Shown piece after piece: positions 1 to 64,000 of a DNA stretch of 64,000 nucleotides. Under the pieces are notes generated by a model, which made no database searches, was not told where the DNA came from, and was given only the letters and a program-made list of their open reading frames with translations. How positions within the stretch are numbered: the stretch's first letter is position 1; every line of letters begins with the position of its first letter. This DNA is from Bradyrhizobium sp. CIAT3101 (GTDB lineage: Bacteria; Pseudomonadota; Alphaproteobacteria; Rhizobiales; Xanthobacteraceae), in assembly GCF_029714945.1 (NCBI RefSeq), contig NZ_CP121634.1, positions 9,011,001-9,075,000 of the forward strand, in the 5' to 3' direction. The translations under genes were made by a program, and so were the position numbers.

Positions 1-272
1 AGGTTACACCGCTGGCCCAGGGATTTGCCGATGTGCTCAACAAGGTCGCCGCGGTCGGATATGCACCATGGGCCGTAGGCACGCCCCAGAGCATCTTCGG
101 CAAGGCCTTCGCTCCCTTTGGCCTCGCCGAGGCCACGAACTTCATGGAATATGATCTCGTCTATCTCAGGGGTGACCTGCTGTTCTGGGGCGCCCGCAAT
201 ATCGATGGACGTGGCTTCGATACCGAGCAGAACCGGCCGACCAATTTGCAGATTCCGCTGATCAGGAAATGA
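1..272 (+). CDS. Hypothetical protein, C-terminal part (5' end outside window)
   Basis: The frame is open from base 3 to the stop at 270-272, so only about the last 90 residues are visible. The segment is rich in aromatic and small residues (for example YDLVYLRGDLLFWGARN) and ends IPLIRK. It shows no motif I can assign and no membrane segment. It converges with the carD gene on the other strand, and the carD terminator hairpin lies between them. A GTG at 33 is in frame but need not be the start, because coding sense continues to the window edge. Confidence 0.6.
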   Translation, partial: VTPLAQGFADVLNKVAAVGYAPWAVGTPQSIFGKAFAPFGLAEATNFMEYDLVYLRGDLLFWGARNIDGRGFDTEQNRPTNLQIPLIRK

Positions 273-386
273 TCCGGGTCGCGTTCGTCACACTCTCCTC
301 GACGGGATGCTTTCTCCACGGGCCTTAGCACCCACCGCCGTGCGAACGCATGGGTCGCACCGTCGCAACGCTTGATCCGCCCAAAG

Positions 387-414
387 CAAAAAAGCCCGGC
401 CAACCGGCCGGGCT
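387..414 (-). terminator. Rho-independent terminator of carD
   Basis: On the minus strand a 9-bp GC stem (AGCCCGGCC / GGCCGGGCT) with a 4-nt loop is followed by a run of T. It lies about 30 bases past the carD stop and faces the converging gene. Confidence 0.8.
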
Positions 415-443
415 CTTGATGGCTTGCGATCGATGCGAGACGC

Positions 444-1247
444 TTACGCGGCCTCGTCGGCGACGGTGGTGTCGTCGCCATCGGTATCGTCGGTATCGCC
501 CTCGGCATCCGCCTCGCCTTCGCCGTCGGCGGCTTCCGCCTTGGCGTTGGTACGGCGCGGGCTCTTGGCGAGCTGGGCCTCGATCTCCTTGACCGCTTCG
601 GTCTCGGTCGAGTGCTGCACCACCGCGATCTCGCGGGACAGACGGTCGAGCGCCGCTTCATAGAGCTGACGTTCGCTGTAGGACTGCTCCGGCTGCGACT
701 CCGAGCGATAGAGGTCGCGCACGACTTCCGCGATCGCGACGATATCGCCCGAATTGATCTTCGCTTCGTATTCCTGGGCGCGGCGCGACCACATGGTGCG
801 CTTGACGCGGGCGCGGCCCTTGAGGGTCTCCAGCGCCTTCTTGACCAGCGCGGGCTCGGACAGCTTGCGCATGCCGACGTTGGCGACCTTGGCGGTCGGA
901 ACGCGCAGCGTCATCTTGTCCTTGATGAAGTTGATGACGAACAGCTCGAGCTTCGCGCCGGCAATCTCCTGCTCCTCGATGGCCAGGATCTGGCCGACGC
1001 CGTGAGCGGGATAGACGACGAATTCATTGGCCTTGAAGCCCTGACGCTGGGTCACGACCTTCTTTTCCTCGACCTTCGGCGCCGGTGCAGCGGCCTTCAC
1101 GGCCGGCTTGGCAGCAGCAACGGGGGCCTTGGCAGGGGCGGCAGCAACAGGAGCCTTCGGAGCGACAGGCTTGGCAGCGGGAGCCTTGGCAGCAGCAGGC
1201 TTGGCAACGGTCGCTTTCGCGGCCGGTTTGGCAGTCTTGTTAGGCAT
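444..1247 (-). CDS. carD: CarD/CdnL-family transcriptional regulator
   Basis: CarD/CdnL proteins bind the RNA polymerase beta subunit and stabilise open promoter complexes. The core is the run beginning QGFKANEFVVYPAHGVGQI, matching the N-terminal CarD/TRCF-like domain, followed by a helical C-terminal domain. Before it lies an Ala/Pro/Lys-rich tract of about 80 residues, and after it an acidic tail rich in Asp and Thr. I chose the ATG at 1247 (MPNKTAKP). The frame stays open to 1520 with more Lys/Ala-rich sequence, so a longer form from GTG 1400 (VSQKTRKKS) is possible. It is downstream of fdxA on the same strand. Confidence 0.9.
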   Translation of the reverse strand: MPNKTAKPAAKATVAKPAAAKAPAAKPVAPKAPVAAAPAKAPVAAAKPAVKAAAPAPKVEEKKVVTQRQGFKANEFVVYPAHGVGQILAIEEQEIAGAKLELFVINFIKDKMTLRVPTAKVANVGMRKLSEPALVKKALETLKGRARVKRTMWSRRAQEYEAKINSGDIVAIAEVVRDLYRSESQPEQSYSERQLYEAALDRLSREIAVVQHSTETEAVKEIEAQLAKSPRRTNAKAEAADGEGEADAEGDTDDTDGDDTTVADEAA

Positions 1248-1596
1248 TGCGCTTCTTTTGTTCTTCGAGGACTTTGCAGCCGGCGGCGCCTTGGCAGCGG
1301 CCCGACCCTTGGATGCGCTACGGCTGGCCGCGGCGACTTTTTTGGCCTCCTTATGGGAAGCCCTCGCTGAAGTACTCTTTTTACGCGTTTTCTGTGACAC
1401 AGCCTGCGCGCGGAAACTGCCACGCCCCTGTTCGACATTTGGTTTCACGGGAACCCGGCGGGGCCAACTGGGCTGACGGGGGTTCAGCTTAATGTGCCCA
1501 ATATAGCACATTTCCCGCAAAAATCAATGATTTAGGGGTCTTCAGGGCTCGTTTTCGACGCTGACGAAGGTATTAGGGTTAAGTTTGCGCCGGAAT

Positions 1597-1935
1597 TTAG
1601 TCCCCGGAGCCGGGGTTCGGAGAAAAATATTTCTCGAACTTTCCTTCCATCCCGTCGAATTCCTTCGCGTCTTCGGGTGATTCTTTCTTCTGGGTGATAT
1701 TCGGCCAGCTCTTGGCATAGTCGGCGTTGACCTGGAGCCACTTTTCCAGGCCCGGTTCCGTGTCCGGCTTGATGGCGTCGGCGGGGCATTCCGGCTCGCA
1801 CACGCCGCAATCGATGCACTCGTCCGGATGGATGACGAGCATGTTGTCACCCTCGTAGAAACAGTCGACCGGGCAGACCTCGACGCAGTCGGTGTACTTG
1901 CACTTGATGCAGTTTTCAGTGACGACGTAAGTCAT
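1597..1935 (-). CDS. fdxA: Seven-iron ferredoxin FdxA
   Basis: Small cytoplasmic electron carrier of 112 residues with one [3Fe-4S] and one [4Fe-4S] cluster. By family pattern Cys9, Cys17 and Cys50 hold the first cluster, and Cys21, Cys40, Cys43 and Cys46 the second. The CxxCxxCxxxCP run ([13 protein letters not shown]) is plain. The C-terminal extension after residue 60 is typical of the FdxA type. It lies between the S4-protein gene and carD on the same strand, an order I recall as common in Rhizobiales. The bases between its stop and the carD reading frame hold nothing else recognisable. Confidence 0.95.
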
Positions 1936-2078
1936 CCAACGCTCCGAAAAGCTCTTTTAAAAGTCGCGGCTTGCGTAGCGCGGATGGCCCGGCGCCGCAA
2001 GGTCGGGAACGCCCGATCATGACGGCTTTATGTGGTTGATCGACCAAGAAATGAATACGAAGCGCAATTAATTGCGCT

Positions 2079-2357
2079 TTACGTCGCCGAGTTCTTCGTG
2101 CCGAGCTCTTCGTAGAGCAAGCGCGCCGAGGCTGCATCGCCACGACGCTCGTTGAAGCCGGTCACCTTCAACACGCGCACGGTGCGATCGAGCGCGACGG
2201 TGATGACGTCGCCGATCTTGATGGCGTGGCCCGGCGATTTCTCGCGCGTGCCGTTGATGCGGACGTGGCCGGACTCGACCAGCTCAGCAGCCGAGGTGCG
2301 CGCCTTCACCACCCGCGCGTGCCACAGCCATTTGTCGAGGCGCTGCCGCTCGGTCGT
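2079..2357 (-). CDS. S4-domain RNA-binding protein (Hsp15-like), apparent ACG start
   Basis: Small ribosome-associated RNA-binding protein. The S4 signature RLDKWLWHARVVKART is followed by SGHVRING and the beta-rich remainder, as in Hsp15-type proteins. The conserved N-terminus (TERQRLDK) is fully encoded, but the frame has no ATG, GTG or TTG before the S4 core. An upstream stop in this frame leaves an ACG at 2357-2355, placed exactly 7 bases after AAGGAG (2370-2365), as the best initiation site. That Shine-Dalgarno also contains the end of the helicase gene (stop 2364-2362). Starting at GTG 2312 would delete half of the S4 motif. Confidence 0.75.
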   Translation of the reverse strand, partial: TTERQRLDKWLWHARVVKARTSAAELVESGHVRINGTREKSPGHAIKIGDVITVALDRTVRVLKVTGFNERRGDAASARLLYEELGTKNSAT

Positions 2358-2361
2358 GGGA

Positions 2362-5300
2362 TCACTCCTTGCGACCGGAAAGCTGCTCTTTCAGCGCGGC
2401 GAGCTTTGCGAAGGGCGAGTTCGGGTCGGCCGGACGATCGCGCTCGCGCGGGTTCGCGCTCGAGGCGTACGGCCGCAGCGACGGACCACCCTGGCGGTCG
2501 CGGCCCTTGTCGCGGTCGCGGCCACGATTGTCGCGACCCTTGTCACGATCGCCGCCGAACTTCTTGTTGTCGCGGTTGCGATCGCGATCCTTGTTGTCGC
2601 GATCCTTGCCCTCGAAGCGGCGGTTTCCTTCCTGACGCGGCGCGCCCTCGGCACCACCTTCGCGCGGCTTGCGGAAATCCCTGCCACCGTCCCTGCGATG
2701 ACCGCCATGACGATGACGCTCGTTACGCTTCTCTCCGTCGGCGGCTTGGGCTGCTTCACCTTCGGCGGGCGCGGCGCCTGCTTCAGCACCGGCCTGCGGA
2801 CGGTTGTTGTTGTGGCGCTGGTGGCGATGACGCTCGTGGCGCGGCTTGCGATCGTCGTGACGGCCGCCGGGACGCCAGACTTCGACGAGTTCGGGCTCGG
2901 CGGGCGTTGCCGCAGCTTCAACTGGCGCGGCGGCGTCGGGAGATGCAGCGGCTTCCGTTGCGGCGGTCTCGGCGGGAGCGGCTTCAGCGGCAGCTTCCGC
3001 GGGCGCCGCGACTTCTTCGGCCGGCGGCGCGATGCCGGGGGCATCTTCGGGCGTGACGGGCGCGTCAGGCGAGGCTTCGAGCGCCGGCTCTTCGTGCGCC
3101 GGCTCGTCGTGCTGCTCCATGCCGGGCGCGTCTTCGACGGTGACTGCTTCGATCGCGGCATCCGCGGGCGCAGCCGCCTCCTCGGTCGCGGGCACCTCGG
3201 CAGACGCTTCAGCCGCCGGTGTCTCCGCAGCAGCGGGCGCAGCCGGCTTCGGCGGCAGCGGCGCACGCTTCTCCATGCGATAGCCGAGCGCGCGCAGCAC
3301 CGAGGCAAAGTCCTCGCCGGCGGAGCCGGTGAGCGAGGTCATCGCCTGCGTGACGACGAAACCGCGGCCGTCGAACGCGCCGGCCGGCTTTTCGCCGGGC
3401 GCGTTGTCGCGCCAGGCCAGCGCCGGGCGGATCAGGTCGGCAAGGCGCTCCAGGATGTCGACGCGGACGGCGCGCTCGCCGGCCTGCTTGTAGCCGAGCA
3501 CGCGATAGGCATCGCGCGGCAGCTGCTTGTCGACCGGGAACGAGGTGCGGCCCGACGATGCGAGATGCTGCGCACCCGACAGTGCCGAGAGATCGACATT
3601 GTCCTGCTTCAGCGCCCACAACAGCGCGGCCAGCGCACGCGCGGCGGGCTTCAGAATGCCGGGGAAATAGATGTGATAGGCGCCGAAGCGGACGCCGTAT
3701 TTGCGCAAGGTCGCGCGCGAGGGCTGGTCGAGATCCTTCAGCTCGTTGGCGATCTTGGGACGCTCGAGCACGCCGAGCGCCTCGACGAGCTGGTAGGCGA
3801 TGCCGCGGGCAATGCCGGTGACGTCCTCGGCCTTCGACAGCTCGAACATCGGCCCGAGCAGCTTTTCGATATGCGTCTTGAGCCAGAGGTCGAGCCGCGC
3901 CTGCACCTTCTCACGGGGCGCACCAGTCAGGCGCTCGTCGGAGATGATGCGGATGCGCGGATGCAGCGCCTCCTCTGCGGCGGTCAGGCGCGCCACGGCG
4001 TCGCCGGTCCAGCGGATGGTGCCGTCCGAGGTCAGCACGAACTGGTCGTCCGGCGCGTTGCCGAGGCGTTCGGCGCGCGTATTGATCTCGCCGGCGAGCA
4101 CCGCTTGCGCGGCAGCCTGCAAGGCTTTCGCATCGGAGCCGGCTCCCGCCGCATCCGGTGCAAAGGTGAAGCCATCGAGGCGGCCGATGACATGGCCTTC
4201 GACGATGACTTCGCCGGTCTTGCCGATTTCCGTATTCAAGCTCGTGTTCTCCCGCAGGCGGCGCATCAATACACTGGTCCGGCGATCAACGAAACGCTCA
4301 GTCAAGCGTTCATGGAGCGCATCCGATAATTTATTTTCGACCTTGCGGGCGATCCCCTGCCAGCGTTCGGGGTCTCGCAGCCAGTCCGGCCGGTTGGCGA
4401 CGAAGGTCCAGGTGCGAATCTGCGCGATCCGGGCCGACAGCGTGTCGATATCACCATCGACGCGGTCGGCTTGGTCGACCTGGGCCGCAAACCAGGAATC
4501 GGGGATGCAGCCCTTCTGCATCAGGAAGCCGTAGAGCGTGGTGACGAGCTCGGCATGGGCCGCCGGCGACAGCTTTCGGTAGTCCGGGACCTGGCAGGCC
4601 TCCCACAGCCGCTCCACGGCGGCCTTGCCATGCGCGATATCGCGCACCTCGACGTCGCGGGCGGCGTGGTCGAGCACGCGCATGTCCTCGGCGATGGGGG
4701 CGCGGGTCAGCGTGTCGTGGCCCGGGGCCAGGTTCAGCGAGACCTGGAGCGCGCCGAGGGAGGAGAAATCGAGCTTCGAGTTGCGCCATTGCAGCATCTT
4801 CACGGGGTCGAAGATGTGGTTCTGGAGCGCGTTCACGAGCTCGGGCTCGAACGGGCCGCAGCGGCCCGTGGTGCCGAACGTGCCGTTGCGCGTGGCGCGG
4901 CCGGCGCGGCCTGCGATCTGCGCGAACTCGGCCGGCGTCAGCCGGCGGAACTGGTAGCCGTCGAACTTGCGGTCGGAGGCGAAGGCGACGTGGTCGACGT
5001 CGAGATTGAGGCCCATGCCGACGGCGTCGGTGGCGACGAGATAATCGACGTCGCCGTTCTGGAACATCTCCACCTGCGCATTGCGCGTGCGTGGGCTGAG
5101 CGAGCCCAGCACCACGGCGGCGCCGCCATGCTGGCGCTTGATCAGCTCGGCGATGGCGTAGACCTCGTCGGCCGAGAACGCGACGATCGCCGTCCGGCGC
5201 GGCTGGCGCGTGATCTTGCGGTCGCCGGCGAATTCGAGCTGCGACAGCCTGGGACGGGTGATCATGGAGACGCCGGGCAGCAGCCGCTCGATGATCGGGC

Positions 5301-5736
5301 GCATGGTGGCGGCGCCCAGCAGCAGCGTCTCGTCGCGACCGCGGCGGTTGAGGATGCGGTCGGTGAAGACGTGGCCGCGCTCCAGATCGGAGGCGATCTG
5401 GATCTCGTCGACGGCGAGGAAGGAGACGTCCAAATCGCGCGGCATCGCCTCGACGGTCGAGACCCAGTAGCGCGGACTTCTCGGCTTGATCTTCTCCTCG
5501 CCGGTGATCAGCGCGACGGCCTCGGGGCCGACGCGCGCGACGATCTTGTTATAGACCTCGCGCGCGAGCAGCCGCAGCGGCAGGCCGATCAGCCCTGAGG
5601 AATGCGCGAGCATCCGTTCGATGGCGAGATGGGTCTTGCCGGTGTTGGTCGGCCCGAGCACCGCAGTGACGCCGGCGCCAGGCACTCGATCGGAAGGCGC
5701 GCGCTCGGAGGCGAAGGGGGAAGAAGAAAAGGCCAT
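2362..5736 (-). CDS. Suv3-like DEAD/DEAH RNA helicase with long disordered tail
   Basis: ATP-dependent helicase of the SUPV3L1/Suv3 type, expected to unwind structured RNA in turnover. Walker A is GPTNTGKTH near residue 28 and motif II is DEIQ near residue 111. Motifs V and VI appear as ATDAVGMGLNLD and QIAGRAGR. The helicase core and Suv3-type C-terminal region cover about residues 1-820. The remaining 300 residues are first Ala/Glu/Pro-rich, then a dense Arg/Asp/Gly/Lys tract (repeated RDRDK, RDNR), surely disordered and able to bind RNA. It is the first gene of the helicase-S4-fdxA-carD block. Confidence 0.9.
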   Translation of the reverse strand: MAFSSSPFASERAPSDRVPGAGVTAVLGPTNTGKTHLAIERMLAHSSGLIGLPLRLLAREVYNKIVARVGPEAVALITGEEKIKPRSPRYWVSTVEAMPRDLDVSFLAVDEIQIASDLERGHVFTDRILNRRGRDETLLLGAATMRPIIERLLPGVSMITRPRLSQLEFAGDRKITRQPRRTAIVAFSADEVYAIAELIKRQHGGAAVVLGSLSPRTRNAQVEMFQNGDVDYLVATDAVGMGLNLDVDHVAFASDRKFDGYQFRRLTPAEFAQIAGRAGRATRNGTFGTTGRCGPFEPELVNALQNHIFDPVKMLQWRNSKLDFSSLGALQVSLNLAPGHDTLTRAPIAEDMRVLDHAARDVEVRDIAHGKAAVERLWEACQVPDYRKLSPAAHAELVTTLYGFLMQKGCIPDSWFAAQVDQADRVDGDIDTLSARIAQIRTWTFVANRPDWLRDPERWQGIARKVENKLSDALHERLTERFVDRRTSVLMRRLRENTSLNTEIGKTGEVIVEGHVIGRLDGFTFAPDAAGAGSDAKALQAAAQAVLAGEINTRAERLGNAPDDQFVLTSDGTIRWTGDAVARLTAAEEALHPRIRIISDERLTGAPREKVQARLDLWLKTHIEKLLGPMFELSKAEDVTGIARGIAYQLVEALGVLERPKIANELKDLDQPSRATLRKYGVRFGAYHIYFPGILKPAARALAALLWALKQDNVDLSALSGAQHLASSGRTSFPVDKQLPRDAYRVLGYKQAGERAVRVDILERLADLIRPALAWRDNAPGEKPAGAFDGRGFVVTQAMTSLTGSAGEDFASVLRALGYRMEKRAPLPPKPAAPAAAETPAAEASAEVPATEEAAAPADAAIEAVTVEDAPGMEQHDEPAHEEPALEASPDAPVTPEDAPGIAPPAEEVAAPAEAAAEAAPAETAATEAAASPDAAAPVEAAATPAEPELVEVWRPGGRHDDRKPRHERHRHQRHNNNRPQAGAEAGAAPAEGEAAQAADGEKRNERHRHGGHRRDGGRDFRKPREGGAEGAPRQEGNRRFEGKDRDNKDRDRNRDNKKFGGDRDKGRDNRGRDRDKGRDRQGGPSLRPYASSANPRERDRPADPNSPFAKLAALKEQLSGRKE

Positions 5737-5813
5737 GTCTGAATGATTAGGTAGTGGCGATTGGGGCGAATGTCAGTGCTGTTTGGGGCGGCGGGGTGAG
5801 AAGCGCCCGATCC

Positions 5814-5952
5814 GTCATCCTGAGGTGCGAGCCGCGCGGCGCGCAGCGCCGGGCGGGGAGCCTCGAAGGATGAACGGCCCGTGTACCGGCCGAGCGGCAG
5901 CAGCCGGGCCCGTCGCCCTTCGAGGCTCGCTGCGCGAGCACCTCAGGGTGAC
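5814..5952. repeat. Palindromic repeat, family D
   Basis: The left arm reads CGTCATCCTGAGGTGCGAGC then CCTCGAAGGATGA. The right arm is the reverse complement (CCCTTCGAGGCTCG then CACCTCAGGGTGACGG). The same arms recur at 13562-13691. Confidence 0.8.
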
Positions 5953-6307
5953 GGGACGTGATCCCCAAATCCCGCGCAACTGTCTCACTTTGCGACGCTT
6001 TTCCCACTCGCCTTTAAGCTTCGGAACGACTCTAGAACGAATCGCGGCCGAATCGCTGACTCCCCCTTGAGTCCTGTTACGTTCACGCAACATGTCGCGG
6101 GACTCTTGTTTCCGTCGCACTAGATGGAGTTTTGTGACGGCGCACAAGCGACGATTTGGTGACGGATTTGGTTAAGTTGGGGATGGCGCGGAGTCGAATC
6201 AGAATCGGGGAGGAGTCAAATGGATTCCCCGGATCGGCGGCGCTCCAATGCATGTCGCGAAAACAACCCCATGCACAGTAGGTAAGTCGTTGATATGGCG
6301 TACTTCC

Positions 6308-6466
6308 TTACCCTCCCCTGGAGGGGGAGGGTCGGCGCACGTTGAGCGAAGCGAAATGGGCGACGGGGTGGGGTGATCTCTCCGCACGAAGACCGTCCAC
6401 GGGGAGAGATCACCCCACCCCGCTCGCGCTGCGCGCGATCGACCCTCCCCCTCCAGGGGAGGGTGG
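6308..6466. repeat. Palindromic repeat, family B
   Basis: Outer arms are TTACCCTCCCCTGGAGGG and its complement near 6450-6466. Inner arms contain GGGGTGGGGTGATCTCTCC and its complement. Close copies lie at 15429-15593 and 17003-17202. Confidence 0.85.
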
Positions 6467-6473
6467 GAAACCC

Positions 6474-7349
6474 TTACTGCGTCTTCGCGACCCTGGGCGG
6501 CTGGGCGGTGGTGATGAAGCTGGTCGCTTCCAGCATCGCCGGGCCGAGCGGCGTCGGCACTTTCAGCCAGAACGGGACCAGGACGCGGGTGCCGGCGACC
6601 GGCGCGAGCGCGATCTCGATGTTGCGCTGGGCGGCGAGGTATTTGATCACGGGGCGGTCGGGGATGTAGCCTGCCACGGGCACGAAATAGAGCGCACAGA
6701 CCACGACCGGGCCGTGATAGCCCTTCTCGGCCTTCACCGTCTCCATGCGCTTGAAATCAAGCTTCAGCTCGTAGCGCATGCGGCCGTCGAACACCGGCGC
6801 GCTGCCGTGGCAGGCGTCGGGCGACAGCACCTCTCCGGTGCCGGGCACGCGGACCAGCGAGGCCGTCATCGGATCGAACACGCCGCGGCGATGCGCGTCG
6901 GTGACGATGATGCGATCAGGATCGACCGGCGGCTCCGGAATGATGCCGAACTCCTTCACATTGCCCTTGTCGAGGGTGATGTGGATCTCTTCGGTCTTCT
7001 TCGAGGTGGTGGTGGAAGCCTGGTAGGCCGACGCCACCAGCGCGCCGTTGACCACGCGCCCCTGCGCGGCGCCGGTGCCGGACCCGCCCGCGAACGACTT
7101 CAGAATGCCGGTGGTGCCGCCGGAGGCCGCCGCGGAAAACACGTCGTCCTGGATATCGATGTTCCAGGCGCCGCGGCCGACCGGGATGCCGGCCAGCGTG
7201 GCCTCATACTGCGCCTCGAGCTTGCCCTGCGCCGCTGCCGGCTCCGCCGCCCACGCCAGCACCAGCCCGCCGATAGCGGCCAAAGCCAGCCTGCCGGCTG
7301 ACCGCAGCCGGGGCGGAAAGAGGGAGGGCGTGTGCACGAGACGATCCAA
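6474..7349 (-). CDS. DUF3108 domain-containing exported protein
   Basis: A 291-residue protein of the DUF3108 family, whose function is not established. An Arg-rich N-terminus is followed by a hydrophobic segment (LALAAIGGLVLAWAA) ending near AAAQG, which looks like a signal peptide, so the mature protein should be periplasmic. The body is beta-strand-like and begins LEAQYEATLAGIPVGRG, the typical DUF3108 opening. The ATG at 7349 leaves a long basic n-region, so a later start cannot be excluded. It stands alone between two palindromic repeats and is divergent from rpmB. Confidence 0.8.
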   Translation of the reverse strand: MDRLVHTPSLFPPRLRSAGRLALAAIGGLVLAWAAEPAAAQGKLEAQYEATLAGIPVGRGAWNIDIQDDVFSAAASGGTTGILKSFAGGSGTGAAQGRVVNGALVASAYQASTTTSKKTEEIHITLDKGNVKEFGIIPEPPVDPDRIIVTDAHRRGVFDPMTASLVRVPGTGEVLSPDACHGSAPVFDGRMRYELKLDFKRMETVKAEKGYHGPVVVCALYFVPVAGYIPDRPVIKYLAAQRNIEIALAPVAGTRVLVPFWLKVPTPLGPAMLEATSFITTAQPPRVAKTQ

Positions 7350-7508
7350 TCGGGAAGCGAGTGGTTGTTACTTAAGCCTGTTACGGCCGCAAGCAATGCA
7401 TCCGGGCCACAAGAGCCGGGAACTCACCGAAGTCTTTCGGCGGTGAATGTGCCCTTTATGTGATGGTAAGGCGCTTTAAACACTGCCGTTTTGGTGATCG
7501 GGGGATGC

Positions 7509-7681
7509 TCTTCTCCTTCTCCCCGCGCGCGGGGAGAAGGTCGGGATGAGGGGGGCTCTCCCCGGGGGAGGTGAAAGTCGGTGCACCCAACCGGCCCCAC
7601 CCCCGCGGAGACTCCCCCTCACCCGGAATCCGCGCTATTCGCGCGCATTCCGGCCTCTCCCCGCACGCGGGGAGAGGCGAA
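7509..7681. repeat. Palindromic repeat, family C
   Basis: Starts with the hairpin CTTCTCCCCGCGCGCGGGGA and the motif AAGGTCGGGATGAGGGG. Ends with CCCCCTCACCCGGAAT and a CTCTCCCCGC..GCGGGGAGAG hairpin. Copies lie at 29451-29600, 33810-33957 and 59551-59694. Confidence 0.85.
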
Positions 7682-7819
7682 AAGACCGCCCAAAACCTTG
7701 ACGTCCCGCCCCTCACCCCCTATACGTCCGCCCGCTCCCTGCAAGGACACAGAATTAGCCCCCGTGGCGCCCAGAATGGCGGCCGCAATCGTTGGGGGTT
7801 CGAACCTGAGGATTTTGAG

Positions 7820-8125
7820 ATGTCTCGCCGCTGCGAACTGACGGCCAAGGGCCCCCTCGTCGGCCACAAGGTCAGCCACTCCAACATCAAGACCAAGCGC
7901 CGCTTTCTGCCGAACCTGGTCAACGTGACCTTCATCAGCGAAGCCCTGGAGCGCAACGTGCGCCTGCGCGTCTCCACCAACGCGGTGAAGAGCGTCGACC
8001 ACAATGGCGGCCTCGACGCCTTCCTGCTCAAGGCCAAGGCCGACGCCCTGTCGCCGCGCGCCCTCGAACTGAAGCGCGCCATCCAGAAGAAGATCGGCGA
8101 CGCGCCGGTCAAGAAGGCCAGCTAA
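7820..8125 (+). CDS. rpmB: 50S ribosomal protein L28
   Basis: Large-subunit ribosomal protein of 101 residues. The start [12 protein letters not shown] followed by [19 protein letters not shown] is the L28 signature, and the C-terminal extension (to about 100 residues) is usual in alphaproteobacteria. The ATG at 7820 gives this family N-terminus. The frame is open further upstream (from 7571), but that part is repeat-derived. A strong terminator follows 75 bases after the stop, so the gene is monocistronic. Confidence 0.97.
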
Positions 8126-8149
8126 TCGAATTTCAGAATTGGGCGGGGG

Positions 8150-8533
8150 CTAGGTTGCGTCGCGTGGCGTAGGCTTAGCCGAGTAGAGTTTTGCGTTGCG
8201 GCCGGATCGAAAGATCCGGCCGTTTTTGTTTTTGGTAGTCGCGCGGCTCTCGGAGACGTCCGCAATTTTTAACAGCACAGCCGCGACAGCGCCAAACGCT
8301 GCCTCTAGGCAGTCCGGTCGTGTGCTTGCAGCGTTGTATGAATCGGCCGCCGCTTGATTGGGCAATTGGATGAAGCGCCCGACGAGCACGCTTATCCGGT
8401 TTGCATCATGCGTCCCGCCAATAATCTGATTCACACCGACCACAACGCCAACAGTAGCCATGCAAAGATATTCGAACGTTTCGATCAACTCCGCATTGCG
8501 CGGCACTGGATCAACGTCCACACCGTTTCGCAT
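8150..8533 (-). CDS. Possible hypothetical protein in the AT-richer patch
   Basis: A 127-codon frame opposite the rpmB terminator. Its middle (CMATVGVVVGVNQIIGG to LEAAFGAVAAVLLKIADV) reads like a genuine protein with two hydrophobic helices. The last 30 codons are only the complement of the terminator region. A TGA stands just upstream of the ATG. It overlaps, in another frame, a second coding-like stretch, so the two may be pieces of one decayed gene. No family recognised. Confidence 0.3.
   Translation of the reverse strand: MRNGVDVDPVPRNAELIETFEYLCMATVGVVVGVNQIIGGTHDANRISVLVGRFIQLPNQAAADSYNAASTRPDCLEAAFGAVAAVLLKIADVSESRATTKNKNGRIFRSGRNAKLYSAKPTPRDAT
8200..8233 (+). terminator. Rho-independent terminator of rpmB
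   Basis: A 9-bp stem GGCCGGATC / GATCCGGCC with a GAAA tetraloop is followed by TTTTTGTTTTT. This is a textbook intrinsic terminator. Confidence 0.92.
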
Positions 8534-8745
8534 CCAAAAGGATCAACGCACTCTTCGCGTTTGAAATAGGTGCGGGCGAGCAAAGTCAAAGCAAGAAACT
8601 TTTCATCGCTGTAGCCCCTCTCGGTAACGGGTACGTCCAAACCATTAAGGAAATCGAGAGTGAATTTTGCAGGTCTTGCGCCAAGTCCGACCAGTTGGAA
8701 ATTTGCTGCCTCATATGGCGCTCGTCCCTCAGTGGGCCGTAAGCC
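8485..8745 (-). pseudogene. Gene remnant without a start codon
   Basis: After a TAA at 8746-8748 this minus-strand frame stays open for 86 codons and has strong coding character (for example FTLDFLNGLDVPVTERGYSD, then FLALTLLARTYFKREECVDP). It contains no ATG or GTG, and only a TTG in the middle. It ends at 8485-8487 inside the overlapping frame of the neighbouring ORF. I read it as the remains of a protein-coding gene of unknown function. Confidence 0.35.
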
Positions 8746-8801
8746 TTAACCGGCCAACTTCGCCCTGTGGATCACAATAGACGCTTCCGCTTCTCGGTCC
8801 G

Positions 8802-9008
8802 TCATTGATTAGAAATGCCTAGGTCGACCTCGTGCCCCCTAGCCTGTTCAGCCAACTCACGCGTCATTGGTGCACTGCTCATCGTGGCCCGGGCACCGGT
8901 CAATCCGCTCTCAAGTTTCGTCAGCCGCACTCGGCGACCTCTGTCCCATGAACGTTGCACGTATTGCGCCAGCCTCACGGAACCGTGATCCGCAGAGGAG
9001 GAAATCAT
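8802..9008 (-). CDS. Possible small hypothetical protein
   Basis: A 68-codon stretch from ATG 9008 (MISSSADHGS), rich in Arg, Ser and Leu with no hydrophobic segment. The frame is open further up to 9173, but that part overlaps the better supported promoter and peptide gene on the other strand. No Shine-Dalgarno is visible and no family is recognised. It may be spurious. Confidence 0.2.
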   Translation of the reverse strand: MISSSADHGSVRLAQYVQRSWDRGRRVRLTKLESGLTGARATMSSAPMTRELAEQARGHEVDLGISNQ

Positions 9009-9009
9009 A

Positions 9010-9038
9010 TTGACGAAGGAAACAATTTTTCCTAAATA
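9010..9038 (+). promoter_or_regulatory. Sigma-70-type promoter of the 24-residue peptide gene
   Basis: TTGACG (9010-9015), a 17-base spacer and TAAATA (9033-9038). The spacer holds the inverted pair AGGAAA / TTTCCT. The same arrangement and much of the same sequence recur at 10330-10358. Confidence 0.7.
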
Positions 9039-9091
9039 AACATCGTTGAATTCGACGCGTAGACTGCACCCGCCCCCTAAAGGAAAGACGA

Positions 9092-9166
9092 ATGGAAACC
9101 GTAATCTATGTCCTGCTCGCAGCAGGGTATGTAGCGCTGGCCTGCCATCATTGCGGCTGGCTCTAA
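9092..9166 (+). CDS. 24-residue hydrophobic peptide with a C-terminal CHHC motif
   Basis: ATG 9092 follows AAAGGAAAG at good distance. The peptide starts METVIYVLLAAGYVALA, one short membrane-spanning helix, and ends CHHCGWL. The unit is complete: promoter 9010-9038, ribosome site, ORF, and intrinsic terminator 9180-9211. This argues that a short transcript is truly made. The Cys-His-His-Cys group could bind a metal or form disulfides. It could be a small membrane protein or a toxin-like peptide, or the transcript could act as an RNA. No family recognised. Confidence 0.5.
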   Translation: METVIYVLLAAGYVALACHHCGWL

Positions 9167-9179
9167 CTGGCACGACAGG

Positions 9180-9211
9180 CTGGGCAGCTCGAAAGAGCTG
9201 CCCAGTTCTTT
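9180..9211 (+). terminator. Intrinsic terminator after the small peptide gene
   Basis: An 11-bp perfect stem CTGGGCAGCTC / GAGCTGCCCAG closes on GAAA and is followed by TTCTTTATT. It ends ten bases before the stop of the convergent gene. Confidence 0.88.
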
Positions 9212-9220
9212 ATTGAAAAA

Positions 9221-10213
9221 TTATTGCATGCAAGCGCTCATTCTTGCCCCCCGATCGCCGAAGAGCACGTGGAACGCTGAAGGACACAGCCCTTCGTCCC
9301 ATCCCTCCTGACCGTCAAGGCGAAAGCAATCCGACGTTTTAAATCGTGGCGACAAAAACATCTCGCTACACCTGTCAGGTTCGACCTCGTATCTCGTCGG
9401 AACATCGACGTCCAAGCCAACGGTTGCCGCAAAATTGACAGCCGCCTGCGGCCTTGGAGCCGTGAACGATTGAGACCAACCTGGGCAGGGCCGAGATACC
9501 GCGTTTTTGCTCTTGCCGTCCGCCTCGCAAAGCGCACCGATGCCGTAGTCGATGAGCTTAGCGTTGCCGCTCTTATCAAATGGACGAGCGGCCGGGATTG
9601 AGATGACGGCTGCCGTTGATCGCAAAGCATCATCATTTAGATCGGGCTCACGATGGGGCACGATTGTTGGTGCAACTGGCGATGCTTCTATTGCGTAGGT
9701 GAAAGCGAACTGACGTAAACCGATCTCACCTAAAGTGATCCATGGCCGCGAGGGCAATAGAAGACGGAACAAAGCACCAAGCTCATGAACTTCTTCATTG
9801 TAGGTGTACATGACAACGTCCTGACGGAAAATTGGTGCATAGGCGGCGTCTAACTCACAAGTGAAATCCCTCCAAAGGACAATAGGAAGAACTTCAAACT
9901 CATAAGCATCGGCAACGGTCGGCCTTCGCCCTGACTTGCCGCCTCCCCTTGGGGGAGGATCAAAATCAATCCAATCAATTTCGAGCGCGAGCGCTCCGAT
10001 TCCGTAAATTATCCTCACTCCCCACTGATGGAAAATGTTCGACTCGGCCCAAGATATCTCAGTGAGGTACTTTGTATGAGGAACGCCCTGCTCATGGGCA
10101 TCTGCAAGGTAGGTAAGGGTTCGAAGTGCGAGTTGTCTCTCGTGAGCATTCAGGCTGCTGAAATGCTGAGCCGCAACTTCGGATAATTTCACGCGGTGGT
10201 CGATGTCGCACAT
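9221..10213 (-). CDS. Hypothetical protein of the accessory patch
   Basis: A 330-residue soluble protein that I do not recognise. It has no signal peptide or membrane segment. The N-terminal third is helical (SEVAAQHFSSLNAHERQLAL), and the middle contains several Trp and acidic runs. I chose ATG 10213 (MCDIDHRVK) because GGAGG lies ten bases upstream. ATG 10246 adds a Cys-rich leader without a ribosome site. Codon use is more AT-rich than its neighbours, suggesting acquisition. A 17-base palindrome (9942-9958) inside the gene encodes Pro-Pro-Pro-Arg-Gly-Gly-Gly. Confidence 0.6.
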   Translation of the reverse strand: MCDIDHRVKLSEVAAQHFSSLNAHERQLALRTLTYLADAHEQGVPHTKYLTEISWAESNIFHQWGVRIIYGIGALALEIDWIDFDPPPRGGGKSGRRPTVADAYEFEVLPIVLWRDFTCELDAAYAPIFRQDVVMYTYNEEVHELGALFRLLLPSRPWITLGEIGLRQFAFTYAIEASPVAPTIVPHREPDLNDDALRSTAAVISIPAARPFDKSGNAKLIDYGIGALCEADGKSKNAVSRPCPGWSQSFTAPRPQAAVNFAATVGLDVDVPTRYEVEPDRCSEMFLSPRFKTSDCFRLDGQEGWDEGLCPSAFHVLFGDRGARMSACMQ

Positions 10214-10329
10214 TGCGCACAAGCCTCCATAGACGTACCCGCACATGTAGCACGGAATTTACATAATTCAAGTCGTTTACCTTCGCACGAAAATTGCCAT
10301 ATTACCCAATGTTTCGCATCAAAATATTG

Positions 10330-10358
10330 TTGACAAAGGAAATTTTGTTTACTAAATA
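10330..10358 (+). promoter_or_regulatory. Sigma-70-type promoter of the small HTH gene, twin of 9010-9038
   Basis: TTGACA (10330-10335), a 17-base spacer and TAAATA (10353-10358), near consensus. It shares TTGAC-AAGGAAA and the CTAAATA end with the promoter of the peptide gene, in identical spacing. Confidence 0.75.
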
Positions 10359-10449
10359 GCTCCTACCGGACGTTCTCTCGAAGTGGGGAATGAGAGTGTT
10401 CGTCCTTATGGCGCCAAGGATAGCGCCCTTTTTTGCAGGAGGTAGATTC

Positions 10450-10761
10450 ATGGCCAGAGCAAAAGCTGACGAGCTTGCAAAGGCTTATCGCGATGGACTC
10501 GCAGGCTTTATTGGCGCGCTCGAACGCGCCGATACGGCCGGGCGATTTGACGATCCGTCTAACTTCGCGTCGATGCTTGAGTTGAGCCTCACTCGCTATG
10601 GACTTTCTGCGACAGCCTTGGCTGAAGATGAAAAGATCAGCAAAGGGGCCATCAGTAAGTGGATGCATGGCCAAGCTGTACCCTCCTCGCCCGCTCGCAA
10701 AACCGTAGTTGGTTGGATCAAGCGAAAAGCGCGTGAACAGCTTGAGAGTATAGATCGGTAG
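10450..10761 (+). CDS. Small helix-turn-helix protein (XRE/Cro-like)
   Basis: 103 residues from ATG 10450, which follows AGGAGG by seven bases; an in-frame ATG at 10390 has no such site. The C-terminal half (ALAEDEKISKGAISKWMHG) reads as a lambda-repressor-like HTH with the recognition helix at KGAISKWMHG. The N-terminal half is helical. It is probably a DNA-binding regulator, and its own promoter is a near copy of that of the peptide gene 1.3 kb away, so it may control both. This last point is inference. No terminator with a T-run follows; a GC hairpin lies at about 10831-10860. Confidence 0.6.
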   Translation: MARAKADELAKAYRDGLAGFIGALERADTAGRFDDPSNFASMLELSLTRYGLSATALAEDEKISKGAISKWMHGQAVPSSPARKTVVGWIKRKAREQLESIDR

Positions 10762-11085
10762 TCAAAGTGTTGTGAGAAGTAGAGGCATTGCGCCAGGTAG
10801 TTGCGCCTTTAGCAAGGTCGGTAAATTGTGAGCCGCGCGGCCTCGTAAGAGCGCGCGGCTTACTCTCCGAGCTTCGCTCCAAATCGACTTCTCTATCTCC
10901 AATAGCGCTTTGGGCCTCTACAACGGGAAAGCAGGGCCGACCACTTCAGAGATTTGATTACATCGCGGTGCTGCAGCTAATGAAAACCAGGGACGCGTCG
11001 TTCGATAGTTGTGATCCAAGTTCGGACTCCCCCTCGAAGAACACGACACCTCCGAGCGGGACCGCACCTCCCATAAACGTCAGAG
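10762..11085. other. Intergenic region, nothing firm
   Basis: About 320 bases between the HTH gene and the DUF2235 remnant. Apart from an AGCCGCGCG-type hairpin near 10831-10860 I see no gene or signal. The open frames here on both strands are low-complexity and contradictory. Confidence 0.5.
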
Positions 11086-11343
11086 GTTCCGCTATACTCG
11101 CCCCGGTAGCATCACCTGGAGGCGCATCCCGTTGACCACGCGCACCCAAAAACCTCGTCATCTGCTGTGACGCCACCGGCAACGAGATCTCGGAGAACAT
11201 CTCCAACGTCCTGATGCTCTCGCTGCCTGCGCAAGACCGCCAGGACGCAGCCGCGACAGATGGCGCTCTCCGATCCCCGCGGCGGCACTGCGATCCCAGG
11301 GTCGGCCTTCCGATCCCCCGGGGGCGGCACGGTGACGGCACCG
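11086..11343 (+). pseudogene. Degenerate copy of the 5' end of the DUF2235 gene
   Basis: This stretch matches 15623-15855, the upstream region and first 60 or so codons of the intact DUF2235 gene. Shared blocks include CTCGCCCCGGTAGCATCACC, AAAAACCTCGTCATCTGCTG and GAGAACATCTCCAACGTCCT. The GTG start has become TTG, ten bases after ACCACGCGCA are missing, and further substitutions and small insertions break the frame. The likeness stops at GGCACGGTGACGG. It is a truncated duplicate, not a functional gene. Confidence 0.85.
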
Positions 11344-11364
11344 GTAAACAGCATCGCGCGCGCG

Positions 11365-11379
11365 TTAACCATGCATTAA
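11365..11379 (+). promoter_or_regulatory. CtrA-type box upstream of the ftsZ-paralogue operon
   Basis: TTAACCATGCATTAACC holds a perfect TTAA-N7-TTAA, the binding site of the cell-cycle regulator CtrA in alphaproteobacteria. It lies about 80 bases before the first start codon. A further TTAACC half-site is at 11418. Its partner is at 14456-14470. Confidence 0.65.
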
Positions 11380-11460
11380 CCAACGCAGCCTAGCCTGCTG
11401 CAATCGTCCAGCCATCATTAACCCGAAATGCCTTCCCGGTTTGCTCCAGGAGAAGCGCCG

Positions 11461-12075
11461 ATGTCTGTTGCGTTGTTGACGTATGCCGATCTGGGTGCCC
11501 GCCTCAATATCTCGCGCGAGGCCGCGCGGTCGCTGGCGCGACGTCGCGGCCTGCCGCGCTCGCGTTCGGATGACGGCAAGGCGCTGGTGAGGGTTGATTT
11601 CTCCGAGCTGCGGTACACGCCCCGCCCGCGAATGGGCCGACGGGCAGACTCCGTCGACGTCTCCATGGCGAGGATCGAAGCGTTAGAGCCATTTCCGTTC
11701 CGACGGAGTCGGAACGGGGTTCTAAATTCTTATTCTGACGCGTTTTCCTTGCGCGAACCGGTATCCACTTCGCTGGGAAACGCTTCTGAGACCGAGGCTT
11801 TCAAGGCGGAGATTGCGCGGCTCGAAGACGTCGCAACCGCCTACAGGGTGGTGTTCGAGCGCGAGCGTGAGCGCGCCGAGCGCCTCGCGGTCGAGCTGCA
11901 GCAGGCGGGCGCCGAGACGAAGGCAGCCAATGCGTGGGCAACACGACTGGAAGACGAAATGGCGGCACTGCGGACCGAAGGCCGCCCCGGCGGCTCGTTC
12001 GCGGGACGCGCCGCGCTTCGCTTGGGACATCTGGCCGCTTCGATCGTGCAGGCAGACCGCGCGGCCCGCAGGTAG
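11461..12075 (+). CDS. HTH plus coiled-coil protein encoded with FtsZ
   Basis: 204 residues from ATG 11461, preceded by AGGAGA. The N-terminal part (LTYADLGARLNISREAARSL then ARRRGLPRSRSDDGK) is an HTH of the MerR/KfrA sort. After a linker, about residues 95-165 form a long coiled coil rich in Arg and Glu (FERERERAERLAVELQQ). This layout recalls KfrA-like DNA-binding coiled-coil proteins. It lies 51 bases ahead of the ftsZ paralogue on the same strand behind one CtrA-type box, so it is probably co-transcribed. A role in linking DNA and the FtsZ-like filament is inference. Confidence 0.7.
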   Translation: MSVALLTYADLGARLNISREAARSLARRRGLPRSRSDDGKALVRVDFSELRYTPRPRMGRRADSVDVSMARIEALEPFPFRRSRNGVLNSYSDAFSLREPVSTSLGNASETEAFKAEIARLEDVATAYRVVFERERERAERLAVELQQAGAETKAANAWATRLEDEMAALRTEGRPGGSFAGRAALRLGHLAASIVQADRAARR

Positions 12076-12126
12076 CACTCGAACTTTCTTTAAGCCCCGG
12101 CTTGCCGGAGCAATCGCGAGGGAAGA

Positions 12127-13383
12127 ATGACTGGCACCACCGATATTCATGAAATGAAGGCCCGCATCGTCGTGTTCGGCGTCGGCGGCGCCGGCGGCAA
12201 TGCCGTGAACAACATGATCACGGCCGGGCTGCAGGGTGTCGAGTTCGTCGTCGCCAATACCGACGCGCAGGCGCTGGCCATGTCGAAGGCAAGCCGCCTC
12301 ATCCAGCTCGGCACGAAGGTGACCGCGGGCCTCGGCGCCGGCTCGCAGCCGGAACTGGGACGCGCCGCGGCCGAAGAGGTGATCGATACGATCCGCGATG
12401 AATTGACCGGCGCGCACATGGTGTTCGTGACGGCCGGCATGGGCGGCGGCACCGGCACCGGGGCCGCACCCATCGTCGCGAGGATCGCGCGCGAGCTCGG
12501 CATTCTCACCATCGGCGTGGTCACCAAGCCGTTCTACTTCGAGGGCCAGCGCCGCATGCGCTTCGCCGAAGCCGGCATCGAGGAGCTGCTGAAGGCGGTC
12601 GACACCCTCCTGATCATCCCGAACCAGAACCTGTTCCGGGTGGCCAGCGAGAAGACCACATTCGCCGATGCCTTCGCCCTTGCCGACCAGGTGCTCTATT
12701 CGGGCGTCGCCTGCATCAGCGACCTCATCGTCAAGGAAGGCCTGATCAATCTCGATTTTGCCGACGTCCTCTCCGTCATGAAGGAGAAGGGCAAGGCCAT
12801 GATGGGACGGGGCGAGGCTTCGGGCGAGAAGCGCGTGCTTGCCGCCGCCGTGGCCGCGATCTCCAATCCGTTGATCGAGAATCCCTCGATCAAGCGCGCC
12901 AGCGGCCTCATCATCTCCATCACCGGCGGCAAGGATCTCATGCTGTACGAGGTCGACGAAGCCGCGACCCGGATTCGCGACGAGGCCGATCCGGATGCCA
13001 ACATCATAGTCGGCGCGTCCTTTGACGATAGCCTCGAAGGCATCGTCCGCGTCTCCGTGGTGGCGACCGGCATAGACAATCTCGACGCGGAGCAGGCGCT
13101 GCCGGTGGAAACCGCCCTCGCCCAACTCGCCGGAAGGCTGCGCAATGACGGCCGGCGCATCGCCGATCGCATCGAGCGCAGCGCACCCCTTCCGCAGGGA
13201 GAAAGCCCGCCGCTCCGCCCGCAGCCGCATCATCCCGTGGGACCACCAGCAAGGCCCGGCCTGGACTATGCGCGCCACGCGGCGATTGCGCCGCTCCATC
13301 CCGCCAGTCGCGTCCCCGCGCGCAACGCGCCCGACGAGGCCGTTCTCGATATCCCGGCCTTCCTGCGCCGCGCCGCCAACTGA
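12127..13383 (+). CDS. ftsZ: FtsZ paralogue (tubulin-like GTPase)
   Basis: 418 residues. The GTP-binding features are intact: [12 protein letters not shown] near residue 20, the tubulin signature GGGTGTG at 106-112, and the T7 loop NLDFAD, so polymerisation and GTP hydrolysis should be possible. It keeps the C-terminal peptide [11 protein letters not shown], which in FtsZ binds FtsA and other partners. The linker is only about 70 residues, so the protein is shorter than the main rhizobial FtsZ. No ftsA, ftsQ or mur genes are nearby, so this is most likely the second FtsZ and not the dcw-cluster gene. Confidence 0.92.
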
Positions 13384-13561
13384 GCGGCGGCTGGAGGAGG
13401 GATTACCCGGCTCCAATGCCGGACATGGACTGCCGCTAAGCGGCTCCAGAGCGCGATGAGATCAGGCGAGGCTGGTTTGCCGTGAAGAAGGTGCGCTCCC
13501 TCTCCCGCTTGCGCGGGACGGCTCCCGCATATGGCAATATGGACGGCCTGAGCGCGCGCCT

Positions 13562-13691
13562 CGTCCTTCGAGACGACCGCTTTGCGGTCTCCTCAGGATG
13601 AGGCTGAGCGGCATCGTCACCTGTCGAAGTGCTGTCGCGCACTCCGTCCTCATCCTGAGGAGCCCGCCGAAGGCGGGCGTCTCGAAGGATG
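13562..13691. repeat. Palindromic repeat, family D
   Basis: The arms CGTCCTTCGAGACGACCGC and GTCTCGAAGGATG, with TCCTCAGGATGAGG and TCCTCATCCTGAGG inside, are inverted. It lies between two convergent genes. Bases 13384-13561 hold nothing else recognisable. Confidence 0.85.
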
Positions 13692-13720
13692 CGCCGCAAC
13701 GAAGCCAGCGCGCCGATGCT

Positions 13721-14269
13721 TCACGCTGCCGTGCTGCGCGGGCTCTCGGCGGTTTCCGTCTTGTCCGCCTCCTTGTCACGGGACAGCCACGCCGGGAAGC
13801 GAAGCAGGCGCTCGTTGGTGTCTTTTGGCAGCTCGACGGGCGGCGCTTCACTGGCCGAACTCGGCAGGTCCGGCACGGCCTGTCCCGCTCGCACCGCATC
13901 CGCGCGCTGATCCAGTTCGCGCAACAGGGGATCGAGCACGCTGTCGATCTCGCTTGCCACCGACACCAGGAAACTATTGAGCTCGCGCGCCTCGGGCACG
14001 ACCGCGGTCGCCTGCTCGATCGCCTTGGAAAGACCGTCGACGACAGGTGCAAACGCGCCGGCGGCTTGCATGATTCGCGTCTTGATCGCTTCGATCTCGC
14101 CCAGGACGCGCTCGCGCTCCCGCTTTTTCTTCTCCTCGGAAAGGCGGGCTTCGATTTCGGCGATCTGGGCCGTCAGGGTCGTGGCTTCGGATGCGAGTGC
14201 ATCGCGTCTTCCGCGCGCGCGATCGAGATCGCGGCTGAGATGGTCGACTAAGTCGTCCTTTCCGAACAT
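13721..14269 (-). CDS. Coiled-coil protein convergent to ftsZ
   Basis: 182 residues from ATG 14269 (MFGKDDLVDHLSRDLDRARG), with GGAG seven bases upstream. Residues 10-65 form a charged coiled coil (IAEIEARLSEEKKKRERER). A more hydrophobic helical region follows, then a Pro/Glu-rich tail. There is no signal peptide or membrane segment. The frame is open to 14440, but the added part lacks a ribosome site and is built from short repeats. It faces the ftsZ operon and has its own CtrA-type box at 14456-14470, so a joint role in division or filament control is plausible but unproven. Confidence 0.7.
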   Translation of the reverse strand: MFGKDDLVDHLSRDLDRARGRRDALASEATTLTAQIAEIEARLSEEKKKRERERVLGEIEAIKTRIMQAAGAFAPVVDGLSKAIEQATAVVPEARELNSFLVSVASEIDSVLDPLLRELDQRADAVRAGQAVPDLPSSASEAPPVELPKDTNERLLRFPAWLSRDKEADKTETAESPRSTAA

Positions 14270-14557
14270 GGCTTTGCTCCGTAGGACAGGTGTTTTGCCT
14301 TGTAGGACGGCCCTGGCGCGTACCGCCAGCCTCGCCACCGACCGGATGGCCGGATCGGCCGAAACAGGCATCAACTTCAGTCGCGTCAACTTCGGTCGCG
14401 TCACCTGGGCCGGCATGGTGAATCCCCCCATTGCCAACATTAGGCGACCGCATGGTTAACAGTTGGTTAATGTCAACAACCGACGCTGCCACGGGGCATC
14501 ATGCCGGCGTGCCAGGTCACTTTCGACAGGGTCACCTTCGACAAGGTAGCCCGCTCC
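14270..14557. other. Promoter region of the coiled-coil gene with 15-base direct repeats
   Basis: It contains two copies of AACTTC(A/G)GTCGCGTC near 14372-14402, two copies of CAC(T/C)TTCGACA(A/G)GGT near 14519-14550, a GAATC (CcrM-type GANTC) near 14420, and the CtrA-type box. Confidence 0.5.
14456..14470 (-). promoter_or_regulatory. CtrA-type box upstream of the coiled-coil gene
   Basis: On the minus strand TTAACCAACTGTTAACC is a perfect TTAA-N7-TTAA. It begins with the same TTAACCA as the box at 11365-11379. It lies about 190 bases upstream of the start at 14269. Confidence 0.6.
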
Positions 14558-14836
14558 CTACCCCCGAAAATCAATGCTCCGCAGCACGATCCCCGGCGGC
14601 GTGCCCTCGAACTCCGTCGCGCGGTACTTGCTCGCCGCGCGCGCTTCGATGCGGTCGCGGAGGCGGGTGAATTGGGCTTCGCGTTGCTCGGCGCGGGTCT
14701 GCGGGCCGCGTTCGAGGGTATCCATGGCGGAGGTCGAGATCGCGCAGGGGACTTCCTTCGCGCCGTCCTGCATCGAGAACTGGACGATGCCGCGGTCCTG
14801 TTCGTGGCCGATGAAACGGCCGCTGGTGAGGGGCAT
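14558..14836 (-). CDS. DUF1488 family protein
   Basis: A 92-residue cytoplasmic protein starting MPLTSGRFIGHEQDRG, with the DUF1488 pattern of an early beta-strand pair (IVQFSMQDGAKEVPCAIS) and a basic helical second half. The function of the family is unknown. AGGAG is five bases before the ATG. It is on the same strand as the coiled-coil gene, but 290 bases and a separate control region lie between them. Confidence 0.65.
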   Translation of the reverse strand: MPLTSGRFIGHEQDRGIVQFSMQDGAKEVPCAISTSAMDTLERGPQTRAEQREAQFTRLRDRIEARAASKYRATEFEGTPPGIVLRSIDFRG

Positions 14837-14886
14837 GGCTTACTCCTGTTACGCAAGGTGCTTCGCGGCGCGATGACCGCTCGACG

Positions 14887-15027
14887 TCGTCCTGGCCTTG
14901 GTGCGCAATTGCGCACAGGCGCCAGGACCCATTACCCCGGTCGACTTCGTCGAGGTTCGCTGTGGCACAAGCCTCCACACCAACGCGCCGCGGTGGTTAT
15001 GGGTCCTGGCGTTGGCGAGGACGACCG
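14887..15027. repeat. Palindromic repeat, family A (diverged)
   Basis: The arms GTCGTCCTGGCC with CGCCAGGACCCATTA, and TTATGGGTCCTGGCG with GAGGACGAC, are inverted. A nested perfect palindrome GTGCGCAATTGCGCAC lies in the left arm. Bases 15028-15249 hold no gene that I can support. Confidence 0.7.
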
Positions 15028-15265
15028 CTGTTTTCCATGCGCGCACCATCGCCGCCGCACGCGACGCTTTAATCCTCGCTAACGGTAGGCTGCAGGCGTA
15101 GGCTCGATCGCGTCAGCGCCACTCACGCAATGGCCGCTGGTCCATATCGCGCTGCATTTTCCGCGTCTCGTGTGCGCGGCACACATTGCGTGCCTTATCT
15201 GGTCGCGGCTCGCGCATACGGCAGCGCCAATCTTGCGAGTTCGAACCCCGGAGGAGACGGACGTC

Positions 15266-15400
15266 ATGCCCAAGGGACAGCAACGCAGCAATCGCGAAGT
15301 CAAGAAGCCGAAGAAGGACAAGATCAAGGCGATCGCCGCGGCACCAAGCCGCAAGGACGCGGCGTGGCAGCCGGAGATCGGCCAGGGGAAGAAGAAGTAG
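15266..15400 (+). CDS. Small Lys-rich conserved hypothetical protein
   Basis: 44 residues from ATG 15266, preceded by GGAGGAG. It starts MPKGQQRSNREVKKPKKDK and ends GQGKKK. It is very basic, without hydrophobic segments, and probably unstructured. Proteins with this opening are common short hypotheticals in Rhizobiales, as I recall, but no function is known to me. It stands alone between two palindromic repeats. Confidence 0.7.
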   Translation: MPKGQQRSNREVKKPKKDKIKAIAAAPSRKDAAWQPEIGQGKKK

Positions 15401-15428
15401 GCGAGCGGTGGAGCAAGCCGCGTGCGAC

Positions 15429-15593
15429 TCTTACCCTCCCCTGGAGGGGGAGGGTCGGCTCACATTGAGCGTCGCGAAATGTGAGACGGGGTGGGGTGAC
15501 GGTCCCTCCTCATCCAACAGTGCCCGTGTGGAGAGATCACCCCACCCCGCTCGCGCTGCGCGCGATCGACCCTCCCCCTCCAGGGGAGGGTAA
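15429..15593. repeat. Palindromic repeat, family B
   Basis: The outer arms CTTACCCTCCCCTGGAGGGG and complement, with GGGGTGGGGTGAC / ATCACCCCACCCC inside, match those at 6308-6466 and 17003-17202. It lies just upstream of the DUF2235 gene. Confidence 0.88.
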
Positions 15594-15666
15594 GAGACCC
15601 TCGTCTCCTCGCCGTCGCGCTTTTCCGCTATGCTCGCCCCGGTAGCATCACCCGGAGGCGCATCCC

Positions 15667-16995
15667 GTGGACCACGCGCACGAAACCGCACCCAAAAACC
15701 TCGTCATCTGCTGTGACGGCACCGGCAACGAGATCTCGGAGAACATCTCCAACGTCCTGAAGCTCTATCGCTGCCTGCGCAAGACCGACAGGACGCATCC
15801 GCGGCAGATGGTGTTTTACGATCCCGGGGTCGGCACGGTGACGGAGCCGTCGACCTGGAACAGGTGGAAGGCCAACATCAAGCTGGTGCTGGGGCTCGCC
15901 ACCGGCTACGGGCTCGATGACAACGTGCTCAATGCCTATTGCTTCTTGGTCGAGCACTATGCGCCGGGCGACCGCATCTATCTGTTCGGTTTTTCGCGCG
16001 GCGCCTACACGGTTCGGGTGCTGGCGGGGCTGATCCACAAGGTCGGGCTGATCTCGCCGGAGCAGGCGAACCTCGCAGGAAGTGGCCTCGTCGCCTACAA
16101 GCAATATTCCGGGACCGGGCACGGCAACGACATCGAGGACCTCAAGAACATCGCGGTCGACGACGAGGGCCCGCTGCCGAAGGACGCATTCGACCTCGCC
16201 GCCCAGTTCGCGCGCATCACCTCGACGCGCTGGCCGACCATCCATTTCATCGGCGTGTGGGACACGGTGGCGAGCGTGATCGTGCCGCGGCGCGACGTGT
16301 TCTTCCTCGTGTTCAGCCTGGAGGAGCTCGCCTTCACGCTGCGCAACCCGAGCGTCAACATCTTCCGCCAGGCGATCGCCATCGACGAGCGGCGCTGCAT
16401 GTTCCGCCTGAAAGCGTACGAGGAGCCGCAGGAATACTGGAGCAACCGCTACGTCCCCGACGAGAAGAAGGAGCCGCAGGACATTCTGCAGGTGTGGTTC
16501 GCCGGCGTGCATTGCGACGTCGGCGGCGGCTATCCGGAGGCCGAAAGTGCGGAGTCCAAATATCCGCTGATCTGGATGATCGAGGAGGCGGCGAAGGCCG
16601 GGCTGAACTTCAACCCGCGCACCGTGAACCAGCTCGCCTGGGGTATCCAGCGCAAGAACTCGCCGTTCAGCTATGTCGGGCCTGCCTACACCGGCAAGGC
16701 GGGCATGCTGCACAATTCAATGAGCGCGGCCTGGCGCGTGCTGGAGTTCTTGCCGAAGAGCGCGAAGTACAAGGAATGGCCGGAGCGGAAGGTGTTTTTC
16801 GGCTTCTACATCCCGGATTGCGAGCCGCGCGTCATTCCCGAAGGCGCGCATGTGCATGAGAGCGTGTTGAAGCGGATGGCGGTCGAGCCGGATTATCGGC
16901 CGGTGAATTTGCCGAAGGATTTCGTGACGGTGCCGATGCCGGTGGCGCCGGGGGGCGGTCTTGAGGCGGAGGCGGGGGAGATCGTGACGGGGTGA
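15667..16995 (+). CDS. DUF2235 alpha/beta-hydrolase (Tle1-like)
   Basis: 442 residues from GTG 15667, with GGAGG about nine bases upstream. The protein opens with LVICCDGTGNEIS, the family's N-terminal signature. It carries the nucleophile elbow GFSRGAYTVR near residue 110, with VWDTVAS following about 80 residues later. DUF2235 includes the T6SS phospholipases Tle1 and many stand-alone cytosolic hydrolases. No vgrG, PAAR or immunity gene is adjacent, so this one is better seen as a stand-alone hydrolase of unknown substrate. A broken copy of its 5' end lies 4.5 kb upstream. Confidence 0.88.
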   Translation: MDHAHETAPKNLVICCDGTGNEISENISNVLKLYRCLRKTDRTHPRQMVFYDPGVGTVTEPSTWNRWKANIKLVLGLATGYGLDDNVLNAYCFLVEHYAPGDRIYLFGFSRGAYTVRVLAGLIHKVGLISPEQANLAGSGLVAYKQYSGTGHGNDIEDLKNIAVDDEGPLPKDAFDLAAQFARITSTRWPTIHFIGVWDTVASVIVPRRDVFFLVFSLEELAFTLRNPSVNIFRQAIAIDERRCMFRLKAYEEPQEYWSNRYVPDEKKEPQDILQVWFAGVHCDVGGGYPEAESAESKYPLIWMIEEAAKAGLNFNPRTVNQLAWGIQRKNSPFSYVGPAYTGKAGMLHNSMSAAWRVLEFLPKSAKYKEWPERKVFFGFYIPDCEPRVIPEGAHVHESVLKRMAVEPDYRPVNLPKDFVTVPMPVAPGGGLEAEAGEIVTG

Positions 16996-17002
16996 GCTCC
17001 TC

Positions 17003-17202
17003 TTACCCTCCCCTGGAGGGGGAGGGTCGGCTCACATTGAGCGCAGCGAAATGGGAGACGGGGTGGGGTGACGGTCTCTCCGCGACGAACAGTGCCCGAG
17101 TGGAGAGATCACCCCACCCCGTCACGCAATCTCGCTTCGCTCGATTACGTGCCGACCCTCGAGCGAGCTGCGCTCGTCTCGGACCCCTCCAGGGGAGGGT
17201 AG
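17003..17202. repeat. Palindromic repeat, family B
   Basis: Begins CTTACCCTCCCCTGGAGGGG and ends CCCCTCCAGGGGAGGGTAGG, with GGGGTGGGGTGAC and its complement inside. The right arm carries a short extra piece near 17140-17180. It starts ten bases after the DUF2235 stop. Confidence 0.88.
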
Positions 17203-17343
17203 GCACCCCGCTACCGCCACTTTCCTCAATCGCCGCTACTTTTCATTAAAATTCTCCGCCCCGCCTTAGCTTCATCGCATCAACTGCTCCTCCACACTCG
17301 GAACCTGCCACCGCGCTGTCCGCGGTATTGGAGGAGAGTGCCA

Positions 17344-17589
17344 ATGCATCCGCGCCGACATGCCCGTGTGAAGCCGTCGGGCCTGGTGTCCCGCCAGGCC
17401 AAGATCATCACCGACCCGCGCGCGCCCATCATCGTCTGTACGCTGGTGGACTATTCGCCGGGCGGCGCCTGCATCGATCTCGGCGGGCAGGTGAAGATTC
17501 CCGATCGGTTCGAGCTGCTGCACGTCAACACCAAGAAGCGCTGCCGCATCGCATGGAAGCGCGGCACGCGGGTGGGTGTGGTGTTTTAG
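17344..17589 (+). CDS. PilZ domain protein
   Basis: 81 residues, a single PilZ domain. PilZ domains bind cyclic di-GMP through an RxxxR motif and a later (D/N)xSxxG. Here RRHAR sits near the N-terminus and DYSPGG follows, so both binding elements are present. The ATG at 17344 is seven bases after GGAGGAG; the GTG at 17338 is too close to it. A stop shortly before the IS element leaves the gene intact. Partner and output cannot be told from the context. Confidence 0.85.
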   Translation: MHPRRHARVKPSGLVSRQAKIITDPRAPIIVCTLVDYSPGGACIDLGGQVKIPDRFELLHVNTKKRCRIAWKRGTRVGVVF

Positions 17590-17614
17590 GAGAGAGCTGT
17601 TCGCTTACCCTCCC

Positions 17615-17678
17615 CTTGCGGGTGTTCAGACCGGGGAGAAGGTGGACAGGTGTTCGGAGACATCGTGGACACTTTCGA
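17615..17678 (+). repeat. Left inverted repeat of the IS element
   Basis: 64 bases from CTTGCGGGTGTTCAGACC to GACACTTTCGA, identical in reverse complement to 18837-18900. Confidence 0.92.
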
Positions 17679-18892
17679 CAGCTCAGTAAGGAGGCTGTCG
17701 GATGCCGTTCCACGAGGTGTCCCGGATGGACGCGAGATCGGAGTTTGTCGTGCTGGCCTCGGACGAGGGAGCCAATGTTCGGCAGTTGTGCCGTCGGTTC
17801 GGCATCAGCCCGACGACCGGCTACAAGTGGCTGGAGCGTTGGCGAGCGGCCGGGATGAGCGGGCTTCAAGAGCAGTCGCGGCGGCCACAGACGTCGCCGG
17901 CACGCAGTGCTGCGGCGATCGAGGAGGCCGTGCTTGCGCTTCGAGCCGAGCATCCGGCCTGGGGCGGGCGGAAGATCGCCAGGCGGCTGAAGGATCTGGG
18001 GCAGGAAGCCGTTCCGTCGCCCTCGACGGTGACGGCAATCCTGAAGCGTCATGGGGTGGAACTGGGCAAGTTTGGTGGCGGCTCGCCCACCTTCACTCGC
18101 TTCGAGCGGTCGCGGTCGAACGAGTTGTGGCAGATGGACTTCAAGGGCCACGTGGCCATGCACACCGGCCGGCTTCATCCATTGACCGTGCTCGACGATC
18201 ATTCGCGCTTTTCGGTGACACTGGCGGCGTGCGCCGACCAGCAGACCGAGACGGTCAGGCAGCACCTCATCGCGGCCTTCCGCCGCTATGGCCTGCCCGA
18301 GAGGATGATCACCGACAACGGTTCGCCCTGGGGCGACGGTCCGGGCAGCCCGTTTACCCCGCTTGGCGTCTGGTTGATCGAGCATGGCGTCAAGATCAGC
18401 CATTCCCGGCCCTATCATCCGCAGACCATGGGCAAGGACGAGCGCTTCCACCGCAGCCTCAAGGCCGAAGTGTTGTCGGCTCCTGCCTTCGCCGACATCG
18501 CTGCCGCTCAGCGGGCTTTCGAGCGATGGCGTACCGTCTACAACACGCAACGGCCGCACGAAGCGCTCCAGCTCGCAGCGCCGGCCAGCCGCTATCAACC
18601 GAGCCCGCGCGATTATGTCGAGACGATCGCGCCCTTCGAATACGCACCAAACGACGCTGTGCGCCGGGTTCAGCAGAGCGGTCACGTCAGCTTCCGCGGT
18701 CGCAATCTCAAAGTCCCGAAGGCCTTCCGCGGCAAAGACATCGCATTCCGGCCAACCATGGAGGATGGCGTCTTCGACGTCCTCTTCAGAACCCAGACGA
18801 TTGCAACCGCCGACATCCGACCTCTCGACGGACGGCTCGAAAGTGTCCACGATGTCTCCGAACACCTGTCCACCTTCTCCCCGGTCTGAACA
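17623..18892 (+). mobile_element. IS481-family insertion sequence
   Basis: One transposase gene lies between long inverted repeats that begin TGTTCAGACC and end GGTCTGAACA, the 5'-TG..CA-3' form of this family. The perfect inverted repeat covers 17615-17678 and 18837-18900 (64 bases) and runs past these ends into the flanks, because both flanks are halves of a palindromic intergenic repeat (CTTGCGGG on the left, CCCGCAAG on the right). No direct target duplication is visible. Confidence 0.88.
17702..18889 (+). CDS. IS481-family DDE transposase
   Basis: 395 residues. An N-terminal HTH (RQLCRRFGISPTTGYKWLER) is followed by the integrase catalytic core with the three acidic residues in LWQMDFKG, ITDNGSPWG and KDERFHRSLKAEV. 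AAGGAGG stands just before the ATG at 17702. The reading frame is intact and its last 16 codons lie inside the right inverted repeat, so the protein end is part of the transposon end. The copy looks capable of movement. Confidence 0.95.
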   Translation: MPFHEVSRMDARSEFVVLASDEGANVRQLCRRFGISPTTGYKWLERWRAAGMSGLQEQSRRPQTSPARSAAAIEEAVLALRAEHPAWGGRKIARRLKDLGQEAVPSPSTVTAILKRHGVELGKFGGGSPTFTRFERSRSNELWQMDFKGHVAMHTGRLHPLTVLDDHSRFSVTLAACADQQTETVRQHLIAAFRRYGLPERMITDNGSPWGDGPGSPFTPLGVWLIEHGVKISHSRPYHPQTMGKDERFHRSLKAEVLSAPAFADIAAAQRAFERWRTVYNTQRPHEALQLAAPASRYQPSPRDYVETIAPFEYAPNDAVRRVQQSGHVSFRGRNLKVPKAFRGKDIAFRPTMEDGVFDVLFRTQTIATADIRPLDGRLESVHDVSEHLSTFSPV

Positions 18893-18900
18893 CCCGCAAG
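18837..18900 (-). repeat. Right inverted repeat of the IS element
   Basis: Perfect reverse complement of 17615-17678. It overlaps the transposase stop codon. Beyond it CAAGGGGGGAGGGAGCGCAG resembles the repeat arm found inside the ligase gene. Confidence 0.92.
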
Positions 18901-18962
18901 GGGGGAGGGAGCGCAGTTGTGCGTGTGGAGAAAGTGTTGAGCCCAAATAGAGCGATCGCCCC

Positions 18963-19634
18963 TCAATAACAGCGCGATGCCGCGATCGCGTGGACGCGGC
19001 GGTCGCCGAGCAAGTGCGCGACAAAACTGGTCTTCGGGAAGATCTTTGCGAAGGCCGCGTCGCGGATGCTTAAGCCGCCGGCATACGCGCCGAAGGCCGG
19101 CATTACGGCGCGCATGCCGTCGCTGGCGAAACACCGCCGCTCCATCGAACGGCCGCGCGTGGAGACGCGGGCCTTGGGATGCAGATGGCCGGCGATCTCG
19201 CCATGCGCGCCGGTCGGCTCGTGGCGGAACGTGATCGGGCCGATCGCGACTTCATCGGCGACAGTGCCGCCGAGATCGCGCGGCAGCATGGGATCGTGAT
19301 TGCCGGAGATCCAGATCCAGTCGCGGCCACTTTGGAGCGCGGCGACGGCGTCGCGGTCATCCGCGGAGAGGCGCTCGTGCGCGGCGCGATCGTGAAAGCT
19401 GTCGCCGAGCGCGATGACGATCTTTGGATCATGGCGGGAGATGACAGCAGCGAGCCGGCTCAGCGTCGCCAGCGTATCATAGGGCGGCAGCAGCACGCCG
19501 CGGGTGGCGAAGCTGGAACCTTTTTCAAGATGCAGGTCGGAGACGACGAGCAGGCGCTGCTCTTCCCAGAACAGCGCGCCGGAGAGGTCGGCCGCAAAAG
19601 TCACATCACTGATGGTGACCCTGGAAACGCGCAT
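18963..19634 (-). CDS. pdeM: Ligase-associated DNA damage response endonuclease PdeM
   Basis: Calcineurin-like metallophosphoesterase of 223 residues, member of the ligase-associated set. Metal-binding motifs are in order: VVSDLHLEKG, ALGDSFHD, SGNHDP and GHLHPK. I chose ATG 19634 (MRVSRVTIS), preceded by GAGGA. The longer open frame upstream runs into the helicase gene and is not coding. It follows the Lhr-like helicase by about 50 bases on the same strand and is likely co-transcribed. Confidence 0.9.
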   Translation of the reverse strand: MRVSRVTISDVTFAADLSGALFWEEQRLLVVSDLHLEKGSSFATRGVLLPPYDTLATLSRLAAVISRHDPKIVIALGDSFHDRAAHERLSADDRDAVAALQSGRDWIWISGNHDPMLPRDLGGTVADEVAIGPITFRHEPTGAHGEIAGHLHPKARVSTRGRSMERRCFASDGMRAVMPAFGAYAGGLSIRDAAFAKIFPKTSFVAHLLGDRRVHAIAASRCY

Positions 19635-19687
19635 GTCCTCGACATCCTCTGAAACCAGCGCGCCCAACGTCACGTCAAAACCTGCTT

Positions 19688-22264
19688 CTATCCCATCGCC
19701 TCTTTGACCAGCTCGTCGGCAGCTTCCGCCAACAGCTCGTCGCCAGCTTCGCCATAGACTGACTCGCGGCCGATTTCCAGCATCACGGGGACGGCGAGCG
19801 GGGAGACGTGGTCGAGTTCCCGGTGGGTGATGCGGCCCTGGATACGGGCGAGCATGTCGCCGAGACGGCGCAGGTCGAGCAGGCCGGTGGCGGCATCCGC
19901 GCGCGCGGCGCGCAGCAGTACGTGATCGGCCTGGTGCTTGCGCAGCACGTCGTAGACGAGATCGGTCGAGAACAGCACCTGGCGGCGGCTCTTCTCCTCG
20001 CCGGTGTGGCGGCGCGCGATCAGGCCGGAGATGATCGCGCAATTTCGGAACGTGCGCTTCATCAGGGCGGATTCGGCGAGCCAGGCCTCGAGGTCGTCGC
20101 CGAGCATATCGGGATCGAATAGCGCGTTGAGATCGAGCCTGCCGTTGCGGATCATGAAGGACATGTCGCCGAGCGCCCAGATCGCCACCGCATATTCGTT
20201 GGCGACGAAGCCGAGCGGCCGCGCCCGCGCGCGTTCCAGCCGGCGCGTCAGCAGCATGCCCAGCGTCTGGTGCGCCAGCCGGCCTTCGAAGGGATAGCAG
20301 ACGATGTAATGCTTGTTGGCGCGCGGAAAGCTCTCGACCAGCAACTCGCGCACCGCGGGCACGCGCGACACGTCCTTCTGCAGCGACAGCCAGTCACGCA
20401 CCTGCTCCGGCAGGCCTTGCCACGCGCGCCCGTCATCGAGCAGACGCCGAACGCGCTCGGCGAGGTAAGTCGAGAGCGGAAACTTGCCGCCCATATAGGA
20501 GGGCACCTTCGGATCCTTGTCATGCGCACGCGAGACATAGACCTGGTCCTCGACCAGGGTTTCGTAGCGCACGACTTCGCCGCTGAACACAAAAGTGTCG
20601 CCGGGGCTCAGGCCCTCGATGAAGGCCTCCTCGATCTCGCCGAGCAATCGGCCGCCGCGCGCGATCACGCCGGTCGCGCCGCCTGTTTTTCCTTGCCCGC
20701 CGCCGCGCGAGCGCACCAGCCGCACCTTCAGCATGTCGTCCTCGACAATGGTGCCGACATTCATCCGGTAGCTCTGCCGCACCTTTGGGTTGGCCACGCG
20801 CCAGCGGCCCTGCTTGTCCTGCTTGATGCGGGCGAAGCGCTCATAAGTTTTTAGCGCGTAGCCGCCGGAGGCGACGAAGTCGACGACGTCGTCGAAATCC
20901 TGTCGCGTGAGATCGGCGTAAGGCGCCGCGGTGCGCACCTCGTCGTAAAGCTGCTCGGAGAAAAACGGCTCGCCGCAGGCGCAGCCGAGCACGTGCTGGG
21001 CCAGTACGTCGAGCGCGCCGGTGCGGAGCGGCGGCGTGTCCTGCGCGTTCTCGGCGATGGCGTCGATGGCGACGCGGCACTCCAGCACCTCGAAGCGATT
21101 GGCCGGCACCAGCACCGCGCGCGAGGCTTCGTCGAGGCGATGGTTGGCGCGGCCGATGCGCTGCATCAGGCGCGACGCTCCCTTGGGCGCGCCGATATTG
21201 ACGACGAGATCGACGTCGCCCCAGTCGACGCCGAGATCGAGCGAGGAGGTGCAGACCACGCCGCGCAATTTGCCTGCCGACATGGCGTCCTCGACCTTGC
21301 GGCGCTGGGCGACGTCGAGCGAGCCGTGATGCAGCGCGATGGCCAGATTGTCGTCGTTCATGCTCCAGAGATTCTGGAACAGCATCTCGGCCTGGCTGCG
21401 GGTGTTGACGAAAACCAGCGTGGTCTTGTTCGCCTTGATCAGCTGGTAGATTTCGGGAAGCGCGTGGCGCGCGCTGTGACCGGCCCAGGGCAGCCGCTCG
21501 CTTGTGTCGAGCATCTCGACCTGCGGCGGCGCCGCGCCGCCGGCGATGACGATGTCGGCGGAGCAGGCTTTGTCTTTCGGCTGCGGCACCAGGAAGCGGA
21601 CCAGCGCTTCCGGCTCGGCCACGGTCGCCGAGAGGCCGATCGCGCGCATCTGCGGCGCCAGCCGCCACAACCGCGCCAGGCCCAGCGAGAGCAGATCGCC
21701 GCGCTTGGAGGTCACCAGCGCGTGCAGCTCGTCCAGCACGATTCGTTTCAGGGAGGAAAACAAAAACGGCGCGTCGTCGGAGGACAGCAGCAATGCGAGC
21801 TGCTCCGGCGTCGTCAGCAGAATATCGGGCGGATAGCGCCGCTGCCGTTGGCGCCGCGACACCGGCGTGTCGCCGGTGCGGGTCTCGATCTTGATCGGTA
21901 GGCCCATCTCGGCGACCGGCCGCTCCAGATTGCGCGCGATGTCGACGGCGAGCGCTTTCAGCGGCGAGATGTAGAGCGTGTGCAGGCCGGTGCTGCGTTG
22001 CACGGCGCGGCCGGTGGAGACGACGGATTTCGCGGGAGAGGTCGGCGCAGAGCTCAGCTCCACCAGCGTCGGCAAGAATCCCGCCAGCGTCTTGCCGGCG
22101 CCGGTCGGCGCGATCAGAAGCGCGCTAGCGTCCTCGCGCGCCTTCTCCAGCAGCGCGAACTGATGCTCGCGCGGCGCCCAGCCGCGGGCCGCAAACCACG
22201 CCTGGAAGCGCTCGGGCAGCAATGCGGCCGGCTCGGCCGGTATTTTGAGGATGCGGGGCGGCAC
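19688..22264 (-). CDS. Ligase-associated DEXH helicase (Lhr-like)
   Basis: 858-residue superfamily 2 helicase of the Lhr-core type, found with bacterial ATP-dependent ligase, an MBL exonuclease and a phosphoesterase. Walker A is APTGAGKTLAGF near residue 55, motif II is DELH, and the later motif QRIGRANHRLDEASR is typical of Lhr. The C-terminal part (Lhr winged helix and DUF4985-like region) is complete. The N-terminus MPPRILKIPAEP at 22264 fits the family. Expected role: 3'-5' DNA or DNA:RNA helicase in repair. Confidence 0.92.
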   Translation of the reverse strand: MPPRILKIPAEPAALLPERFQAWFAARGWAPREHQFALLEKAREDASALLIAPTGAGKTLAGFLPTLVELSSAPTSPAKSVVSTGRAVQRSTGLHTLYISPLKALAVDIARNLERPVAEMGLPIKIETRTGDTPVSRRQRQRRYPPDILLTTPEQLALLLSSDDAPFLFSSLKRIVLDELHALVTSKRGDLLSLGLARLWRLAPQMRAIGLSATVAEPEALVRFLVPQPKDKACSADIVIAGGAAPPQVEMLDTSERLPWAGHSARHALPEIYQLIKANKTTLVFVNTRSQAEMLFQNLWSMNDDNLAIALHHGSLDVAQRRKVEDAMSAGKLRGVVCTSSLDLGVDWGDVDLVVNIGAPKGASRLMQRIGRANHRLDEASRAVLVPANRFEVLECRVAIDAIAENAQDTPPLRTGALDVLAQHVLGCACGEPFFSEQLYDEVRTAAPYADLTRQDFDDVVDFVASGGYALKTYERFARIKQDKQGRWRVANPKVRQSYRMNVGTIVEDDMLKVRLVRSRGGGQGKTGGATGVIARGGRLLGEIEEAFIEGLSPGDTFVFSGEVVRYETLVEDQVYVSRAHDKDPKVPSYMGGKFPLSTYLAERVRRLLDDGRAWQGLPEQVRDWLSLQKDVSRVPAVRELLVESFPRANKHYIVCYPFEGRLAHQTLGMLLTRRLERARARPLGFVANEYAVAIWALGDMSFMIRNGRLDLNALFDPDMLGDDLEAWLAESALMKRTFRNCAIISGLIARRHTGEEKSRRQVLFSTDLVYDVLRKHQADHVLLRAARADAATGLLDLRRLGDMLARIQGRITHRELDHVSPLAVPVMLEIGRESVYGEAGDELLAEAADELVKEAMG

Positions 22265-22315
22265 GGCGTAAGAGGTAAGCCGTGCCGGCGGGTTCGTCGA
22301 GGGGTGGGGAGGTCC

Positions 22316-23545
22316 CTACTCCGACATCGGCTTGTCCGAGATATCCCAATCCTTGCCGCTGAAGATCGAGATGAACAGCGTCTTCATCGGCGTGTAGTCG
22401 TCGGGCGTGTAGTCGTAGGTGACGCCGTCGAGGAAATAGGGCGAGTGGAAGCCCTTCAGCGTGGAGGCCTGCTTCAGCACGTTGGCGCGGGTGAGCTCGT
22501 CGCCGCAGCGGCGCAGGATCTCGCCCATGGTCACGGCCTGGCCGTAGCCGGCAAAGGCGATGGTGTTGTCCTGATCGATCGCCGGCGTGTACTGCTTGCG
22601 CAGTGCCTCGAACGCCATCACGTCGGGGTCCTTCTCCCATTTCGGCAGGCCGACCTCCTTGTTGTAGCGGATGGCGACGATGCCCGCGGCGTTCTCGAGG
22701 CCAGCGGCGTTGAGGATCGAGCGGCCGGTCGAGCCCGCCGACAACAGCTGCAGCGGCTTCCAGCCGAGCTCGGCCACTTTACGGATCGACTGCGACGTCG
22801 CCTTGCCGGTGGTGATGTTGTAGAAAACATCCGCGCCCGATTTCGAGAGATTGATGAGCTGGGAATCGACCGTGGGATCGGTGAGATCGTAGGTCTGCTC
22901 CATGATCACCTGCGCGGTGCCGCCGGCATCGGCCAGCACCTTCTTGAAGGGCCCTAAGAAGTCGCGGCCGAAATCGTCGTTCTGGTAGAGGATGCCGACC
23001 TTGGCGTTCGGTTTCGTGGCGACGACGTGCCGCGCCAGGATGCGTGCCTCGGTCGGATAGAGCGGCAGGCCCGCCATCGTCCATTTGAACTCTTTCGGGT
23101 TATTCCACTTCGACGCGCCCGTGTTGAGCAGCAGTTGCGGCACGCCCTTGGAGTTCAGGTATTTGTGCACGGCCGTCTGCGGCGCGGTGCCGAGCGAGCC
23201 GTAGAGCGCCAGCACCTCCTCCTGCTCGACGAGGCGACGCGTCGCCTCGACGCATTTCGGCGCGCTGTAGGCGTCGTCCATGGTCAGGAACTTGATCTTG
23301 CGTCCGTTGATGCCGCCCTTCTCGTTCAGCATCTGGAAATAGGCTTCGCCAATGCGCCCGAGCACGCCGTAGAGCGAGCCGGGACCGGAATGCGGCACGG
23401 TCTGCCCGATCTTGATCTCGGTGTCGCTGGCGCCTGAATCGTATTTCTTCTCAGCGGCCCAAACGTACGGCGCGGGCAGAACGGATGCGGCGATGGTGGC
23501 GAGCGCGGCGGCGCTGACATCGCGCCGCGATGGATTCTTTGTCAT
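22316..23545 (-). CDS. ABC-type branched-chain amino acid binding protein, Tat-exported
   Basis: 409 residues of the LivJ/LivK (type I periplasmic binding) fold. The N-terminus MTKNPSRRDVSAAALATIA has a twin-arginine motif and hydrophobic core ending near VWAAEKK. The mature part starts IKIGQTVPHSGPGSLYG, typical of this family. ATG 23545 is preceded by GGGAGAG. The frame is open further upstream but without a signal. No permease or ATPase gene is adjacent, so its transporter must lie elsewhere. Its position between the helicase and methyltransferase genes breaks the repair cluster. Confidence 0.88.
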   Translation of the reverse strand: MTKNPSRRDVSAAALATIAASVLPAPYVWAAEKKYDSGASDTEIKIGQTVPHSGPGSLYGVLGRIGEAYFQMLNEKGGINGRKIKFLTMDDAYSAPKCVEATRRLVEQEEVLALYGSLGTAPQTAVHKYLNSKGVPQLLLNTGASKWNNPKEFKWTMAGLPLYPTEARILARHVVATKPNAKVGILYQNDDFGRDFLGPFKKVLADAGGTAQVIMEQTYDLTDPTVDSQLINLSKSGADVFYNITTGKATSQSIRKVAELGWKPLQLLSAGSTGRSILNAAGLENAAGIVAIRYNKEVGLPKWEKDPDVMAFEALRKQYTPAIDQDNTIAFAGYGQAVTMGEILRRCGDELTRANVLKQASTLKGFHSPYFLDGVTYDYTPDDYTPMKTLFISIFSGKDWDISDKPMSE

Positions 23546-23660
23546 TGTTGTTTCTCTCCCTGGTGCGCGCATTGTGCTGGCATCCGCACGGCTCGCAAGT
23601 AGGAAGTCGTCGCTTTGCGACGCAATGACGCTCAAATTGCAGGGTATTTAGCGCCTAGAC

Positions 23661-24587
23661 TCAAGTTTTCTCGGCCACGACAACGAGACCGCGCACCGGC
23701 TCGTTGTTCTCGTTGCGCGGCGAGCACGGCTCCAGTGTGAGAAGCTTGAGGCCGGCCTTCGCGATCGCACCGCGCGCATATTCCGCCGAATGGGCATAGC
23801 GCAGGCCTTCGCCGAGAACGGTGCCATCGCCGTCATGCGTCTCCAGCGTGAAGGCAAGCACGCCGCCGGTCGCAAGCACGCGCTTCGCTTCCGTGAGCAC
23901 CGGCGCGAGATCGGAGAGATAGACGAAGGCGTCAGCGGCGACGACGAGGTTCGCGTATCCGTCCGCCTTGCCGCGCAGGCCTTCGATCATGTCGGCGACC
24001 TCGAGCTCGGCGTAGAGCCCGGTAGCACGCGCTTCCTTGATCATGCCGGGCGACAGATCGATGCCGGTGAAATGATCGACCTGCTTTGCGAAGGCCGCCG
24101 CCGCGAGGCCGGTGCCGCAGCCGAGATCGATGGTGCGTTTGAAGTAGGCCGGCTTCTTCGCAGCGACGCGCGCGGCCAGCACCGCCTTGAAGATCAGCGA
24201 CGGCGCGCGATAGCCGAGATCGTTGATCAGCGCGTGCTCGAAGCGCGGCGCGTATTGGTCGAACAGCGCCTGCACGTAAGCCTTGGGCATCTCCGCCATC
24301 TCGGTATCGCCAAGCCGCATCAGATGCAGGCCGGCGCCGTGCTGGTCCTCCGGATCGGACTCGCGCGCTTTGCGAAACGCCGCGATCGCCTTGTCGCGCT
24401 CGCCGAGCTGCTGGCGGATCTCGCCGAGCGTGAACCAGGCGGAGGTGAAGTTTGGCGCGAGCTCGATCGCCTGCTCGATCAGATCGGCGGCGGCGGGCAG
24501 ATCGCCCTTGAGCTGGAGGTCGCGTGCGAACTCGAAACGGCGGTCGGCCATGAGATCGCCGGAGGTCAGAAACAGGCGGAGCGGCAT
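23661..24587 (-). CDS. TPR-containing SAM-dependent methyltransferase
   Basis: 308 residues. The first 90 contain two tetratricopeptide-like units (ADLIEQAIELAPNFTSAWFT and IAAFRKARESDPED). A class I methyltransferase domain follows, with motif I DLGCGTGLAAAAFA near residue 165. ATG 24587 keeps the early SGDLMADRR motif that I associate with this family; ATG 24551 is the alternative. It is divergent from the exonuclease gene with a 50-base shared promoter region. The substrate is unknown. Confidence 0.8.
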   Translation of the reverse strand: MPLRLFLTSGDLMADRRFEFARDLQLKGDLPAAADLIEQAIELAPNFTSAWFTLGEIRQQLGERDKAIAAFRKARESDPEDQHGAGLHLMRLGDTEMAEMPKAYVQALFDQYAPRFEHALINDLGYRAPSLIFKAVLAARVAAKKPAYFKRTIDLGCGTGLAAAAFAKQVDHFTGIDLSPGMIKEARATGLYAELEVADMIEGLRGKADGYANLVVAADAFVYLSDLAPVLTEAKRVLATGGVLAFTLETHDGDGTVLGEGLRYAHSAEYARGAIAKAGLKLLTLEPCSPRNENNEPVRGLVVVAEKT

Positions 24588-24640
24588 TGGGAACCAGGTG
24601 GTGACTCGAAGATGCGGTCGAGCGACCTATATAGCAGGGC

Positions 24641-25678
24641 ATGCGCCCGCAAGACATCCTGCTGCCAACTGCTGACGGCCTGTGCTGCAAGCCCGGCGGC
24701 TTCCACATCGACCCCGTCCGCCCGGTCGAGCGCGCCGTGATCACCCACGGCCATTCCGACCATGCCCGCGCCGGCCATGGCGCGGTGCTCGCGACGCAGG
24801 AAACCCTGGACATGATGCGGCTGCGCTACGGCGAGAATTTTGCCGGCGCGACGCAAGTCATCAGCTATGGCGAGGAGATCCGGTTCGGCGACGTCAAGGT
24901 CAAGTTTCATCCCGCCGGCCATGTGCTGGGCTCGGCGCAGATTGCCGTCACCTGCAAGGACACCTGCATCGTCGCCTCCGGCGATTACAAGGATGCACCC
25001 GACCCGACCTGCGTACCGTTCGAGCTGGTGCCCTGCGATGTCTTCATCACCGAGGCCACATTCGGTCTGCCGGTGTTTCGCCACGGCGATGCCGCTCTCG
25101 AGGTGAAGAAGCTGCTCGCCTCCGTCGCGCTGTTTCCGGAGCGCGCGCATCTCGTCGGCGCCTACTCGCTCGGCAAGGCGCAGCGCGTGATCGCGCTGCT
25201 GCGCCTCGCCGGCTATGACGCGCCGATCTACCTGCACGGCGCGATGGAGAAGATCACCGAATACTATCAGAGCCGCGGCATCGCGCTCGGCGAGCTCAGG
25301 CCGGCGATGGGCATGAAGAAGGCGGCACTCGCCGGCACCATCACGCTGGCACCGCCGTCGGCGACATCAGATATCTGGGCCCGGCGCTTCCCCGATCCCG
25401 TCACCGCCTTCGCCTCGGGCTGGATGCGCGTGCGCGCCCGCGCGCGGCAGGGTGGCGTCGAATTGCCGCTGGTGATCTCCGATCACGCCGATTGGGACGG
25501 CCTCACCGCGACCATCGCCGCCACCGGCGCCGGCGAGATCTGGGTCACCCACGGCCAGGAAGACGCGCTGGTGCATTGGTGCAAGACGAAAGGCCTGCGG
25601 GCGCAACCGCTCGATCTCGTCGGTTATGGCGAGGAAGAGGAGAGCGAGCCGCCGGCTCACGGCGAGGCCGAGGCATGA
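24641..25678 (+). CDS. Ligase-associated DNA exonuclease (metallo-beta-lactamase fold)
   Basis: 345 residues of the MBL/beta-CASP nuclease superfamily, related to SNM1/Artemis-type enzymes. The HxHxDH metal motif is THGHSDHARA near residue 38, followed by PAGHVLGSAQI and SGDYKDAPDPTC. It overlaps the ligase start by four bases (ATGA), so the two are translationally coupled. It probably trims DNA ends before sealing by the partner ligase. Confidence 0.93.
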   Translation: MRPQDILLPTADGLCCKPGGFHIDPVRPVERAVITHGHSDHARAGHGAVLATQETLDMMRLRYGENFAGATQVISYGEEIRFGDVKVKFHPAGHVLGSAQIAVTCKDTCIVASGDYKDAPDPTCVPFELVPCDVFITEATFGLPVFRHGDAALEVKKLLASVALFPERAHLVGAYSLGKAQRVIALLRLAGYDAPIYLHGAMEKITEYYQSRGIALGELRPAMGMKKAALAGTITLAPPSATSDIWARRFPDPVTAFASGWMRVRARARQGGVELPLVISDHADWDGLTATIAATGAGEIWVTHGQEDALVHWCKTKGLRAQPLDLVGYGEEEESEPPAHGEAEA

Positions 25679-27552
25679 ACCGCTTCGCCGAACTCTTGGA
25701 CCGCCTCGCCTATGAGCCCGGCCGCAACAACAAGCTGCGGCTGCTTACCGGCTATTTTCGCGAGGTCGGCGATCCCGACCGCGGCTACGCGCTGGCCGCG
25801 CTCACCGGCGCTCTGAGCTTCAAGCACGCCAAGCCGGCGCTGATCCGCGACTTGATTGCGTCGCGCACCGATGAGGTGCTGTTCGGGTTGAGTTACGACT
25901 ATGTCGGTGATCTCTCGGAGACGGTGGCGCTGATGTGGCCGCGTCGCGGCGCAAACAACGCTGAATCTTTTCCGGGCCACCCCTCTCCCCCACCCTCCCC
26001 CGCAAGGGGGGAGGGAGCGCAGCGGAGCGCGTCGCTGTCAGCGAGCGCAATAGCCACTAGCGATTCCCAGAGTGAGGGACACACCGCTCTCTCCGTTCCC
26101 TCCCCCCTTGCGGGGGAGGGTCAGGGAGAGGGGTACCGCGGGCGAGATGCCAATGAGTCCGCCCACCCAAGCAACCACAACAACCCGCCTCCCCCAACCC
26201 TCACCGAAGTCGTCACCACGCTGCGCACGCTCGGCAAGAGCGAACTGCCGAAGCAACTCGAACGCTGGCTCGACGAGCTCGACGAGACCGGCCGTTGGGC
26301 GCTGCTGAAACTCGTCACTGGCGCGCTTCGCATCGGCATCTCCGCGCGGCTGGCGAAGACGGCTGCGGCAGCGCTCGGCGACAAGGATCCGCACGAGGTC
26401 GAGCTGATCTGGCCGGGCCTCACGCCGCCCTATCTCGACCTGTTCGCCTGGCTGGAAGGCCGCGCCGAGAAGCCGGTCAATCGCGATCCTGCGCCGTTCC
26501 GCCCCGTCATGCTGGCGCATGCGATCGAGGACAGCGATTTCCAAAACCTCGATCCCGCCGACTACATCGCTGAATGGAAGTGGGATGGCATCCGCGTGCA
26601 GGCGGTCGCCGGCCGCGACGACCGCGGGCAAATCACGGCGCGGCTTTATTCGCGCACCGGCGAGGATATCACCGGAAGTTTTCAGGACCTCGTTCCGTCA
26701 CTGCGCCTGCCGGGCGCGATCGACGGCGAGCTTCTGATCCTGCGCGAAGGCCGCGTGCAGAGTTTCAACGTCCTGCAGCAGCGGCTCAACCGCAAGGCCG
26801 TCTCGCCAAAACTGATCAAGGAATTTCCGATCCACCTGCGCGCCTATGATCTGCTCGGCGACGACGAGAACGATTTTCGCGAACTGCCGTTCGCCGAGCG
26901 ACGCGAGCGGCTCGAAACCTTCATCTCAAAGCTTGGCGATCCCCGCATCGACCTCTCGCCGACTGTCCCCTTCGCGAGCTGGGAGGCTCTGACCGCCGCG
27001 CGGGCCGATCCCGCGAGTGCCGGCGCGGGCGAGGATGCCGACGCCGTCGAAGGCGTGATGCTGAAGCGGCGCGATGCGCCCTATCTGCCGGGCCGGCCGA
27101 AGGGGCAGTGGTGGAAGTGGAAGCGGGACCCGCACATCATCGATGCCGTGCTGATGTATGCGCAGCGTGGCCACGGCAAGCGCTCGTCCTATTATTCCGA
27201 CTACACGTTTGGCGTCTGGACCGAGACCGAGAGCGGCGAGGAGCTGGTGCCGGTCGGCAAAGCCTATTTCGGCTTCACCGACGAGGAGCTGTTGCAGATC
27301 GACCGCTTCGTCCGTCGCAACACCACCGAAAAGTTCGGCCCCGTCCGCCACGTCGTGCACGAGGGCGACAAGGGGCTGGTGCTGGAGGTGGCGTTCGAGG
27401 GGCTGCAACGCTCGCCGCGGCACAAATCCGGCGTCGCGATGCGCTTTCCCCGCATCAGCCGCCTGCGCTGGGACAAGCCGCCGCGGGAGGCCGACCGGCT
27501 GGAAACGCTGGAAAAAATGCTGAAAGCGGAGGCGGCGGAGGTTGAGGCGTGA
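25675..27552 (+). CDS. ATP-dependent DNA ligase of the ligase-associated repair set
   Basis: 625 residues from ATG 25675, overlapping the exonuclease stop. The nucleotidyl-transfer motif KWDGIR puts the catalytic lysine at about residue 302. Later motifs include IDGELLI and GVMLKRRDAPY, and the OB-fold domain ends the protein. Compared with the family, residues of about 103-153 are an extra Pro/Ser/Ala-rich piece encoded by a palindromic repeat inserted in frame (see 25980-26135), with a further poor-quality linker to about 172. It should fall between two N-terminal helices, so the enzyme may remain active. Confidence 0.92.
   Translation: MNRFAELLDRLAYEPGRNNKLRLLTGYFREVGDPDRGYALAALTGALSFKHAKPALIRDLIASRTDEVLFGLSYDYVGDLSETVALMWPRRGANNAESFPGHPSPPPSPARGEGAQRSASLSASAIATSDSQSEGHTALSVPSPLAGEGQGEGYRGRDANESAHPSNHNNPPPPTLTEVVTTLRTLGKSELPKQLERWLDELDETGRWALLKLVTGALRIGISARLAKTAAAALGDKDPHEVELIWPGLTPPYLDLFAWLEGRAEKPVNRDPAPFRPVMLAHAIEDSDFQNLDPADYIAEWKWDGIRVQAVAGRDDRGQITARLYSRTGEDITGSFQDLVPSLRLPGAIDGELLILREGRVQSFNVLQQRLNRKAVSPKLIKEFPIHLRAYDLLGDDENDFRELPFAERRERLETFISKLGDPRIDLSPTVPFASWEALTAARADPASAGAGEDADAVEGVMLKRRDAPYLPGRPKGQWWKWKRDPHIIDAVLMYAQRGHGKRSSYYSDYTFGVWTETESGEELVPVGKAYFGFTDEELLQIDRFVRRNTTEKFGPVRHVVHEGDKGLVLEVAFEGLQRSPRHKSGVAMRFPRISRLRWDKPPREADRLETLEKMLKAEAAEVEA
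25980..26135. repeat. Palindromic repeat inserted in frame inside the ligase gene
   Basis: The left arm CCCCTCTCCCCCACCCTCCC continues to GAGGGAGCG. The right arm is its near-perfect complement ending GGGTCAGGGAGAGGGG, and each arm is about 40 bases. Both arms share the CCCCCGCAAGGGGGGAGGG core with the intergenic repeat split by the IS element. Confidence 0.88.
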
Positions 27553-27573
27553 GGCATGGCAAGTGCGCCCCCT

Positions 27574-27596
27574 CTCCCGCTTGCGGGAGAGGTTGC
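27574..27596. repeat. Solo hairpin of the family C type
   Basis: CCTCTCCCGCTTGCGGGAGAGG, a near-perfect 10-bp stem just after the ligase stop. It is probably a single arm of a larger repeat and could serve as a transcript 3' end. Confidence 0.5.
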
Positions 27597-27720
27597 AGCC
27601 AGCCCGCGGCACGCGCTTGCCCAAATTAATATCCTGTAAGCCGATTGACGCAACCTTACGGGTTCCCCATGTCCCCCGCCGTGACCTATAATCCGGGCGA
27701 ATCCGCCCAAGGAGTTTGAG

Positions 27721-28023
27721 ATGGCCCACGACGTCAGAGATTTGCCGGCCGGCCACAGCGATGGCCTGCACCGCTTTCTCGGCGGCTCGCCGCTGGCGGT
27801 CGCGTTTCGCCTGGTGCTGCTCTCGATCCTGGTCGGCGTCGTGCTGGCCGCGATCGGCTTCGATCCCTGGAACATCCTCATCAGCATTCGCCTGCTATTC
27901 CAGCGCATCTGGGATCTCGGTTTCGATGCGGTGAACTGGCTGTGGCGCTACTTCCTGCTCGGCGCCGTCATCGTGATCCCGATCTGGCTGTTGTCGCGCA
28001 TCTTCGGCTCGCCGCGCCGCTAA
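27721..28023 (+). CDS. DUF6460 small membrane protein
   Basis: 100 residues from ATG 27721, preceded by AAGGAG. Two transmembrane helices are clear: FRLVLLSILVGVVLAAIGF and WRYFLLGAVIVIPIWLLSRI. Between them is a stretch, WNILISIRLLFQRIWDLG, of the sort seen in DUF6460 proteins. Function is unknown. The ATG follows an AT-rich TATAAT-like hexamer (27687-27692), but no good -35 partner was seen. Confidence 0.75.
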   Translation: MAHDVRDLPAGHSDGLHRFLGGSPLAVAFRLVLLSILVGVVLAAIGFDPWNILISIRLLFQRIWDLGFDAVNWLWRYFLLGAVIVIPIWLLSRIFGSPRR

Positions 28024-28108
28024 GGTCCTTTGAAATGCGCGGCCGGCGCAAGCACGCCATGCCGGCCGCGATGGTGCAATTGGGCGGTTGGTCGGGTAGA
28101 CGCAGCTG

Positions 28109-29434
28109 ATGCACGCCCCCGTTCACCCCAAGGTCGGCAGCCGCCAGGTCTTCGCCATCGCCGGTCCAGCGATGGTCGCGAACCTGACGACGCCGCTGAT
28201 CGGCGTGGTCTCGACCACTGCGATCGGCCGGCTCGACGATGCCGCCCTGCTCGGCGGCGTCGCGATGGCCTCCGTCATCTTCGACTGCCTGTTCTGGCTG
28301 TTCGGCTTCCTGCGCATGAGCACGCTCGCCTTCACCGCGCAGGCGCTCGGCGCGGGCGAGACGCGCGAGCAGACCGTGATCCTGGTGCGCGGCTTCATCG
28401 TCGCCGGCCTGATCGGCGGCGCACTGATCGCGCTGCAATTGCCGCTGGCCGGTGCGCTGTTCGATTTGATGGGCGGCAGCGCGGGCGTGACGCACGCGGC
28501 AAAGACCTATTTCATGATCCGGATCTGGTCGTCGCCGTTCGCGTTCGCCAACTACGTCATTCTCGGCTGGCTGGTCGGACAGGCTCGCGCCAATCCGGCG
28601 CTGCTGCTGCAGGTCGTCATCAACCTCATCAACATGGCCGCGACGATCCTGCTGGTGCTGGTCTACGACACCGGCATTGCCGGTGCGGCGATCGCCGCAC
28701 TGCTGTCGGAGGGCATCGGCTTCGTGCTCGGCGTCATCGTCTGCCGGCACCATGCCCATGGCGGCTTTGCCGTTCCTCGCGCGACTCTGTTCGATCGCGA
28801 AAAGCTGATGCGGCTGCTGGCGGTCAATTCCGACATCATGATCCGCACCGCGGCGCTGATTACCGTGTTCCTGTTCTTCACCGCCAAGGGCGCGCGCGCC
28901 GGCGACGTCACGCTGGCGGCGAACTCCGTGCTCAACAATTTCCTGCTGGTCAGCGCCTTCTTCCTCGACGGTCTCGCCAACGCCGCCCAGCAGCTCTGCG
29001 GCCGCACCTTTGGCGCCCGCGATGCCAAGGGATTTGCGGATTCGACCCGGCTGGTGCTGCTGTGGGGCCTCGGCTTCGCGATCGTCGTCGCGGTGCTGTT
29101 CGCGCTGTTCGGGCCGAACCTAATCAACTTCATGACGGCAAGCGAGGATGTTCGCCGCGCGGCGCGCGAGTTCCTGCCGTTCATCGTGCTGGCGCCGGTC
29201 CCCGGCGTGTTCGCCTTCGGTTTCGATGGCATCTATGTCGGTGCCACCTGGGCGCGCGAGATGCGCAACCTGATGCTGGCCTCGCTCGCGATCTTCTTCG
29301 CCATCTGGCTGGCGCTGCAGTCGTTCGGAAACACCGGGCTGTGGTGTGCGCTGATTGCGTTTTACGTGGCACGCGGCGGATTGCAGGGGGCGCGGTATCC
29401 GGCGCTGTATCGGGCGACGTTTCCGAAGGCGTAG
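28109..29434 (+). CDS. MATE family efflux transporter (DinF-like)
   Basis: 441-residue inner-membrane protein with twelve predicted helices in two halves, as in the multidrug and toxin extrusion family. The opening VFAIAGPAMVANLTTPLIGV and the matching LVGQARANPALLLQ region are family-like. The family exports cationic compounds using sodium or proton gradients; this protein's substrate is unknown. A family C repeat follows the stop and separates it from the convergent pyrD. Confidence 0.88.
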   Translation: MHAPVHPKVGSRQVFAIAGPAMVANLTTPLIGVVSTTAIGRLDDAALLGGVAMASVIFDCLFWLFGFLRMSTLAFTAQALGAGETREQTVILVRGFIVAGLIGGALIALQLPLAGALFDLMGGSAGVTHAAKTYFMIRIWSSPFAFANYVILGWLVGQARANPALLLQVVINLINMAATILLVLVYDTGIAGAAIAALLSEGIGFVLGVIVCRHHAHGGFAVPRATLFDREKLMRLLAVNSDIMIRTAALITVFLFFTAKGARAGDVTLAANSVLNNFLLVSAFFLDGLANAAQQLCGRTFGARDAKGFADSTRLVLLWGLGFAIVVAVLFALFGPNLINFMTASEDVRRAAREFLPFIVLAPVPGVFAFGFDGIYVGATWAREMRNLMLASLAIFFAIWLALQSFGNTGLWCALIAFYVARGGLQGARYPALYRATFPKA

Positions 29435-29450
29435 CCCGGATTGAGCCTGT

Positions 29451-29600
29451 TCTTCTCCCTCGCCCCGCTTGCGGGGAGAAGGTCGGGATGAGGGGGAGTC
29501 TCCGCAAGGACGGTGAGAGTTGGATTCGCGGAGAGTCCCCCTCACCCGGAATTTGCTCACGCAAATTCCGGCCTCTCCCCGCACGCGGGGAGAGGCGAAG
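29451..29600. repeat. Palindromic repeat, family C
   Basis: CTTCTCCCTCGCCCCGCTTG with GGGGAGAAGGTCGGGATGAG on the left. CCCCCTCACCCGGAATT and the CTCTCCCCGC..GCGGGGAGAG hairpin are on the right. It lies between two convergent genes. Confidence 0.88.
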
Positions 29601-29603
29601 AAC

Positions 29604-30701
29604 TCACATCCCCGGCCAGTCTTCCGCCGTGAGCGTCGCCGCATCGGCACCGACGATCTCGGACAGCGAATCCCGCCCCGTGCGCAACAGCGTCGAGGTG
29701 AGGTCGCGCTTGATCTCGTCGACGAGGCCGAGGCCCTTGTAGACCAGCGACGAATAAAGCTGGATCAGGCTCGCACCGGCGCGGATCTTCGTCAGCGCCG
29801 CACCGCCGGAATCGACGCCGCCGACGCCGATCAGCGGGAAGGCGCCCTCGACGCGGACATAGGTCTCCGCGACCATGCGCGTCGACAGGCGGAACAGCGG
29901 CCGGCCCGACAGGCCGCCCTGCTCCTTCGACCGCATTTCCTCGCGCAGCGTGCTCGGCCGCGCAATCGTCGTGTTCGACACGATCATGCCGTCGACCTTG
30001 CGCGAGCGCGCGACCTGCACGACGTCGTCGAGCTGGGCGAGACTGAGATCAGGCGCGATCTTCAGCAGCACCGGCGTATCGCCGGCCTTCTGCCTGACAC
30101 GCTCGCGCGCATCGATGACGCGTCCGAGCAGATCGTCGAGCAGCGCGCCTTCCTGGAGATTGCGCAGGCCCGGCGTGTTCGGCGAGGAAACGTTCACAGT
30201 GAAATAGCTCGCGACCGGCGCAAAGGTCTCGATCAGCTTGACGTAGTCCGCGACGCGATCCGGCGAATCCTTGTTGGCACCGACATTGACGCCGACGATG
30301 CCGCCGTTCGCCGCGCGCGCAGCGAGCCGGCGCAGCGCGACCTCGGCACCGTCATTGTTGAAACCCATGCGGTTGATGACGGCTTCGTCACGCTCCAGCC
30401 GAAACAGCCGCGGCCGCGGATTGCCTCCTTGCGGCTTCGGCGTCACCGAGCCGATCTCGACGAAGCCGAAACCGAGCCGCAGCAATGCATCCGGCACTTC
30501 CGCGCTCTTGTCGAAGCCTGCGGCCATGCCGATCGGGTTGGGAAAGTTGAGCCCGAACGCGCGCACCGCGAGTTTTGGATCGTCGTTGCGCGGCTTCACC
30601 GGCGGCAGAAAGCGCAGGCCCTGGATCGCCAGGCGGTGCGCATCTTCCGGATCGAGCCAGCGCAACACCGGCAGCGAGAAAGCATCGAAAGCGCGGATCA
30701 C
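29604..30701 (-). CDS. pyrD: Dihydroorotate dehydrogenase (quinone), class 2
   Basis: 365 residues. It oxidises dihydroorotate to orotate in pyrimidine synthesis, passing electrons through FMN to membrane quinone. The N-terminal amphipathic helix region (IRAFDAFSLPVLRWLDPEDA) marks class 2. FMN-site motifs are PIGMAAGFDK and VGVNVGANKD. The catalytic serine lies in VNVSSPNTPGLR. The start overlaps the stop of the DUF952 gene (ATGA), so the two form an operon. Confidence 0.95.
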   Translation of the reverse strand: MIRAFDAFSLPVLRWLDPEDAHRLAIQGLRFLPPVKPRNDDPKLAVRAFGLNFPNPIGMAAGFDKSAEVPDALLRLGFGFVEIGSVTPKPQGGNPRPRLFRLERDEAVINRMGFNNDGAEVALRRLAARAANGGIVGVNVGANKDSPDRVADYVKLIETFAPVASYFTVNVSSPNTPGLRNLQEGALLDDLLGRVIDARERVRQKAGDTPVLLKIAPDLSLAQLDDVVQVARSRKVDGMIVSNTTIARPSTLREEMRSKEQGGLSGRPLFRLSTRMVAETYVRVEGAFPLIGVGGVDSGGAALTKIRAGASLIQLYSSLVYKGLGLVDEIKRDLTSTLLRTGRDSLSEIVGADAATLTAEDWPGM

Positions 30702-31042
30702 GGGGCAAGCTCCGGGGTATCGTGGCCGCCATCGGAGCGCATGTTGAGATTGATCACCGAGAGCACCGCGCCGAGATCGAGTTCCCCATAGAGATGCGGA
30801 AACAGCTCGTCGTTGCGCGAACGCTCCCAGCGCAATTCGGCTCCGAGCGCGTCGCCGTCGACCTCGACTAGGAACAGCGCGCGCTGGCCGAAATAATGCT
30901 TGCGCAAGGTCTCCGGAACCTGGGCGGCGGTCGAGAAGTGGATGAATCCGTCGCGCGCGTCATCCGCGCTGCCGCTGTACACGCCGTGCCGTTCCGCCTC
31001 GCGCCAGGCCGAGGCCGGACAGATTTTGTAGATCTTGACCAC
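30698..31042 (-). CDS. DUF952 family protein
   Basis: 114 residues. The opening VKIYKICPASAWREAE and the GFIHFSTAAQVPET motif are the hallmarks of DUF952, a small domain related to ADP-ribosyltransferase folds. Its biochemical role is not established. It is directly upstream of pyrD with a four-base overlap, an arrangement I recall from other Rhizobiales. The start at 31042 agrees with the family length. Confidence 0.85.
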   Translation of the reverse strand: MVKIYKICPASAWREAERHGVYSGSADDARDGFIHFSTAAQVPETLRKHYFGQRALFLVEVDGDALGAELRWERSRNDELFPHLYGELDLGAVLSVINLNMRSDGGHDTPELAP

Positions 31043-31190
31043 CGCTTACCGGAGCCCTGTCATTGCTGTGAGTCAGCTCGTTGAGTCTGTTGGGGTTTTT
31101 CGCCTCAGGCCGAGTCCCGAAACCCGGCGCGACCGTAAAGGTCGCCCCTTCCGAACTCAAGGCTTGCCTATCGCCCCTTGCGCGAAAAAC

Positions 31191-31221
31191 GGAAAACCGG
31201 TTGATTTGAGGACAGTTTTCC
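31191..31221. promoter_or_regulatory. Possible operator: inverted GGAAAAC / GTTTTCC
   Basis: GGAAAAC (31191-31197) and GTTTTCC (31215-31221) are inverted, 26 bases before the start of the repressor-like gene. This is a good position for autoregulation; it is only a pattern. Confidence 0.35.
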
Positions 31222-31246
31222 TGAGTTGCGACGGGCTGGACCTTCC

Positions 31247-31900
31247 ATGGTCAAACAGGCCAAAGCGCAGAGGATGCTGACCCACGACCAGATCTGGGGC
31301 GCGCTGGATCGCCTGGCCGCGCGCGCCGGGCTGTCGTCGTCCGGCCTTGCCAAGCGGGCCGGGCTCGACCCCACCACCTTCAACAAGTCCAAGCGCGTCA
31401 CCTCCGACGGCCGCGAGCGCTGGCCCTCGACCGAATCGATCGCGAAGGCACTGGCGGCCGCGGAGTCCACGATCGACATTTTCGCCAGGCTGATCGGCGA
31501 CGATTCCGGCGACGGCCGCACCGTGCCGCTGCTTGGCATCACGCAGGCCGGCGCGAACGGCGCGTTCGACGAATCCGGCTTTCCATCCGGCAAGGGCTGG
31601 AGCGAGATCGCATTGCCGGCCGCCGAGGACAGCCACGCCTTCGCACTGGAGATTTCAGGCGATGCGCTCACGCCCGCCTATCGCGACGGCGACGTCATCC
31701 TGGTCTCGCCCGGCGCTCCGATCCGCAAGGGCGATCGCGTGGTGGTGAAGACGAAGGCGGGCGAATTGATGCTCGCGACGCTGAAGCGCCGCACGGCAAA
31801 GGGGCTAGACTTGCAGCCACTCGATGTAACCCAAGACGAGCACGCGATGGCGGCGGGTGATGTTGCCTGGATCGCAAGGATCGTTTGGGCGAGCCAGTGA
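31247..31900 (+). CDS. HTH repressor with S24 (LexA/CI-like) domain lacking the catalytic serine
   Basis: 217 residues from ATG 31247. The N-terminal HTH (LSSSGLAKRAGLDPTTFNK) is followed by a LexA/CI-type S24 domain (LEISGDALTPAYRDGDVILV). In active members the nucleophile is the serine of GDSM; here residue 140 is alanine (GDAL). The lysine region VVVKTKAG is kept near residue 168. Self-cleavage is therefore unlikely, and the domain may serve only for dimerisation or ligand binding. It is divergent from the DUF952-pyrD operon. Confidence 0.85.
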   Translation: MVKQAKAQRMLTHDQIWGALDRLAARAGLSSSGLAKRAGLDPTTFNKSKRVTSDGRERWPSTESIAKALAAAESTIDIFARLIGDDSGDGRTVPLLGITQAGANGAFDESGFPSGKGWSEIALPAAEDSHAFALEISGDALTPAYRDGDVILVSPGAPIRKGDRVVVKTKAGELMLATLKRRTAKGLDLQPLDVTQDEHAMAAGDVAWIARIVWASQ

Positions 31901-31930
31901 GGGGCGTTGAGCGGCCGCCACACCACCAGT

Positions 31931-32064
31931 GTCGTCCCGGCGAAGGCCGGGACCCATAACCACAGGGAGAAGTTTGGCGGAGGGGTCGAAGTTGCACTTC
32001 GGTACGACGACCGCCGGCCATCGATAGATCACGCGGTATGGGTCCCGGCCTTCGCCGGGACGAC
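31931..32064. repeat. Palindromic repeat, family A
   Basis: GTCGTCCCGGCGAAGGCCGG then GACCCATAACCAC on the left, and GGTATGGGTCCCGGCCTTCG then CCGGGACGAC on the right. The inner part GATAGATCACGCGGTATG also recurs in copies at 40299-40426 and 63517-63654. Confidence 0.9.
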
Positions 32065-32090
32065 AGCGGAGTGCGACGCAACACCGCCCC

Positions 32091-33734
32091 TCACGCACTC
32101 CTTGCCAGCGCGCCGTCAATCATGTTGACCGCGTTCTGCACGCCGTACACCGCGACGAACGAGCCGAAGCGCGGGCCCTTCTCCTGGCCGAGCAGCACCT
32201 GGTAGAGCATGTTGAACCAGTCGAGCGTCACGCCCGGACGGCCGTCCTTGCCCTTCTTGACCTGGTCGAGAAACGGCTCGCGGCGGCCGATCTCGTAGAC
32301 GACGTTCTGGATGTCTTCGGCCGATGCTTCTGCCGGAAGCTGCGACAGCGCTTCGCGCAAATCCTGCAGCGCGGCGCGCTCCGTATCTGTCGGCACGCGG
32401 AACTGCTTCGTCGGCGCGACGAAATCGCGATAATAATTGATGGCGTAGCCGACCATCGCATCCAGCTTCGGATGCGTCTGCGGGCTCACGCCGGGGCGAT
32501 AGCGGCCGATGAAGCCCCACAGCGTCTCGGCGTTTTCCGCGTTCGACGACGACACCAGCGTCAGCAGAAGCTGGAACGTCACGGGCATATCGCCCTGCGG
32601 CGGACGGCCATGATGGATGTGCCAGACCGGATTGCCGAGTTGCTGCTTGCCATCCTGCTTCGCGAAGCCATCAGTGAATTGCTGATAGTCGTCGACCTGG
32701 CGCGGGATGACGTCGAAAAACAGCCGCTTCGCCGCCTTCGGCTCGCGGTACATGAACAACGACAGCGATTCCGGCGAGGCGTAGCGCAGCCATTCGTCGA
32801 TGGTCAGGCCGTTGCCCTTCGACTTCGAGATCTTCTGGCCCTTCTCGTCGAGGAAGAGCTCGTAGTTGAAACCTTCGGGCGGCGTGCCGCCGAGCGCCCT
32901 GGCGATGGCGCCGGAGAGCTTCACGGAATCGATCAGGTCCTTGCCCGCCATTTCGTAGTCGACGCCGAGCGCGACCCAGCGCATCGCCCAGTCGGCCTTC
33001 CACTGACACTTGACGTTGCCGCCGGTGACGGGCGTCTCAACCTCCTCGCTGGTATCGGGATCGACATAGGTCACCGTGCCGGCGGCGACGTCGCGGCGGA
33101 TCATCGGTACCTGCAGCACCACGCCCGTGGTCTTGCTGATCGGGAGGAACGGCGAATAGGTGGCGCGGCGATCCGGGCCAAGCGTCGGCAGGATGATCTC
33201 CATCACCTTGTCGTAGGCCGCGAGCATCTTGAGCAGCGTCGCATCGAAGCGGCCGGACTTGTAATAGACGGTCGAGCTCGCGAACTCGTAGTCGAAGCCG
33301 AAATGATCCAGGAACGCGCGCAGGCGCGCGTTGTTGGCGTCACCGAACGAGGGATGCTCGTTCGAGAACGGGTCAGGCACCGCGGTGAGCGGCCGCCCCA
33401 GATATTGCGCCAGCAGATCCTTGTTCGGCACGTTGTCCGGCACCTTGCGGAAGCCGTCCATGTCGTCGGAGAAGGCGAGCAGGCGCGTCTTGATCTTGTC
33501 CTCGGTGAGCACCCGAAAGGCATGGCGCACCATCGAGGTGCGCGCGACCTCGCCGAACGTGCCGATATGCGGCAGGCCGGACGGACCATAGCCGGTCTCG
33601 AACAGCACCTCGTCCTTCGGGCTTTTCTTCAGCCGCGCGACAATGGCCTTCGCCTGCTCGAACGGCCAGGCGTTGGATTGTTCGGCGAGCGCACGAAGAT
33701 CGCTCGGGGTCATGTTCGGGTCGATAACGGACAT
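32091..33734 (-). CDS. lysK: Lysyl-tRNA synthetase, class I
   Basis: 547 residues. It charges tRNA-Lys. It belongs to the archaeal-type class I LysRS, which many alphaproteobacteria use instead of LysS. HIGH is seen as PHIGTFGE near residue 52, and KMSKS as [11 protein letters not shown] 33734 ([10 protein letters not shown]) is chosen; the longer frame to 33869 is derived from the neighbouring palindromic repeat. Single gene with family A and family C repeats on either side. Confidence 0.95.
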
Positions 33735-33809
33735 CAAAGGGCCTCCGGGCCGCGGAAAATAGCGATTTTTGCGCGGAATGCAAAAGTTGGTGCGGCTACC
33801 GCCGCTCTT

Positions 33810-33957
33810 ACTCCCTCGCCCCGTTCTTACGGGGAGAGGGTTGGGGTGAGGGGCTGCTTCCGCGATCACGGTGAGAGCTGGACTCGCGGAGAGTCCCCCT
33901 CACCCGGATTGCATCTTCGATGCAATCCGGCCTCTCCCCGCACGCGGGGAGAGGCGA
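33810..33957. repeat. Palindromic repeat, family C
   Basis: ACTCCCTCGCCCCGTTCTTA then CGGGGAGAGGGTTGGGGTGA on the left. CCCCCTCACCCGGATT, a CATCTTCGATG hairpin and CTCTCCCCGC..GCGGGGAGAG are on the right. Confidence 0.85.
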
Positions 33958-33960
33958 AGA

Positions 33961-34932
33961 TCAAAACGGGCTCACCGAGAAATACCGTAGCCACAGATCC
34001 GTGTAGCGGCCTTTTTCCCAGACGCGGAACAGGGCCCAGTTCAGGGCCTGGCGCAGCACGTCGTTGCCCTTGCGCACGGCGATGCCGATGCCTTCGCCGA
34101 AGAAGCGGCTCTCGACGAAGGGGCCGCCGGAGAAGGCACAGCAATCGCCGGAATCGGTGCCGTTGATCCAGAACGCCAGCGAGATGGCGTCGCCGAAGAT
34201 GAAATCGACCTCGCCCTTGCGGAGCGCATTGCGCAAGCTGTCGTCGTTGGGATAGCCGTGCAGCTCGGCGTCGGTGAACATCGCCTTGAGATAGGCCTCA
34301 TGCGCGGAGCCCGCGATGACGCCGACCTTCTTGCCCTCGAGATATTCGGGCCGGATCTCCGGCATCACCGCATCCTTGCGCGAGGCGAAGCGCGCCGGCA
34401 CGCGGTAATAGGGATCGGTGAAATCGACGCGCGCGCGAAGCTGCGGGCTCACCGCCATGGACGCAATGATCGCATCGCCCCGGTTCGAGGTGAGCGCATC
34501 GACCAGCGTCTCGAAGCGGCGCATCTGCACCGTGCAGGTGACCTTGATCTCCTCGCACAGGCTGCGCGCGAGATCGACGTTGAAGCCGGCCGGATTGCCG
34601 TCGGCACCGGTGTAGTTGAACGGCGGGTAGTCGGTCTCGGTCAGGAAGCGGATCACGGTCAGGCGCGACAGATCGGGCCGCTCCGGGCGCCGCCGCGGGT
34701 CCCAGAAGCCGGGCACGGCCTGGGGGGCGGCTTGAGGCGCAGCTTGAGGCGTAGCTTGGGTCGTGGCTTGCGGCGCAGCCGGCGGCTGCTTCGCCGGCGC
34801 TTGGGCACGTGCGCCGGGCAGGCCCGCGAGCAGGCACACGGCGAGGCCCAGCCCGGCCAGCAAGCCGCGGGCAGATTTGGACGATTTCGCCTGTTGCGAT
34901 GGAGCCATCGGCCGGAAATGAATGAATTTCAT
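33961..34932 (-). CDS. Family 3 solute-binding protein (amino-acid type)
   Basis: 323 residues. A signal sequence (LLAGLGLAVCLLAGLPGARAQ) is followed by a Gln/Ala/Pro linker with APQAAPQA repeats, then the binding domain from FLTETDYPPFNYTGADG. That motif and the later FTDPYYRVPARF belong to the SBP_bac_3 family, which binds amino acids or related ligands. No permease gene is next to it. ATG 34932 or an internal ATG (MAPSQQ) could be the start. It is downstream of the SCO gene by about 70 bases. Confidence 0.85.
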   Translation of the reverse strand: MKFIHFRPMAPSQQAKSSKSARGLLAGLGLAVCLLAGLPGARAQAPAKQPPAAPQATTQATPQAAPQAAPQAVPGFWDPRRRPERPDLSRLTVIRFLTETDYPPFNYTGADGNPAGFNVDLARSLCEEIKVTCTVQMRRFETLVDALTSNRGDAIIASMAVSPQLRARVDFTDPYYRVPARFASRKDAVMPEIRPEYLEGKKVGVIAGSAHEAYLKAMFTDAELHGYPNDDSLRNALRKGEVDFIFGDAISLAFWINGTDSGDCCAFSGGPFVESRFFGEGIGIAVRKGNDVLRQALNWALFRVWEKGRYTDLWLRYFSVSPF

Positions 34933-35000
34933 TGGGATCGGAAGGCCTTATAGACCATCCGGCCGGGAACGCGAGCGCCGATTGCAGTTAACCCGGGACC

Positions 35001-35591
35001 TCAGAGGTACCGCTTCAGCTCGGTCGCGGCCTCTTCCGGGGTCCGCTTCAGGTTGAACGGCGAGACGAAACGGCCGTCGCGGTCCATCAGATAGATCAGC
35101 GCGGTGTGGTCCATGGTGTAGTCGCCGTCCTTGGTCGGGACCTTCTTGGCATAGACCCGGTAGGAGGTGATCACCTTGGCGGTCTCGGCGGGATCGCCGC
35201 TGAGGCCCTCGAGATGCGGATCGAAGCTGGCGAGATAGTCCTTCATGATCGCCGGCGTGTCGCGCTCGGGATCGACCGAGATGAAGACGGCGTTGACCTT
35301 GTCGGCATCCTTGCCCATCGCGCGCAGCACTTCCGAGATCTCGAACAGCGAGGTCGGGCAGACGTCGGGGCAATGGGTATAGCCGAAGAAGATCAGGGTC
35401 GGCTTGCCCTTGAGGTCCTTGTCGGTGAAGGCCTTGCCGGCCTGGTCGGTGAGCTGGAACGGGCCGCCGATCGCGGCCGGCTGCGCCACCTTGCTGACCC
35501 CGCCCATGGCCCAGAACAGCACCAGCAGGCCGACGACAAGGCTCGAGGCGAAGGCGGTTGCGATCACCAGCGGACGGGCAGAGGAGCTCAT
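35001..35591 (-). CDS. SCO family copper chaperone
   Basis: 196 residues. A single N-terminal membrane helix (VIATAFASSLVVGLLVLFWA) anchors a periplasmic thioredoxin-fold domain. The copper ligands CPDVC (in GYTHCPDVCPTS) and a distal histidine (DYTMDHTALIY) are present. SCO proteins help assemble the CuA centre of cytochrome c oxidase. It follows a 64-residue single-helix protein by 24 bases, suggesting joint expression. Confidence 0.93.
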   Translation of the reverse strand: MSSSARPLVIATAFASSLVVGLLVLFWAMGGVSKVAQPAAIGGPFQLTDQAGKAFTDKDLKGKPTLIFFGYTHCPDVCPTSLFEISEVLRAMGKDADKVNAVFISVDPERDTPAIMKDYLASFDPHLEGLSGDPAETAKVITSYRVYAKKVPTKDGDYTMDHTALIYLMDRDGRFVSPFNLKRTPEEAATELKRYL

Positions 35592-35615
35592 TAGCGGAAA
35601 ACTTCCTGTCGCGGA

Positions 35616-35810
35616 TCAGAAGCAGGCGGCAAGGCCGGTCCTGATCATTTCGAAGAACACCTGGGAGCCGTAATGGAACCAGAGCGCGAGCGCGCCGATG
35701 ACGACCAGACCGCCGAGCCCTGCACCGGCCAATAGCAGCACGGAGGCCGCGCGGCCGGCATTGGGCGAATTGTCCTCTAGCGGATGGGCCGTGTGCTTTG
35801 GTTGAGCCAT
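35616..35810 (-). CDS. Small single-helix membrane protein upstream of SCO
   Basis: 64 residues from ATG 35810 (a GTG is directly upstream in frame). The N-terminal half is polar (PLEDNSPNAG), then one membrane helix (VLLLAGAGLGGLVVIGALAL) and a short aromatic tail with a Cys near the end. No family recognised. Its close spacing to the SCO gene suggests a part in respiratory oxidase biogenesis, but this is inference. Confidence 0.6.
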   Translation of the reverse strand: MAQPKHTAHPLEDNSPNAGRAASVLLLAGAGLGGLVVIGALALWFHYGSQVFFEMIRTGLAACF

Positions 35811-35918
35811 CACAACTATCGGGGCGAAGGCCCCGGTTCCCAGGCTCTCAGATAAGCTTTGGCCCGCCTGCGGGCAAGGCGCCGCGGCGGGCCAGAACGA
35901 TCCCTCAGGCCGGGAATG

Positions 35919-36440
35919 TCAGTGCAGGAGCTGGCCCCGGGCGGATTCGAGCTGGTCCGCTTGCGGGAGGGGCGCGCGCGACGGCTTGTTGGTCGAGGCC
36001 TGCGCGTCCAGATAGCAGGGCTTGTACATGGCCTGGAGCTGCCTGCCCTTCAGGAACAGCATGTGCGGCGTGAGGCCGCCGCGCTGCGTGATCCAGCGCT
36101 TCACCTGCGAGGGATACATCGCATAGAGCATCTGGGTCGCTTCGGCATTGGTCACGGCGCGACCGTTGGTGCCGAAATCCCAGGCGGCGTGGAAGCCGAG
36201 CGTCGCGTGCGAGGTGACGCAGATGCGGTCGTGCGGGATGGCACCGAGGACGATGGTGCAGGCGGAGGCGCAGAGGCCGTCGATGATGACGGTATCACCG
36301 GACTGGCGCAGATCCTGGTACTTGTCGACGTAGGTTCCGATCCGGCCGCCGCGGTCATCCGCGATTCGAACCACTGCGTGAGACGCCCCCATGCAAGCGA
36401 TCAGGCAAACCGTCGCAAGCAACCCCGTCAGAAACTTCAT
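35919..36440 (-). CDS. Secreted ClpP-like protein (COG3904 type)
   Basis: 173 residues from ATG 36440. A signal peptide (FLTGLLATVCLIACMGASHA) is followed by a crotonase/ClpP-like fold with the serine in DGLCASACTIVLGA and a histidine in TLGFHAAWD. This matches the periplasmic ClpP-related group. Family members are predicted serine hydrolases, and the substrate is unknown. The longer frame to 36608 lacks a signal peptide. It is alone and divergent from the flavin dehydrogenase gene. Confidence 0.8.
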   Translation of the reverse strand: MKFLTGLLATVCLIACMGASHAVVRIADDRGGRIGTYVDKYQDLRQSGDTVIIDGLCASACTIVLGAIPHDRICVTSHATLGFHAAWDFGTNGRAVTNAEATQMLYAMYPSQVKRWITQRGGLTPHMLFLKGRQLQAMYKPCYLDAQASTNKPSRAPLPQADQLESARGQLLH

Positions 36441-36690
36441 TATCCCCCGCCCCGGTCGTTTTCGAATCTGCGTGTCAGGTGGTGATGCGCGCCTAGCGTC
36501 GGTCGACTCCGTGGTTTTGTCTAGGCAGGCCGGCTCGCTCAAAACAAATTCAAATCCAGTGTTGCGTCCGCGCTGCACTCGGCCGGCCTTCATCCCAAAG
36601 TGGAACAAGTTAACGGTGTCTTACGCGCCACGCCCTTGATCTCAGTTACCGCAACTGGCTTCAATTCCGGGCAACTACAGGGGGGAACTC

Positions 36691-38361
36691 ATGGCCGGGC
36701 ATTCGACCGAGCAGGCTGACGTGATTGTCGTCGGCGGAGGACTATCGGGACTGGTCGCCGCGACCGAGATTGCGGATGCCGGCAAGCGTGTGATCGTCGT
36801 CGACCAGGAGGGCGAGCAGTCGCTCGGCGGCCAGGCGTTCTGGTCGTTCGGCGGATTGTTTCTGGTTGATTCGCCGGAGCAGCGCTGGCTCGGCATCAAG
36901 GACTCCTTCGAGCTGGCGATGCAGGACTGGCTCGGCACCGCCGGCTTCGACCGCGACGAGGATTATTGGCCGCGCCAATGGGCCGAGGCCTATGTGGCGT
37001 TCGCGGCCGGCGAGAAGCGCGACTGGCTGCGCGCGATGGGGCATCGCATCTTCCCCGTGGTCGGCTGGGCCGAGCGCGGCGGCTACGACGCGATGGGCCA
37101 CGGCAATTCGGTGCCGCGCTTTCACGTCACCTGGGGCACCGGGCCCGGCATCGTCGAGCCGTTCGAGCGCCGCGCGCGCGAAGCCGCCGGGAGCGGCCGG
37201 CTGATCTTCAAATTCCGCCATCGCGTCGATGCGCTCTCGGTCACCAACGGCACGGTGGACGGCGTCAGCGGCGCGATCCTCGCGCCTGATAACGTCGCGC
37301 GCGGCAAGAGCTCGTCGCGCGATGTCGTCGGCGAGTTTGCGCTGAAGGCGCAGGCCGTGATCGTGGCGTCCGGCGGCATCGGCGGCAACCATGATCTGGT
37401 GCGGGCGAACTGGCCGGAGCGGCTCGGCGCGCCGCCGAAATTCATGATCTCGGGCGTCCCCGAGCATGTCGACGGCCGCATGATCGGCATCACCGAAAAG
37501 ACGGGCGCGCGGCTGATCAACCGCGACCGCATGTGGCATTATGTCGAGGGCATCCAGAACTGGTCACCGATCTGGCCACGCCACGGCATCCGCATCCTGC
37601 CGGGCCCCTCCTCGATGTGGTTCGACGCCACCGGCACGCGGCTGCCGGCGCCGCTGTTTCCGGGCTCCGACACGCTCGGCCAGCTCAAATACATCATGTC
37701 GACCGGCTATGATTATTCCTGGTTCATCCTGACGCAGGCCATCATCAAGAAGGAGTTCGCGCTGTCGGGCTCGGAGCAGAACCCCGATCTCACGGGCAAA
37801 AGCTGGCGCATGACCTTGCGCCGCGCCACCAACAAGGGCGCGCCGGCGCCGGTGGAGGCGTTCAAAAGCCATGGTGTCGACTTCATCGTGCGCGACAAGA
37901 TCGAGGACCTCGTCGCCGCCATGAACAAGCTCGCCGGAAATGATTTGCTCAAGCTCGACGAGATCAGGATGCAGATCGAGGCGCGCGACCGCGAGATCGC
38001 CAATCCCTACGTCAAGGACGCGCAGGTGATGAACATCCACAATGCGCGGCGTTACATCGGCGACAAGCTGATCCGCACGGCGTCGCCGCATCGCATTCTC
38101 GATCCGGAGAAGGGACCGCTGATCGCGGTCAAGCTCAACATCCTCACCCGCAAGACACTGGGCGGCTTCGAGACCGATCTCGACTCGCGCGTGTTCGGCG
38201 CCGAGGGCAGCGTCATCCCCGGCCTCTATGCGGTCGGCGAAGCCGCCGGCTTCGGCGGCGGCGGCGTGCACGGCTATCGCTCGCTCGAGGGCACATTCCT
38301 CGGCGGCTGCCTGTTCTCGGGCCGCAATGCCGGCCGCGCCGCGGCAAAAGCGGTGGGGTAA
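36691..38361 (+). CDS. FAD-binding dehydrogenase (fumarate reductase / KstD-like)
   Basis: 556 residues. The FAD-binding Rossmann motif VIVVGGGLSGLVAATEIA is at residues 12-30, and the C-terminal FAD contact is GGGVHGYRSLEGTFLGGC. The family (COG3573-like) is related to 3-ketosteroid dehydrogenases and fumarate reductase flavoproteins; the substrate is unknown. A GGGGGG ribosome site precedes the ATG. The next gene, an esterase, starts three bases after the stop, so the two are probably in one operon. Confidence 0.88.
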   Translation: MAGHSTEQADVIVVGGGLSGLVAATEIADAGKRVIVVDQEGEQSLGGQAFWSFGGLFLVDSPEQRWLGIKDSFELAMQDWLGTAGFDRDEDYWPRQWAEAYVAFAAGEKRDWLRAMGHRIFPVVGWAERGGYDAMGHGNSVPRFHVTWGTGPGIVEPFERRAREAAGSGRLIFKFRHRVDALSVTNGTVDGVSGAILAPDNVARGKSSSRDVVGEFALKAQAVIVASGGIGGNHDLVRANWPERLGAPPKFMISGVPEHVDGRMIGITEKTGARLINRDRMWHYVEGIQNWSPIWPRHGIRILPGPSSMWFDATGTRLPAPLFPGSDTLGQLKYIMSTGYDYSWFILTQAIIKKEFALSGSEQNPDLTGKSWRMTLRRATNKGAPAPVEAFKSHGVDFIVRDKIEDLVAAMNKLAGNDLLKLDEIRMQIEARDREIANPYVKDAQVMNIHNARRYIGDKLIRTASPHRILDPEKGPLIAVKLNILTRKTLGGFETDLDSRVFGAEGSVIPGLYAVGEAAGFGGGGVHGYRSLEGTFLGGCLFSGRNAGRAAAKAVG

Positions 38362-38364
38362 ATC

Positions 38365-39282
38365 ATGAAGTGGTGGATGCGCGTCGGGGTGTTTGTTGCG
38401 GCACTCACCGCAGCGCCGGCGGCGTCCGCCGAGACGATCGATGTCAACGGCACGATGCGCTCCTACACCGTACAGTTGCCTGCGAAGAAGCCGGCGCCGC
38501 TCGTGATCGTGCTGCATGGCAAGACCCAGCGCGGCGCCGACATGGTCACGCGGACGGCGTGGCCGCAGGTCGCCAAACGCGAGGGGCTAGCTGTGGTGTT
38601 TCCCGACGGCCTCAACCATGCCTGGGCCGATGCGCGGACGAAGGCGGGGCCTGAACTGCGTGGTCCACCGCCGGGCACCGATGACATCGCGTTCATCACA
38701 AAGCTCGTCGAGAAGCTGGTGGCCGACGGCACGGCCGATGCCAAACGCGTCTATGTCACCGGCGTTTCCAATGGCGGCGCCATGGTGATGACGCTGGTCT
38801 GCGCGCGCGCCGATCTGTTTGTGGCCGGTGCCAGCGTGATCATGAACCTCACCGAGGAGACCGCCGTCACCTGCCATCCGTCGCGGCCGCTGCCGATGCT
38901 GATCATGAACGGCACGGCCGACCCGCTGATCCCCTACGAGGGCGGACGCGGGTCGAGCTATTTTGCCGCAGACGGCTTCTGGTCCACCGAGAAGACCGTG
39001 GCATTCTGGCGCGAGCTCAATGGCTGCGAGAGCGACGACGCCAGCGTGACTGATCTCCCCGGTAAGGCGCCCGACGATCAATCCAGCGTCACGCGGATCA
39101 CATCACGCTGCCCTGCAGGGCACGACGTCCTGCTTTATCGCATCAACAATGGCGGACATCGCATGCCCGGATTTGCGCCGGATGCCCGCTTCCCGAAGGT
39201 TGCAACCGGCCTGCTCGGGCCGCAGAATGCCGACATCGACGGCGCCGAGACGATTTGGGCTTTCTTCAGCCGGTTTCGTTGA
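38365..39282 (+). CDS. Exported polyhydroxybutyrate-depolymerase-like esterase
   Basis: 305 residues with signal peptide (GVFVAALTAAPAASAET). Alpha/beta-hydrolase of the PHB depolymerase/LpqC group: oxyanion region VIVLHGKTQRG, nucleophile elbow GVSNGGAMVM near residue 134, aspartate in NGTADPLIPYEG and histidine in NNGGHRMPG. The exported enzyme probably cleaves polyester or aryl esters. It lies three bases downstream of the flavin dehydrogenase gene. Confidence 0.87.
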   Translation: MKWWMRVGVFVAALTAAPAASAETIDVNGTMRSYTVQLPAKKPAPLVIVLHGKTQRGADMVTRTAWPQVAKREGLAVVFPDGLNHAWADARTKAGPELRGPPPGTDDIAFITKLVEKLVADGTADAKRVYVTGVSNGGAMVMTLVCARADLFVAGASVIMNLTEETAVTCHPSRPLPMLIMNGTADPLIPYEGGRGSSYFAADGFWSTEKTVAFWRELNGCESDDASVTDLPGKAPDDQSSVTRITSRCPAGHDVLLYRINNGGHRMPGFAPDARFPKVATGLLGPQNADIDGAETIWAFFSRFR

Positions 39283-39399
39283 ACGAGCGCATGCGTTACT
39301 CGTGGCGCATGCATTGGCGGCAACGCATGCGTGCCCGGGGTGGCACAGCGCGGGGTGCTGCGCTAGACAGGGCCGCCATTCCCAACAGGAGATCCCCTT

Positions 39400-39750
39400 A
39401 TGAGCATTCAGCGTTTTGAAACCGGCCCGCGCATGAGCCAGGTCGTCGTGCACGGCAACACCGTTTATCTCGCCGGTGTCGTCGCCAACAACGCGGCCGG
39501 CGAAAGCGTGACCAAGCAGACCCAGGACATCCTGAAGACCATCGACGGCCACCTCGCCAAGGCCGGCACCGACAAGTCGAAGCTGCTGTCGGCCACGATC
39601 TACATCACCGACATGAAGACGTTCCAGGAAATGAACGCCGTGTGGGACGGCTGGGTGTCGCCCGGCAACACCCCGGCCCGTGCCACCGTCGAAGCCAAGC
39701 TGGCGGCGCCGCAATACACCGTCGAGATCATGGTGACCGCTGCGAAGTAA
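39400..39750 (+). CDS. RidA family protein
   Basis: 116 residues, single YjgF/YER057c/UK114 domain. RidA enzymes hydrolyse reactive enamine/imine intermediates from PLP enzymes. Conserved parts are VVHGNTVYLAGVV, the T-K-Q-T-x-D run, and GNTPARATVEAKLA with the arginine that binds substrate carboxylate. AGGAG is in place before the ATG. A strong terminator follows, so this is a single-gene unit. Confidence 0.93.
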   Translation: MSIQRFETGPRMSQVVVHGNTVYLAGVVANNAAGESVTKQTQDILKTIDGHLAKAGTDKSKLLSATIYITDMKTFQEMNAVWDGWVSPGNTPARATVEAKLAAPQYTVEIMVTAAK

Positions 39751-39774
39751 ATTCGCGCGGAACCAACCTGCGAC

Positions 39775-39809
39775 AGGAGCGCGATGAGACCATCATCGCG
39801 CTCCTTTTT
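39775..39809 (+). terminator. Rho-independent terminator of the RidA gene
   Basis: A 13-bp perfect stem AGGAGCGCGATGA / TCATCGCGCTCCT with a GACCA loop is followed by TTTTTG. Confidence 0.93.
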
Positions 39810-39903
39810 GCGGATACATGATCTCCGAGGTAATCGATCCCTGCGCGCGAACCTTCGATAGTCGGGTCAGCCGAACCACACGGCGCCATCGAAGGAGAGT
39901 CTC

Positions 39904-40269
39904 ATGACCGACCACGTCACCATCGCCCGCCGCTACATCGATCTCTGGAACGAGCGCGCACAAGATCGCCGCCGCGAACTGCTCAGCGAGAACTGGACGG
40001 CGGATGCGAGCTATGTCGATCCGCTGATGAAGGGGGACGGCCGGGACGGTATCGATGCGCTGATCTCAGGCGTGCAACAGCGCTTTCCGGACTTCAAGTT
40101 CAGTCTGCTCGGCGAGCCCAACGGCTACGGCGACCATGTCCGCTTCTCGTGGGGGCTTGGACCTGAAGGTGTCGACAGCCCGATCAAGGGGACCGATTTC
40201 GCCGTGCTGAAGGACGGGCGGATCAAGAGCATCACGGGATTTCTGGATCAGGTGCCCGCGGGGGCGTGA
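39904..40269 (+). CDS. NTF2-like / SnoaL-like protein
   Basis: 121 residues. The opening HVTIARRYIDLWNERAQDRR, the aspartate-rich VDPLMKGDGRDGIDALI and the strand pattern to ITGFLDQVP identify a SnoaL/NTF2-like cone fold. Members act as isomerases, hydrolases or binding proteins. The substrate cannot be told here. AGGAGAG precedes the ATG. It lies between the RidA terminator and a family A repeat and appears to be transcribed alone. Confidence 0.8.
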   Translation: MTDHVTIARRYIDLWNERAQDRRRELLSENWTADASYVDPLMKGDGRDGIDALISGVQQRFPDFKFSLLGEPNGYGDHVRFSWGLGPEGVDSPIKGTDFAVLKDGRIKSITGFLDQVPAGA

Positions 40270-40298
40270 GGGCGATAAGCGCCGCCTCAAACACCGGT

Positions 40299-40426
40299 GT
40301 CGTCCCGGCGAAGGCCGGGACCCATACCGCGTGATCTATCGGATTGCGGGCGCTGCGAGTACCGAACGACTGATCTTCGCCAAACTCCTCCCTGGGGTTA
40401 TGGGTCCCGGCCTTCGCCGGGACGAC
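40299..40426. repeat. Palindromic repeat, family A
   Basis: GTCGTCCCGGCGAAGGCCGG then GACCCATA on the left, TATGGGTCCCGGCCTTCGCC then GGGACGAC on the right. It separates two convergent genes. Confidence 0.9.
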
Positions 40427-40463
40427 AGCTGTGATTAGGCGCGCGTTTGCGCCGATCACATCA

Positions 40464-41306
40464 TCACGCCAGCCGATACGCCCGCTTCGCATTCACCCCG
40501 AACGCCTTCTCGCGCACTTGCGGCCCCAGCTTCGCCAGGCACGCCTCCAGCGCGCCCTTGATCTCGCCGTAGCTGCCCGCGAGCAGGCACACCGGCCAGT
40601 CCGAGCCGAAGATCAGGCGATCCTCGCCAAAGCAGTTCGCGACGTGCTGGACGTACGGAAACAGCCGCTCCGCGTTCCAATCATCCCACTTGGCTTCCGT
40701 CGCGAGGCCCGAGACCTTGCACCAGACGTTGTCGCAGGCCGCAAGCGCCGCGATACGGTCGGACCATTCGGCGCTGCCGCCATCGGCGATCGGCGGTTTT
40801 GCGGCGTGGTCGAGCACGAAGCGGCCTTGCGGAAAGGCTTTTGCAGTCGCGATCGCGGCGGCGAGTTCGCGGGTGCGGACCAGAAGATCGTAAGTGAGAT
40901 CGCGGGCGAATACGGCCGCCAGTCCGCGCTGGACATCGGCGCGCAGCAGCCAGTCGGGATCGGCCTCGTCGTGGACCTGGTGGCGGATGCCGACCAGTTT
41001 TGCGCCGCCCGGCAGGCCGCGTAGCCGATCAAGCGTGTCGCCAAGCGCGGCATCGGTCAGATCGGCCCAGCCGACGACACCGATGACGGAGGGCGTCGCA
41101 TGTGCGACGGCCAGGAATTCCTCGGTCTCCGCGAGCGACGAGCGGCATTGCACCACGATGCTTGCATCGATACCGTTCGCCTTCAGGAGCGGCGCGAGAT
41201 CGGCGGGCCCGAAGGCGCGGCGGATCGGCGTGAGCTCAGGCACCTCCATCCAGGGATAGTCGGCGCGCGCGGGATCCCAGAAATGCTGGTGGGCGTCGAT
41301 CGCCAT
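40464..41306 (-). CDS. Amidohydrolase family 2 protein (lactonase-like)
   Basis: 280 residues, TIM-barrel metal hydrolase. The HxH motif is in MAIDAHQHFWDPARADYPWM, a common opening in L-fucono-lactonase and 2-pyrone-4,6-dicarboxylate hydrolase-like proteins. Later motifs are FVLDHAAKP and LIFGSDWPVC. It starts three bases after the aldo/keto reductase gene and is last in the xylose cluster. Hydrolysis of a sugar lactone produced by that reductase is a reasonable guess. Confidence 0.82.
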   Translation of the reverse strand: MAIDAHQHFWDPARADYPWMEVPELTPIRRAFGPADLAPLLKANGIDASIVVQCRSSLAETEEFLAVAHATPSVIGVVGWADLTDAALGDTLDRLRGLPGGAKLVGIRHQVHDEADPDWLLRADVQRGLAAVFARDLTYDLLVRTRELAAAIATAKAFPQGRFVLDHAAKPPIADGGSAEWSDRIAALAACDNVWCKVSGLATEAKWDDWNAERLFPYVQHVANCFGEDRLIFGSDWPVCLLAGSYGEIKGALEACLAKLGPQVREKAFGVNAKRAYRLA

Positions 41307-41309
41307 GTC

Positions 41310-42290
41310 TCACGCTCCGCCAGGCAGCGGCGACCGTGCGTCGACGAGGTTTTTCGCGCGCAGCTCCTGCCAGAAGGCTTGCGGCACCGTGCGCTCCGAC
41401 ATCGCAATGTTGTCGGCGACCTCCGCGGCGTTGCGCGCGCCCATCACGGCGACCGTCACGGCCGGATGGGCCATGCAGAACTGGAGCGCGGCGGCCTTCA
41501 GTTCGGTGCCGTGCTTGCGGCAGAGCTGTTCGAGCTCGAGCGCGCGCGCAACGAGCGCCGCATCAGCGTCCTCATAGTTGAACTTCGCGCCCGCATGCGG
41601 ATTGGCGAGGATACCGCTGTTGTAGATGCCACCGAGCAGGATGCCGATGTTCTTCGCAACGCAAACCGGAAACAGCGCGTTCAGCGCGCCCTGGTCGAGC
41701 AGCGTATAGCGGCCGGCGAGCAGGAAGCAGTCGACCGGCACGGCTTCGGCGAAACGCGTCAGCATCTCGGACTGGTTCATGCCGGAACCGATCGCCTTCA
41801 CGGTGCCATCATCGCGCAGACGCACCAGCGCGCGGAAGGCGCCGCTGACAGCATCGTCGTAGTGATCGTCGGGATCATGCACGAGCAGGACGTCGACGCG
41901 ATCGAGCCCGAGCCGGACCAGGCTCTCTTCGACCGAACGCATCACGCCGTCATAGCTGAAATCGAATTGCGGCCGCAGTGCAGGCGCATCCTTGTAGTGA
42001 TCGTCCTCGTTCGTCGCGCTACCAGGCGGGCGCAGCAGGCGGCCGACCTTGGTCGAGATCGCATAGGACTCGCGCGGCTGCTGCCGCAGGAAAGCACCCA
42101 GTCGTTGTTCCGCCAGGCCAAAGCCGTAGAGCGGCGCGGTATCGTAAAAGCGGACGCCGAGCGACCAGGCCTTCGCGACGGTGGCCTCCGCGTCGGCATC
42201 GCTGACCGCCGAAAACAGGCCGCCGAGCGGCGCCGAGCCGAGACCGATCGAAGTGACATCGAGACCATCAGCAAGCTGGGTACGCTTCAT
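41310..42290 (-). CDS. Aldo/keto reductase (aldose 1-dehydrogenase type)
   Basis: 326 residues from ATG 42290 (MKRTQLADGLDVTSIGLGSA). TIM-barrel NAD(P)-dependent oxidoreductase. The catalytic tyrosine and aspartate lie in VRFYDTAPLYGFGLAEQRLG. This subgroup includes L-fucose / D-threo-aldose dehydrogenases that make lactones. It lies in the xyl cluster after the binding-protein gene, separated by hairpins, and is probably part of the same regulon. Confidence 0.85.
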   Translation of the reverse strand: MKRTQLADGLDVTSIGLGSAPLGGLFSAVSDADAEATVAKAWSLGVRFYDTAPLYGFGLAEQRLGAFLRQQPRESYAISTKVGRLLRPPGSATNEDDHYKDAPALRPQFDFSYDGVMRSVEESLVRLGLDRVDVLLVHDPDDHYDDAVSGAFRALVRLRDDGTVKAIGSGMNQSEMLTRFAEAVPVDCFLLAGRYTLLDQGALNALFPVCVAKNIGILLGGIYNSGILANPHAGAKFNYEDADAALVARALELEQLCRKHGTELKAAALQFCMAHPAVTVAVMGARNAAEVADNIAMSERTVPQAFWQELRAKNLVDARSPLPGGA

Positions 42291-42348
42291 TGCAATTTCC
42301 TTCCAAAGCAGCACTCCCTCCCCCGCGGGCGGGAGAGGGAGTGTAACG

Positions 42349-42378
42349 CAGGAACGTCGGGGCTGGGAGACGTTCCTG
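42349..42378. repeat. Hairpins between the binding-protein and reductase genes
   Basis: CAGGAACGTC / GACGTTCCTG is a perfect 10-bp inverted pair. Beside it ACTCCCTCCCCC..GGGAGAGGGAGT (about 42312-42341) forms another. No T-run follows, so these may stabilise the upstream mRNA end and not terminate it. Confidence 0.6.
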
Positions 42379-42388
42379 CTCGACGTCT

Positions 42389-43321
42389 CTACTTCAAGAG
42401 TTGGGCGACGTTATCCTTCGTCACCAGGTCGAGGCCGGTGTAGATCGTTTCCGGAACCTTCTGACCCTTCTTGATAGCCAACAGCGTATCCATCGACTTC
42501 TCGCCCATTTCGAACGGACGCTGGCCGGTGAGCGCGTTGGAGTAGCCGTCGCGCAGCAACTCGAGCTGCATCTTCAGCGTATCGGCAACGACGAGCGTCA
42601 GCTTGCCGCTGTCGATGTCCTTCTTGTTCTTGTTGACGAAGGCCTTGAAGCCCTCCGGCGCGAACATCGGCCAGCCGCCAACGGGAACGATCGCGGCGAG
42701 ATCCGGCGTCGCGGTGCGCAGGTCGGACATCTGCTGGACCGCGAGCGTGGAATCGTCGTTGCAGAAGGTCGGCGACCCCTGGACCTCGACCCACTTCGAG
42801 CCCTTGAGTGCTTCGCGAACGCCATCGACGCGTTCGGCAAGGTTCTTCGCACCCGGACCACCGGAGACCATGGCGTACTTGCCGCCCTCGGGCCGGAGCT
42901 GCAGCAATTGCTTGCCAAGCGCGACGCCGAAGTCCTTGTTGTTGGTGCCGATATAGGATTGCCGCTTGGAACCCGGCGCGTCCGCGTCAAACGTGATGAC
43001 GGGGATGCCGGCTGCAGCCGCCGCGTCGATCGACTTGGTCATCGCCGCGACGTCGGCAACCGAGATCGCGAGCCCATCCACCTTCTGGGTGATGAAGTCC
43101 TGGATGATCTGCGCCTGCGTCGCCGGCTCGTGCTCGATCGGCCCCTTGTAGATGCACTCGACGTTGCCGAGCTCCTTGGCTCGCTTCATGCAACCGTCAC
43201 GCGCCACGTCGAAGAACGGGTTGTTCATCGCCTTGGGCACGACGGCGAATTTGTAGGTCTGGGCAAATGCCGGTGTCGCCATCATCGCGATGGTCACGCC
43301 GGCCAACAGAAGCTTCTTCAT
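42389..43321 (-). CDS. Sugar ABC transporter periplasmic binding protein
   Basis: 310 residues from ATG 43321, preceded by GGAGGG. The signal peptide MKKLLLAGVTIAMMATPAFA is clear. The mature protein (YKFAVVPKAMNNPFFDVARD) is of the ribose/xylose-binding type (Peripla_BP_4), with QAQIIQDFITQKVDGLAI near residue 75. With the adjacent permease and ATPase it forms a CUT2-type sugar importer. A family E hairpin lies between this gene and the permease gene, which could raise or lower its relative expression. Confidence 0.92.
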   Translation of the reverse strand: MKKLLLAGVTIAMMATPAFAQTYKFAVVPKAMNNPFFDVARDGCMKRAKELGNVECIYKGPIEHEPATQAQIIQDFITQKVDGLAISVADVAAMTKSIDAAAAAGIPVITFDADAPGSKRQSYIGTNNKDFGVALGKQLLQLRPEGGKYAMVSGGPGAKNLAERVDGVREALKGSKWVEVQGSPTFCNDDSTLAVQQMSDLRTATPDLAAIVPVGGWPMFAPEGFKAFVNKNKKDIDSGKLTLVVADTLKMQLELLRDGYSNALTGQRPFEMGEKSMDTLLAIKKGQKVPETIYTGLDLVTKDNVAQLLK

Positions 43322-43427
43322 TTCTTCCCTCCACACTTTGTTGCCTATCCATTTGTGATGTGATGCCCCGGCAGGCGGATAGACGATGTTTCGTTGTCCT
43401 TCCGGAGTAACTCTCAGGTCTCTGTTT

Positions 43428-43476
43428 GAGCATGATCTTTTCGGAAAACCGCTTCACACTTTTCCGGATCATGCTC
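43428..43476. repeat. Family E hairpin next to the permease stop codon
   Basis: GAGCATGATC..TCGGAAAACCG and the complement ..TTTTCCGGATCATGCTC form a long stem. The last base is the first of the permease stop codon. Related elements are at 48114-48160 and 57891-57936. Confidence 0.8.
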
Positions 43477-44546
43477 TAAGTCATGCGCGAGCGGATGCGG
43501 TCGACCAGCACGGCCAGGATGATGATCACGCCGACCAGCGTCTGCTGCCAATAGGAGTTGACCTGCGCGAGCACGAGGCCGTTGCGGATCACCTCCAGCA
43601 GCACGCAGCCGACGATGGCGCCCAGCGGGCCGCCGAGGCCGCCGGCGAGGTTGGCGCCGCCGATGACAGCGGCGGCGATGACGTTGAGCTCGTAGGACGT
43701 CGCCATATTCGCGGGCGCGGATCCCAGCCAGCCCGAGATGATGATGCCTTGCAGACCGGCGGCGAGCGCGCAGATCACGTAGACCTCGATCTTCACGCGC
43801 ACAACCGGGATGCCGGTCAATTCGGCAGCCTTCTCGTTGCCGCCGAGCGCAAAGACGTGGCGGCCGAAGCTGGTGTGATGCAGCACGACCGCCATCACAA
43901 CGGCGAGGATCACCAAATAGATGAAGGGCGCGGGCACACCGAGCACATCACCCGAGGTCAATCCGTAGAACAGGTCGGCGTCGGGCCCACCCGGAAAGCT
44001 GCCACGGCCATTCGAGACGACATAGGCGAGCCCGCGCACGATCGAGAGCATGCCGAGCGTGGTGACGAACGGCGACAACCCGAGCACCGCGATGCAGAAG
44101 CCGTTGACGATCCCGACGATGAACGCGACGAACAGACCTGCAAGCACCGAGATCAGGAGGATCAAGCCGGGCACATTGGCGACGACCGTCTTGCCGTCGG
44201 CGGCCAGATGGACGAACGCCGATCCCGGCGCCGACAGCTCCACCATGACCATGGAGGTGATCATCGCGGAAAAACACATCATCGAGCCGACGGAGAGATC
44301 GATGCCGCCGGTGATGATAACGAACGTGATCCCGAGCGTGGCGATGGCGATGAAGGAGAAGTTCTTCGCCACGTTCTGCATGTTCCCTTCGGTGAAGAAA
44401 TAGGGACTGGCAAAACGCATCACGATCATCAGCACGATGAGCGCCAGCAGGACGTAACCGGTCTGCGAGGCAAAGATGCCGCGGTGCCACCATTTGCTGC
44501 GACCGACATTGGTGAAGGAGATCGGGTTTTCCATGGGTACGGACAT
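43476..44546 (-). CDS. Sugar ABC transporter permease (CUT2 type)
   Basis: 356 residues from ATG 44546, which overlaps the ATPase stop (TGATG). About nine hydrophobic helices occur, for example YVLLALIVLMIVMRF and the glycine-rich IATLGITFVIITGGIDLSVGS, the signature of RbsC/XylH-like permeases. It forms the membrane channel for the sugar importer with the neighbouring ATPase and binding protein. Confidence 0.92.
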   Translation of the reverse strand: MSVPMENPISFTNVGRSKWWHRGIFASQTGYVLLALIVLMIVMRFASPYFFTEGNMQNVAKNFSFIAIATLGITFVIITGGIDLSVGSMMCFSAMITSMVMVELSAPGSAFVHLAADGKTVVANVPGLILLISVLAGLFVAFIVGIVNGFCIAVLGLSPFVTTLGMLSIVRGLAYVVSNGRGSFPGGPDADLFYGLTSGDVLGVPAPFIYLVILAVVMAVVLHHTSFGRHVFALGGNEKAAELTGIPVVRVKIEVYVICALAAGLQGIIISGWLGSAPANMATSYELNVIAAAVIGGANLAGGLGGPLGAIVGCVLLEVIRNGLVLAQVNSYWQQTLVGVIIILAVLVDRIRSRMT

Positions 44547-45304
44547 CACGCCGCCTCCTTCGCGCCGGTGATGAGGGCTGTGACTTCCTCGGGGGACGTC
44601 TCGTGGATCGGCTTGTCGGCCCGCTTCTCGCCGCGGCGCATGACGATCACGCGGTCACACACCGCGAACACGTCGGGCATGCGGTGGGAGATCAGCATCA
44701 CGGCGACGCCCTGCTCTTTCAGACGATGGATCAGGCCGAGGACTTGCTCCACCTGGCGTACGGAGATCGCGGCCGTCGGCTCGTCCATCATCACGAGTCT
44801 TGCGTTTGAGAGCCGCGTCCGCGCGATCGCGACCGCCTGGCGTTGGCCGCCGGACATCTGCTTGACGAGATCGTGGGGGCGCGTCTCCGAGCGCAGCTCG
44901 CCGAACAGCTCCAGCGCGCGCGAAGCCATGGCCTTGTGGTCGAGCAAGGCGATGGGCCCGAATTTGCGTTTGAGCTCGCGGCCGAGGAATACGTTGGCGG
45001 CGGCCGTCAGATTGTCGGCCAGCGCGAGGTCCTGATAGACGACCTCGATCCCGACCGCGCGGGCGTCGATGGGCCGGTTGAAATGGACCGCACTGCCACC
45101 GAAGCGGATTTCGCCATGGCTGGGGCGGAAATTGCCGGCAATGATCTTGACCAGCGTCGACTTGCCGGCGCCGTTATCGCCCATCAGGCCAACCACTTCG
45201 CCTGGCCGCACATGCATATCGACGTCATGCAGCGCGCGGATGGCGCCGAACTCCTTGCCAATGCCGGAGAGTTCGAGGACCGGTGTTGTGTCAGCACTTG
45301 TCAT
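44546..45304 (-). CDS. Sugar ABC transporter ATP-binding protein
   Basis: 252 residues, a single ABC domain: Walker A GDNGAGKSTLVK, signature MSGGQRQAVAIAR, Walker B ARLVMMDEPTAA, and the H-loop LISHRM. CUT2 importers often use a double-length ATPase, but a single-domain form as here is known in xylose- and fructose-type systems and works as a dimer. It follows xylA by eight bases and overlaps the permease start. Confidence 0.92.
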   Translation of the reverse strand: MTSADTTPVLELSGIGKEFGAIRALHDVDMHVRPGEVVGLMGDNGAGKSTLVKIIAGNFRPSHGEIRFGGSAVHFNRPIDARAVGIEVVYQDLALADNLTAAANVFLGRELKRKFGPIALLDHKAMASRALELFGELRSETRPHDLVKQMSGGQRQAVAIARTRLSNARLVMMDEPTAAISVRQVEQVLGLIHRLKEQGVAVMLISHRMPDVFAVCDRVIVMRRGEKRADKPIHETSPEEVTALITGAKEAA

Positions 45305-45312
45305 CAGCGACC

Positions 45313-46635
45313 TCAGACGTAGCGGTTAACGAGAGATTCCAGATATTCCTGCCGTCCCGAGCGCGGCTGCGGGTCGAAGCCCGACCCCAGCGCGCGATCG
45401 GCGAGATCGGCGAGCGAGCGCTGACCGCCGAGAATGGCCCGTCCCTCGGCGCCGGCCCATCCATTGTAGCGGTCGGCGAGCGGCGCCGTGAGGGCGCCGG
45501 CATCGAGCATGTCGGCGGCAGCGAGGAACGCGCGCGCGCAGGCATCCATCGAGCCGACATGGGCATGGATGAGATCATCGGGGTCGATCGACTGGCGGCG
45601 GATCTTGGCGTCGAAATTGAGCCCGCCCGAGGTGAAGCCGCCGCGGTTCAGGATCTCGTGGAACACCAGCGCCAGCTCGCCCACATTCATCGCGAACTGG
45701 TCGGTGTCCCAGCCGAGCAGATCGTCGCCGCGGTTGATGTCGAGCGAGCCGAACACGCCGAGCGCCTCGGCGAGCGCGACCTCGTGATGGAAGGAGTGCC
45801 CGGCGAGGATGGCGTGGTTCTGCTCGATATTGAGCTTGACGTCCTTGAGCAGATCGTAGCGCGCGAGGAAGCCGTAACAGGTGGCGACGTCGAAATCATA
45901 TTGATGCTTGGTCGGTTCCTTCGGCTTCGGCTCGATCAGGATCTGGCCCTTGAAGCCGATCTTGTGCTTGTGCTCGACCACGAGCGAGACGAAGCGGCCG
46001 AGCTGATCGAGCTCGCGCTTGAGATCGGTGTTGAGCAGCGTCTCGTAGCCCTCGCGGCCGCCCCACAGCACATAGTTCTGGCCACCGAGCCGGTGCGTCA
46101 CCTCCAGCGCGGCGCGGACCTGGCCGGCGGCATAGGTGAAGATCTCGGGGTCCGGATTGGTCGCGGCGCCTGCCATGTAGCGGCGATGCGTGAACAGGTT
46201 TGCAGTGCCCCAGAGCAGGCGGACTTTTGCCGTGGCCATCTTCGCTTCGAACAGGTCCGCGATCGCGTTGAGATTGGCCACGGATTCAGCGAGCGAGGCG
46301 CCTTCGGGCGCCGCATCGACGTCGTGGAAGGTGAAGAAGGGCACATCGAGCAGGCGGAATAGCTCGAAGGCGGCATCGGCCTTGGCGCGCGCCATCGCCA
46401 TCGGATCGGAGCCGTGATGCCACGGCCGCAGGAACGTCTCGCCGCCGAAGGGATCGGCGCCTGGCCAGCAGAACGAATGCCAATAGCACACGGCAAAGCG
46501 CAGGTGATCCTCCAGCCTGCGGCCATGAACCATGCGATCCTTGTCGTACCAGCGGAAGGCGGGTGCATTTCCCGCATCCTTGCCGGCAAAGGCAACGGGT
46601 GCGCTGACATCGAAGAATTTGGCTGACGCGTTCAC
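45313..46635 (-). CDS. xylA: Xylose isomerase
   Basis: 440 residues. It converts D-xylose to D-xylulose in the cytoplasm. Family landmarks are [18 protein letters not shown], the catalytic histidine in [25 protein letters not shown], and the metal site around [16 protein letters not shown] and [17 protein letters not shown]. The start is GTG at 46635, directly after the xylB stop with no gap; AAGGAG lies at the end of xylB. Confidence 0.97.
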
Positions 46636-48090
46636 TTAAAGACTCTCCTTCAAGGCGGGATAAAGCGCGCGCCAGCGGCGATAGGCCTCGTCGTAGGCGG
46701 ACGCTGCGGAGGCGCGGGGCACGAAACTGGCGAGCCGTCGGGGACGGGTGCAGATTTGGGCGGGATCGTCGCCGGTGGCGGCAAGCCGGCCGAGCCGCGC
46801 TGCGCCAAGCGCCGCGCCGACCTCGCCTTCCTCGACGCGGTGCACGGCGATGCCGAGCACGTCGGCGCAAATCTGCGCCCAGAGCGGCGAGCGCGAGCCG
46901 CCGCCGACGAGATCGACGTCCGTGATCGCTCCGCCTGCCGCGCTCAGCGCCGCCAGATTGTCGCGCGCGGCGAAGGCGACGCCTTCGAGCACGGCCTGGA
47001 CGATCTGGCTGCGGCCGGTCGCAGCGCGCAGGCCGACGAAGGCGCCGCTCGCGGTGGCGTCGTTGTGCGGGGTACGCTCGCCGTCGAGATAGGGCAGGAA
47101 TTTGACCGGGCTCGGCCCGTCGACGCGCTCGCCGAGCGGCGCGAGGAGCGCGGCCGCAGGCGTCTCCATTACACCTGCGAGCCAGGCGAGCGAGGCGGCC
47201 GCCGACAGCATCACGCCCATCTGGTGCCAGAGCCCCGGCAGCGCGTGGCAGAACGCATGCACCGCCGCTTCCGGCGCCGGTGCAAAGCGATCGGTGACAC
47301 GGAACACGACGCCGGACGTGCCGAGCGACAGGAAGGCATCGCCGGGGGCGATCGCACCGAGCCCGATCGCGCTCGCGGCATTGTCACCGGCGCCGCCGGC
47401 GACGACGACGTCGTTCGCCATGCCCCAGCGTTGCGCGAATTCGCCCGCAAGCACTGCGCTGACCGCGCTGCCCTCGACCAGGCGCGGCATGTGTTGCAGG
47501 TCGAGCCCGGTGGCATGCAGCAGCTCCGCCGACCAGTCGCGCCGGCCGACGTCGAGCCACAGCGTGCCCGCGGCGTCCGACATGTCTTCGGCCATCTCGC
47601 CGGTGAGGCGATAGCGGACATAGGCTTTCGGCAGCAACACCTTGGCGACGCGTTCGAAAATGTGGGGCTCGTGCCGCGCCACCCAGAGCAGCTTTGGCGC
47701 GGTGAAGCCGGGCATGGCCAGATTGCCGGCGATGGCGTGCAGCGAGGGGCAGCGTCGCTCGAGCTCGACGCATTCGGCGTGCGAGCGGCCATCGTTCCAG
47801 AGGATCGCGGGCCGCAGCGGGCGTCCGTCCGCGCCGAGCAGCGTCGCGCCATGCATCTGGCCTGACAGCCCGATGCCGTGCACCTGCGCGACGTCGCGCG
47901 GGTGCTGGCGCGCGAGATCATCGACCGCGCCGATCGCCGCATCGACCCAGGAATCGGGATCCTGCTCGGACCACAGCGGCGCAGGGTGCGACAGCGCAAG
48001 CTCGCGCGACGCCGTCGCGACGACCGCGCCGGCTTCGTTCACGAGCACCGCCTTCACACCGGACGTGCCGATGTCCAATCCGAGATACAA
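46636..48090 (-). CDS. xylB: Xylulokinase
   Basis: 484 residues, FGGY kinase. It phosphorylates D-xylulose to xylulose 5-phosphate. The ATP-binding opening MYLGLDIGTSGVKAVLV, the WSEQDPDSWVDA motif, AILWNDGRSHAEC and the second-domain GGGSRSPLWAQICADVL are all in place. It is the first structural gene after the lacI-type regulator and adjoins xylA directly, giving the usual isomerase-kinase pair. Confidence 0.96.
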   Translation of the reverse strand: MYLGLDIGTSGVKAVLVNEAGAVVATASRELALSHPAPLWSEQDPDSWVDAAIGAVDDLARQHPRDVAQVHGIGLSGQMHGATLLGADGRPLRPAILWNDGRSHAECVELERRCPSLHAIAGNLAMPGFTAPKLLWVARHEPHIFERVAKVLLPKAYVRYRLTGEMAEDMSDAAGTLWLDVGRRDWSAELLHATGLDLQHMPRLVEGSAVSAVLAGEFAQRWGMANDVVVAGGAGDNAASAIGLGAIAPGDAFLSLGTSGVVFRVTDRFAPAPEAAVHAFCHALPGLWHQMGVMLSAAASLAWLAGVMETPAAALLAPLGERVDGPSPVKFLPYLDGERTPHNDATASGAFVGLRAATGRSQIVQAVLEGVAFAARDNLAALSAAGGAITDVDLVGGGSRSPLWAQICADVLGIAVHRVEEGEVGAALGAARLGRLAATGDDPAQICTRPRRLASFVPRASAASAYDEAYRRWRALYPALKESL

Positions 48091-48113
48091 ACTCGTCCCT
48101 CCCTCATCGTTTG

Positions 48114-48160
48114 AGCGTGACCTGGTCGGAAAACCGCTGCCCGCTTTTCCGGATCACGCT
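48114..48160. repeat. Family E hairpin between lacI and xylB
   Basis: GAGCGTGACC..GGTCGGAAAACCG and ..TTTTCCGGATCACGCT pair. It resembles the element at 43428-43476 and is placed in the 145-base gap before xylB. Confidence 0.7.
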
Positions 48161-48235
48161 GCCGCGGTGCACGAACTGACGTCGCGCTTTCCGCAATCAC
48201 TCACTTCAAAACACAAGGCACCGCGCGCCTTGCGG

Positions 48236-49294
48236 CTACGGCAGATTGTCCCGCATCAGGATGTCGATGCGGATATTCTCCTGTTCGCTCAAGATCGGCT
48301 CGTTACGCGCTAGCGACAGCAGCACGCGCACGGCAGCGCGCGCCTCGTGCCCCGGATTTTGCGAGATCGCGACATCCAGCGTGCCCTGCAGCAGCAGCCT
48401 TCGCGTCATCGCGGTGAGATCGTGGGCGATGAACATGATCTGCTTCTCGCGGCCGGCCTCGGTCAGCGCCTTGGCCACGCCTTGCGTGCCGGCGCCGACA
48501 TTGTAGAGGCCGATGATGTCGGGATGCTTGCCGAGCAGTCGCGATATCAGCTGCTCGGAGCGGTCGTCATCGTCGCGCCCCTCGAGCAGGGGCAGGATCT
48601 CGAGGTCCGAAAATTCCGACGCCATCACCTGGTTGAAACCAAAAATGCGCTCGGCATGGTCACGCAGGCCCTGCGATCCCGCGATGATGGCGATCTTGCC
48701 CGGCTTGTGGCCGACCAGCCGCCCAACCAGGGCGCCGGCGGTGCGGCCGGCGGCGATGTTGTCGATGCCGACATAATGGTGGCGGCGCGACGACGGCACG
48801 TCCGAAACCAGCGTCACCACCTTGGTGCCGGCATCGACGAGATCGTTGATCGCGGCGCGAACGCCCGGATGATCCAGCGCGACCACGGCAACGCCATCGT
48901 AATCGCCTGACAGCGCTTCGAGCGACGTCGCGAGCACGGACGGGTCGAACACATCGGTATTGATCAACTCGACGCTGAGACGGCGGGCCGAGAGCCAGGC
49001 CGACATCTCGCCGAGATAGGCCTCGATCTGCTGCATGAACGGGTTCGCTCCCGTCGGCATGACGAAGGCAAACCGGCGGGCACGGCCGCGGGCGAGCTCG
49101 GCGGCCGCCACATGCGGCTGGAAGGCATTGCGTGCGATGGTCTCCTGGACGCGCCGGACCGTGTCCGGCCGCACGCCGGGGCGGTTATGCAGGACGCGAT
49201 CGACCGTCGCCAAGCTGACACCGGCCTCGCGGGCGATGTCCTTCAATGTCAGCGCGGCGGAGACGGTCAGACTTTCGGAAGTCTCTTGGGCCAT
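48236..49294 (-). CDS. LacI family transcriptional regulator of the sugar cluster
   Basis: 352 residues. The HTH TLKDIAREAGVSLATVDRVL is at residues 16-35, followed by the hinge region and a periplasmic-binding-like sensor domain (ARRFAFVMPTGANPFMQQIE). It lies upstream of xylB on the same strand and probably represses the transport and catabolic genes until xylose or a related sugar binds. I did not find a clean palindromic operator in the 91 bases upstream of the gene. Confidence 0.88.
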   Translation of the reverse strand: MAQETSESLTVSAALTLKDIAREAGVSLATVDRVLHNRPGVRPDTVRRVQETIARNAFQPHVAAAELARGRARRFAFVMPTGANPFMQQIEAYLGEMSAWLSARRLSVELINTDVFDPSVLATSLEALSGDYDGVAVVALDHPGVRAAINDLVDAGTKVVTLVSDVPSSRRHHYVGIDNIAAGRTAGALVGRLVGHKPGKIAIIAGSQGLRDHAERIFGFNQVMASEFSDLEILPLLEGRDDDDRSEQLISRLLGKHPDIIGLYNVGAGTQGVAKALTEAGREKQIMFIAHDLTAMTRRLLLQGTLDVAISQNPGHEARAAVRVLLSLARNEPILSEQENIRIDILMRDNLP

Positions 49295-49386
49295 GCCTGA
49301 AGGCTAGCAGAGGCGTTTTGAGGTGCGCAACTCATTTTGAGGGACAGGACGATATTTTCGAGTCCCGGTTGCGCCGGGGTTTTTCG

Positions 49387-49854
49387 CTAGGTCCGAAGAT
49401 CGAGCGTCAGGAAGAGACTGTTGCGGTCCTCGACATAGCCCTCGAACGGCGCACATGGCACGAAGCCGTGGGCCTGATAGAGCGCGTGCGCCGGCTTGAA
49501 ATAGTCCCACGAGCCCGTCTCGAGGCTCAGGCGCCTGATGCCGCGCTGGCGCGCCTCCGCGATGATGTGACGGAGCATCAGGCCACCAAAGCCGCGGCGG
49601 CGCGTGGTCTGCAGCGTGTGCATCGACTTCACCTCGCCGTGGTCGGCGGTGAGCGTCTTCAGCGCGCCGGTCGCGACCAGCGTCTCGTCGTCCCAGCCGG
49701 TCCAGAACGCGACGTCATGAGCGCGAAGCCCTGCGAGATCGAGCGCATGCGCGCTGCCCGGCGCGGTCTGCGCCCGCGCGGCGGTGACGTGATGGTCGAG
49801 CAGCGCGACAACGCGCGGATCGAAGGTGTCGCCGGTGCGGATCTGCATCGTCAT
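49387..49854 (-). CDS. GNAT family N-acetyltransferase
   Basis: 155 residues from ATG 49854, overlapping the preceding acetyltransferase stop by four bases. The acetyl-CoA site appears as TTRRRGFGGLMLRHIIAEAR, close to the RxxGxG consensus, and the late strand ETGSWDYFKPAHALYQAHGF is typical of GNAT. The substrate is unknown. It is third in an operon with an XRE/cupin regulator and another acetyltransferase. Confidence 0.88.
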   Translation of the reverse strand: MTMQIRTGDTFDPRVVALLDHHVTAARAQTAPGSAHALDLAGLRAHDVAFWTGWDDETLVATGALKTLTADHGEVKSMHTLQTTRRRGFGGLMLRHIIAEARQRGIRRLSLETGSWDYFKPAHALYQAHGFVPCAPFEGYVEDRNSLFLTLDLRT

Positions 49855-50363
49855 GGCCTTACGTCGCTCGCAAGCTGCTTCTGCATGAAGACGAGATCGA
49901 GCCAGCGGCCGAACTTGCAGCCGACCTCCGGCATGCGGGCGACCTCGATGAAGCCGAGCGAGGCATGCAGGCCGATCGAGCCGGCATTGAGGGCCTCGAT
50001 CCCGGCGATCATGGCGTGCTTGTTCATCGCCGTGGCGCGCTCGATCAACGCGGCGACCAGGCTGCGGCCGATGCCTGCGCGATGATGTCGCTCGTCGACA
50101 TAGACCGAATTCTCCACGGTGTGGCGATAGCCCGGAAAGGGACGGAAATCGCCGAACGAGGCGAAGCCGACGACCTCCCTGCCCTTCATCGCGACCAGCA
50201 CGGGATAGCCGGCCTGCTGCCGCGCGCGGATCCAGTCGCGCCGCGAGTCCAGATCGGCCGGTCCGTCGGTCCAGACCGCCGTGGTGTTGATCGCGGCGAA
50301 ATTGTAGATGGCGAGGATGTCCTCGGCATCTTCGAGCGTAGCGTCCCGGACGATCAGCGACAT
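49851..50363 (-). CDS. GNAT family N-acetyltransferase (phosphinothricin-type)
   Basis: 170 residues from ATG 50363. The opening IVRDATLEDAEDILAIYNFA, the SVYVDERHHRAGIGRSL acetyl-CoA loop and the GFIEVARMPEVGCKFGRWLD region resemble the PAT/MnaT group, which acetylates phosphinothricin, methionine sulfone and related amino acids. Start and the upstream regulator's stop share one base (TGATG), so translation is coupled. Confidence 0.88.
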   Translation of the reverse strand: MSLIVRDATLEDAEDILAIYNFAAINTTAVWTDGPADLDSRRDWIRARQQAGYPVLVAMKGREVVGFASFGDFRPFPGYRHTVENSVYVDERHHRAGIGRSLVAALIERATAMNKHAMIAGIEALNAGSIGLHASLGFIEVARMPEVGCKFGRWLDLVFMQKQLASDVRP

Positions 50364-50944
50364 CACATCTTCCCGTATGAGGTGCCGCGCCGCGTGATGA
50401 TGACGTAGCGCGCATCCTGTTTGGTTTCGTTCTCGAAGGTGACCGCGCGCATGACGTCGAAGTCGAGACAATCGCCGTCACGCAGCCGCACCGCCTTGGC
50501 GTCGATGTGGACGCAGACCGCGCCTTCCAGCATCAGCAACTGCTGGGTGAAGGCGCTGCGGCCCCAGGGGCTGTAGGCCACGCGCGCGCCGGCCGGGAGG
50601 TCGACGACGATGATCTCGATGCCGCTCGCCGCATCGGCCGGCGAGGCATGACGCCGCCGGTAGCCGCTGTCGGGATCGCGCCATTGCGGCTGGTCGGCCA
50701 GCCGCGTCAGCCGCTCCGGCGGTTTCTCCGAGAGCGCGACGACGTCGCTGAGCGAGACGTCGAGCGCCGCACAGAGCTTGTTGAGCAACGCCGCCGTGGC
50801 ACTGCTCTGCGCCCGCTCCACCCGCCCGATCATGGCCCGGCTGACGCCGGAGCGGCTCGCGAGTTCGTTCAGGGTCATGCCGGCCTGCGTCCTCAGAATC
50901 TTCAATCGGCGACCGATCGCCCTGTCGAGTTTTTGCTGGTCCAT
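50363..50944 (-). CDS. XRE family regulator with cupin sensor domain
   Basis: 193 residues from ATG 50944 (MDQQKLDRAIGRRLK); an ATG at 50965 is also possible. The N-terminal HTH is MTLNELASRSGVSRAMIGRV, and the C-terminal half is a cupin barrel (AGARVAYSPWGRSAFTQQLL, LRDGDCLDFDVM). Such regulators bind a small ligand and control adjacent genes. Here it is the first gene of an operon with two acetyltransferases, which it probably regulates. Confidence 0.88.
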   Translation of the reverse strand: MDQQKLDRAIGRRLKILRTQAGMTLNELASRSGVSRAMIGRVERAQSSATAALLNKLCAALDVSLSDVVALSEKPPERLTRLADQPQWRDPDSGYRRRHASPADAASGIEIIVVDLPAGARVAYSPWGRSAFTQQLLMLEGAVCVHIDAKAVRLRDGDCLDFDVMRAVTFENETKQDARYVIITRRGTSYGKM

Positions 50945-51163
50945 GGTCTGGGTCCTGGCCTTCATCCAACCGTTGCCCGGCGCAAGGACCGCACCCGCCA
51001 GTGCATGAGGGAGCTTAGCCGGGAAAGCGGCAAATGCCGCAAGCGATGGGCTATTATATTAGAATCTTGGAAGGTGAGCGATCGCCGCGCAAACGCAGGG
51101 CCACCACGGCGAGGCCATCGGCCTTCCCGCGCAGGCAGCATCGGCGCTTCGAAGCCGAAGGCG

Positions 51164-51988
51164 TCACCGCCCTCTCGATTCGACCGTCACATTCGGCCAG
51201 CGGCAGGCGCTTGCGAGCCTAGCGCGGACGATATCAATGCCGATGAGATCGAAGGTCGCGCCGGCGCTATGGCCTGTGCCGTCGGTGACAGAAATCGACG
51301 TCGTCCCGCCGCCCAGCCCGCGCACGAAATTGACCGGATCCTCCGGCATGAAGGCCGTGCGACCGTCAGCTGCCAATCGCCAGCGCATTGGTCTGGTCGC
51401 AGCTGGATCGGACGTAATAGTGACCTCAACCTCCCCGCCACGCAGAGCACGCCAGACGCCATTGGTGCCAAGTGACATCTCGGTCTGCTCGTTCCGGCAG
51501 CGGAGTACGAGTATCCCAGGCGTATCCGCTGCAACCGGGGCGAGCGGGTACAATTTGGCGACGAACAGCGGGGAGAAGTCTCTTGGGGACGTGGTCTCGC
51601 TGATCAGCCAACCCTTGGCAACCTTGGCAGCTGGAAGTCCCGCGGTTGTGTCCTCGCGACGCGGCGGGATCGAGGGAGGTGCCACCGGCTCGAGTGCGGG
51701 TGCCCCCTGCAGCGTACGAGGTCGCGGCTTGGAAAGCGCATCGCCCGGCTGCCGGACCTCGTCCCTGTTCGCAAACAGGCTATCAAGGCACCGTTTCTCC
51801 GCGCTGTGCGCCCTCAACCTGCATCCGAGACGGGTGGTGGTGTCGTTGTCCGCTTGATTGCAGGCCGCTTCCGCGGCGCGCGTCTGAGCGAAGCACTCAT
51901 CGAGACCCATGAGCGTGCTGGATGCGGATTGACCGCGCGCTTCCGCGATCGCAAGACTGGCGAACAGGACGGCGGCGAGCCGCCTCAT
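51164..51988 (-). CDS. Exported protein of unknown function, downstream of a TAXI protein
   Basis: 274 residues from ATG 51988, overlapping the TAXI gene stop. A signal peptide (RLAAVLFASLAIAEARGQS) leads into a Cys-containing segment (CNQADNDTTTRLGCRLRAH) where several cysteines could pair. The C-terminal 170 residues look like a beta-sandwich (GWLISETTSPRDFSPLFVA, ISVTDGTGHSAGATFDLIG). I recognise no family with confidence. It is translated together with the TAXI-type protein, so the two may act in one periplasmic process. Confidence 0.65.
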   Translation of the reverse strand: MRRLAAVLFASLAIAEARGQSASSTLMGLDECFAQTRAAEAACNQADNDTTTRLGCRLRAHSAEKRCLDSLFANRDEVRQPGDALSKPRPRTLQGAPALEPVAPPSIPPRREDTTAGLPAAKVAKGWLISETTSPRDFSPLFVAKLYPLAPVAADTPGILVLRCRNEQTEMSLGTNGVWRALRGGEVEVTITSDPAATRPMRWRLAADGRTAFMPEDPVNFVRGLGGGTTSISVTDGTGHSAGATFDLIGIDIVRARLASACRWPNVTVESRGR

Positions 51989-53049
51989 CGAGGTCCCGTC
52001 CGGTTGGCGTTGGCCAGTTGGGGATCCTGCCAGCTCTCGGCCGCCTTCAGGCGCTGCAGTCCGGGGACATTGGCGGCGGGGTCGGCATCCTTCCACTTCG
52101 GGTCGAAGCCGGACCCGCGCAGCAGGTCGAGCTTGCCGAACAGCTCGCTCACGAAAGCCGTGACGCGGTCATAGCGCGGTGTTCCGGGATTCCAGTTGTA
52201 GGCGACCAGCACCGTCGGCACCGCGATCGTCTCGATATCGTGCCCTGCCTGCACCAGAGCGGGATAATCGGACGGTGTCAGCGAGGCCGGTATGTAATAG
52301 TCGGCCAACACGGGACTCCAGGGCACCGCCAGGAACTTGAAGCCCTCGTCCCATTTGCGCTTCACGAACGCGTCCACCGGCTTCGATGTGACGAAAACCA
52401 CGGCCGCCATGTCGCCTTTGCGCATCAACTCAAGCGCGGCCGGATGAGGCACGAAGGTCTTCTCCACCTCGATGCCGAGGCGACTGAAGATGAGTGGACC
52501 CGAATAGGCGGCGGCGGTGCCCTGCGTGTTGAAGTTCACCTTCTTGCGCGCAAGGTCGGCGAGCGAGTTGATCTCGGGACGCACGAAGACATGCAGCTCG
52601 GACGGAAACAGATTCATCACATGCACGATGCGCTTTCCGATCTCGGGCACTTGCGCGCGATACTCGTCGAGCGAATCGCTGTTGATGATCGCGATGTCGA
52701 TCCCCTTCAGATAGAGCAGGTCGTTGACGTTCTCGGTCGGGCCGCGCGTCACTACCGGAAGCACGTGCACCTTTCCGCTTTCGTTGACCACGCGCGATAT
52801 CTCGGTGGCGAAGCGGAGCGGTGCACCTTCGAGGAGTCCGGCGGCGAATCCGATCGTGCCCGCATTGGTGCGATCTCTCACCTCCTCCTCGGCCGTCCGC
52901 GGTTGGGCGGCCCGCACGGCGCGGCTCGCGGGCGCAGGAGCAGCCGGCACGGCACTCCGTTTGTCGCCGCCGGTCCTGCCGACATTTTGCGCAGAAGCGG
53001 GCAGCGCGAGCAACGACAGGACCAGTACGAACAGCAGCTTGCGCGTCAT
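51985..53049 (-). CDS. TAXI-type TRAP solute-binding protein
   Basis: 354 residues with signal peptide (KLLFVLVLSLLALPASAQ). The body contains AEEEVRDRTNAGTIGFAAG and the TAXI-like core (GIDIAIINSDSLDEYRAQVP, KKVNFNTQGTAAAYSGPLIF). TAXI proteins usually feed a fused TRAP membrane subunit, but no such gene is nearby. The gene is coupled to the unknown exported protein downstream and 25 bases after a DsrE-like gene. The ligand is unknown. Confidence 0.78.
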   Translation of the reverse strand: MTRKLLFVLVLSLLALPASAQNVGRTGGDKRSAVPAAPAPASRAVRAAQPRTAEEEVRDRTNAGTIGFAAGLLEGAPLRFATEISRVVNESGKVHVLPVVTRGPTENVNDLLYLKGIDIAIINSDSLDEYRAQVPEIGKRIVHVMNLFPSELHVFVRPEINSLADLARKKVNFNTQGTAAAYSGPLIFSRLGIEVEKTFVPHPAALELMRKGDMAAVVFVTSKPVDAFVKRKWDEGFKFLAVPWSPVLADYYIPASLTPSDYPALVQAGHDIETIAVPTVLVAYNWNPGTPRYDRVTAFVSELFGKLDLLRGSGFDPKWKDADPAANVPGLQRLKAAESWQDPQLANANRTGPR

Positions 53050-53074
53050 CCCGACCTCCTGTCGTTCGTCCCGT

Positions 53075-53605
53075 CTACGGCCGGACGTAGCTCCAGCCCT
53101 TCTCCTGCAGCTCCATCATGCGTACGACGCCCGAGGGGACCATGGAGGCCTCCGGCAGCAGCTCAAGCGGCTTGCCTTCCTTCTTTTCCATTCCCTCCCT
53201 CGTGACACCGCATGCGGCGAAGCGAACGTGGTTCGGGAAGGCGAGGTCCTTCATGGCGTGAATGCGCTCAGCAACCGGCGTCGTGTCCTTGCGCAACATG
53301 TGCAGTCCCGGACCGAACGCCACGATCTCGACGTCGGCCTCTTCACCTTTCTTGCGATAGTAGTCGAGCACATTGGTGGCGTTGTTGAGCGCCAGGTTCA
53401 TCACGGCAGGATCATTCTGGTTGACCTGTATCATGAGCCGATGCGACGCCGGCTTGGCCGGTCGCGCCGCGAACTGCCGCTTCGGGATCATGGCGTGCGC
53501 CGACATCGCCGAGGCCTGCTGCTGCATCGAGGTCATGGGATACGCCGAACTCGGCGCGAAGATCGCAAGCACGGCTAAAGCGATATGGATTCGTACATCG
53601 GGCAT
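53075..53605 (-). CDS. Exported DsrE-like protein
   Basis: 176 residues. The N-terminal signal peptide (IHIALAVLAIFAPSSAYP) is followed by a DsrE/DsrF-like domain starting HRLMIQVNQNDPAVMNLALN, with VEIVAFGPGLHML and a cysteine in VRFAACGVTREGM. Cytoplasmic DsrE proteins relay sulfur; exported versions are common, but their role is unclear. It is the first gene of the three-gene exported set ending at 51164. Confidence 0.8.
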   Translation of the reverse strand: MPDVRIHIALAVLAIFAPSSAYPMTSMQQQASAMSAHAMIPKRQFAARPAKPASHRLMIQVNQNDPAVMNLALNNATNVLDYYRKKGEEADVEIVAFGPGLHMLRKDTTPVAERIHAMKDLAFPNHVRFAACGVTREGMEKKEGKPLELLPEASMVPSGVVRMMELQEKGWSYVRP

Positions 53606-53728
53606 GGGTCGTCTCCCTTACGCAGCCCTGAGCGCAAAGCATGAACTTCGGGCATGCCGGTCGACAGCCTGCAGTTCGTGCTAAGCTCAATGGGTTAGGC
53701 GCAGGGAGCGTCAGCTCAACCTGCAGTT

Positions 53729-54166
53729 CTAACAAGGCCCCAGCTTGTCGATGCGCTTCTGGTGGCGGCCGCCTTCGAATGCCGTGCTGAGGAATGCTTC
53801 GACGCATTCCTTTGCGACCACATCGCCGGTCGTGCGTCCGCCCAGCGCCAGAACGTTCGCATCATTATGCTGGCGGCATAGCCGCGCGCCCGTGACATCG
53901 TGGACCAGCGCGCAACGGATGTGCGCATGGCGGTTGGCGGCGATCGAAATGCCGATGCCCGATCCGCAGATGAGAATGCCGCGCGCGGCCTTGCCGTCCC
54001 TGATGGCGTCGGCCAGCTTGTGGCCGAAATCCGGATAGTCGACGGAGGCGGCGCTGTTCGTGCCGAGATCGAGCCAGTTCAGATCGGGCAAAGCGACTTT
54101 CAGCGCTTCCTTGAGAGCAAAGCCCCCGTGATCACAGGCAATGGCGACGGTATCGAGCATGTCCAT
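53729..54166 (-). CDS. rpiB: Ribose 5-phosphate isomerase B
   Basis: 145 residues of the RpiB/LacAB family. It interconverts ribose 5-phosphate and ribulose 5-phosphate in the pentose phosphate pathway, linking to the xylulose 5-phosphate made by XylB. Motifs are IACDHGGFALKE, the catalytic cysteine in GILICGSGIGISIAANR, and RCALVHDVTGARLCRQHNDA. ATG 54166 (MDMLDTVAIA) or 54160 may be used. The tRNA-Gly gene is just upstream on the same strand. Confidence 0.95.
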   Translation of the reverse strand: MDMLDTVAIACDHGGFALKEALKVALPDLNWLDLGTNSAASVDYPDFGHKLADAIRDGKAARGILICGSGIGISIAANRHAHIRCALVHDVTGARLCRQHNDANVLALGGRTTGDVVAKECVEAFLSTAFEGGRHQKRIDKLGPC

Positions 54167-54197
54167 GCCCTCCGGGTGCTTGATGCGATGCAGGGGT

Positions 54198-54271
54198 TGG
54201 AGCGGGCGAAGGGAATCGAACCCTCGTATGCAGCTTGGGAAGCTGCCGTTCTACCATTGAACTACGCCCGC
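54198..54271 (-). tRNA. tRNA-Gly (anticodon CCC)
   Basis: 74 bases on the minus strand. The acceptor stem GCGGGCG / CGCCCGC is followed by T and an encoded CCA. The anticodon stem GCAGC / GCTGC closes the loop TTCCCAA, with CCC at the anticodon position. The T arm GAGGGTTCGATTCCCTT is canonical. It reads GGG codons. Confidence 0.96.
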
Positions 54272-54447
54272 TTATGCGCGTGTGCTGCGCCCGTCCTGAT
54301 TAGCCGAGACGGTGTCCGGCGCCAAGCGCTTTGGCGCGTCAGGCCGGACAGTTGTTAACGTCCCGGTAAGATTCCAGGTGCGCCGAATTGTGGCAGTGTT
54401 ATGATCGCTGCAGGGGTTGAGACACGTGCGATCAGTGGGGCGTGCGC

Positions 54448-55026
54448 ATGGTGGGGCGTGCTTACACGACATTCGACACGGCCATAGGCCGTTGCGGCAT
54501 CGTCTGGAGCCATTCCGGCGTGGTGGCCGTGCAATTGCCGGAGGCGCGGGAGATCGACACCCGCCGCCGGATTTTTCAGGTCCATCCCGAGGCGCGCGAG
54601 CAGGCGGTCCCGCTCAACACCGAGCTGGCGATCGAGGGCATCGTGACCTTGCTGCAAGGCAGCGATCCTGATTTTTCCGACGTCAGCCTGGACGCCGGCG
54701 GCGTTCCCGCCTTCAACCGGCGGGTCTACGAATATGCCTGCACCATCCCGCGCGGCGAGACGCGCAGCTATCACGAGATCGCCAAGGCGCTGGGCGCGTC
54801 CGGCGCCGCGCATTCGGTGGCGCAGGCGATCTCCAGAAATCCCTACATGATCATCGTGCCGTGCCACCGGGTGCTGGAGGCCGGCGGCTATGCCGACCGG
54901 ATCTCGCCTTACGGCGGGGTGATCTCCAAGCGGCGGCTGCTGGCGCTCGAGGGCGCTCATCCGATCGCCAGCAAGACGCTGTTCGAGGTGCTGCTGCCCG
55001 TTGCCCCGCCGCGTTCACCCACCTAG
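54448..55026 (+). CDS. ogt: Methylated-DNA--protein-cysteine methyltransferase
   Basis: 192 residues from ATG 54448. It repairs O6-alkylguanine by moving the alkyl group to its own cysteine in VPCHRV; the full motif IIVPCHRVLEAGG, the helix RRVYEYACTIPRGETRSY and the asparagine hinge (ISRNPYMI) are present. The C-terminal tail after YGGVISKRRLLALEG is typical. It is nine bases ahead of an AraC-type regulator on the same strand, an arrangement like the two functions of Ada on separate chains. Confidence 0.93.
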   Translation: MVGRAYTTFDTAIGRCGIVWSHSGVVAVQLPEAREIDTRRRIFQVHPEAREQAVPLNTELAIEGIVTLLQGSDPDFSDVSLDAGGVPAFNRRVYEYACTIPRGETRSYHEIAKALGASGAAHSVAQAISRNPYMIIVPCHRVLEAGGYADRISPYGGVISKRRLLALEGAHPIASKTLFEVLLPVAPPRSPT

Positions 55027-55035
55027 ATAGGTGGA

Positions 55036-55875
55036 ATGGATGCGACCAGGCTGCTGACGTCACAATCGATGACGGTCTCCGAGTTTCGCTGCGACGCGGG
55101 ACCGGACGACAAGCCGTTTGCCGAGTGCCGCACCGGTCATTCCATCGCCTATGTCCGCTCGGGCAGCTTTGGCTGCCATTGCCGCGCCGGCTTCTTCGAG
55201 CTTGTCGCAGGCTCACTGCTGGTCGGCGCGCCCGGCGACGAATACACCTGCACGCATGAGCACGTCTGCGGCGACGTCTGCCTGTCTTTCTTCTTCAGCG
55301 AGGATCTGGTCGAGGCGCTCGGCGGGCGGCGCGAGACGTGGCAGGTCGGCGCGACGCCGCCGCTGCCCGAGCTGATGGTGCTGGGCGAGCTCGCCCAGAC
55401 GGCGGCAGATGGCAACAGCGATCTGGGCCTCGACGAGGTCGGCCAGATTTTTGCGAGCCGCTTTGTCGATGTGGTCTCGGGCAAGCCGCGCAAGCCGGCC
55501 TCACCGACGGCGCGCGACCGCCGCCGTGCGGTCGAGGCCGCGTTGTGGATCGACGACAATTCGCATGCCGAGATCGATCTCGAACAGGCCGCGCGCCTGG
55601 CGGATCTGAGCCCGTTCCATTTCCTGCGGCTGTTTTCCAACGTGCTCGGCGTGACCCCGCATCAATATCTGGTGCGCTCGCGGCTGCGTCACGCCGCGCG
55701 CCTGCTCACTGACGACGACATCGCAGTGACCGACATCGCCTATGACGTCGGTTTCGGCGACCTCTCCAATTTCGTCCGCACCTTCCACCGCGCCGCCGGC
55801 ATGTCGCCGACCAAGTTCCGGCAGGCCGCGCGGGGAGAACGCGAGATTTTTGGGGAACGTCTGGCCCTGAACTGA
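55036..55875 (+). CDS. AraC family regulator with cysteine-rich N-terminal domain
   Basis: 279 residues. The C-terminal AraC DNA-binding domain has two HTH units ([20 protein letters not shown] and [20 protein letters not shown]). The N-terminal 90 residues are a cupin-like fold with seven cysteines (19, 31, 47, 49, 72, 78, 82), including GCHC and [11 protein letters not shown]. This suggests a metal site or thiol-based sensing. Its nearness to ogt makes it a candidate regulator of alkylation repair. Confidence 0.87.
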
Positions 55876-55959
55876 CGAGGGAACGATCCGCTAAGCCTTC
55901 GTTGACCAGAGACAGCAGAATAGATCGCCGCCTCCTGCGCGCTGCGCTAACGTTCAATC

Positions 55960-56238
55960 ATGGAATGGGTCCTCTTCATCGGCTTGTGTGCCTTCGCCTA
56001 CTACCGCGTGAGGCGTGCGCGCGAAAAGGCCGACGAATATGCCGCCGCCGGTTTGGCGCGATCACCGCTGTACTGGTCGACCGCGGCGCTTACCGTGACG
56101 CTGCTCGGCCTCTCCCTGTACATGGCTCATCTTGGGCACGAGGGACCGATCCCATGGCCGTATTGGTCCATAGTGGTCGTCTTGTTCGTCGTCATCCTGC
56201 TGCTGCGCCGTGCCTTGAGATGGCGCTACCCGATCTAG
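55960..56238 (+). CDS. Small two-helix membrane protein
   Basis: 92 residues. A first hydrophobic stretch (MEWVLFIGLCAFAYYRVRRA) could be a short anchor, followed by two clear helices (YWSTAALTVTLLGLSLYMA and WSIVVVLFVVILLLRRAL). Basic residues on the ends suggest cytoplasmic tails. No family recognised. It lies 85 bases after the AraC gene on the same strand. I see no clear ribosome site before the ATG. Confidence 0.55.
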   Translation: MEWVLFIGLCAFAYYRVRRAREKADEYAAAGLARSPLYWSTAALTVTLLGLSLYMAHLGHEGPIPWPYWSIVVVLFVVILLLRRALRWRYPI

Positions 56239-56242
56239 CTTG

Positions 56243-56317
56243 ATGCGGAAATTGAAGTTCGACCGGGTGTCAGACGTGAAGCGCAAGATTCTCCAAGAGC
56301 AGCTTGCCCTCAACTGA
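56243..56317 (+). pseudogene. Possible remnant of an AraC gene end
   Basis: A 24-codon frame, starting MRKLKFDRV and ending KILQEQLALN before TGA, looks like the last codons of an AraC-type gene; the neighbouring regulator ends [10 protein letters not shown]. No HTH remains. It may be a short leftover of a duplication. Confidence 0.25.
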
Positions 56318-56373
56318 CTAGGGTCGTCTCCGGCGCGCGCCATCACGCGGCGCGCTTTGCAATGGAGATGACC

Positions 56374-56733
56374 ATGTACGACCATATCGGACTGCGCGTT
56401 GCCGACCTCGAGGCGGCCACCCGTTTCTACACCGCGGTGCTGGCGCCGCTCGGTTACGTGCTGTGCTCGAGCGGCGACGGCTATGCCGGCTTCGGACCGA
56501 AGGGCGAGCCGGCGCTCTGGCTGCATCTGAACAAGGGCCGCAAGGCCGACGGCGCGCATATCGCGTTTCGTGCCAAGGACCATGACGCGGTGAAGGCGTT
56601 TCACAGCCAGGGCCTGAAGAGCGGCGGCCACGACAATGGCGGCGCCGGGCCGCGCAAGGATTACAGCCCGACCTATTACGCGGCGTTCCTGATCGATCCC
56701 GATGGCAACAATGTCGAGGCGGTTTGTACCTAG
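56374..56733 (+). CDS. VOC family (glyoxalase/dioxygenase fold) protein
   Basis: 119 residues from ATG 56374, which lies six bases after GGAG; two earlier in-frame ATGs at 56362 and 56368 are less well placed. The opening YDHIGLRVADLEAATRFYTA, the internal GYAGFGPKGEPALWLHL and the ending FLIDPDGNNVEAVC are typical of this vicinal-oxygen-chelate family. Metal ligands His (second residue of the DHIGL motif) and the late Glu are present. The substrate is unknown. Confidence 0.87.
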   Translation: MYDHIGLRVADLEAATRFYTAVLAPLGYVLCSSGDGYAGFGPKGEPALWLHLNKGRKADGAHIAFRAKDHDAVKAFHSQGLKSGGHDNGGAGPRKDYSPTYYAAFLIDPDGNNVEAVCT

Positions 56734-56751
56734 AGCCGCAGCGCGAGCACT

Positions 56752-56817
56752 CGTAGGGTGGGCAAAGCGATAGCGTGCCGGTGGGCACGGCGCTTTGCGC
56801 CTTTGCCCACCCTACGG
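56752..56817. repeat. Short palindromic repeat, family F
   Basis: CGTAGGGTGGGCAAAGCG and the complement GCCTTTGCCCACCCTACG lie about 30 bases apart, with GTGCCGGTGGGCAC inside. It separates the VOC and SRPBCC genes. Confidence 0.85.
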
Positions 56818-56839
56818 GACTTCATTTGAGGAAACGATT

Positions 56840-57241
56840 ATGGCCTCCATCCACAACGACGTCCCACTCCCCGCGCCGGCCCACGACGTCTGGGACGCGG
56901 TGCGCGATTTCGGTGCGCTGCATCAGCGGCTGGTGCCGGGCTTTGTCACGGCGTGCCAACGCGACGGCGACGCACGCATCGTCACCTTCGCCAATGGCTC
57001 GGCCGCCCGCGAGGTGCTGGTCGATTGCGACGATGCGCGGCAGCGGCTGGTCTACGCGATCGACAACGAGCGACTGAAGCACTACAGCGCTTCGGTGCAG
57101 GTGATCGCCGAGGGCGAGGCAAGGTGCCGGCTGGTCTGGATCATCGACATGCTGCCGAACGAGCTTGCGGCTTATGTGCAGGAGCAGACGAAGGCGGCCG
57201 TGATCGCGATGCACAAGGCCTTTCCGGGTATGGCTGCGTGA
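56840..57241 (+). CDS. SRPBCC family protein
   Basis: 133 residues of the START/Bet v1-like fold (polyketide cyclase type). The opening VPLPAPAHDVWDAVRDFGAL, then GSAAREVLVDCDDARQRLVY and the C-terminal long helix (AYVQEQTKAAVIAMHKAF) fit the family. Such proteins bind hydrophobic small molecules. The ATG at 56840 follows GAGGAAACG. Nothing nearby indicates the ligand. Confidence 0.82.
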   Translation: MASIHNDVPLPAPAHDVWDAVRDFGALHQRLVPGFVTACQRDGDARIVTFANGSAAREVLVDCDDARQRLVYAIDNERLKHYSASVQVIAEGEARCRLVWIIDMLPNELAAYVQEQTKAAVIAMHKAFPGMAA

Positions 57242-57341
57242 TCTTTCTCACAGAACGCCACCCTCCTCCGCCGTAACCATGGCCGCGTGCGTCCGGTTGG
57301 CCTCGCTCTCCCGGCGACGCCACGCACGCGAGGAGCATGCC

Positions 57342-57848
57342 ATGAGAGGTGCGGACAAGGTGATCTGCCAGGCAGCCGCCGTGCTGCTGCTGTTTTCGGT
57401 CGCGAGTTCGCCGGCGAAGGCGCAGTTCCTGGGCGGCGGCGGAGGTGCCGGCGGCGAGGACATGATGACCCAGATGGCGCCGATGCTGGAGATGATGAAG
57501 GCGAAGATGGGCAAGCGCCGCTTCGCCATGCTGATGCAGACCATGGGCCCGATGATGAGCCGCATGATGGAGAATGGCGGCGGCGGACTCGGCGGCATGA
57601 TGGGCGGCGGCGGCATGGGAGGCCTCGCCGGCGGCAATTTCGGCGGCGGCTACGGCGCGCCCAATTACGGCGGCTACGCGCCGATGGGTGGCGGCACCAT
57701 GCCGATGGGAATTGGCGGCATGGGCGGCGGCGATATCATGGGCATGCTCGGCGGCGCCGGCGGCGGCGACATGATGGCGATGATCCCGCAATTGATGCGG
57801 CTCGCCAATGTCGGCGGCGGAGGCCATCGCCGCCACAGGCATCGCTAG
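57342..57848 (+). CDS. Exported Gly/Met-rich protein
   Basis: 168 residues from ATG 57342, preceded by GAGGAG. Signal peptide VICQAAAVLLLFSVASSPA, cleaved near AKAQF. The mature chain is low-complexity: short helical runs loaded with methionine (MMTQMAPMLEMMKAKMG, MLMQTMGPMMSRMMENG), then glycine-methionine tracts and a His/Arg tail (GGGGHRRHRHR). Methionine and histidine groups could bind copper or be oxidised in the periplasm. No family recognised. Confidence 0.65.
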   Translation: MRGADKVICQAAAVLLLFSVASSPAKAQFLGGGGGAGGEDMMTQMAPMLEMMKAKMGKRRFAMLMQTMGPMMSRMMENGGGGLGGMMGGGGMGGLAGGNFGGGYGAPNYGGYAPMGGGTMPMGIGGMGGGDIMGMLGGAGGGDMMAMIPQLMRLANVGGGGHRRHRHR

Positions 57849-57890
57849 CTCGCGCCGGCATATCGCCGCCGCGCTTCAGCTTCTTGTTTG

Positions 57891-57936
57891 CGGATGATCT
57901 TGTCGGAACCGGTTCCCACTTTTCCGGATCATCCGC
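57891..57936. repeat. Family E hairpin at the MATE gene stop
   Basis: CGGATGATCTTGTCGGAACC and ..CTTTTCCGGATCATCCG pair. The last base is the first of the MATE stop codon, as with the copy at 43428-43476. Confidence 0.75.
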
Positions 57937-59378
57937 TAGTCGACAACCGACAGCACAGGCCGCACGGCCGGCTTCGTCTCGCGCGGCCCCCAGCGTGTCA
58001 GCACCACGCTCGAGCTTGAGAGCAGGCCGAGCACGACCATCGAGCTCGCGGCAAGCCAGAAGAAGCTTTGCGCCGTCGCATCATGCGTCGATAGCCACCA
58101 GCCGCAGGTCGCGATGTAGATGAGACGCGCGGTCTGCGCCAGCACCGGGCCGATCACCTTGGCCGCGCCTTGCGACGAGAAGTACATCGTCGAGGCAAGG
58201 CCGATGAAGGCGTAGAACGGCGCCACCGTCGACAGATATTGATGGCTGGTCGCACGCACCGTCGCGCTGTCCGTGAAGATGTTGACCCAGAGGTCGGGGA
58301 ACAGTGCAACGAGACAGGCCGGTGCGCCGACGGCAACGAAGGCACTGGCGCCCGCGATCCAGGCGATGCGCCGCGCGCGCCCGATGCGGCCGGCACCAAC
58401 CGCCATGCCGATCATCGGCACCGAGGCGATGCCGAACGAGAACGCGATCGACGTCAGCAGGAATTCGAGACGCGCGCCGATGCCGTAGCCGGCGAGGATC
58501 GCGGTGCCGAATTTGGCCAGCATGTGGGTGAAGATCGAGATCGTCAGCACCGATTGCAGCGGCGAGAAGCAGGCGATCGCGCCGACCTTCAGGATGTCGA
58601 AGAACATCGCCCATTGGATGCGCAAGCCCCGCAGTTTTGGAACGACGCGTGCGCGGCCCGAGAACAGATACCAGCCCATCACGCAGATGTTCATGGAGTA
58701 GGCGATCAGCGCGCCGGCCGCGACGCCACGCATGCCGAGTTGCGGGAAGGGTCCGAGCCCGAGGCCCAGCGTGCCACCCAGCACGATCTGCCAGACCGCG
58801 GAGTTGAGGATTAGAAGCGATGGCAGCTTCATGTTGCCGGTGCCGCGCAGCACGCCGGCCATGGTGTTGAGCAGCCAGGGCAGCACGGCACCGCCGAAAA
58901 ACACCTGCGTGTAGGCGATCGCATGCGTCAGCACGGTGCCACGGCCGCCGAGCATCGTGAGCACCTGAGGCCCGAAGATCAGCATGCCCAGCATGAAGAC
59001 GAGGCCGAAGCTGATGCCGATCAGCAGCGCATGCGCGGCCAGCGTCCCGGCGCGTTCGCGATCGCCGGCGCCGAGCGCACGTGCGATGGCCGAGGCGACC
59101 GCACCGCCCATGGCACCGCCCGACATCGTCATGGTCAGGATCACTGTCGGAAACACCAGCGCCATCGCGGCCAGCGCCTCGACGCCGAGACGCCCGATAT
59201 AGGAGGTCTCCGCGATCACCACGCAGGTACCAGCGGACAGCGCGACCACGTTCGGCCAGGCGAGCCCCAGCAGCGTGCGCAGGATCGGCCCGTCGGTCAG
59301 CGCGCTCCGTGCAGGGCGCGGTGGCGGCGGCAGCGGACGTTCCTGCTCATCGACCGGGATCTCGGCGATGTCCGTCAT
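57936..59378 (-). CDS. MATE family efflux transporter
   Basis: 480 residues from ATG 59378 (MTDIAEIPVDEQ). About twelve membrane helices in two homologous halves, with the family motif region ILRTLLGLAWPNVVALSAGT and GAMGGAVASAIARALGAGDR. The N-terminal tail is polar and Pro-rich. It is not close in sequence to the other MATE protein of the window (28109-29434), so the two are unlikely to be recent duplicates. It exports unknown drugs or metabolites. Confidence 0.88.
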   Translation of the reverse strand: MTDIAEIPVDEQERPLPPPPRPARSALTDGPILRTLLGLAWPNVVALSAGTCVVIAETSYIGRLGVEALAAMALVFPTVILTMTMSGGAMGGAVASAIARALGAGDRERAGTLAAHALLIGISFGLVFMLGMLIFGPQVLTMLGGRGTVLTHAIAYTQVFFGGAVLPWLLNTMAGVLRGTGNMKLPSLLILNSAVWQIVLGGTLGLGLGPFPQLGMRGVAAGALIAYSMNICVMGWYLFSGRARVVPKLRGLRIQWAMFFDILKVGAIACFSPLQSVLTISIFTHMLAKFGTAILAGYGIGARLEFLLTSIAFSFGIASVPMIGMAVGAGRIGRARRIAWIAGASAFVAVGAPACLVALFPDLWVNIFTDSATVRATSHQYLSTVAPFYAFIGLASTMYFSSQGAAKVIGPVLAQTARLIYIATCGWWLSTHDATAQSFFWLAASSMVVLGLLSSSSVVLTRWGPRETKPAVRPVLSVVD

Positions 59379-59550
59379 TTCCTCTCCCGGGCATAAGCGC
59401 CATTTGCGGCGCGGCAATGCTTAGGTGTGCAAATTCATTTCCTCGCGCGGAAAGCGCGGTGGGCATTTGTTAGCACGGCGGCTGCCGATTCCTCCTGCGT
59501 CAGGTGCAGGCGTGCCCTGCGGGAGCGCATTTCAGCCCGCGGAATTGTGG

Positions 59551-59694
59551 TTCTTCCTCTCCCCGTTCTTGCGGGGAGAGGGTTGGGGTGAGGGGCCTTT
59601 CTCCGCACGTGAGACTGCCGGACGGACCTGTGCCCCCTCACCCGCATCCCATCTGCGATGGGATGCGACCTCTTCCCGCAAGCGGGGCGAGGTG
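59551..59694. repeat. Palindromic repeat, family C
   Basis: TTCTTCCTCTCCCCGTTCTT then GCGGGGAGAGGGTTGGGGTG on the left. CCCCCTCACCCGCATCCCAT, a hairpin and CTCTTCCCGCAAGCGGGGCG are on the right. Bases 59379-59550 hold nothing else I can name. Confidence 0.85.
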
Positions 59695-59716
59695 AAGCCG
59701 CCGCAGCACCGTTCAC

Positions 59717-60766
59717 CTATTCAATCGTCCAGACCAGCGGCGGCCGGCCGGCTGCCGTCGGTCGCAAATGCACGCCGATATGCCGGCCGCATCCCGCAGC
59801 GAGCCCCTCGAACAGCCCTTCCAGCACTTTTGCGCAGGCACTGTGATAATCGGCGACGTCGTCCATCAGCTTCCAGCTCTGCTGCCGGATTTCGAAGCTG
59901 CCTTCGGACTGTATCGTCTCGGCCGTATCGTCCTGCGCGGCGAACAGCGCGTTGAGGAAGGATACAAACTCGCTCGCGCCGCCGCGGCGCATGGCCAGCG
60001 GCTCCGCGATCTCGTCGAAGAATTGCATGCCGATCAGCTTGCCGGTGATGTGCAGGAGATAGCCGGCATCTTCGGGCCCGAACAGTTGCACCATCACCGG
60101 AGCAGCCGTGCGGACATATTCCATCGCGTAGTTGCGATAGGCCTTTTCCAGCCGCGGCTTCGGCCAGCTTGCGACAGGCAGAGCTGGTGCCGTCTTCGCG
60201 TCGAACAGCGGCGCTTCGAGGTGCCGCGCAAAGACCAGGCGCTGGTCGAGCTCGAGCGGATGATCGTATTGATGGTAGTAGCCTTCGAGCCCGTCCTGGC
60301 CATCAACGCTCTGCTTGGTGCAGACGAAGCCCAGGCGGAGATCACCGAGCGCGACACCGTTGTTGGCGTGCCAGCCGCGCAGCATTGCGCGCGAGACTTC
60401 GCCCGGCACGCCGCAGATCGCCGGGCCCTTCCAGATCCATCGCGGCGGCGGATAGCGGATCCAGGCCTTGGTGTCGCTCTCATACATGTATTCGACGTGG
60501 ACACCGCCGATCCAGTTGGAGAGATAATGATACTGAGCCGCCGCCACCGCCGGCGGCAGATGATCGACCCCGAGCTTCTTGAGACCGGGCAGGAAGCGCT
60601 CCTGCTGCTGGCGGCGGAAGACGCGGAAGACGAATTCAGCAGCGTCCGCCGTGCCGCGCCGCGTGACCACGGTGAGGATGAGGCCGGTGAAGTAAGCGTG
60701 ATAGAGGTCGGCGACCGCGCGCCAGCGTTTCCATTGGGCTTGTTGCGCGGCGTCAGCTGCGGTCAT
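59717..60766 (-). CDS. Conserved hypothetical protein
   Basis: 349 residues from ATG 60766 (MTAADAAQQAQWKRW); the frame is open to an ATG at 60805. Soluble, mixed helical, with aromatic motifs such as YHYLSNWIGGVHVEYMYESD and WIRYPPPRWIWKG and a helical C-terminal half. I do not recognise the family with confidence. The central region recalls L-2-amino-thiazoline-4-carboxylic acid hydrolase-like proteins, but this is weak. It lies between two palindromic repeats and has no operon partner. Confidence 0.65.
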   Translation of the reverse strand: MTAADAAQQAQWKRWRAVADLYHAYFTGLILTVVTRRGTADAAEFVFRVFRRQQQERFLPGLKKLGVDHLPPAVAAAQYHYLSNWIGGVHVEYMYESDTKAWIRYPPPRWIWKGPAICGVPGEVSRAMLRGWHANNGVALGDLRLGFVCTKQSVDGQDGLEGYYHQYDHPLELDQRLVFARHLEAPLFDAKTAPALPVASWPKPRLEKAYRNYAMEYVRTAAPVMVQLFGPEDAGYLLHITGKLIGMQFFDEIAEPLAMRRGGASEFVSFLNALFAAQDDTAETIQSEGSFEIRQQSWKLMDDVADYHSACAKVLEGLFEGLAAGCGRHIGVHLRPTAAGRPPLVWTIE

Positions 60767-60830
60767 CGTTTGCTCCCGGCTTGTTGTTTTGCGGGAGTGT
60801 GTCATCGCGGATCGGGTGACGCAATCTCCG

Positions 60831-60939
60831 CTGTCATCGCCCGGCGAAGACCGGGCGATCCAGTATTCCAGAGGCGATTGTGATGGAGCCGATAGGCCGC
60901 GGCGTACTAGATGCCCCGGTCAAGCCGGGGCATGACAGC
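60831..60939. repeat. Palindromic repeat, family G
   Basis: CTGTCATCGCCCGGCGAAGA then CCGGGCGATCCAGTA, and TACTAGATGCCCCGGTCAAG then CCGGGGCATGACAG, are inverted. It separates the hypothetical and dCTP deaminase genes. Confidence 0.78.
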
Positions 60940-60949
60940 GTGTGTGCAG

Positions 60950-62086
60950 CTACACCCGGAAATGCTTGCTCAGCTTGAGGCCCTGCGCCTGGTAGTTTGA
61001 GCCGATGCGCTGGCCGTACATGGCGTCGGGGCGCGCGAGCATCTTCTCGTAGACGAGGCGGCCGACGATCTGGCCGTGCTCGAGGATGAACGGCACTTCG
61101 CGCGAGCGCACTTCCAGCACGGCGCGAGATCCCAGCCCGCCCGCGCCGGCATAGCCGAAGCCGGGATCGAAGAAGCCGGCATAGTGCACGCGGAATTCGC
61201 CGACCAGCGGATCGAACGGCACCATCTCCGCGGCGTAATCGGGCGGCACCTGCACGGCTTCCTTGGAAGCGAGGATATAGAACTCGCCGGGATCGAGGAT
61301 CAGGCTGCCGTCGGGACGGGCCGAGATCGGCTCCCAGAAATCTTCCACCGCGTAGCCGGAGCGGCGATCGACATCGACCACGCCGGTGTGCCGCTTGGCG
61401 CGATAGCCGACGAAGCCCGTGCTTTTCTCGCCGGAGAGATCGACGGAGACGGCAACGCCGCCGGTGAGATCCGCATCGTCGATATCGACCAGACGCTCGG
61501 TGGCATGCAGCGCATCGAGCGCGTCGGCATTGAGGATGGCGTCACCGGTGCGGAAGCGCACCTGCGACAGGCGCGAGCCCTCACGCACCAGCACCGGAAA
61601 TGTCTTCGGGCTGATCTCGGCATAGAGCGGACCGTGATAGCCGGCGCCGATCATGTCGAAACGACGGGTGCCGTCGGCGATCACGCGGGTGAAGACGTCG
61701 AGCCGTCCGGTCGAGCTTTTGGGGTTGGCGGCCGCGACGATCTCCGGCGGCAGCGCAAGGCTCTCGAGCAGCGGCACGATGTAAACGCAATTGGTCTCCA
61801 GCACCGCACCGTCGGCGAGGCTGAACTCGTGCAGCTTCAACTGATCGATGCGCTCGGCGACGGTGGCACCGGGGCCGGGCAGGAAGCTCGCGCGCACGCG
61901 ATAGGCGATGTCACCGAGGCGCAGATCGAGGCTCGCCGGCTGGATCTGGCTTTCGACGAAATCGTACGCGGGCAGGATGAGGCCCTCTTCCGCCATCGCC
62001 GCGATCATGCGGTCGGGCAGGATACCATTGGCGTCGGCGGCAACCGTGAACGTCAACCGGGGGTCCTCATCGGGGGTCAAATACAT
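60950..62086 (-). CDS. dcd: 2'-deoxycytidine 5'-triphosphate deaminase, long form
   Basis: 378 residues, about twice the usual dCTP deaminase, made of two trimeric dUTPase-like domains. The first includes IQPASLDLRLGDIAYRVRAS and NPKSSTGRLDVFTRVI. The second includes GYAVEDFWEPISARPDG, LILDPGEFYILASKEAVQVP and HYAGFFDPGFGY. It supplies dUTP for thymidylate synthesis. This long type is usual in alphaproteobacteria. It is divergent from the metZ riboswitch unit, with about 90 bases between. Confidence 0.9.
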   Translation of the reverse strand: MYLTPDEDPRLTFTVAADANGILPDRMIAAMAEEGLILPAYDFVESQIQPASLDLRLGDIAYRVRASFLPGPGATVAERIDQLKLHEFSLADGAVLETNCVYIVPLLESLALPPEIVAAANPKSSTGRLDVFTRVIADGTRRFDMIGAGYHGPLYAEISPKTFPVLVREGSRLSQVRFRTGDAILNADALDALHATERLVDIDDADLTGGVAVSVDLSGEKSTGFVGYRAKRHTGVVDVDRRSGYAVEDFWEPISARPDGSLILDPGEFYILASKEAVQVPPDYAAEMVPFDPLVGEFRVHYAGFFDPGFGYAGAGGLGSRAVLEVRSREVPFILEHGQIVGRLVYEKMLARPDAMYGQRIGSNYQAQGLKLSKHFRV

Positions 62087-62134
62087 CCGGACATGCGGGA
62101 AATACTAGCCTTTTACGGCTATCCGATGGACGCC

Positions 62135-62163
62135 TTGACGAAAAGGGCATTGCGGAATATGAG
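62135..62163 (+). promoter_or_regulatory. Likely promoter of metZ
   Basis: TTGACG (62135-62140), a 17-base spacer and TATGAG (62158-62163). Transcription would start about ten bases before the SAM-II aptamer. Confidence 0.5.
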
Positions 62164-62173
62164 CATCACTTAT

Positions 62174-62237
62174 CCCGTGGTGATTTGAGCCGGCCGGCTT
62201 GCAGCCACGTTAAATAAGTCGCTAAACAGGCCGGGGA
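62174..62237 (+). ncRNA. SAM-II riboswitch
   Basis: The sequence CCCGTGGTGATTTGAGCCGG, then CTTGCAGCCACGTTAAATAA and GTCGCTAAACAGGCCGGGGA, matches the SAM-II class. Stem P1 is CGTGG / CCACG, and the GCTAAA segment makes the pseudoknot. SAM-II is known upstream of metX/metZ-type genes in alphaproteobacteria and shuts them off when S-adenosylmethionine is high. Here it lies 84 bases before metZ. Confidence 0.92.
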
Positions 62238-62248
62238 CCTCTGTGATC

Positions 62249-62281
62249 CCGGCCCGTGGAGATTTCCAGGCCGGTTTTTTT
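62249..62281 (+). terminator. Riboswitch-controlled terminator upstream of metZ
   Basis: CCGGCC / GGCCGG with GGA / TCC inside is followed by seven T. Its left strand CCGGCC (62249-62254) can also pair with GGCCGGGG (62229-62236) at the end of the aptamer, which gives two mutually exclusive folds. Confidence 0.75.
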
Positions 62282-62320
62282 GTGACCGTTTTAGCGTCAA
62301 CGGTCATGTCGGAGGGTCCT

Positions 62321-63508
62321 ATGTCGAAGTCGCCTGCCAACTACCGTCCCGAAACCCGCCTAGTCCATTCCGGCACCCTGCGTTCGCAATATGGCGAGAC
62401 GTCGGAGGCGCTGTTCCTGACCCAGGGCTATGTCTACAACAGCGCCGAGGAGTGCGAGGCGCGGTTCAAGGGCGAGGACCCCGGCTTCATCTACTCGCGC
62501 TACTCGAACCCGACGATCGCGATGTTCGAGCGCCGCATGATCGAGCTCGAAGGCGCAGAGGCCGCGCGCTCGGCGGCAACAGGCATGGCCGCGGTGACGA
62601 CGGCGATCCTGGCGCCGCTGAAAGCCGGCGACCATGTCGTCGCGTCTCGCGCGCTGTTCGGCTCGTGCCTCTACGTCATTCAGGATCTGCTGCCCCGCTA
62701 CGGCATCGAGACCACGCTGGTCGACGGCGCCAATCTCGACGAATGGCAGCGCGCGCTGAAGCCGAACACCAAGACGTTCTTCCTGGAGAGCCCGACCAAT
62801 CCGACGCTCGACGTGCTCGACATTCCCGGCATCGCCGAGATCGCGCATAGCGGCGGCGCGCGGCTCGTCGTCGACAACGTGTTCGCCACGCCGATCTGGC
62901 AGAGCCCGCTCGCACTCGGCGCCGACGTCGTCGTCTACTCCGCGACCAAGCACATCGACGGCCAGGGCCGCTGTCTCGGCGGCATCATTCTGTCGTCGGA
63001 AGCCTTCATCGCCGAGCACATCCACAATTTCATGCGCCAGACCGGCCCGTCGATCTCGCCGTTCAACGCCTGGGTCCTGCTCAAGGGCCTGGAGACGCTC
63101 GGCGTGCGCGTGCGCGCGCAGACCGACACCGCGGCGCGCATCGCCGACGTGCTGGCGAGCCATCCGAAGATCGCGCGACTGGTCTATCCCGGTCGGGCCG
63201 ATCATCCGCAGGCCGCGCTGGTGAAGAAGCAGATGCGCGGCGGCTCGACGCTGGTCGGCTTCGAGGTGAAGGGTGGCAAGGCGGCGGCGTTCCGCGTGCT
63301 CAACGAGCTGAAGCTTGCAAAGATCTCGAACAATCTCGGCGACGCCAAGAGCCTCGTCACGCATCCGGCGACGACGACGCATCAGCGGCTGAAGCCGGAA
63401 GTGCGCGCCGAGCTCGGGATCGGCGAAGGCTTCATCCGCTTCTCGGCCGGGCTCGAGCATGCCGACGATCTGATCGAGGATCTGACCGCGGCGCTGGAGA
63501 AGGCGTGA
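62321..63508 (+). CDS. metZ: O-succinylhomoserine sulfhydrylase
   Basis: 395 residues, PLP enzyme of the Cys/Met metabolism family. It makes homocysteine from O-succinylhomoserine and sulfide. The start MSKSPANYRPETRLVHSG at ATG 62321 is preceded by GGAGGG. The PLP lysine is in YSATKHIDGQGR, and SRYSNPTIAMFERRMIELEG and TGMAAVTTAI are family motifs. It is controlled by the SAM-II riboswitch and terminator in its leader. The longer frame to 62243 runs into the riboswitch and is not coding. Confidence 0.96.
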   Translation: MSKSPANYRPETRLVHSGTLRSQYGETSEALFLTQGYVYNSAEECEARFKGEDPGFIYSRYSNPTIAMFERRMIELEGAEAARSAATGMAAVTTAILAPLKAGDHVVASRALFGSCLYVIQDLLPRYGIETTLVDGANLDEWQRALKPNTKTFFLESPTNPTLDVLDIPGIAEIAHSGGARLVVDNVFATPIWQSPLALGADVVVYSATKHIDGQGRCLGGIILSSEAFIAEHIHNFMRQTGPSISPFNAWVLLKGLETLGVRVRAQTDTAARIADVLASHPKIARLVYPGRADHPQAALVKKQMRGGSTLVGFEVKGGKAAAFRVLNELKLAKISNNLGDAKSLVTHPATTTHQRLKPEVRAELGIGEGFIRFSAGLEHADDLIEDLTAALEKA

Positions 63509-63516
63509 GAGCTTCC

Positions 63517-63654
63517 TGTCGTCCCGGCGAAAGCCGAGACCCATAACCACAGGATTAGGTTTGGCGAAGACTGGTAGTTAAGCGGTCTCCGGTACTAGCG
63601 CCGAAATCCACCGATAGATCACGCGGTATGGGTCCCGGCGTTCGCCGGGACGAC
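63517..63654. repeat. Palindromic repeat, family A
   Basis: GTCGTCCCGGCGAAAGCCGA then GACCCATAACCACAGG on the left, GATAGATCACGCGGTATG then GGTCCCGGCGTTCGCCGGGA and CGAC on the right. It lies between convergent genes. Confidence 0.9.
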
Positions 63655-63657
63655 AAA

Positions 63658-64000
63658 TCACATCGGCCGGTACGTCCGCACGTCCGCGGGCACGTTCACG
63701 CCGAGCTTGATCTGGCCGACCGAGCGGATGATGTCGTCGCCGAGCAGCTGGGCGAAGCAGGCATAGCCCCAATCGTTCATGTGCAGGCCGTCGGCGATGA
63801 CAAAGCTCTCGACCGGGAGCGCCTGCTTTTCATGCCATTCGCGCATCACTTCGAAGCGCGGGAAGATACCGACGTGACGGAGCTCGGCGACCTTGCCGAG
63901 CAGCTTCACCATCCTGCTTGCCCTTTCGGGACGCTCGGTGACGCGCGGCGAATATTGCGGATCGACCAGCACGACGTCGGCATCGCCTGCGGCCTGGATG
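63658..64000 (-). CDS. SGNH/GDSL-type hydrolase, C-terminal part (5' end outside window)
   Basis: The frame is open to the window edge, and about 114 C-terminal residues are visible. The stretch VVLVDPQYSPRV and the catalytic Asp-His pair in VIADGLHMNDWGYACFAQ (DGLH) identify an SGNH/GDSL esterase. The nucleophile serine block should lie outside the window. Substrate and export signal cannot be judged. It converges with metZ. Confidence 0.8.
   Translation of the reverse strand, partial: IQAAGDADVVLVDPQYSPRVTERPERASRMVKLLGKVAELRHVGIFPRFEVMREWHEKQALPVESFVIADGLHMNDWGYACFAQLLGDDIIRSVGQIKLGVNVPADVRTYRPM

Follow-up and report, generated by a model that had tools for sequence, protein, structure and literature searches.

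A second ftsZ gene of Bradyrhizobium sp. CIAT3101 forms a conserved module with two partner genes and paired CtrA-type promoter boxes

Organization of the ftsZ2 locus

The window analysed here is a 64-kb stretch (positions 9,011,001-9,075,000) of the single 9,368,452-base contig of Bradyrhizobium sp. CIAT3101. Two matches to FtsZ_C were found in this genome, the ftsZ gene of the dcw cluster at 2.51 Mb (ftsZ1) and a second one within the window (ftsZ2, 12127..13383, plus strand), whose named relatives with 88-98% FtsZ2 identity are Bradyrhizobium. ftsZ2 and the preceding gene A (11461..12075, plus strand) constitute a single unit, while gene C (13721..14269, minus strand) is convergent on it; the coordinates and reading frames that an earlier note gave for these three genes were correct. 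Each unit is preceded by a perfect TTAA-N7-TTAA box of the CtrA type. The box of the A-ftsZ2 unit lies at 11365..11382 on the plus strand (TTAACCATGCATTAACCA; perfect core 11365-11379) and that of C at 14453..14470 on the minus strand (TTAACCAACTGTTAACCA; perfect core 14456-14470). Exactly two such sequences occur in the window against 0.03 expected, a count reached in none of 100 shuffles, so that there is indeed no third box. Both extend to TTAAC-N6-TTAACCA, the C box on the minus strand, which bears out the common TTAACCA reported earlier. The observation as a whole, paired boxes flanking a three-gene set, is thus confirmed.

The 5' fragment of a Tle1-like gene, a duplication scar, lies directly upstream of the module (11087-11288, 87% identical to 15623-15836), and a gene for a T6SS Tle1-like phospholipase-domain protein is found on its 3' side (15667-16995). 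When the 140 module loci described below and the ftsZ1 stretch were searched jointly, 59 contained a relative. Searches of open-access literature turned up no account of the module.

FtsZ2 is a true FtsZ with a shortened linker

The 418-residue FtsZ2 protein scores 393.7 bits against the NCBIfam profile TIGR00065 (ftsZ; cut-off 295.2). It keeps the GTPase signature GGGTGTG, the T7 loop motif NLDFADV and the C-terminal peptide (13342..13380, plus strand), ending in LDIPAFLRR; the C-terminal peptide is intact, as noted previously. Only 16.7 bits were obtained against TIGR03483, the C-terminal extension of alphaproteobacterial FtsZ (cut-off 62.95); the FtsZ2 linker is shortened. FtsZ1 of the same genome (598 residues) is 70% identical over the aligned part, the main difference being the loss of most of the linker. 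While the GTPase and T7 motifs and the C-terminal peptide are common to both proteins, ftsZ2 differs from the dcw gene in its location outside the dcw cluster, in its missing linker and in the CtrA-type box upstream. The 14 kb around ftsZ1 gave no box even when one mismatch was allowed.

A quick tree of 171 rows separated FtsZ1 (29) from FtsZ2 (142) with an SH-aLRT support of 99, the latter forming one clade. Shortened FtsZ2 proteins (20 rows) require at least four changes, as counted from the starred branches; those without the C-terminal peptide (L195, L198, L200, L201-L214, L254, L255) have several origins and have often lost A. The dN/dS ratio of FtsZ2 ranged from 0.13 to 0.26 against 10-12 orthologues.

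A second, shorter FtsZ, also called FtsZ2, exists in other rhizobia (Sinorhizobium, Mesorhizobium) and was reportedly treated by Zhao in 2021 (cited in PMC9927569). The FtsZ2 of the present module differs from it in that the C-terminal peptide is retained in most cases and that A and C are its partners.

Gene A encodes a predicted DNA-binding coiled-coil protein

No Pfam or NCBIfam profile matched A above its cut-off, and a PDB sequence search returned four matches at E up to 1, chance coiled coils with no RocS, RacA or Par chain among them. The structure model (pLDDT 72, pTM 0.32) predicts an N-terminal winged helix-turn-helix (residues 3-46), a long coiled-coil helix (106-172, pLDDT above 90) and a last helix (180-203), residues 53-105 being unreliable. 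The winged helix-turn-helix gives A a predicted DNA-binding domain, in agreement with the earlier note. A fold search with this domain gave matches to BldC, RacA (5i41/5i44), pSK1 Par (8csh) and an excisionase, all of them weak, with Par and RacA among the best rows. The moment of the last helix amounted to 0.42-0.56 in seven A proteins and was equalled by 11-150 of 2000 shuffles, with the window chosen as the best. Across 12 comparisons, dN/dS of A was 0.26-0.70.

The A protein of CIAT3101 carries a 34-codon in-frame insert (11686..11787, plus strand), a dispersed repeat that the remaining 11 rows of alignment A1 lack. The insert is present in nine of the A proteins read, and similar stretches are scattered, with stops, in other genomes; we take this repeat to resemble the RIME elements of rhizobia. 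In some relatives the coiled coil has been extended by tandem units of about 50 residues (P0015, P0038, P0055, P0060, L156). Solo relatives of A (L436-L441) have no adjoining ftsZ; a box is present only at L437, the Bradyrhizobium members of this group showing no more than a near-box.

In its order of parts, A is like RocS, RacA and pSK1 Par, in which a MerR-type winged helix-turn-helix precedes a coiled coil, and it ends, like RocS, in a conserved helix. RocS is described as a winged helix-turn-helix, a coiled coil and an amphipathic helix, and is likened by fold match to Par and RacA, for which 8csh and 5i41/5i44 are the structures named there (PMC11500499). The likeness of A to these proteins is one of architecture and weak fold match, and A differs from them in adjoining an FtsZ gene.

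In TubZRC (type III) partition systems, the gene of a tubulin-type GTPase likewise lies beside that of a winged helix-turn-helix protein. FtsZ2 and A might be a partition pair of this kind, FtsZ2 forming the filament and A binding the centromere, a reading to which the same order of parts and the weak resemblance of the A domain to pSK1 Par and RacA would lend themselves. We hold it to be very unlikely, since FtsZ2 is a true FtsZ that is 70% identical to FtsZ1 of its own genome and keeps the FtsZ tail, the module lies on the chromosome in those complete genomes of the set that were inspected, a search of 10800-14900 found no centromere array and no repeat family with more than two copies, and the DNA upstream of the box is not conserved.

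Gene C encodes a helical hairpin with an FtsZ-tail-like motif

C has no match above cut-off among Pfam and NCBIfam profiles, and a fold search with its model (pLDDT 77, pTM 0.49) gave no match at E up to 0.001 among the families listed. The model consists of helices 4-87 and 94-127 arranged as a hairpin, followed by a disordered, low-confidence tail. The start of C may lie upstream of 14269, at 14422 or 14440; 63 of the 70 loci with a linked C offer a start codon in frame that lies after the box and ahead of the MFGK start. In 10 comparisons, dN/dS of C was 0.08-0.29.

The tail contains the motif RLLRFPAWLSR (13778..13810, minus strand), which resembles the FtsZ C-terminal peptide LDIPAFLRR. 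Residues R157, W161 and L162 are identical in 70/70 proteins, P159 in 69/70 and A160 in 65/70, while their neighbours vary. The pattern [ILVMF]P[AST][FWY]L.[RK] matched three times in 107,054 ORF residues of the CIAT3101 stretches fetched, namely at the tails of FtsZ1 and FtsZ2 and in C; this pattern was written after C had been seen, and the resemblance is accordingly a lead, the count providing no independent test of it. A protein of about 300 residues that is 30% like C, C2, was considered as a relative and assigned to a different family, as none of the 12 loci examined (L312-L323) has a box.

Distribution of the module

Co-occurrence was assessed in 265 genomes of the same genus, counting FtsZ matches with an E-value no higher than 1e-60 and C at no less than 64% identity. 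Two or more FtsZ matches were detected in 131 genomes, 76 of which encode C, against none of the 134 others (three of these gave no FtsZ match). C co-occurs only with ftsZ2, with a Fisher p of 7e-31 that is overstated in that related genomes are not independent. C is nonetheless absent from 55 of the 131 ftsZ2 genomes, and half of the genus is without the module. At the level of loci, an A match accompanies ftsZ2 in 133/140 and C is linked in 70/140. The earlier note had set as a check that the three genes stay together in relatives, and the outcome is favourable: A and ftsZ2 remain linked, and C is confined to genomes with ftsZ2. Beyond the genus, A, ftsZ2 and a perfect box were found together in a further two genera belonging to the family (G181, G569). 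A is present at E up to 1e-10 in 48 of 391 family genomes and in only 5 of 297 order genomes, where the single match from outside the family is weak.

Conservation of the boxes

The survey of boxes covered 139 FtsZ2-like loci of the genus, or 140 with the window, weaker listed places being left out. Counting the window, A was matched in 133 loci, and in 128 of these a perfect box stands upstream of it, mostly 75-82 nt before its start. Five A loci are without one (L158, L162, L167, L171, L200): the A match of L200 is to the repeat only, ftsZ2 is interrupted by a stop in L171, and in the extra copies L158 and L162 gene A is broken up. Three of the seven loci without an A match keep a box, at 253-587 nt from ftsZ2 on its upstream side. 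A perfect box also precedes the linked C in 70/70 loci; in L116 and L244, where C lies upstream and is divergent, the box is retained. Where C does not adjoin ftsZ2, all six genes fetched have the box; three share its chromosome (one at a distance of about 23 kb, the other two at distances of megabases) and three are on other draft contigs. A seventh extra C, without a box, belongs to the second module of G373, in which ftsZ is frameshifted. Conservation of the boxes in orthologous promoters, another check set beforehand, is consequently borne out on both sides of the module.

The eight TTAA letters are fixed among 44 variants of N7 before A and 24 before C. Over all A loci, the frequency of the majority base is 1.00 for the core and 0.68 for N7, and 0.50 and 0.73, respectively, for the 40 nt on the upstream and on the downstream side. 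Within the close clade taken by itself, conservation extends to N7 (0.84) and to the 40 nt downstream (0.91), indicating that this group retains the promoter as a whole. Outside both promoter zones, nine boxes were counted in 1.46 Mb of module loci, three of them upstream of A-less ftsZ2 genes. Three extra ftsZ copies are present in some genomes (L158, L159, L162 of G236; L202-L204, L183 of G346); the copies that lost the box have a broken A.

That half of the genus lacks the module, that shortened and A-less copies exist and that one copy is frameshifted could suggest a decaying duplicate without a present role. We regard such decay as highly improbable, as dN/dS is well below 1 in every comparison made and perfect boxes are retained, it being in the degraded copies that the box or A is lost.

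CtrA-type boxes in the CIAT3101 genome

The bare TTAA-N7-TTAA sequence is hardly enriched genome-wide (47 occurrences, 39 for the reversed control); despite this, the conservation of the module boxes rules out that they are an AT-rich accident. The extended TTAAC-N6-TTAACCA motif occurs only eight times in the genome, and two of the eight are the module boxes, a favourable outcome for the ranking among genome sites that the earlier note had proposed as a check. The others stand upstream of a MinC gene (L269:753-1448; Pfam MinC_C, 103 bits), where the extended box is perfect, a FlgB gene (NCBIfam, 193 against 142), the genes of RimP and of a protein with an SLT domain, a small ORF and an ORF of the Fis-type HTH kind. 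Bare boxes precede flagellin and TadE-like protein genes. According to a simple ORF caller, 34 of 38 boxes outside the window are intergenic, seven further boxes (L442-L448) being left out of this classing. Both module boxes sit within about 250 bp upstream of their units, as expected of CtrA-regulated promoters.

In 12 further genomes, the extended motif was found in 5-9 copies each, against none for the control except one in G008. Six of these genomes have a single ftsZ match, and their 5-7 copies are similar to those of the six module genomes; several of their motifs share the same N6 at matching genes. In G376, G021, G378 and G005, the extended motifs include both module promoters. One could propose that the box is instead the site of A, which would repress or activate its own unit and C, the likeness to a CtrA site being coincidental. 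The predicted DNA-binding domain of A and the confinement of C, which has a box too, to ftsZ2-module genomes would agree with this, but the motif is also upstream of minC, flgB and others in CIAT3101, and its presence in single-ftsZ genomes disfavours A as its ligand; we deem the proposal quite unlikely.

The reading of the module boxes as putative CtrA sites is by contrast well supported by the conserved core, the co-occurrence of C and the extended motif before minC and flgB. The site is that of the alphaproteobacterial CtrA regulon, which here too would reach minC and flagellar promoters; minC, whose product acts on FtsZ, is likely a CtrA target judging from its promoter. The difference from the characterised regulon lies in the putative targets, an accessory ftsZ unit and C. 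In published work, Caulobacter CtrA sites are mostly single and at -35 (PMC11264516), minC and minD are named as the sole division genes characterised as direct targets of CtrA in S. meliloti (Pini et al., PMC4433202), and CtrA sites are predicted across Alphaproteobacteria, with mention of B. japonicum and of CtrA binding to minC in Brucella (Brilli et al., PMC2877005).

A proposed role in cell division

The linkage and the promoters of the module are conserved, its genes are under purifying selection and C co-occurs with ftsZ2. We propose that the A-ftsZ2 unit and C are an accessory division module timed by CtrA, at a probability of roughly 55%. The cell-cycle-timed system of three proteins suggested earlier is partly supported, namely as far as the conserved shared box, the linkage of A and ftsZ2, the co-occurrence of C and the predicted DNA-binding domain of A are concerned. 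Half of the genus lacks the module, C is missing from 55/131, and none of the observations points to the polar location that had been suggested as an alternative.

Phosphorylated CtrA would bind the box at about -35 of both promoters and turn on C jointly with the A-ftsZ2 unit, when minC and flagellar genes would also be activated. FtsZ2, with its GTPase core, C-terminal peptide and shortened linker, would co-assemble with FtsZ1 or run beside it. A would bind DNA via its winged helix-turn-helix and oligomerise via its coiled coil, and could link the filament to the nucleoid, or to the membrane via its last helix. The FtsZ tail is a binding site of FtsA; the tail-like motif of C, on its coiled-coil scaffold, might compete for or bridge such tail partners. 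The more specific idea of a CtrA-timed coupling of the nucleoid to the Z filament, in which A is a RocS/RacA-like tether dedicated to the second FtsZ and C a free-standing FtsZ-tail mimic titrating or bridging FtsA-type partners, is a tentative one that we consider possible but less likely than not.

FtsZ2 might alternatively serve mainly in bacteroid differentiation, its raised level in nodules altering division so as to give swollen cells. In a study of B. arachidis (PMC9927569), the ftsZ genes WN72_37760 and WN72_03170 are both higher in swollen peanut than in Sophora bacteroids (q < 0.001). Their tag-to-position ratios are 4.78 and 4.80 per kb on the 9,865,973-base contig G002:C1, and by this arithmetic WN72_03170 is probably ftsZ2 (663 kb) and WN72_37760 ftsZ1 (7.86 Mb). 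Both genes rise together, however, the second tag is printed in two forms in that paper, and the module is present in other genera too, and we find a role chiefly in bacteroids unlikely.

Rhizobial accessory FtsZ proteins have so far been odd extras without a logic of timing or partners. In this module, a second FtsZ comes with a dedicated partner, A, and a cell-cycle box kept amid changing flanks, together with a third protein, C, that tracks ftsZ2 across genomes and has an apparent copy of the FtsZ tail. The module offers a route to test the reach of CtrA to the Z-ring in Bradyrhizobium and the steering of FtsZ partners by a tail mimic. Cell division is probably given a further, timed level of control by it. 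The two ftsZ genes published as raised in swollen bacteroids of B. arachidis (PMC9927569) may include ftsZ2. If the coupling of nucleoid and Z filament were true, the make-up of the Z-ring would be switchable over the cell cycle or during nodule life.
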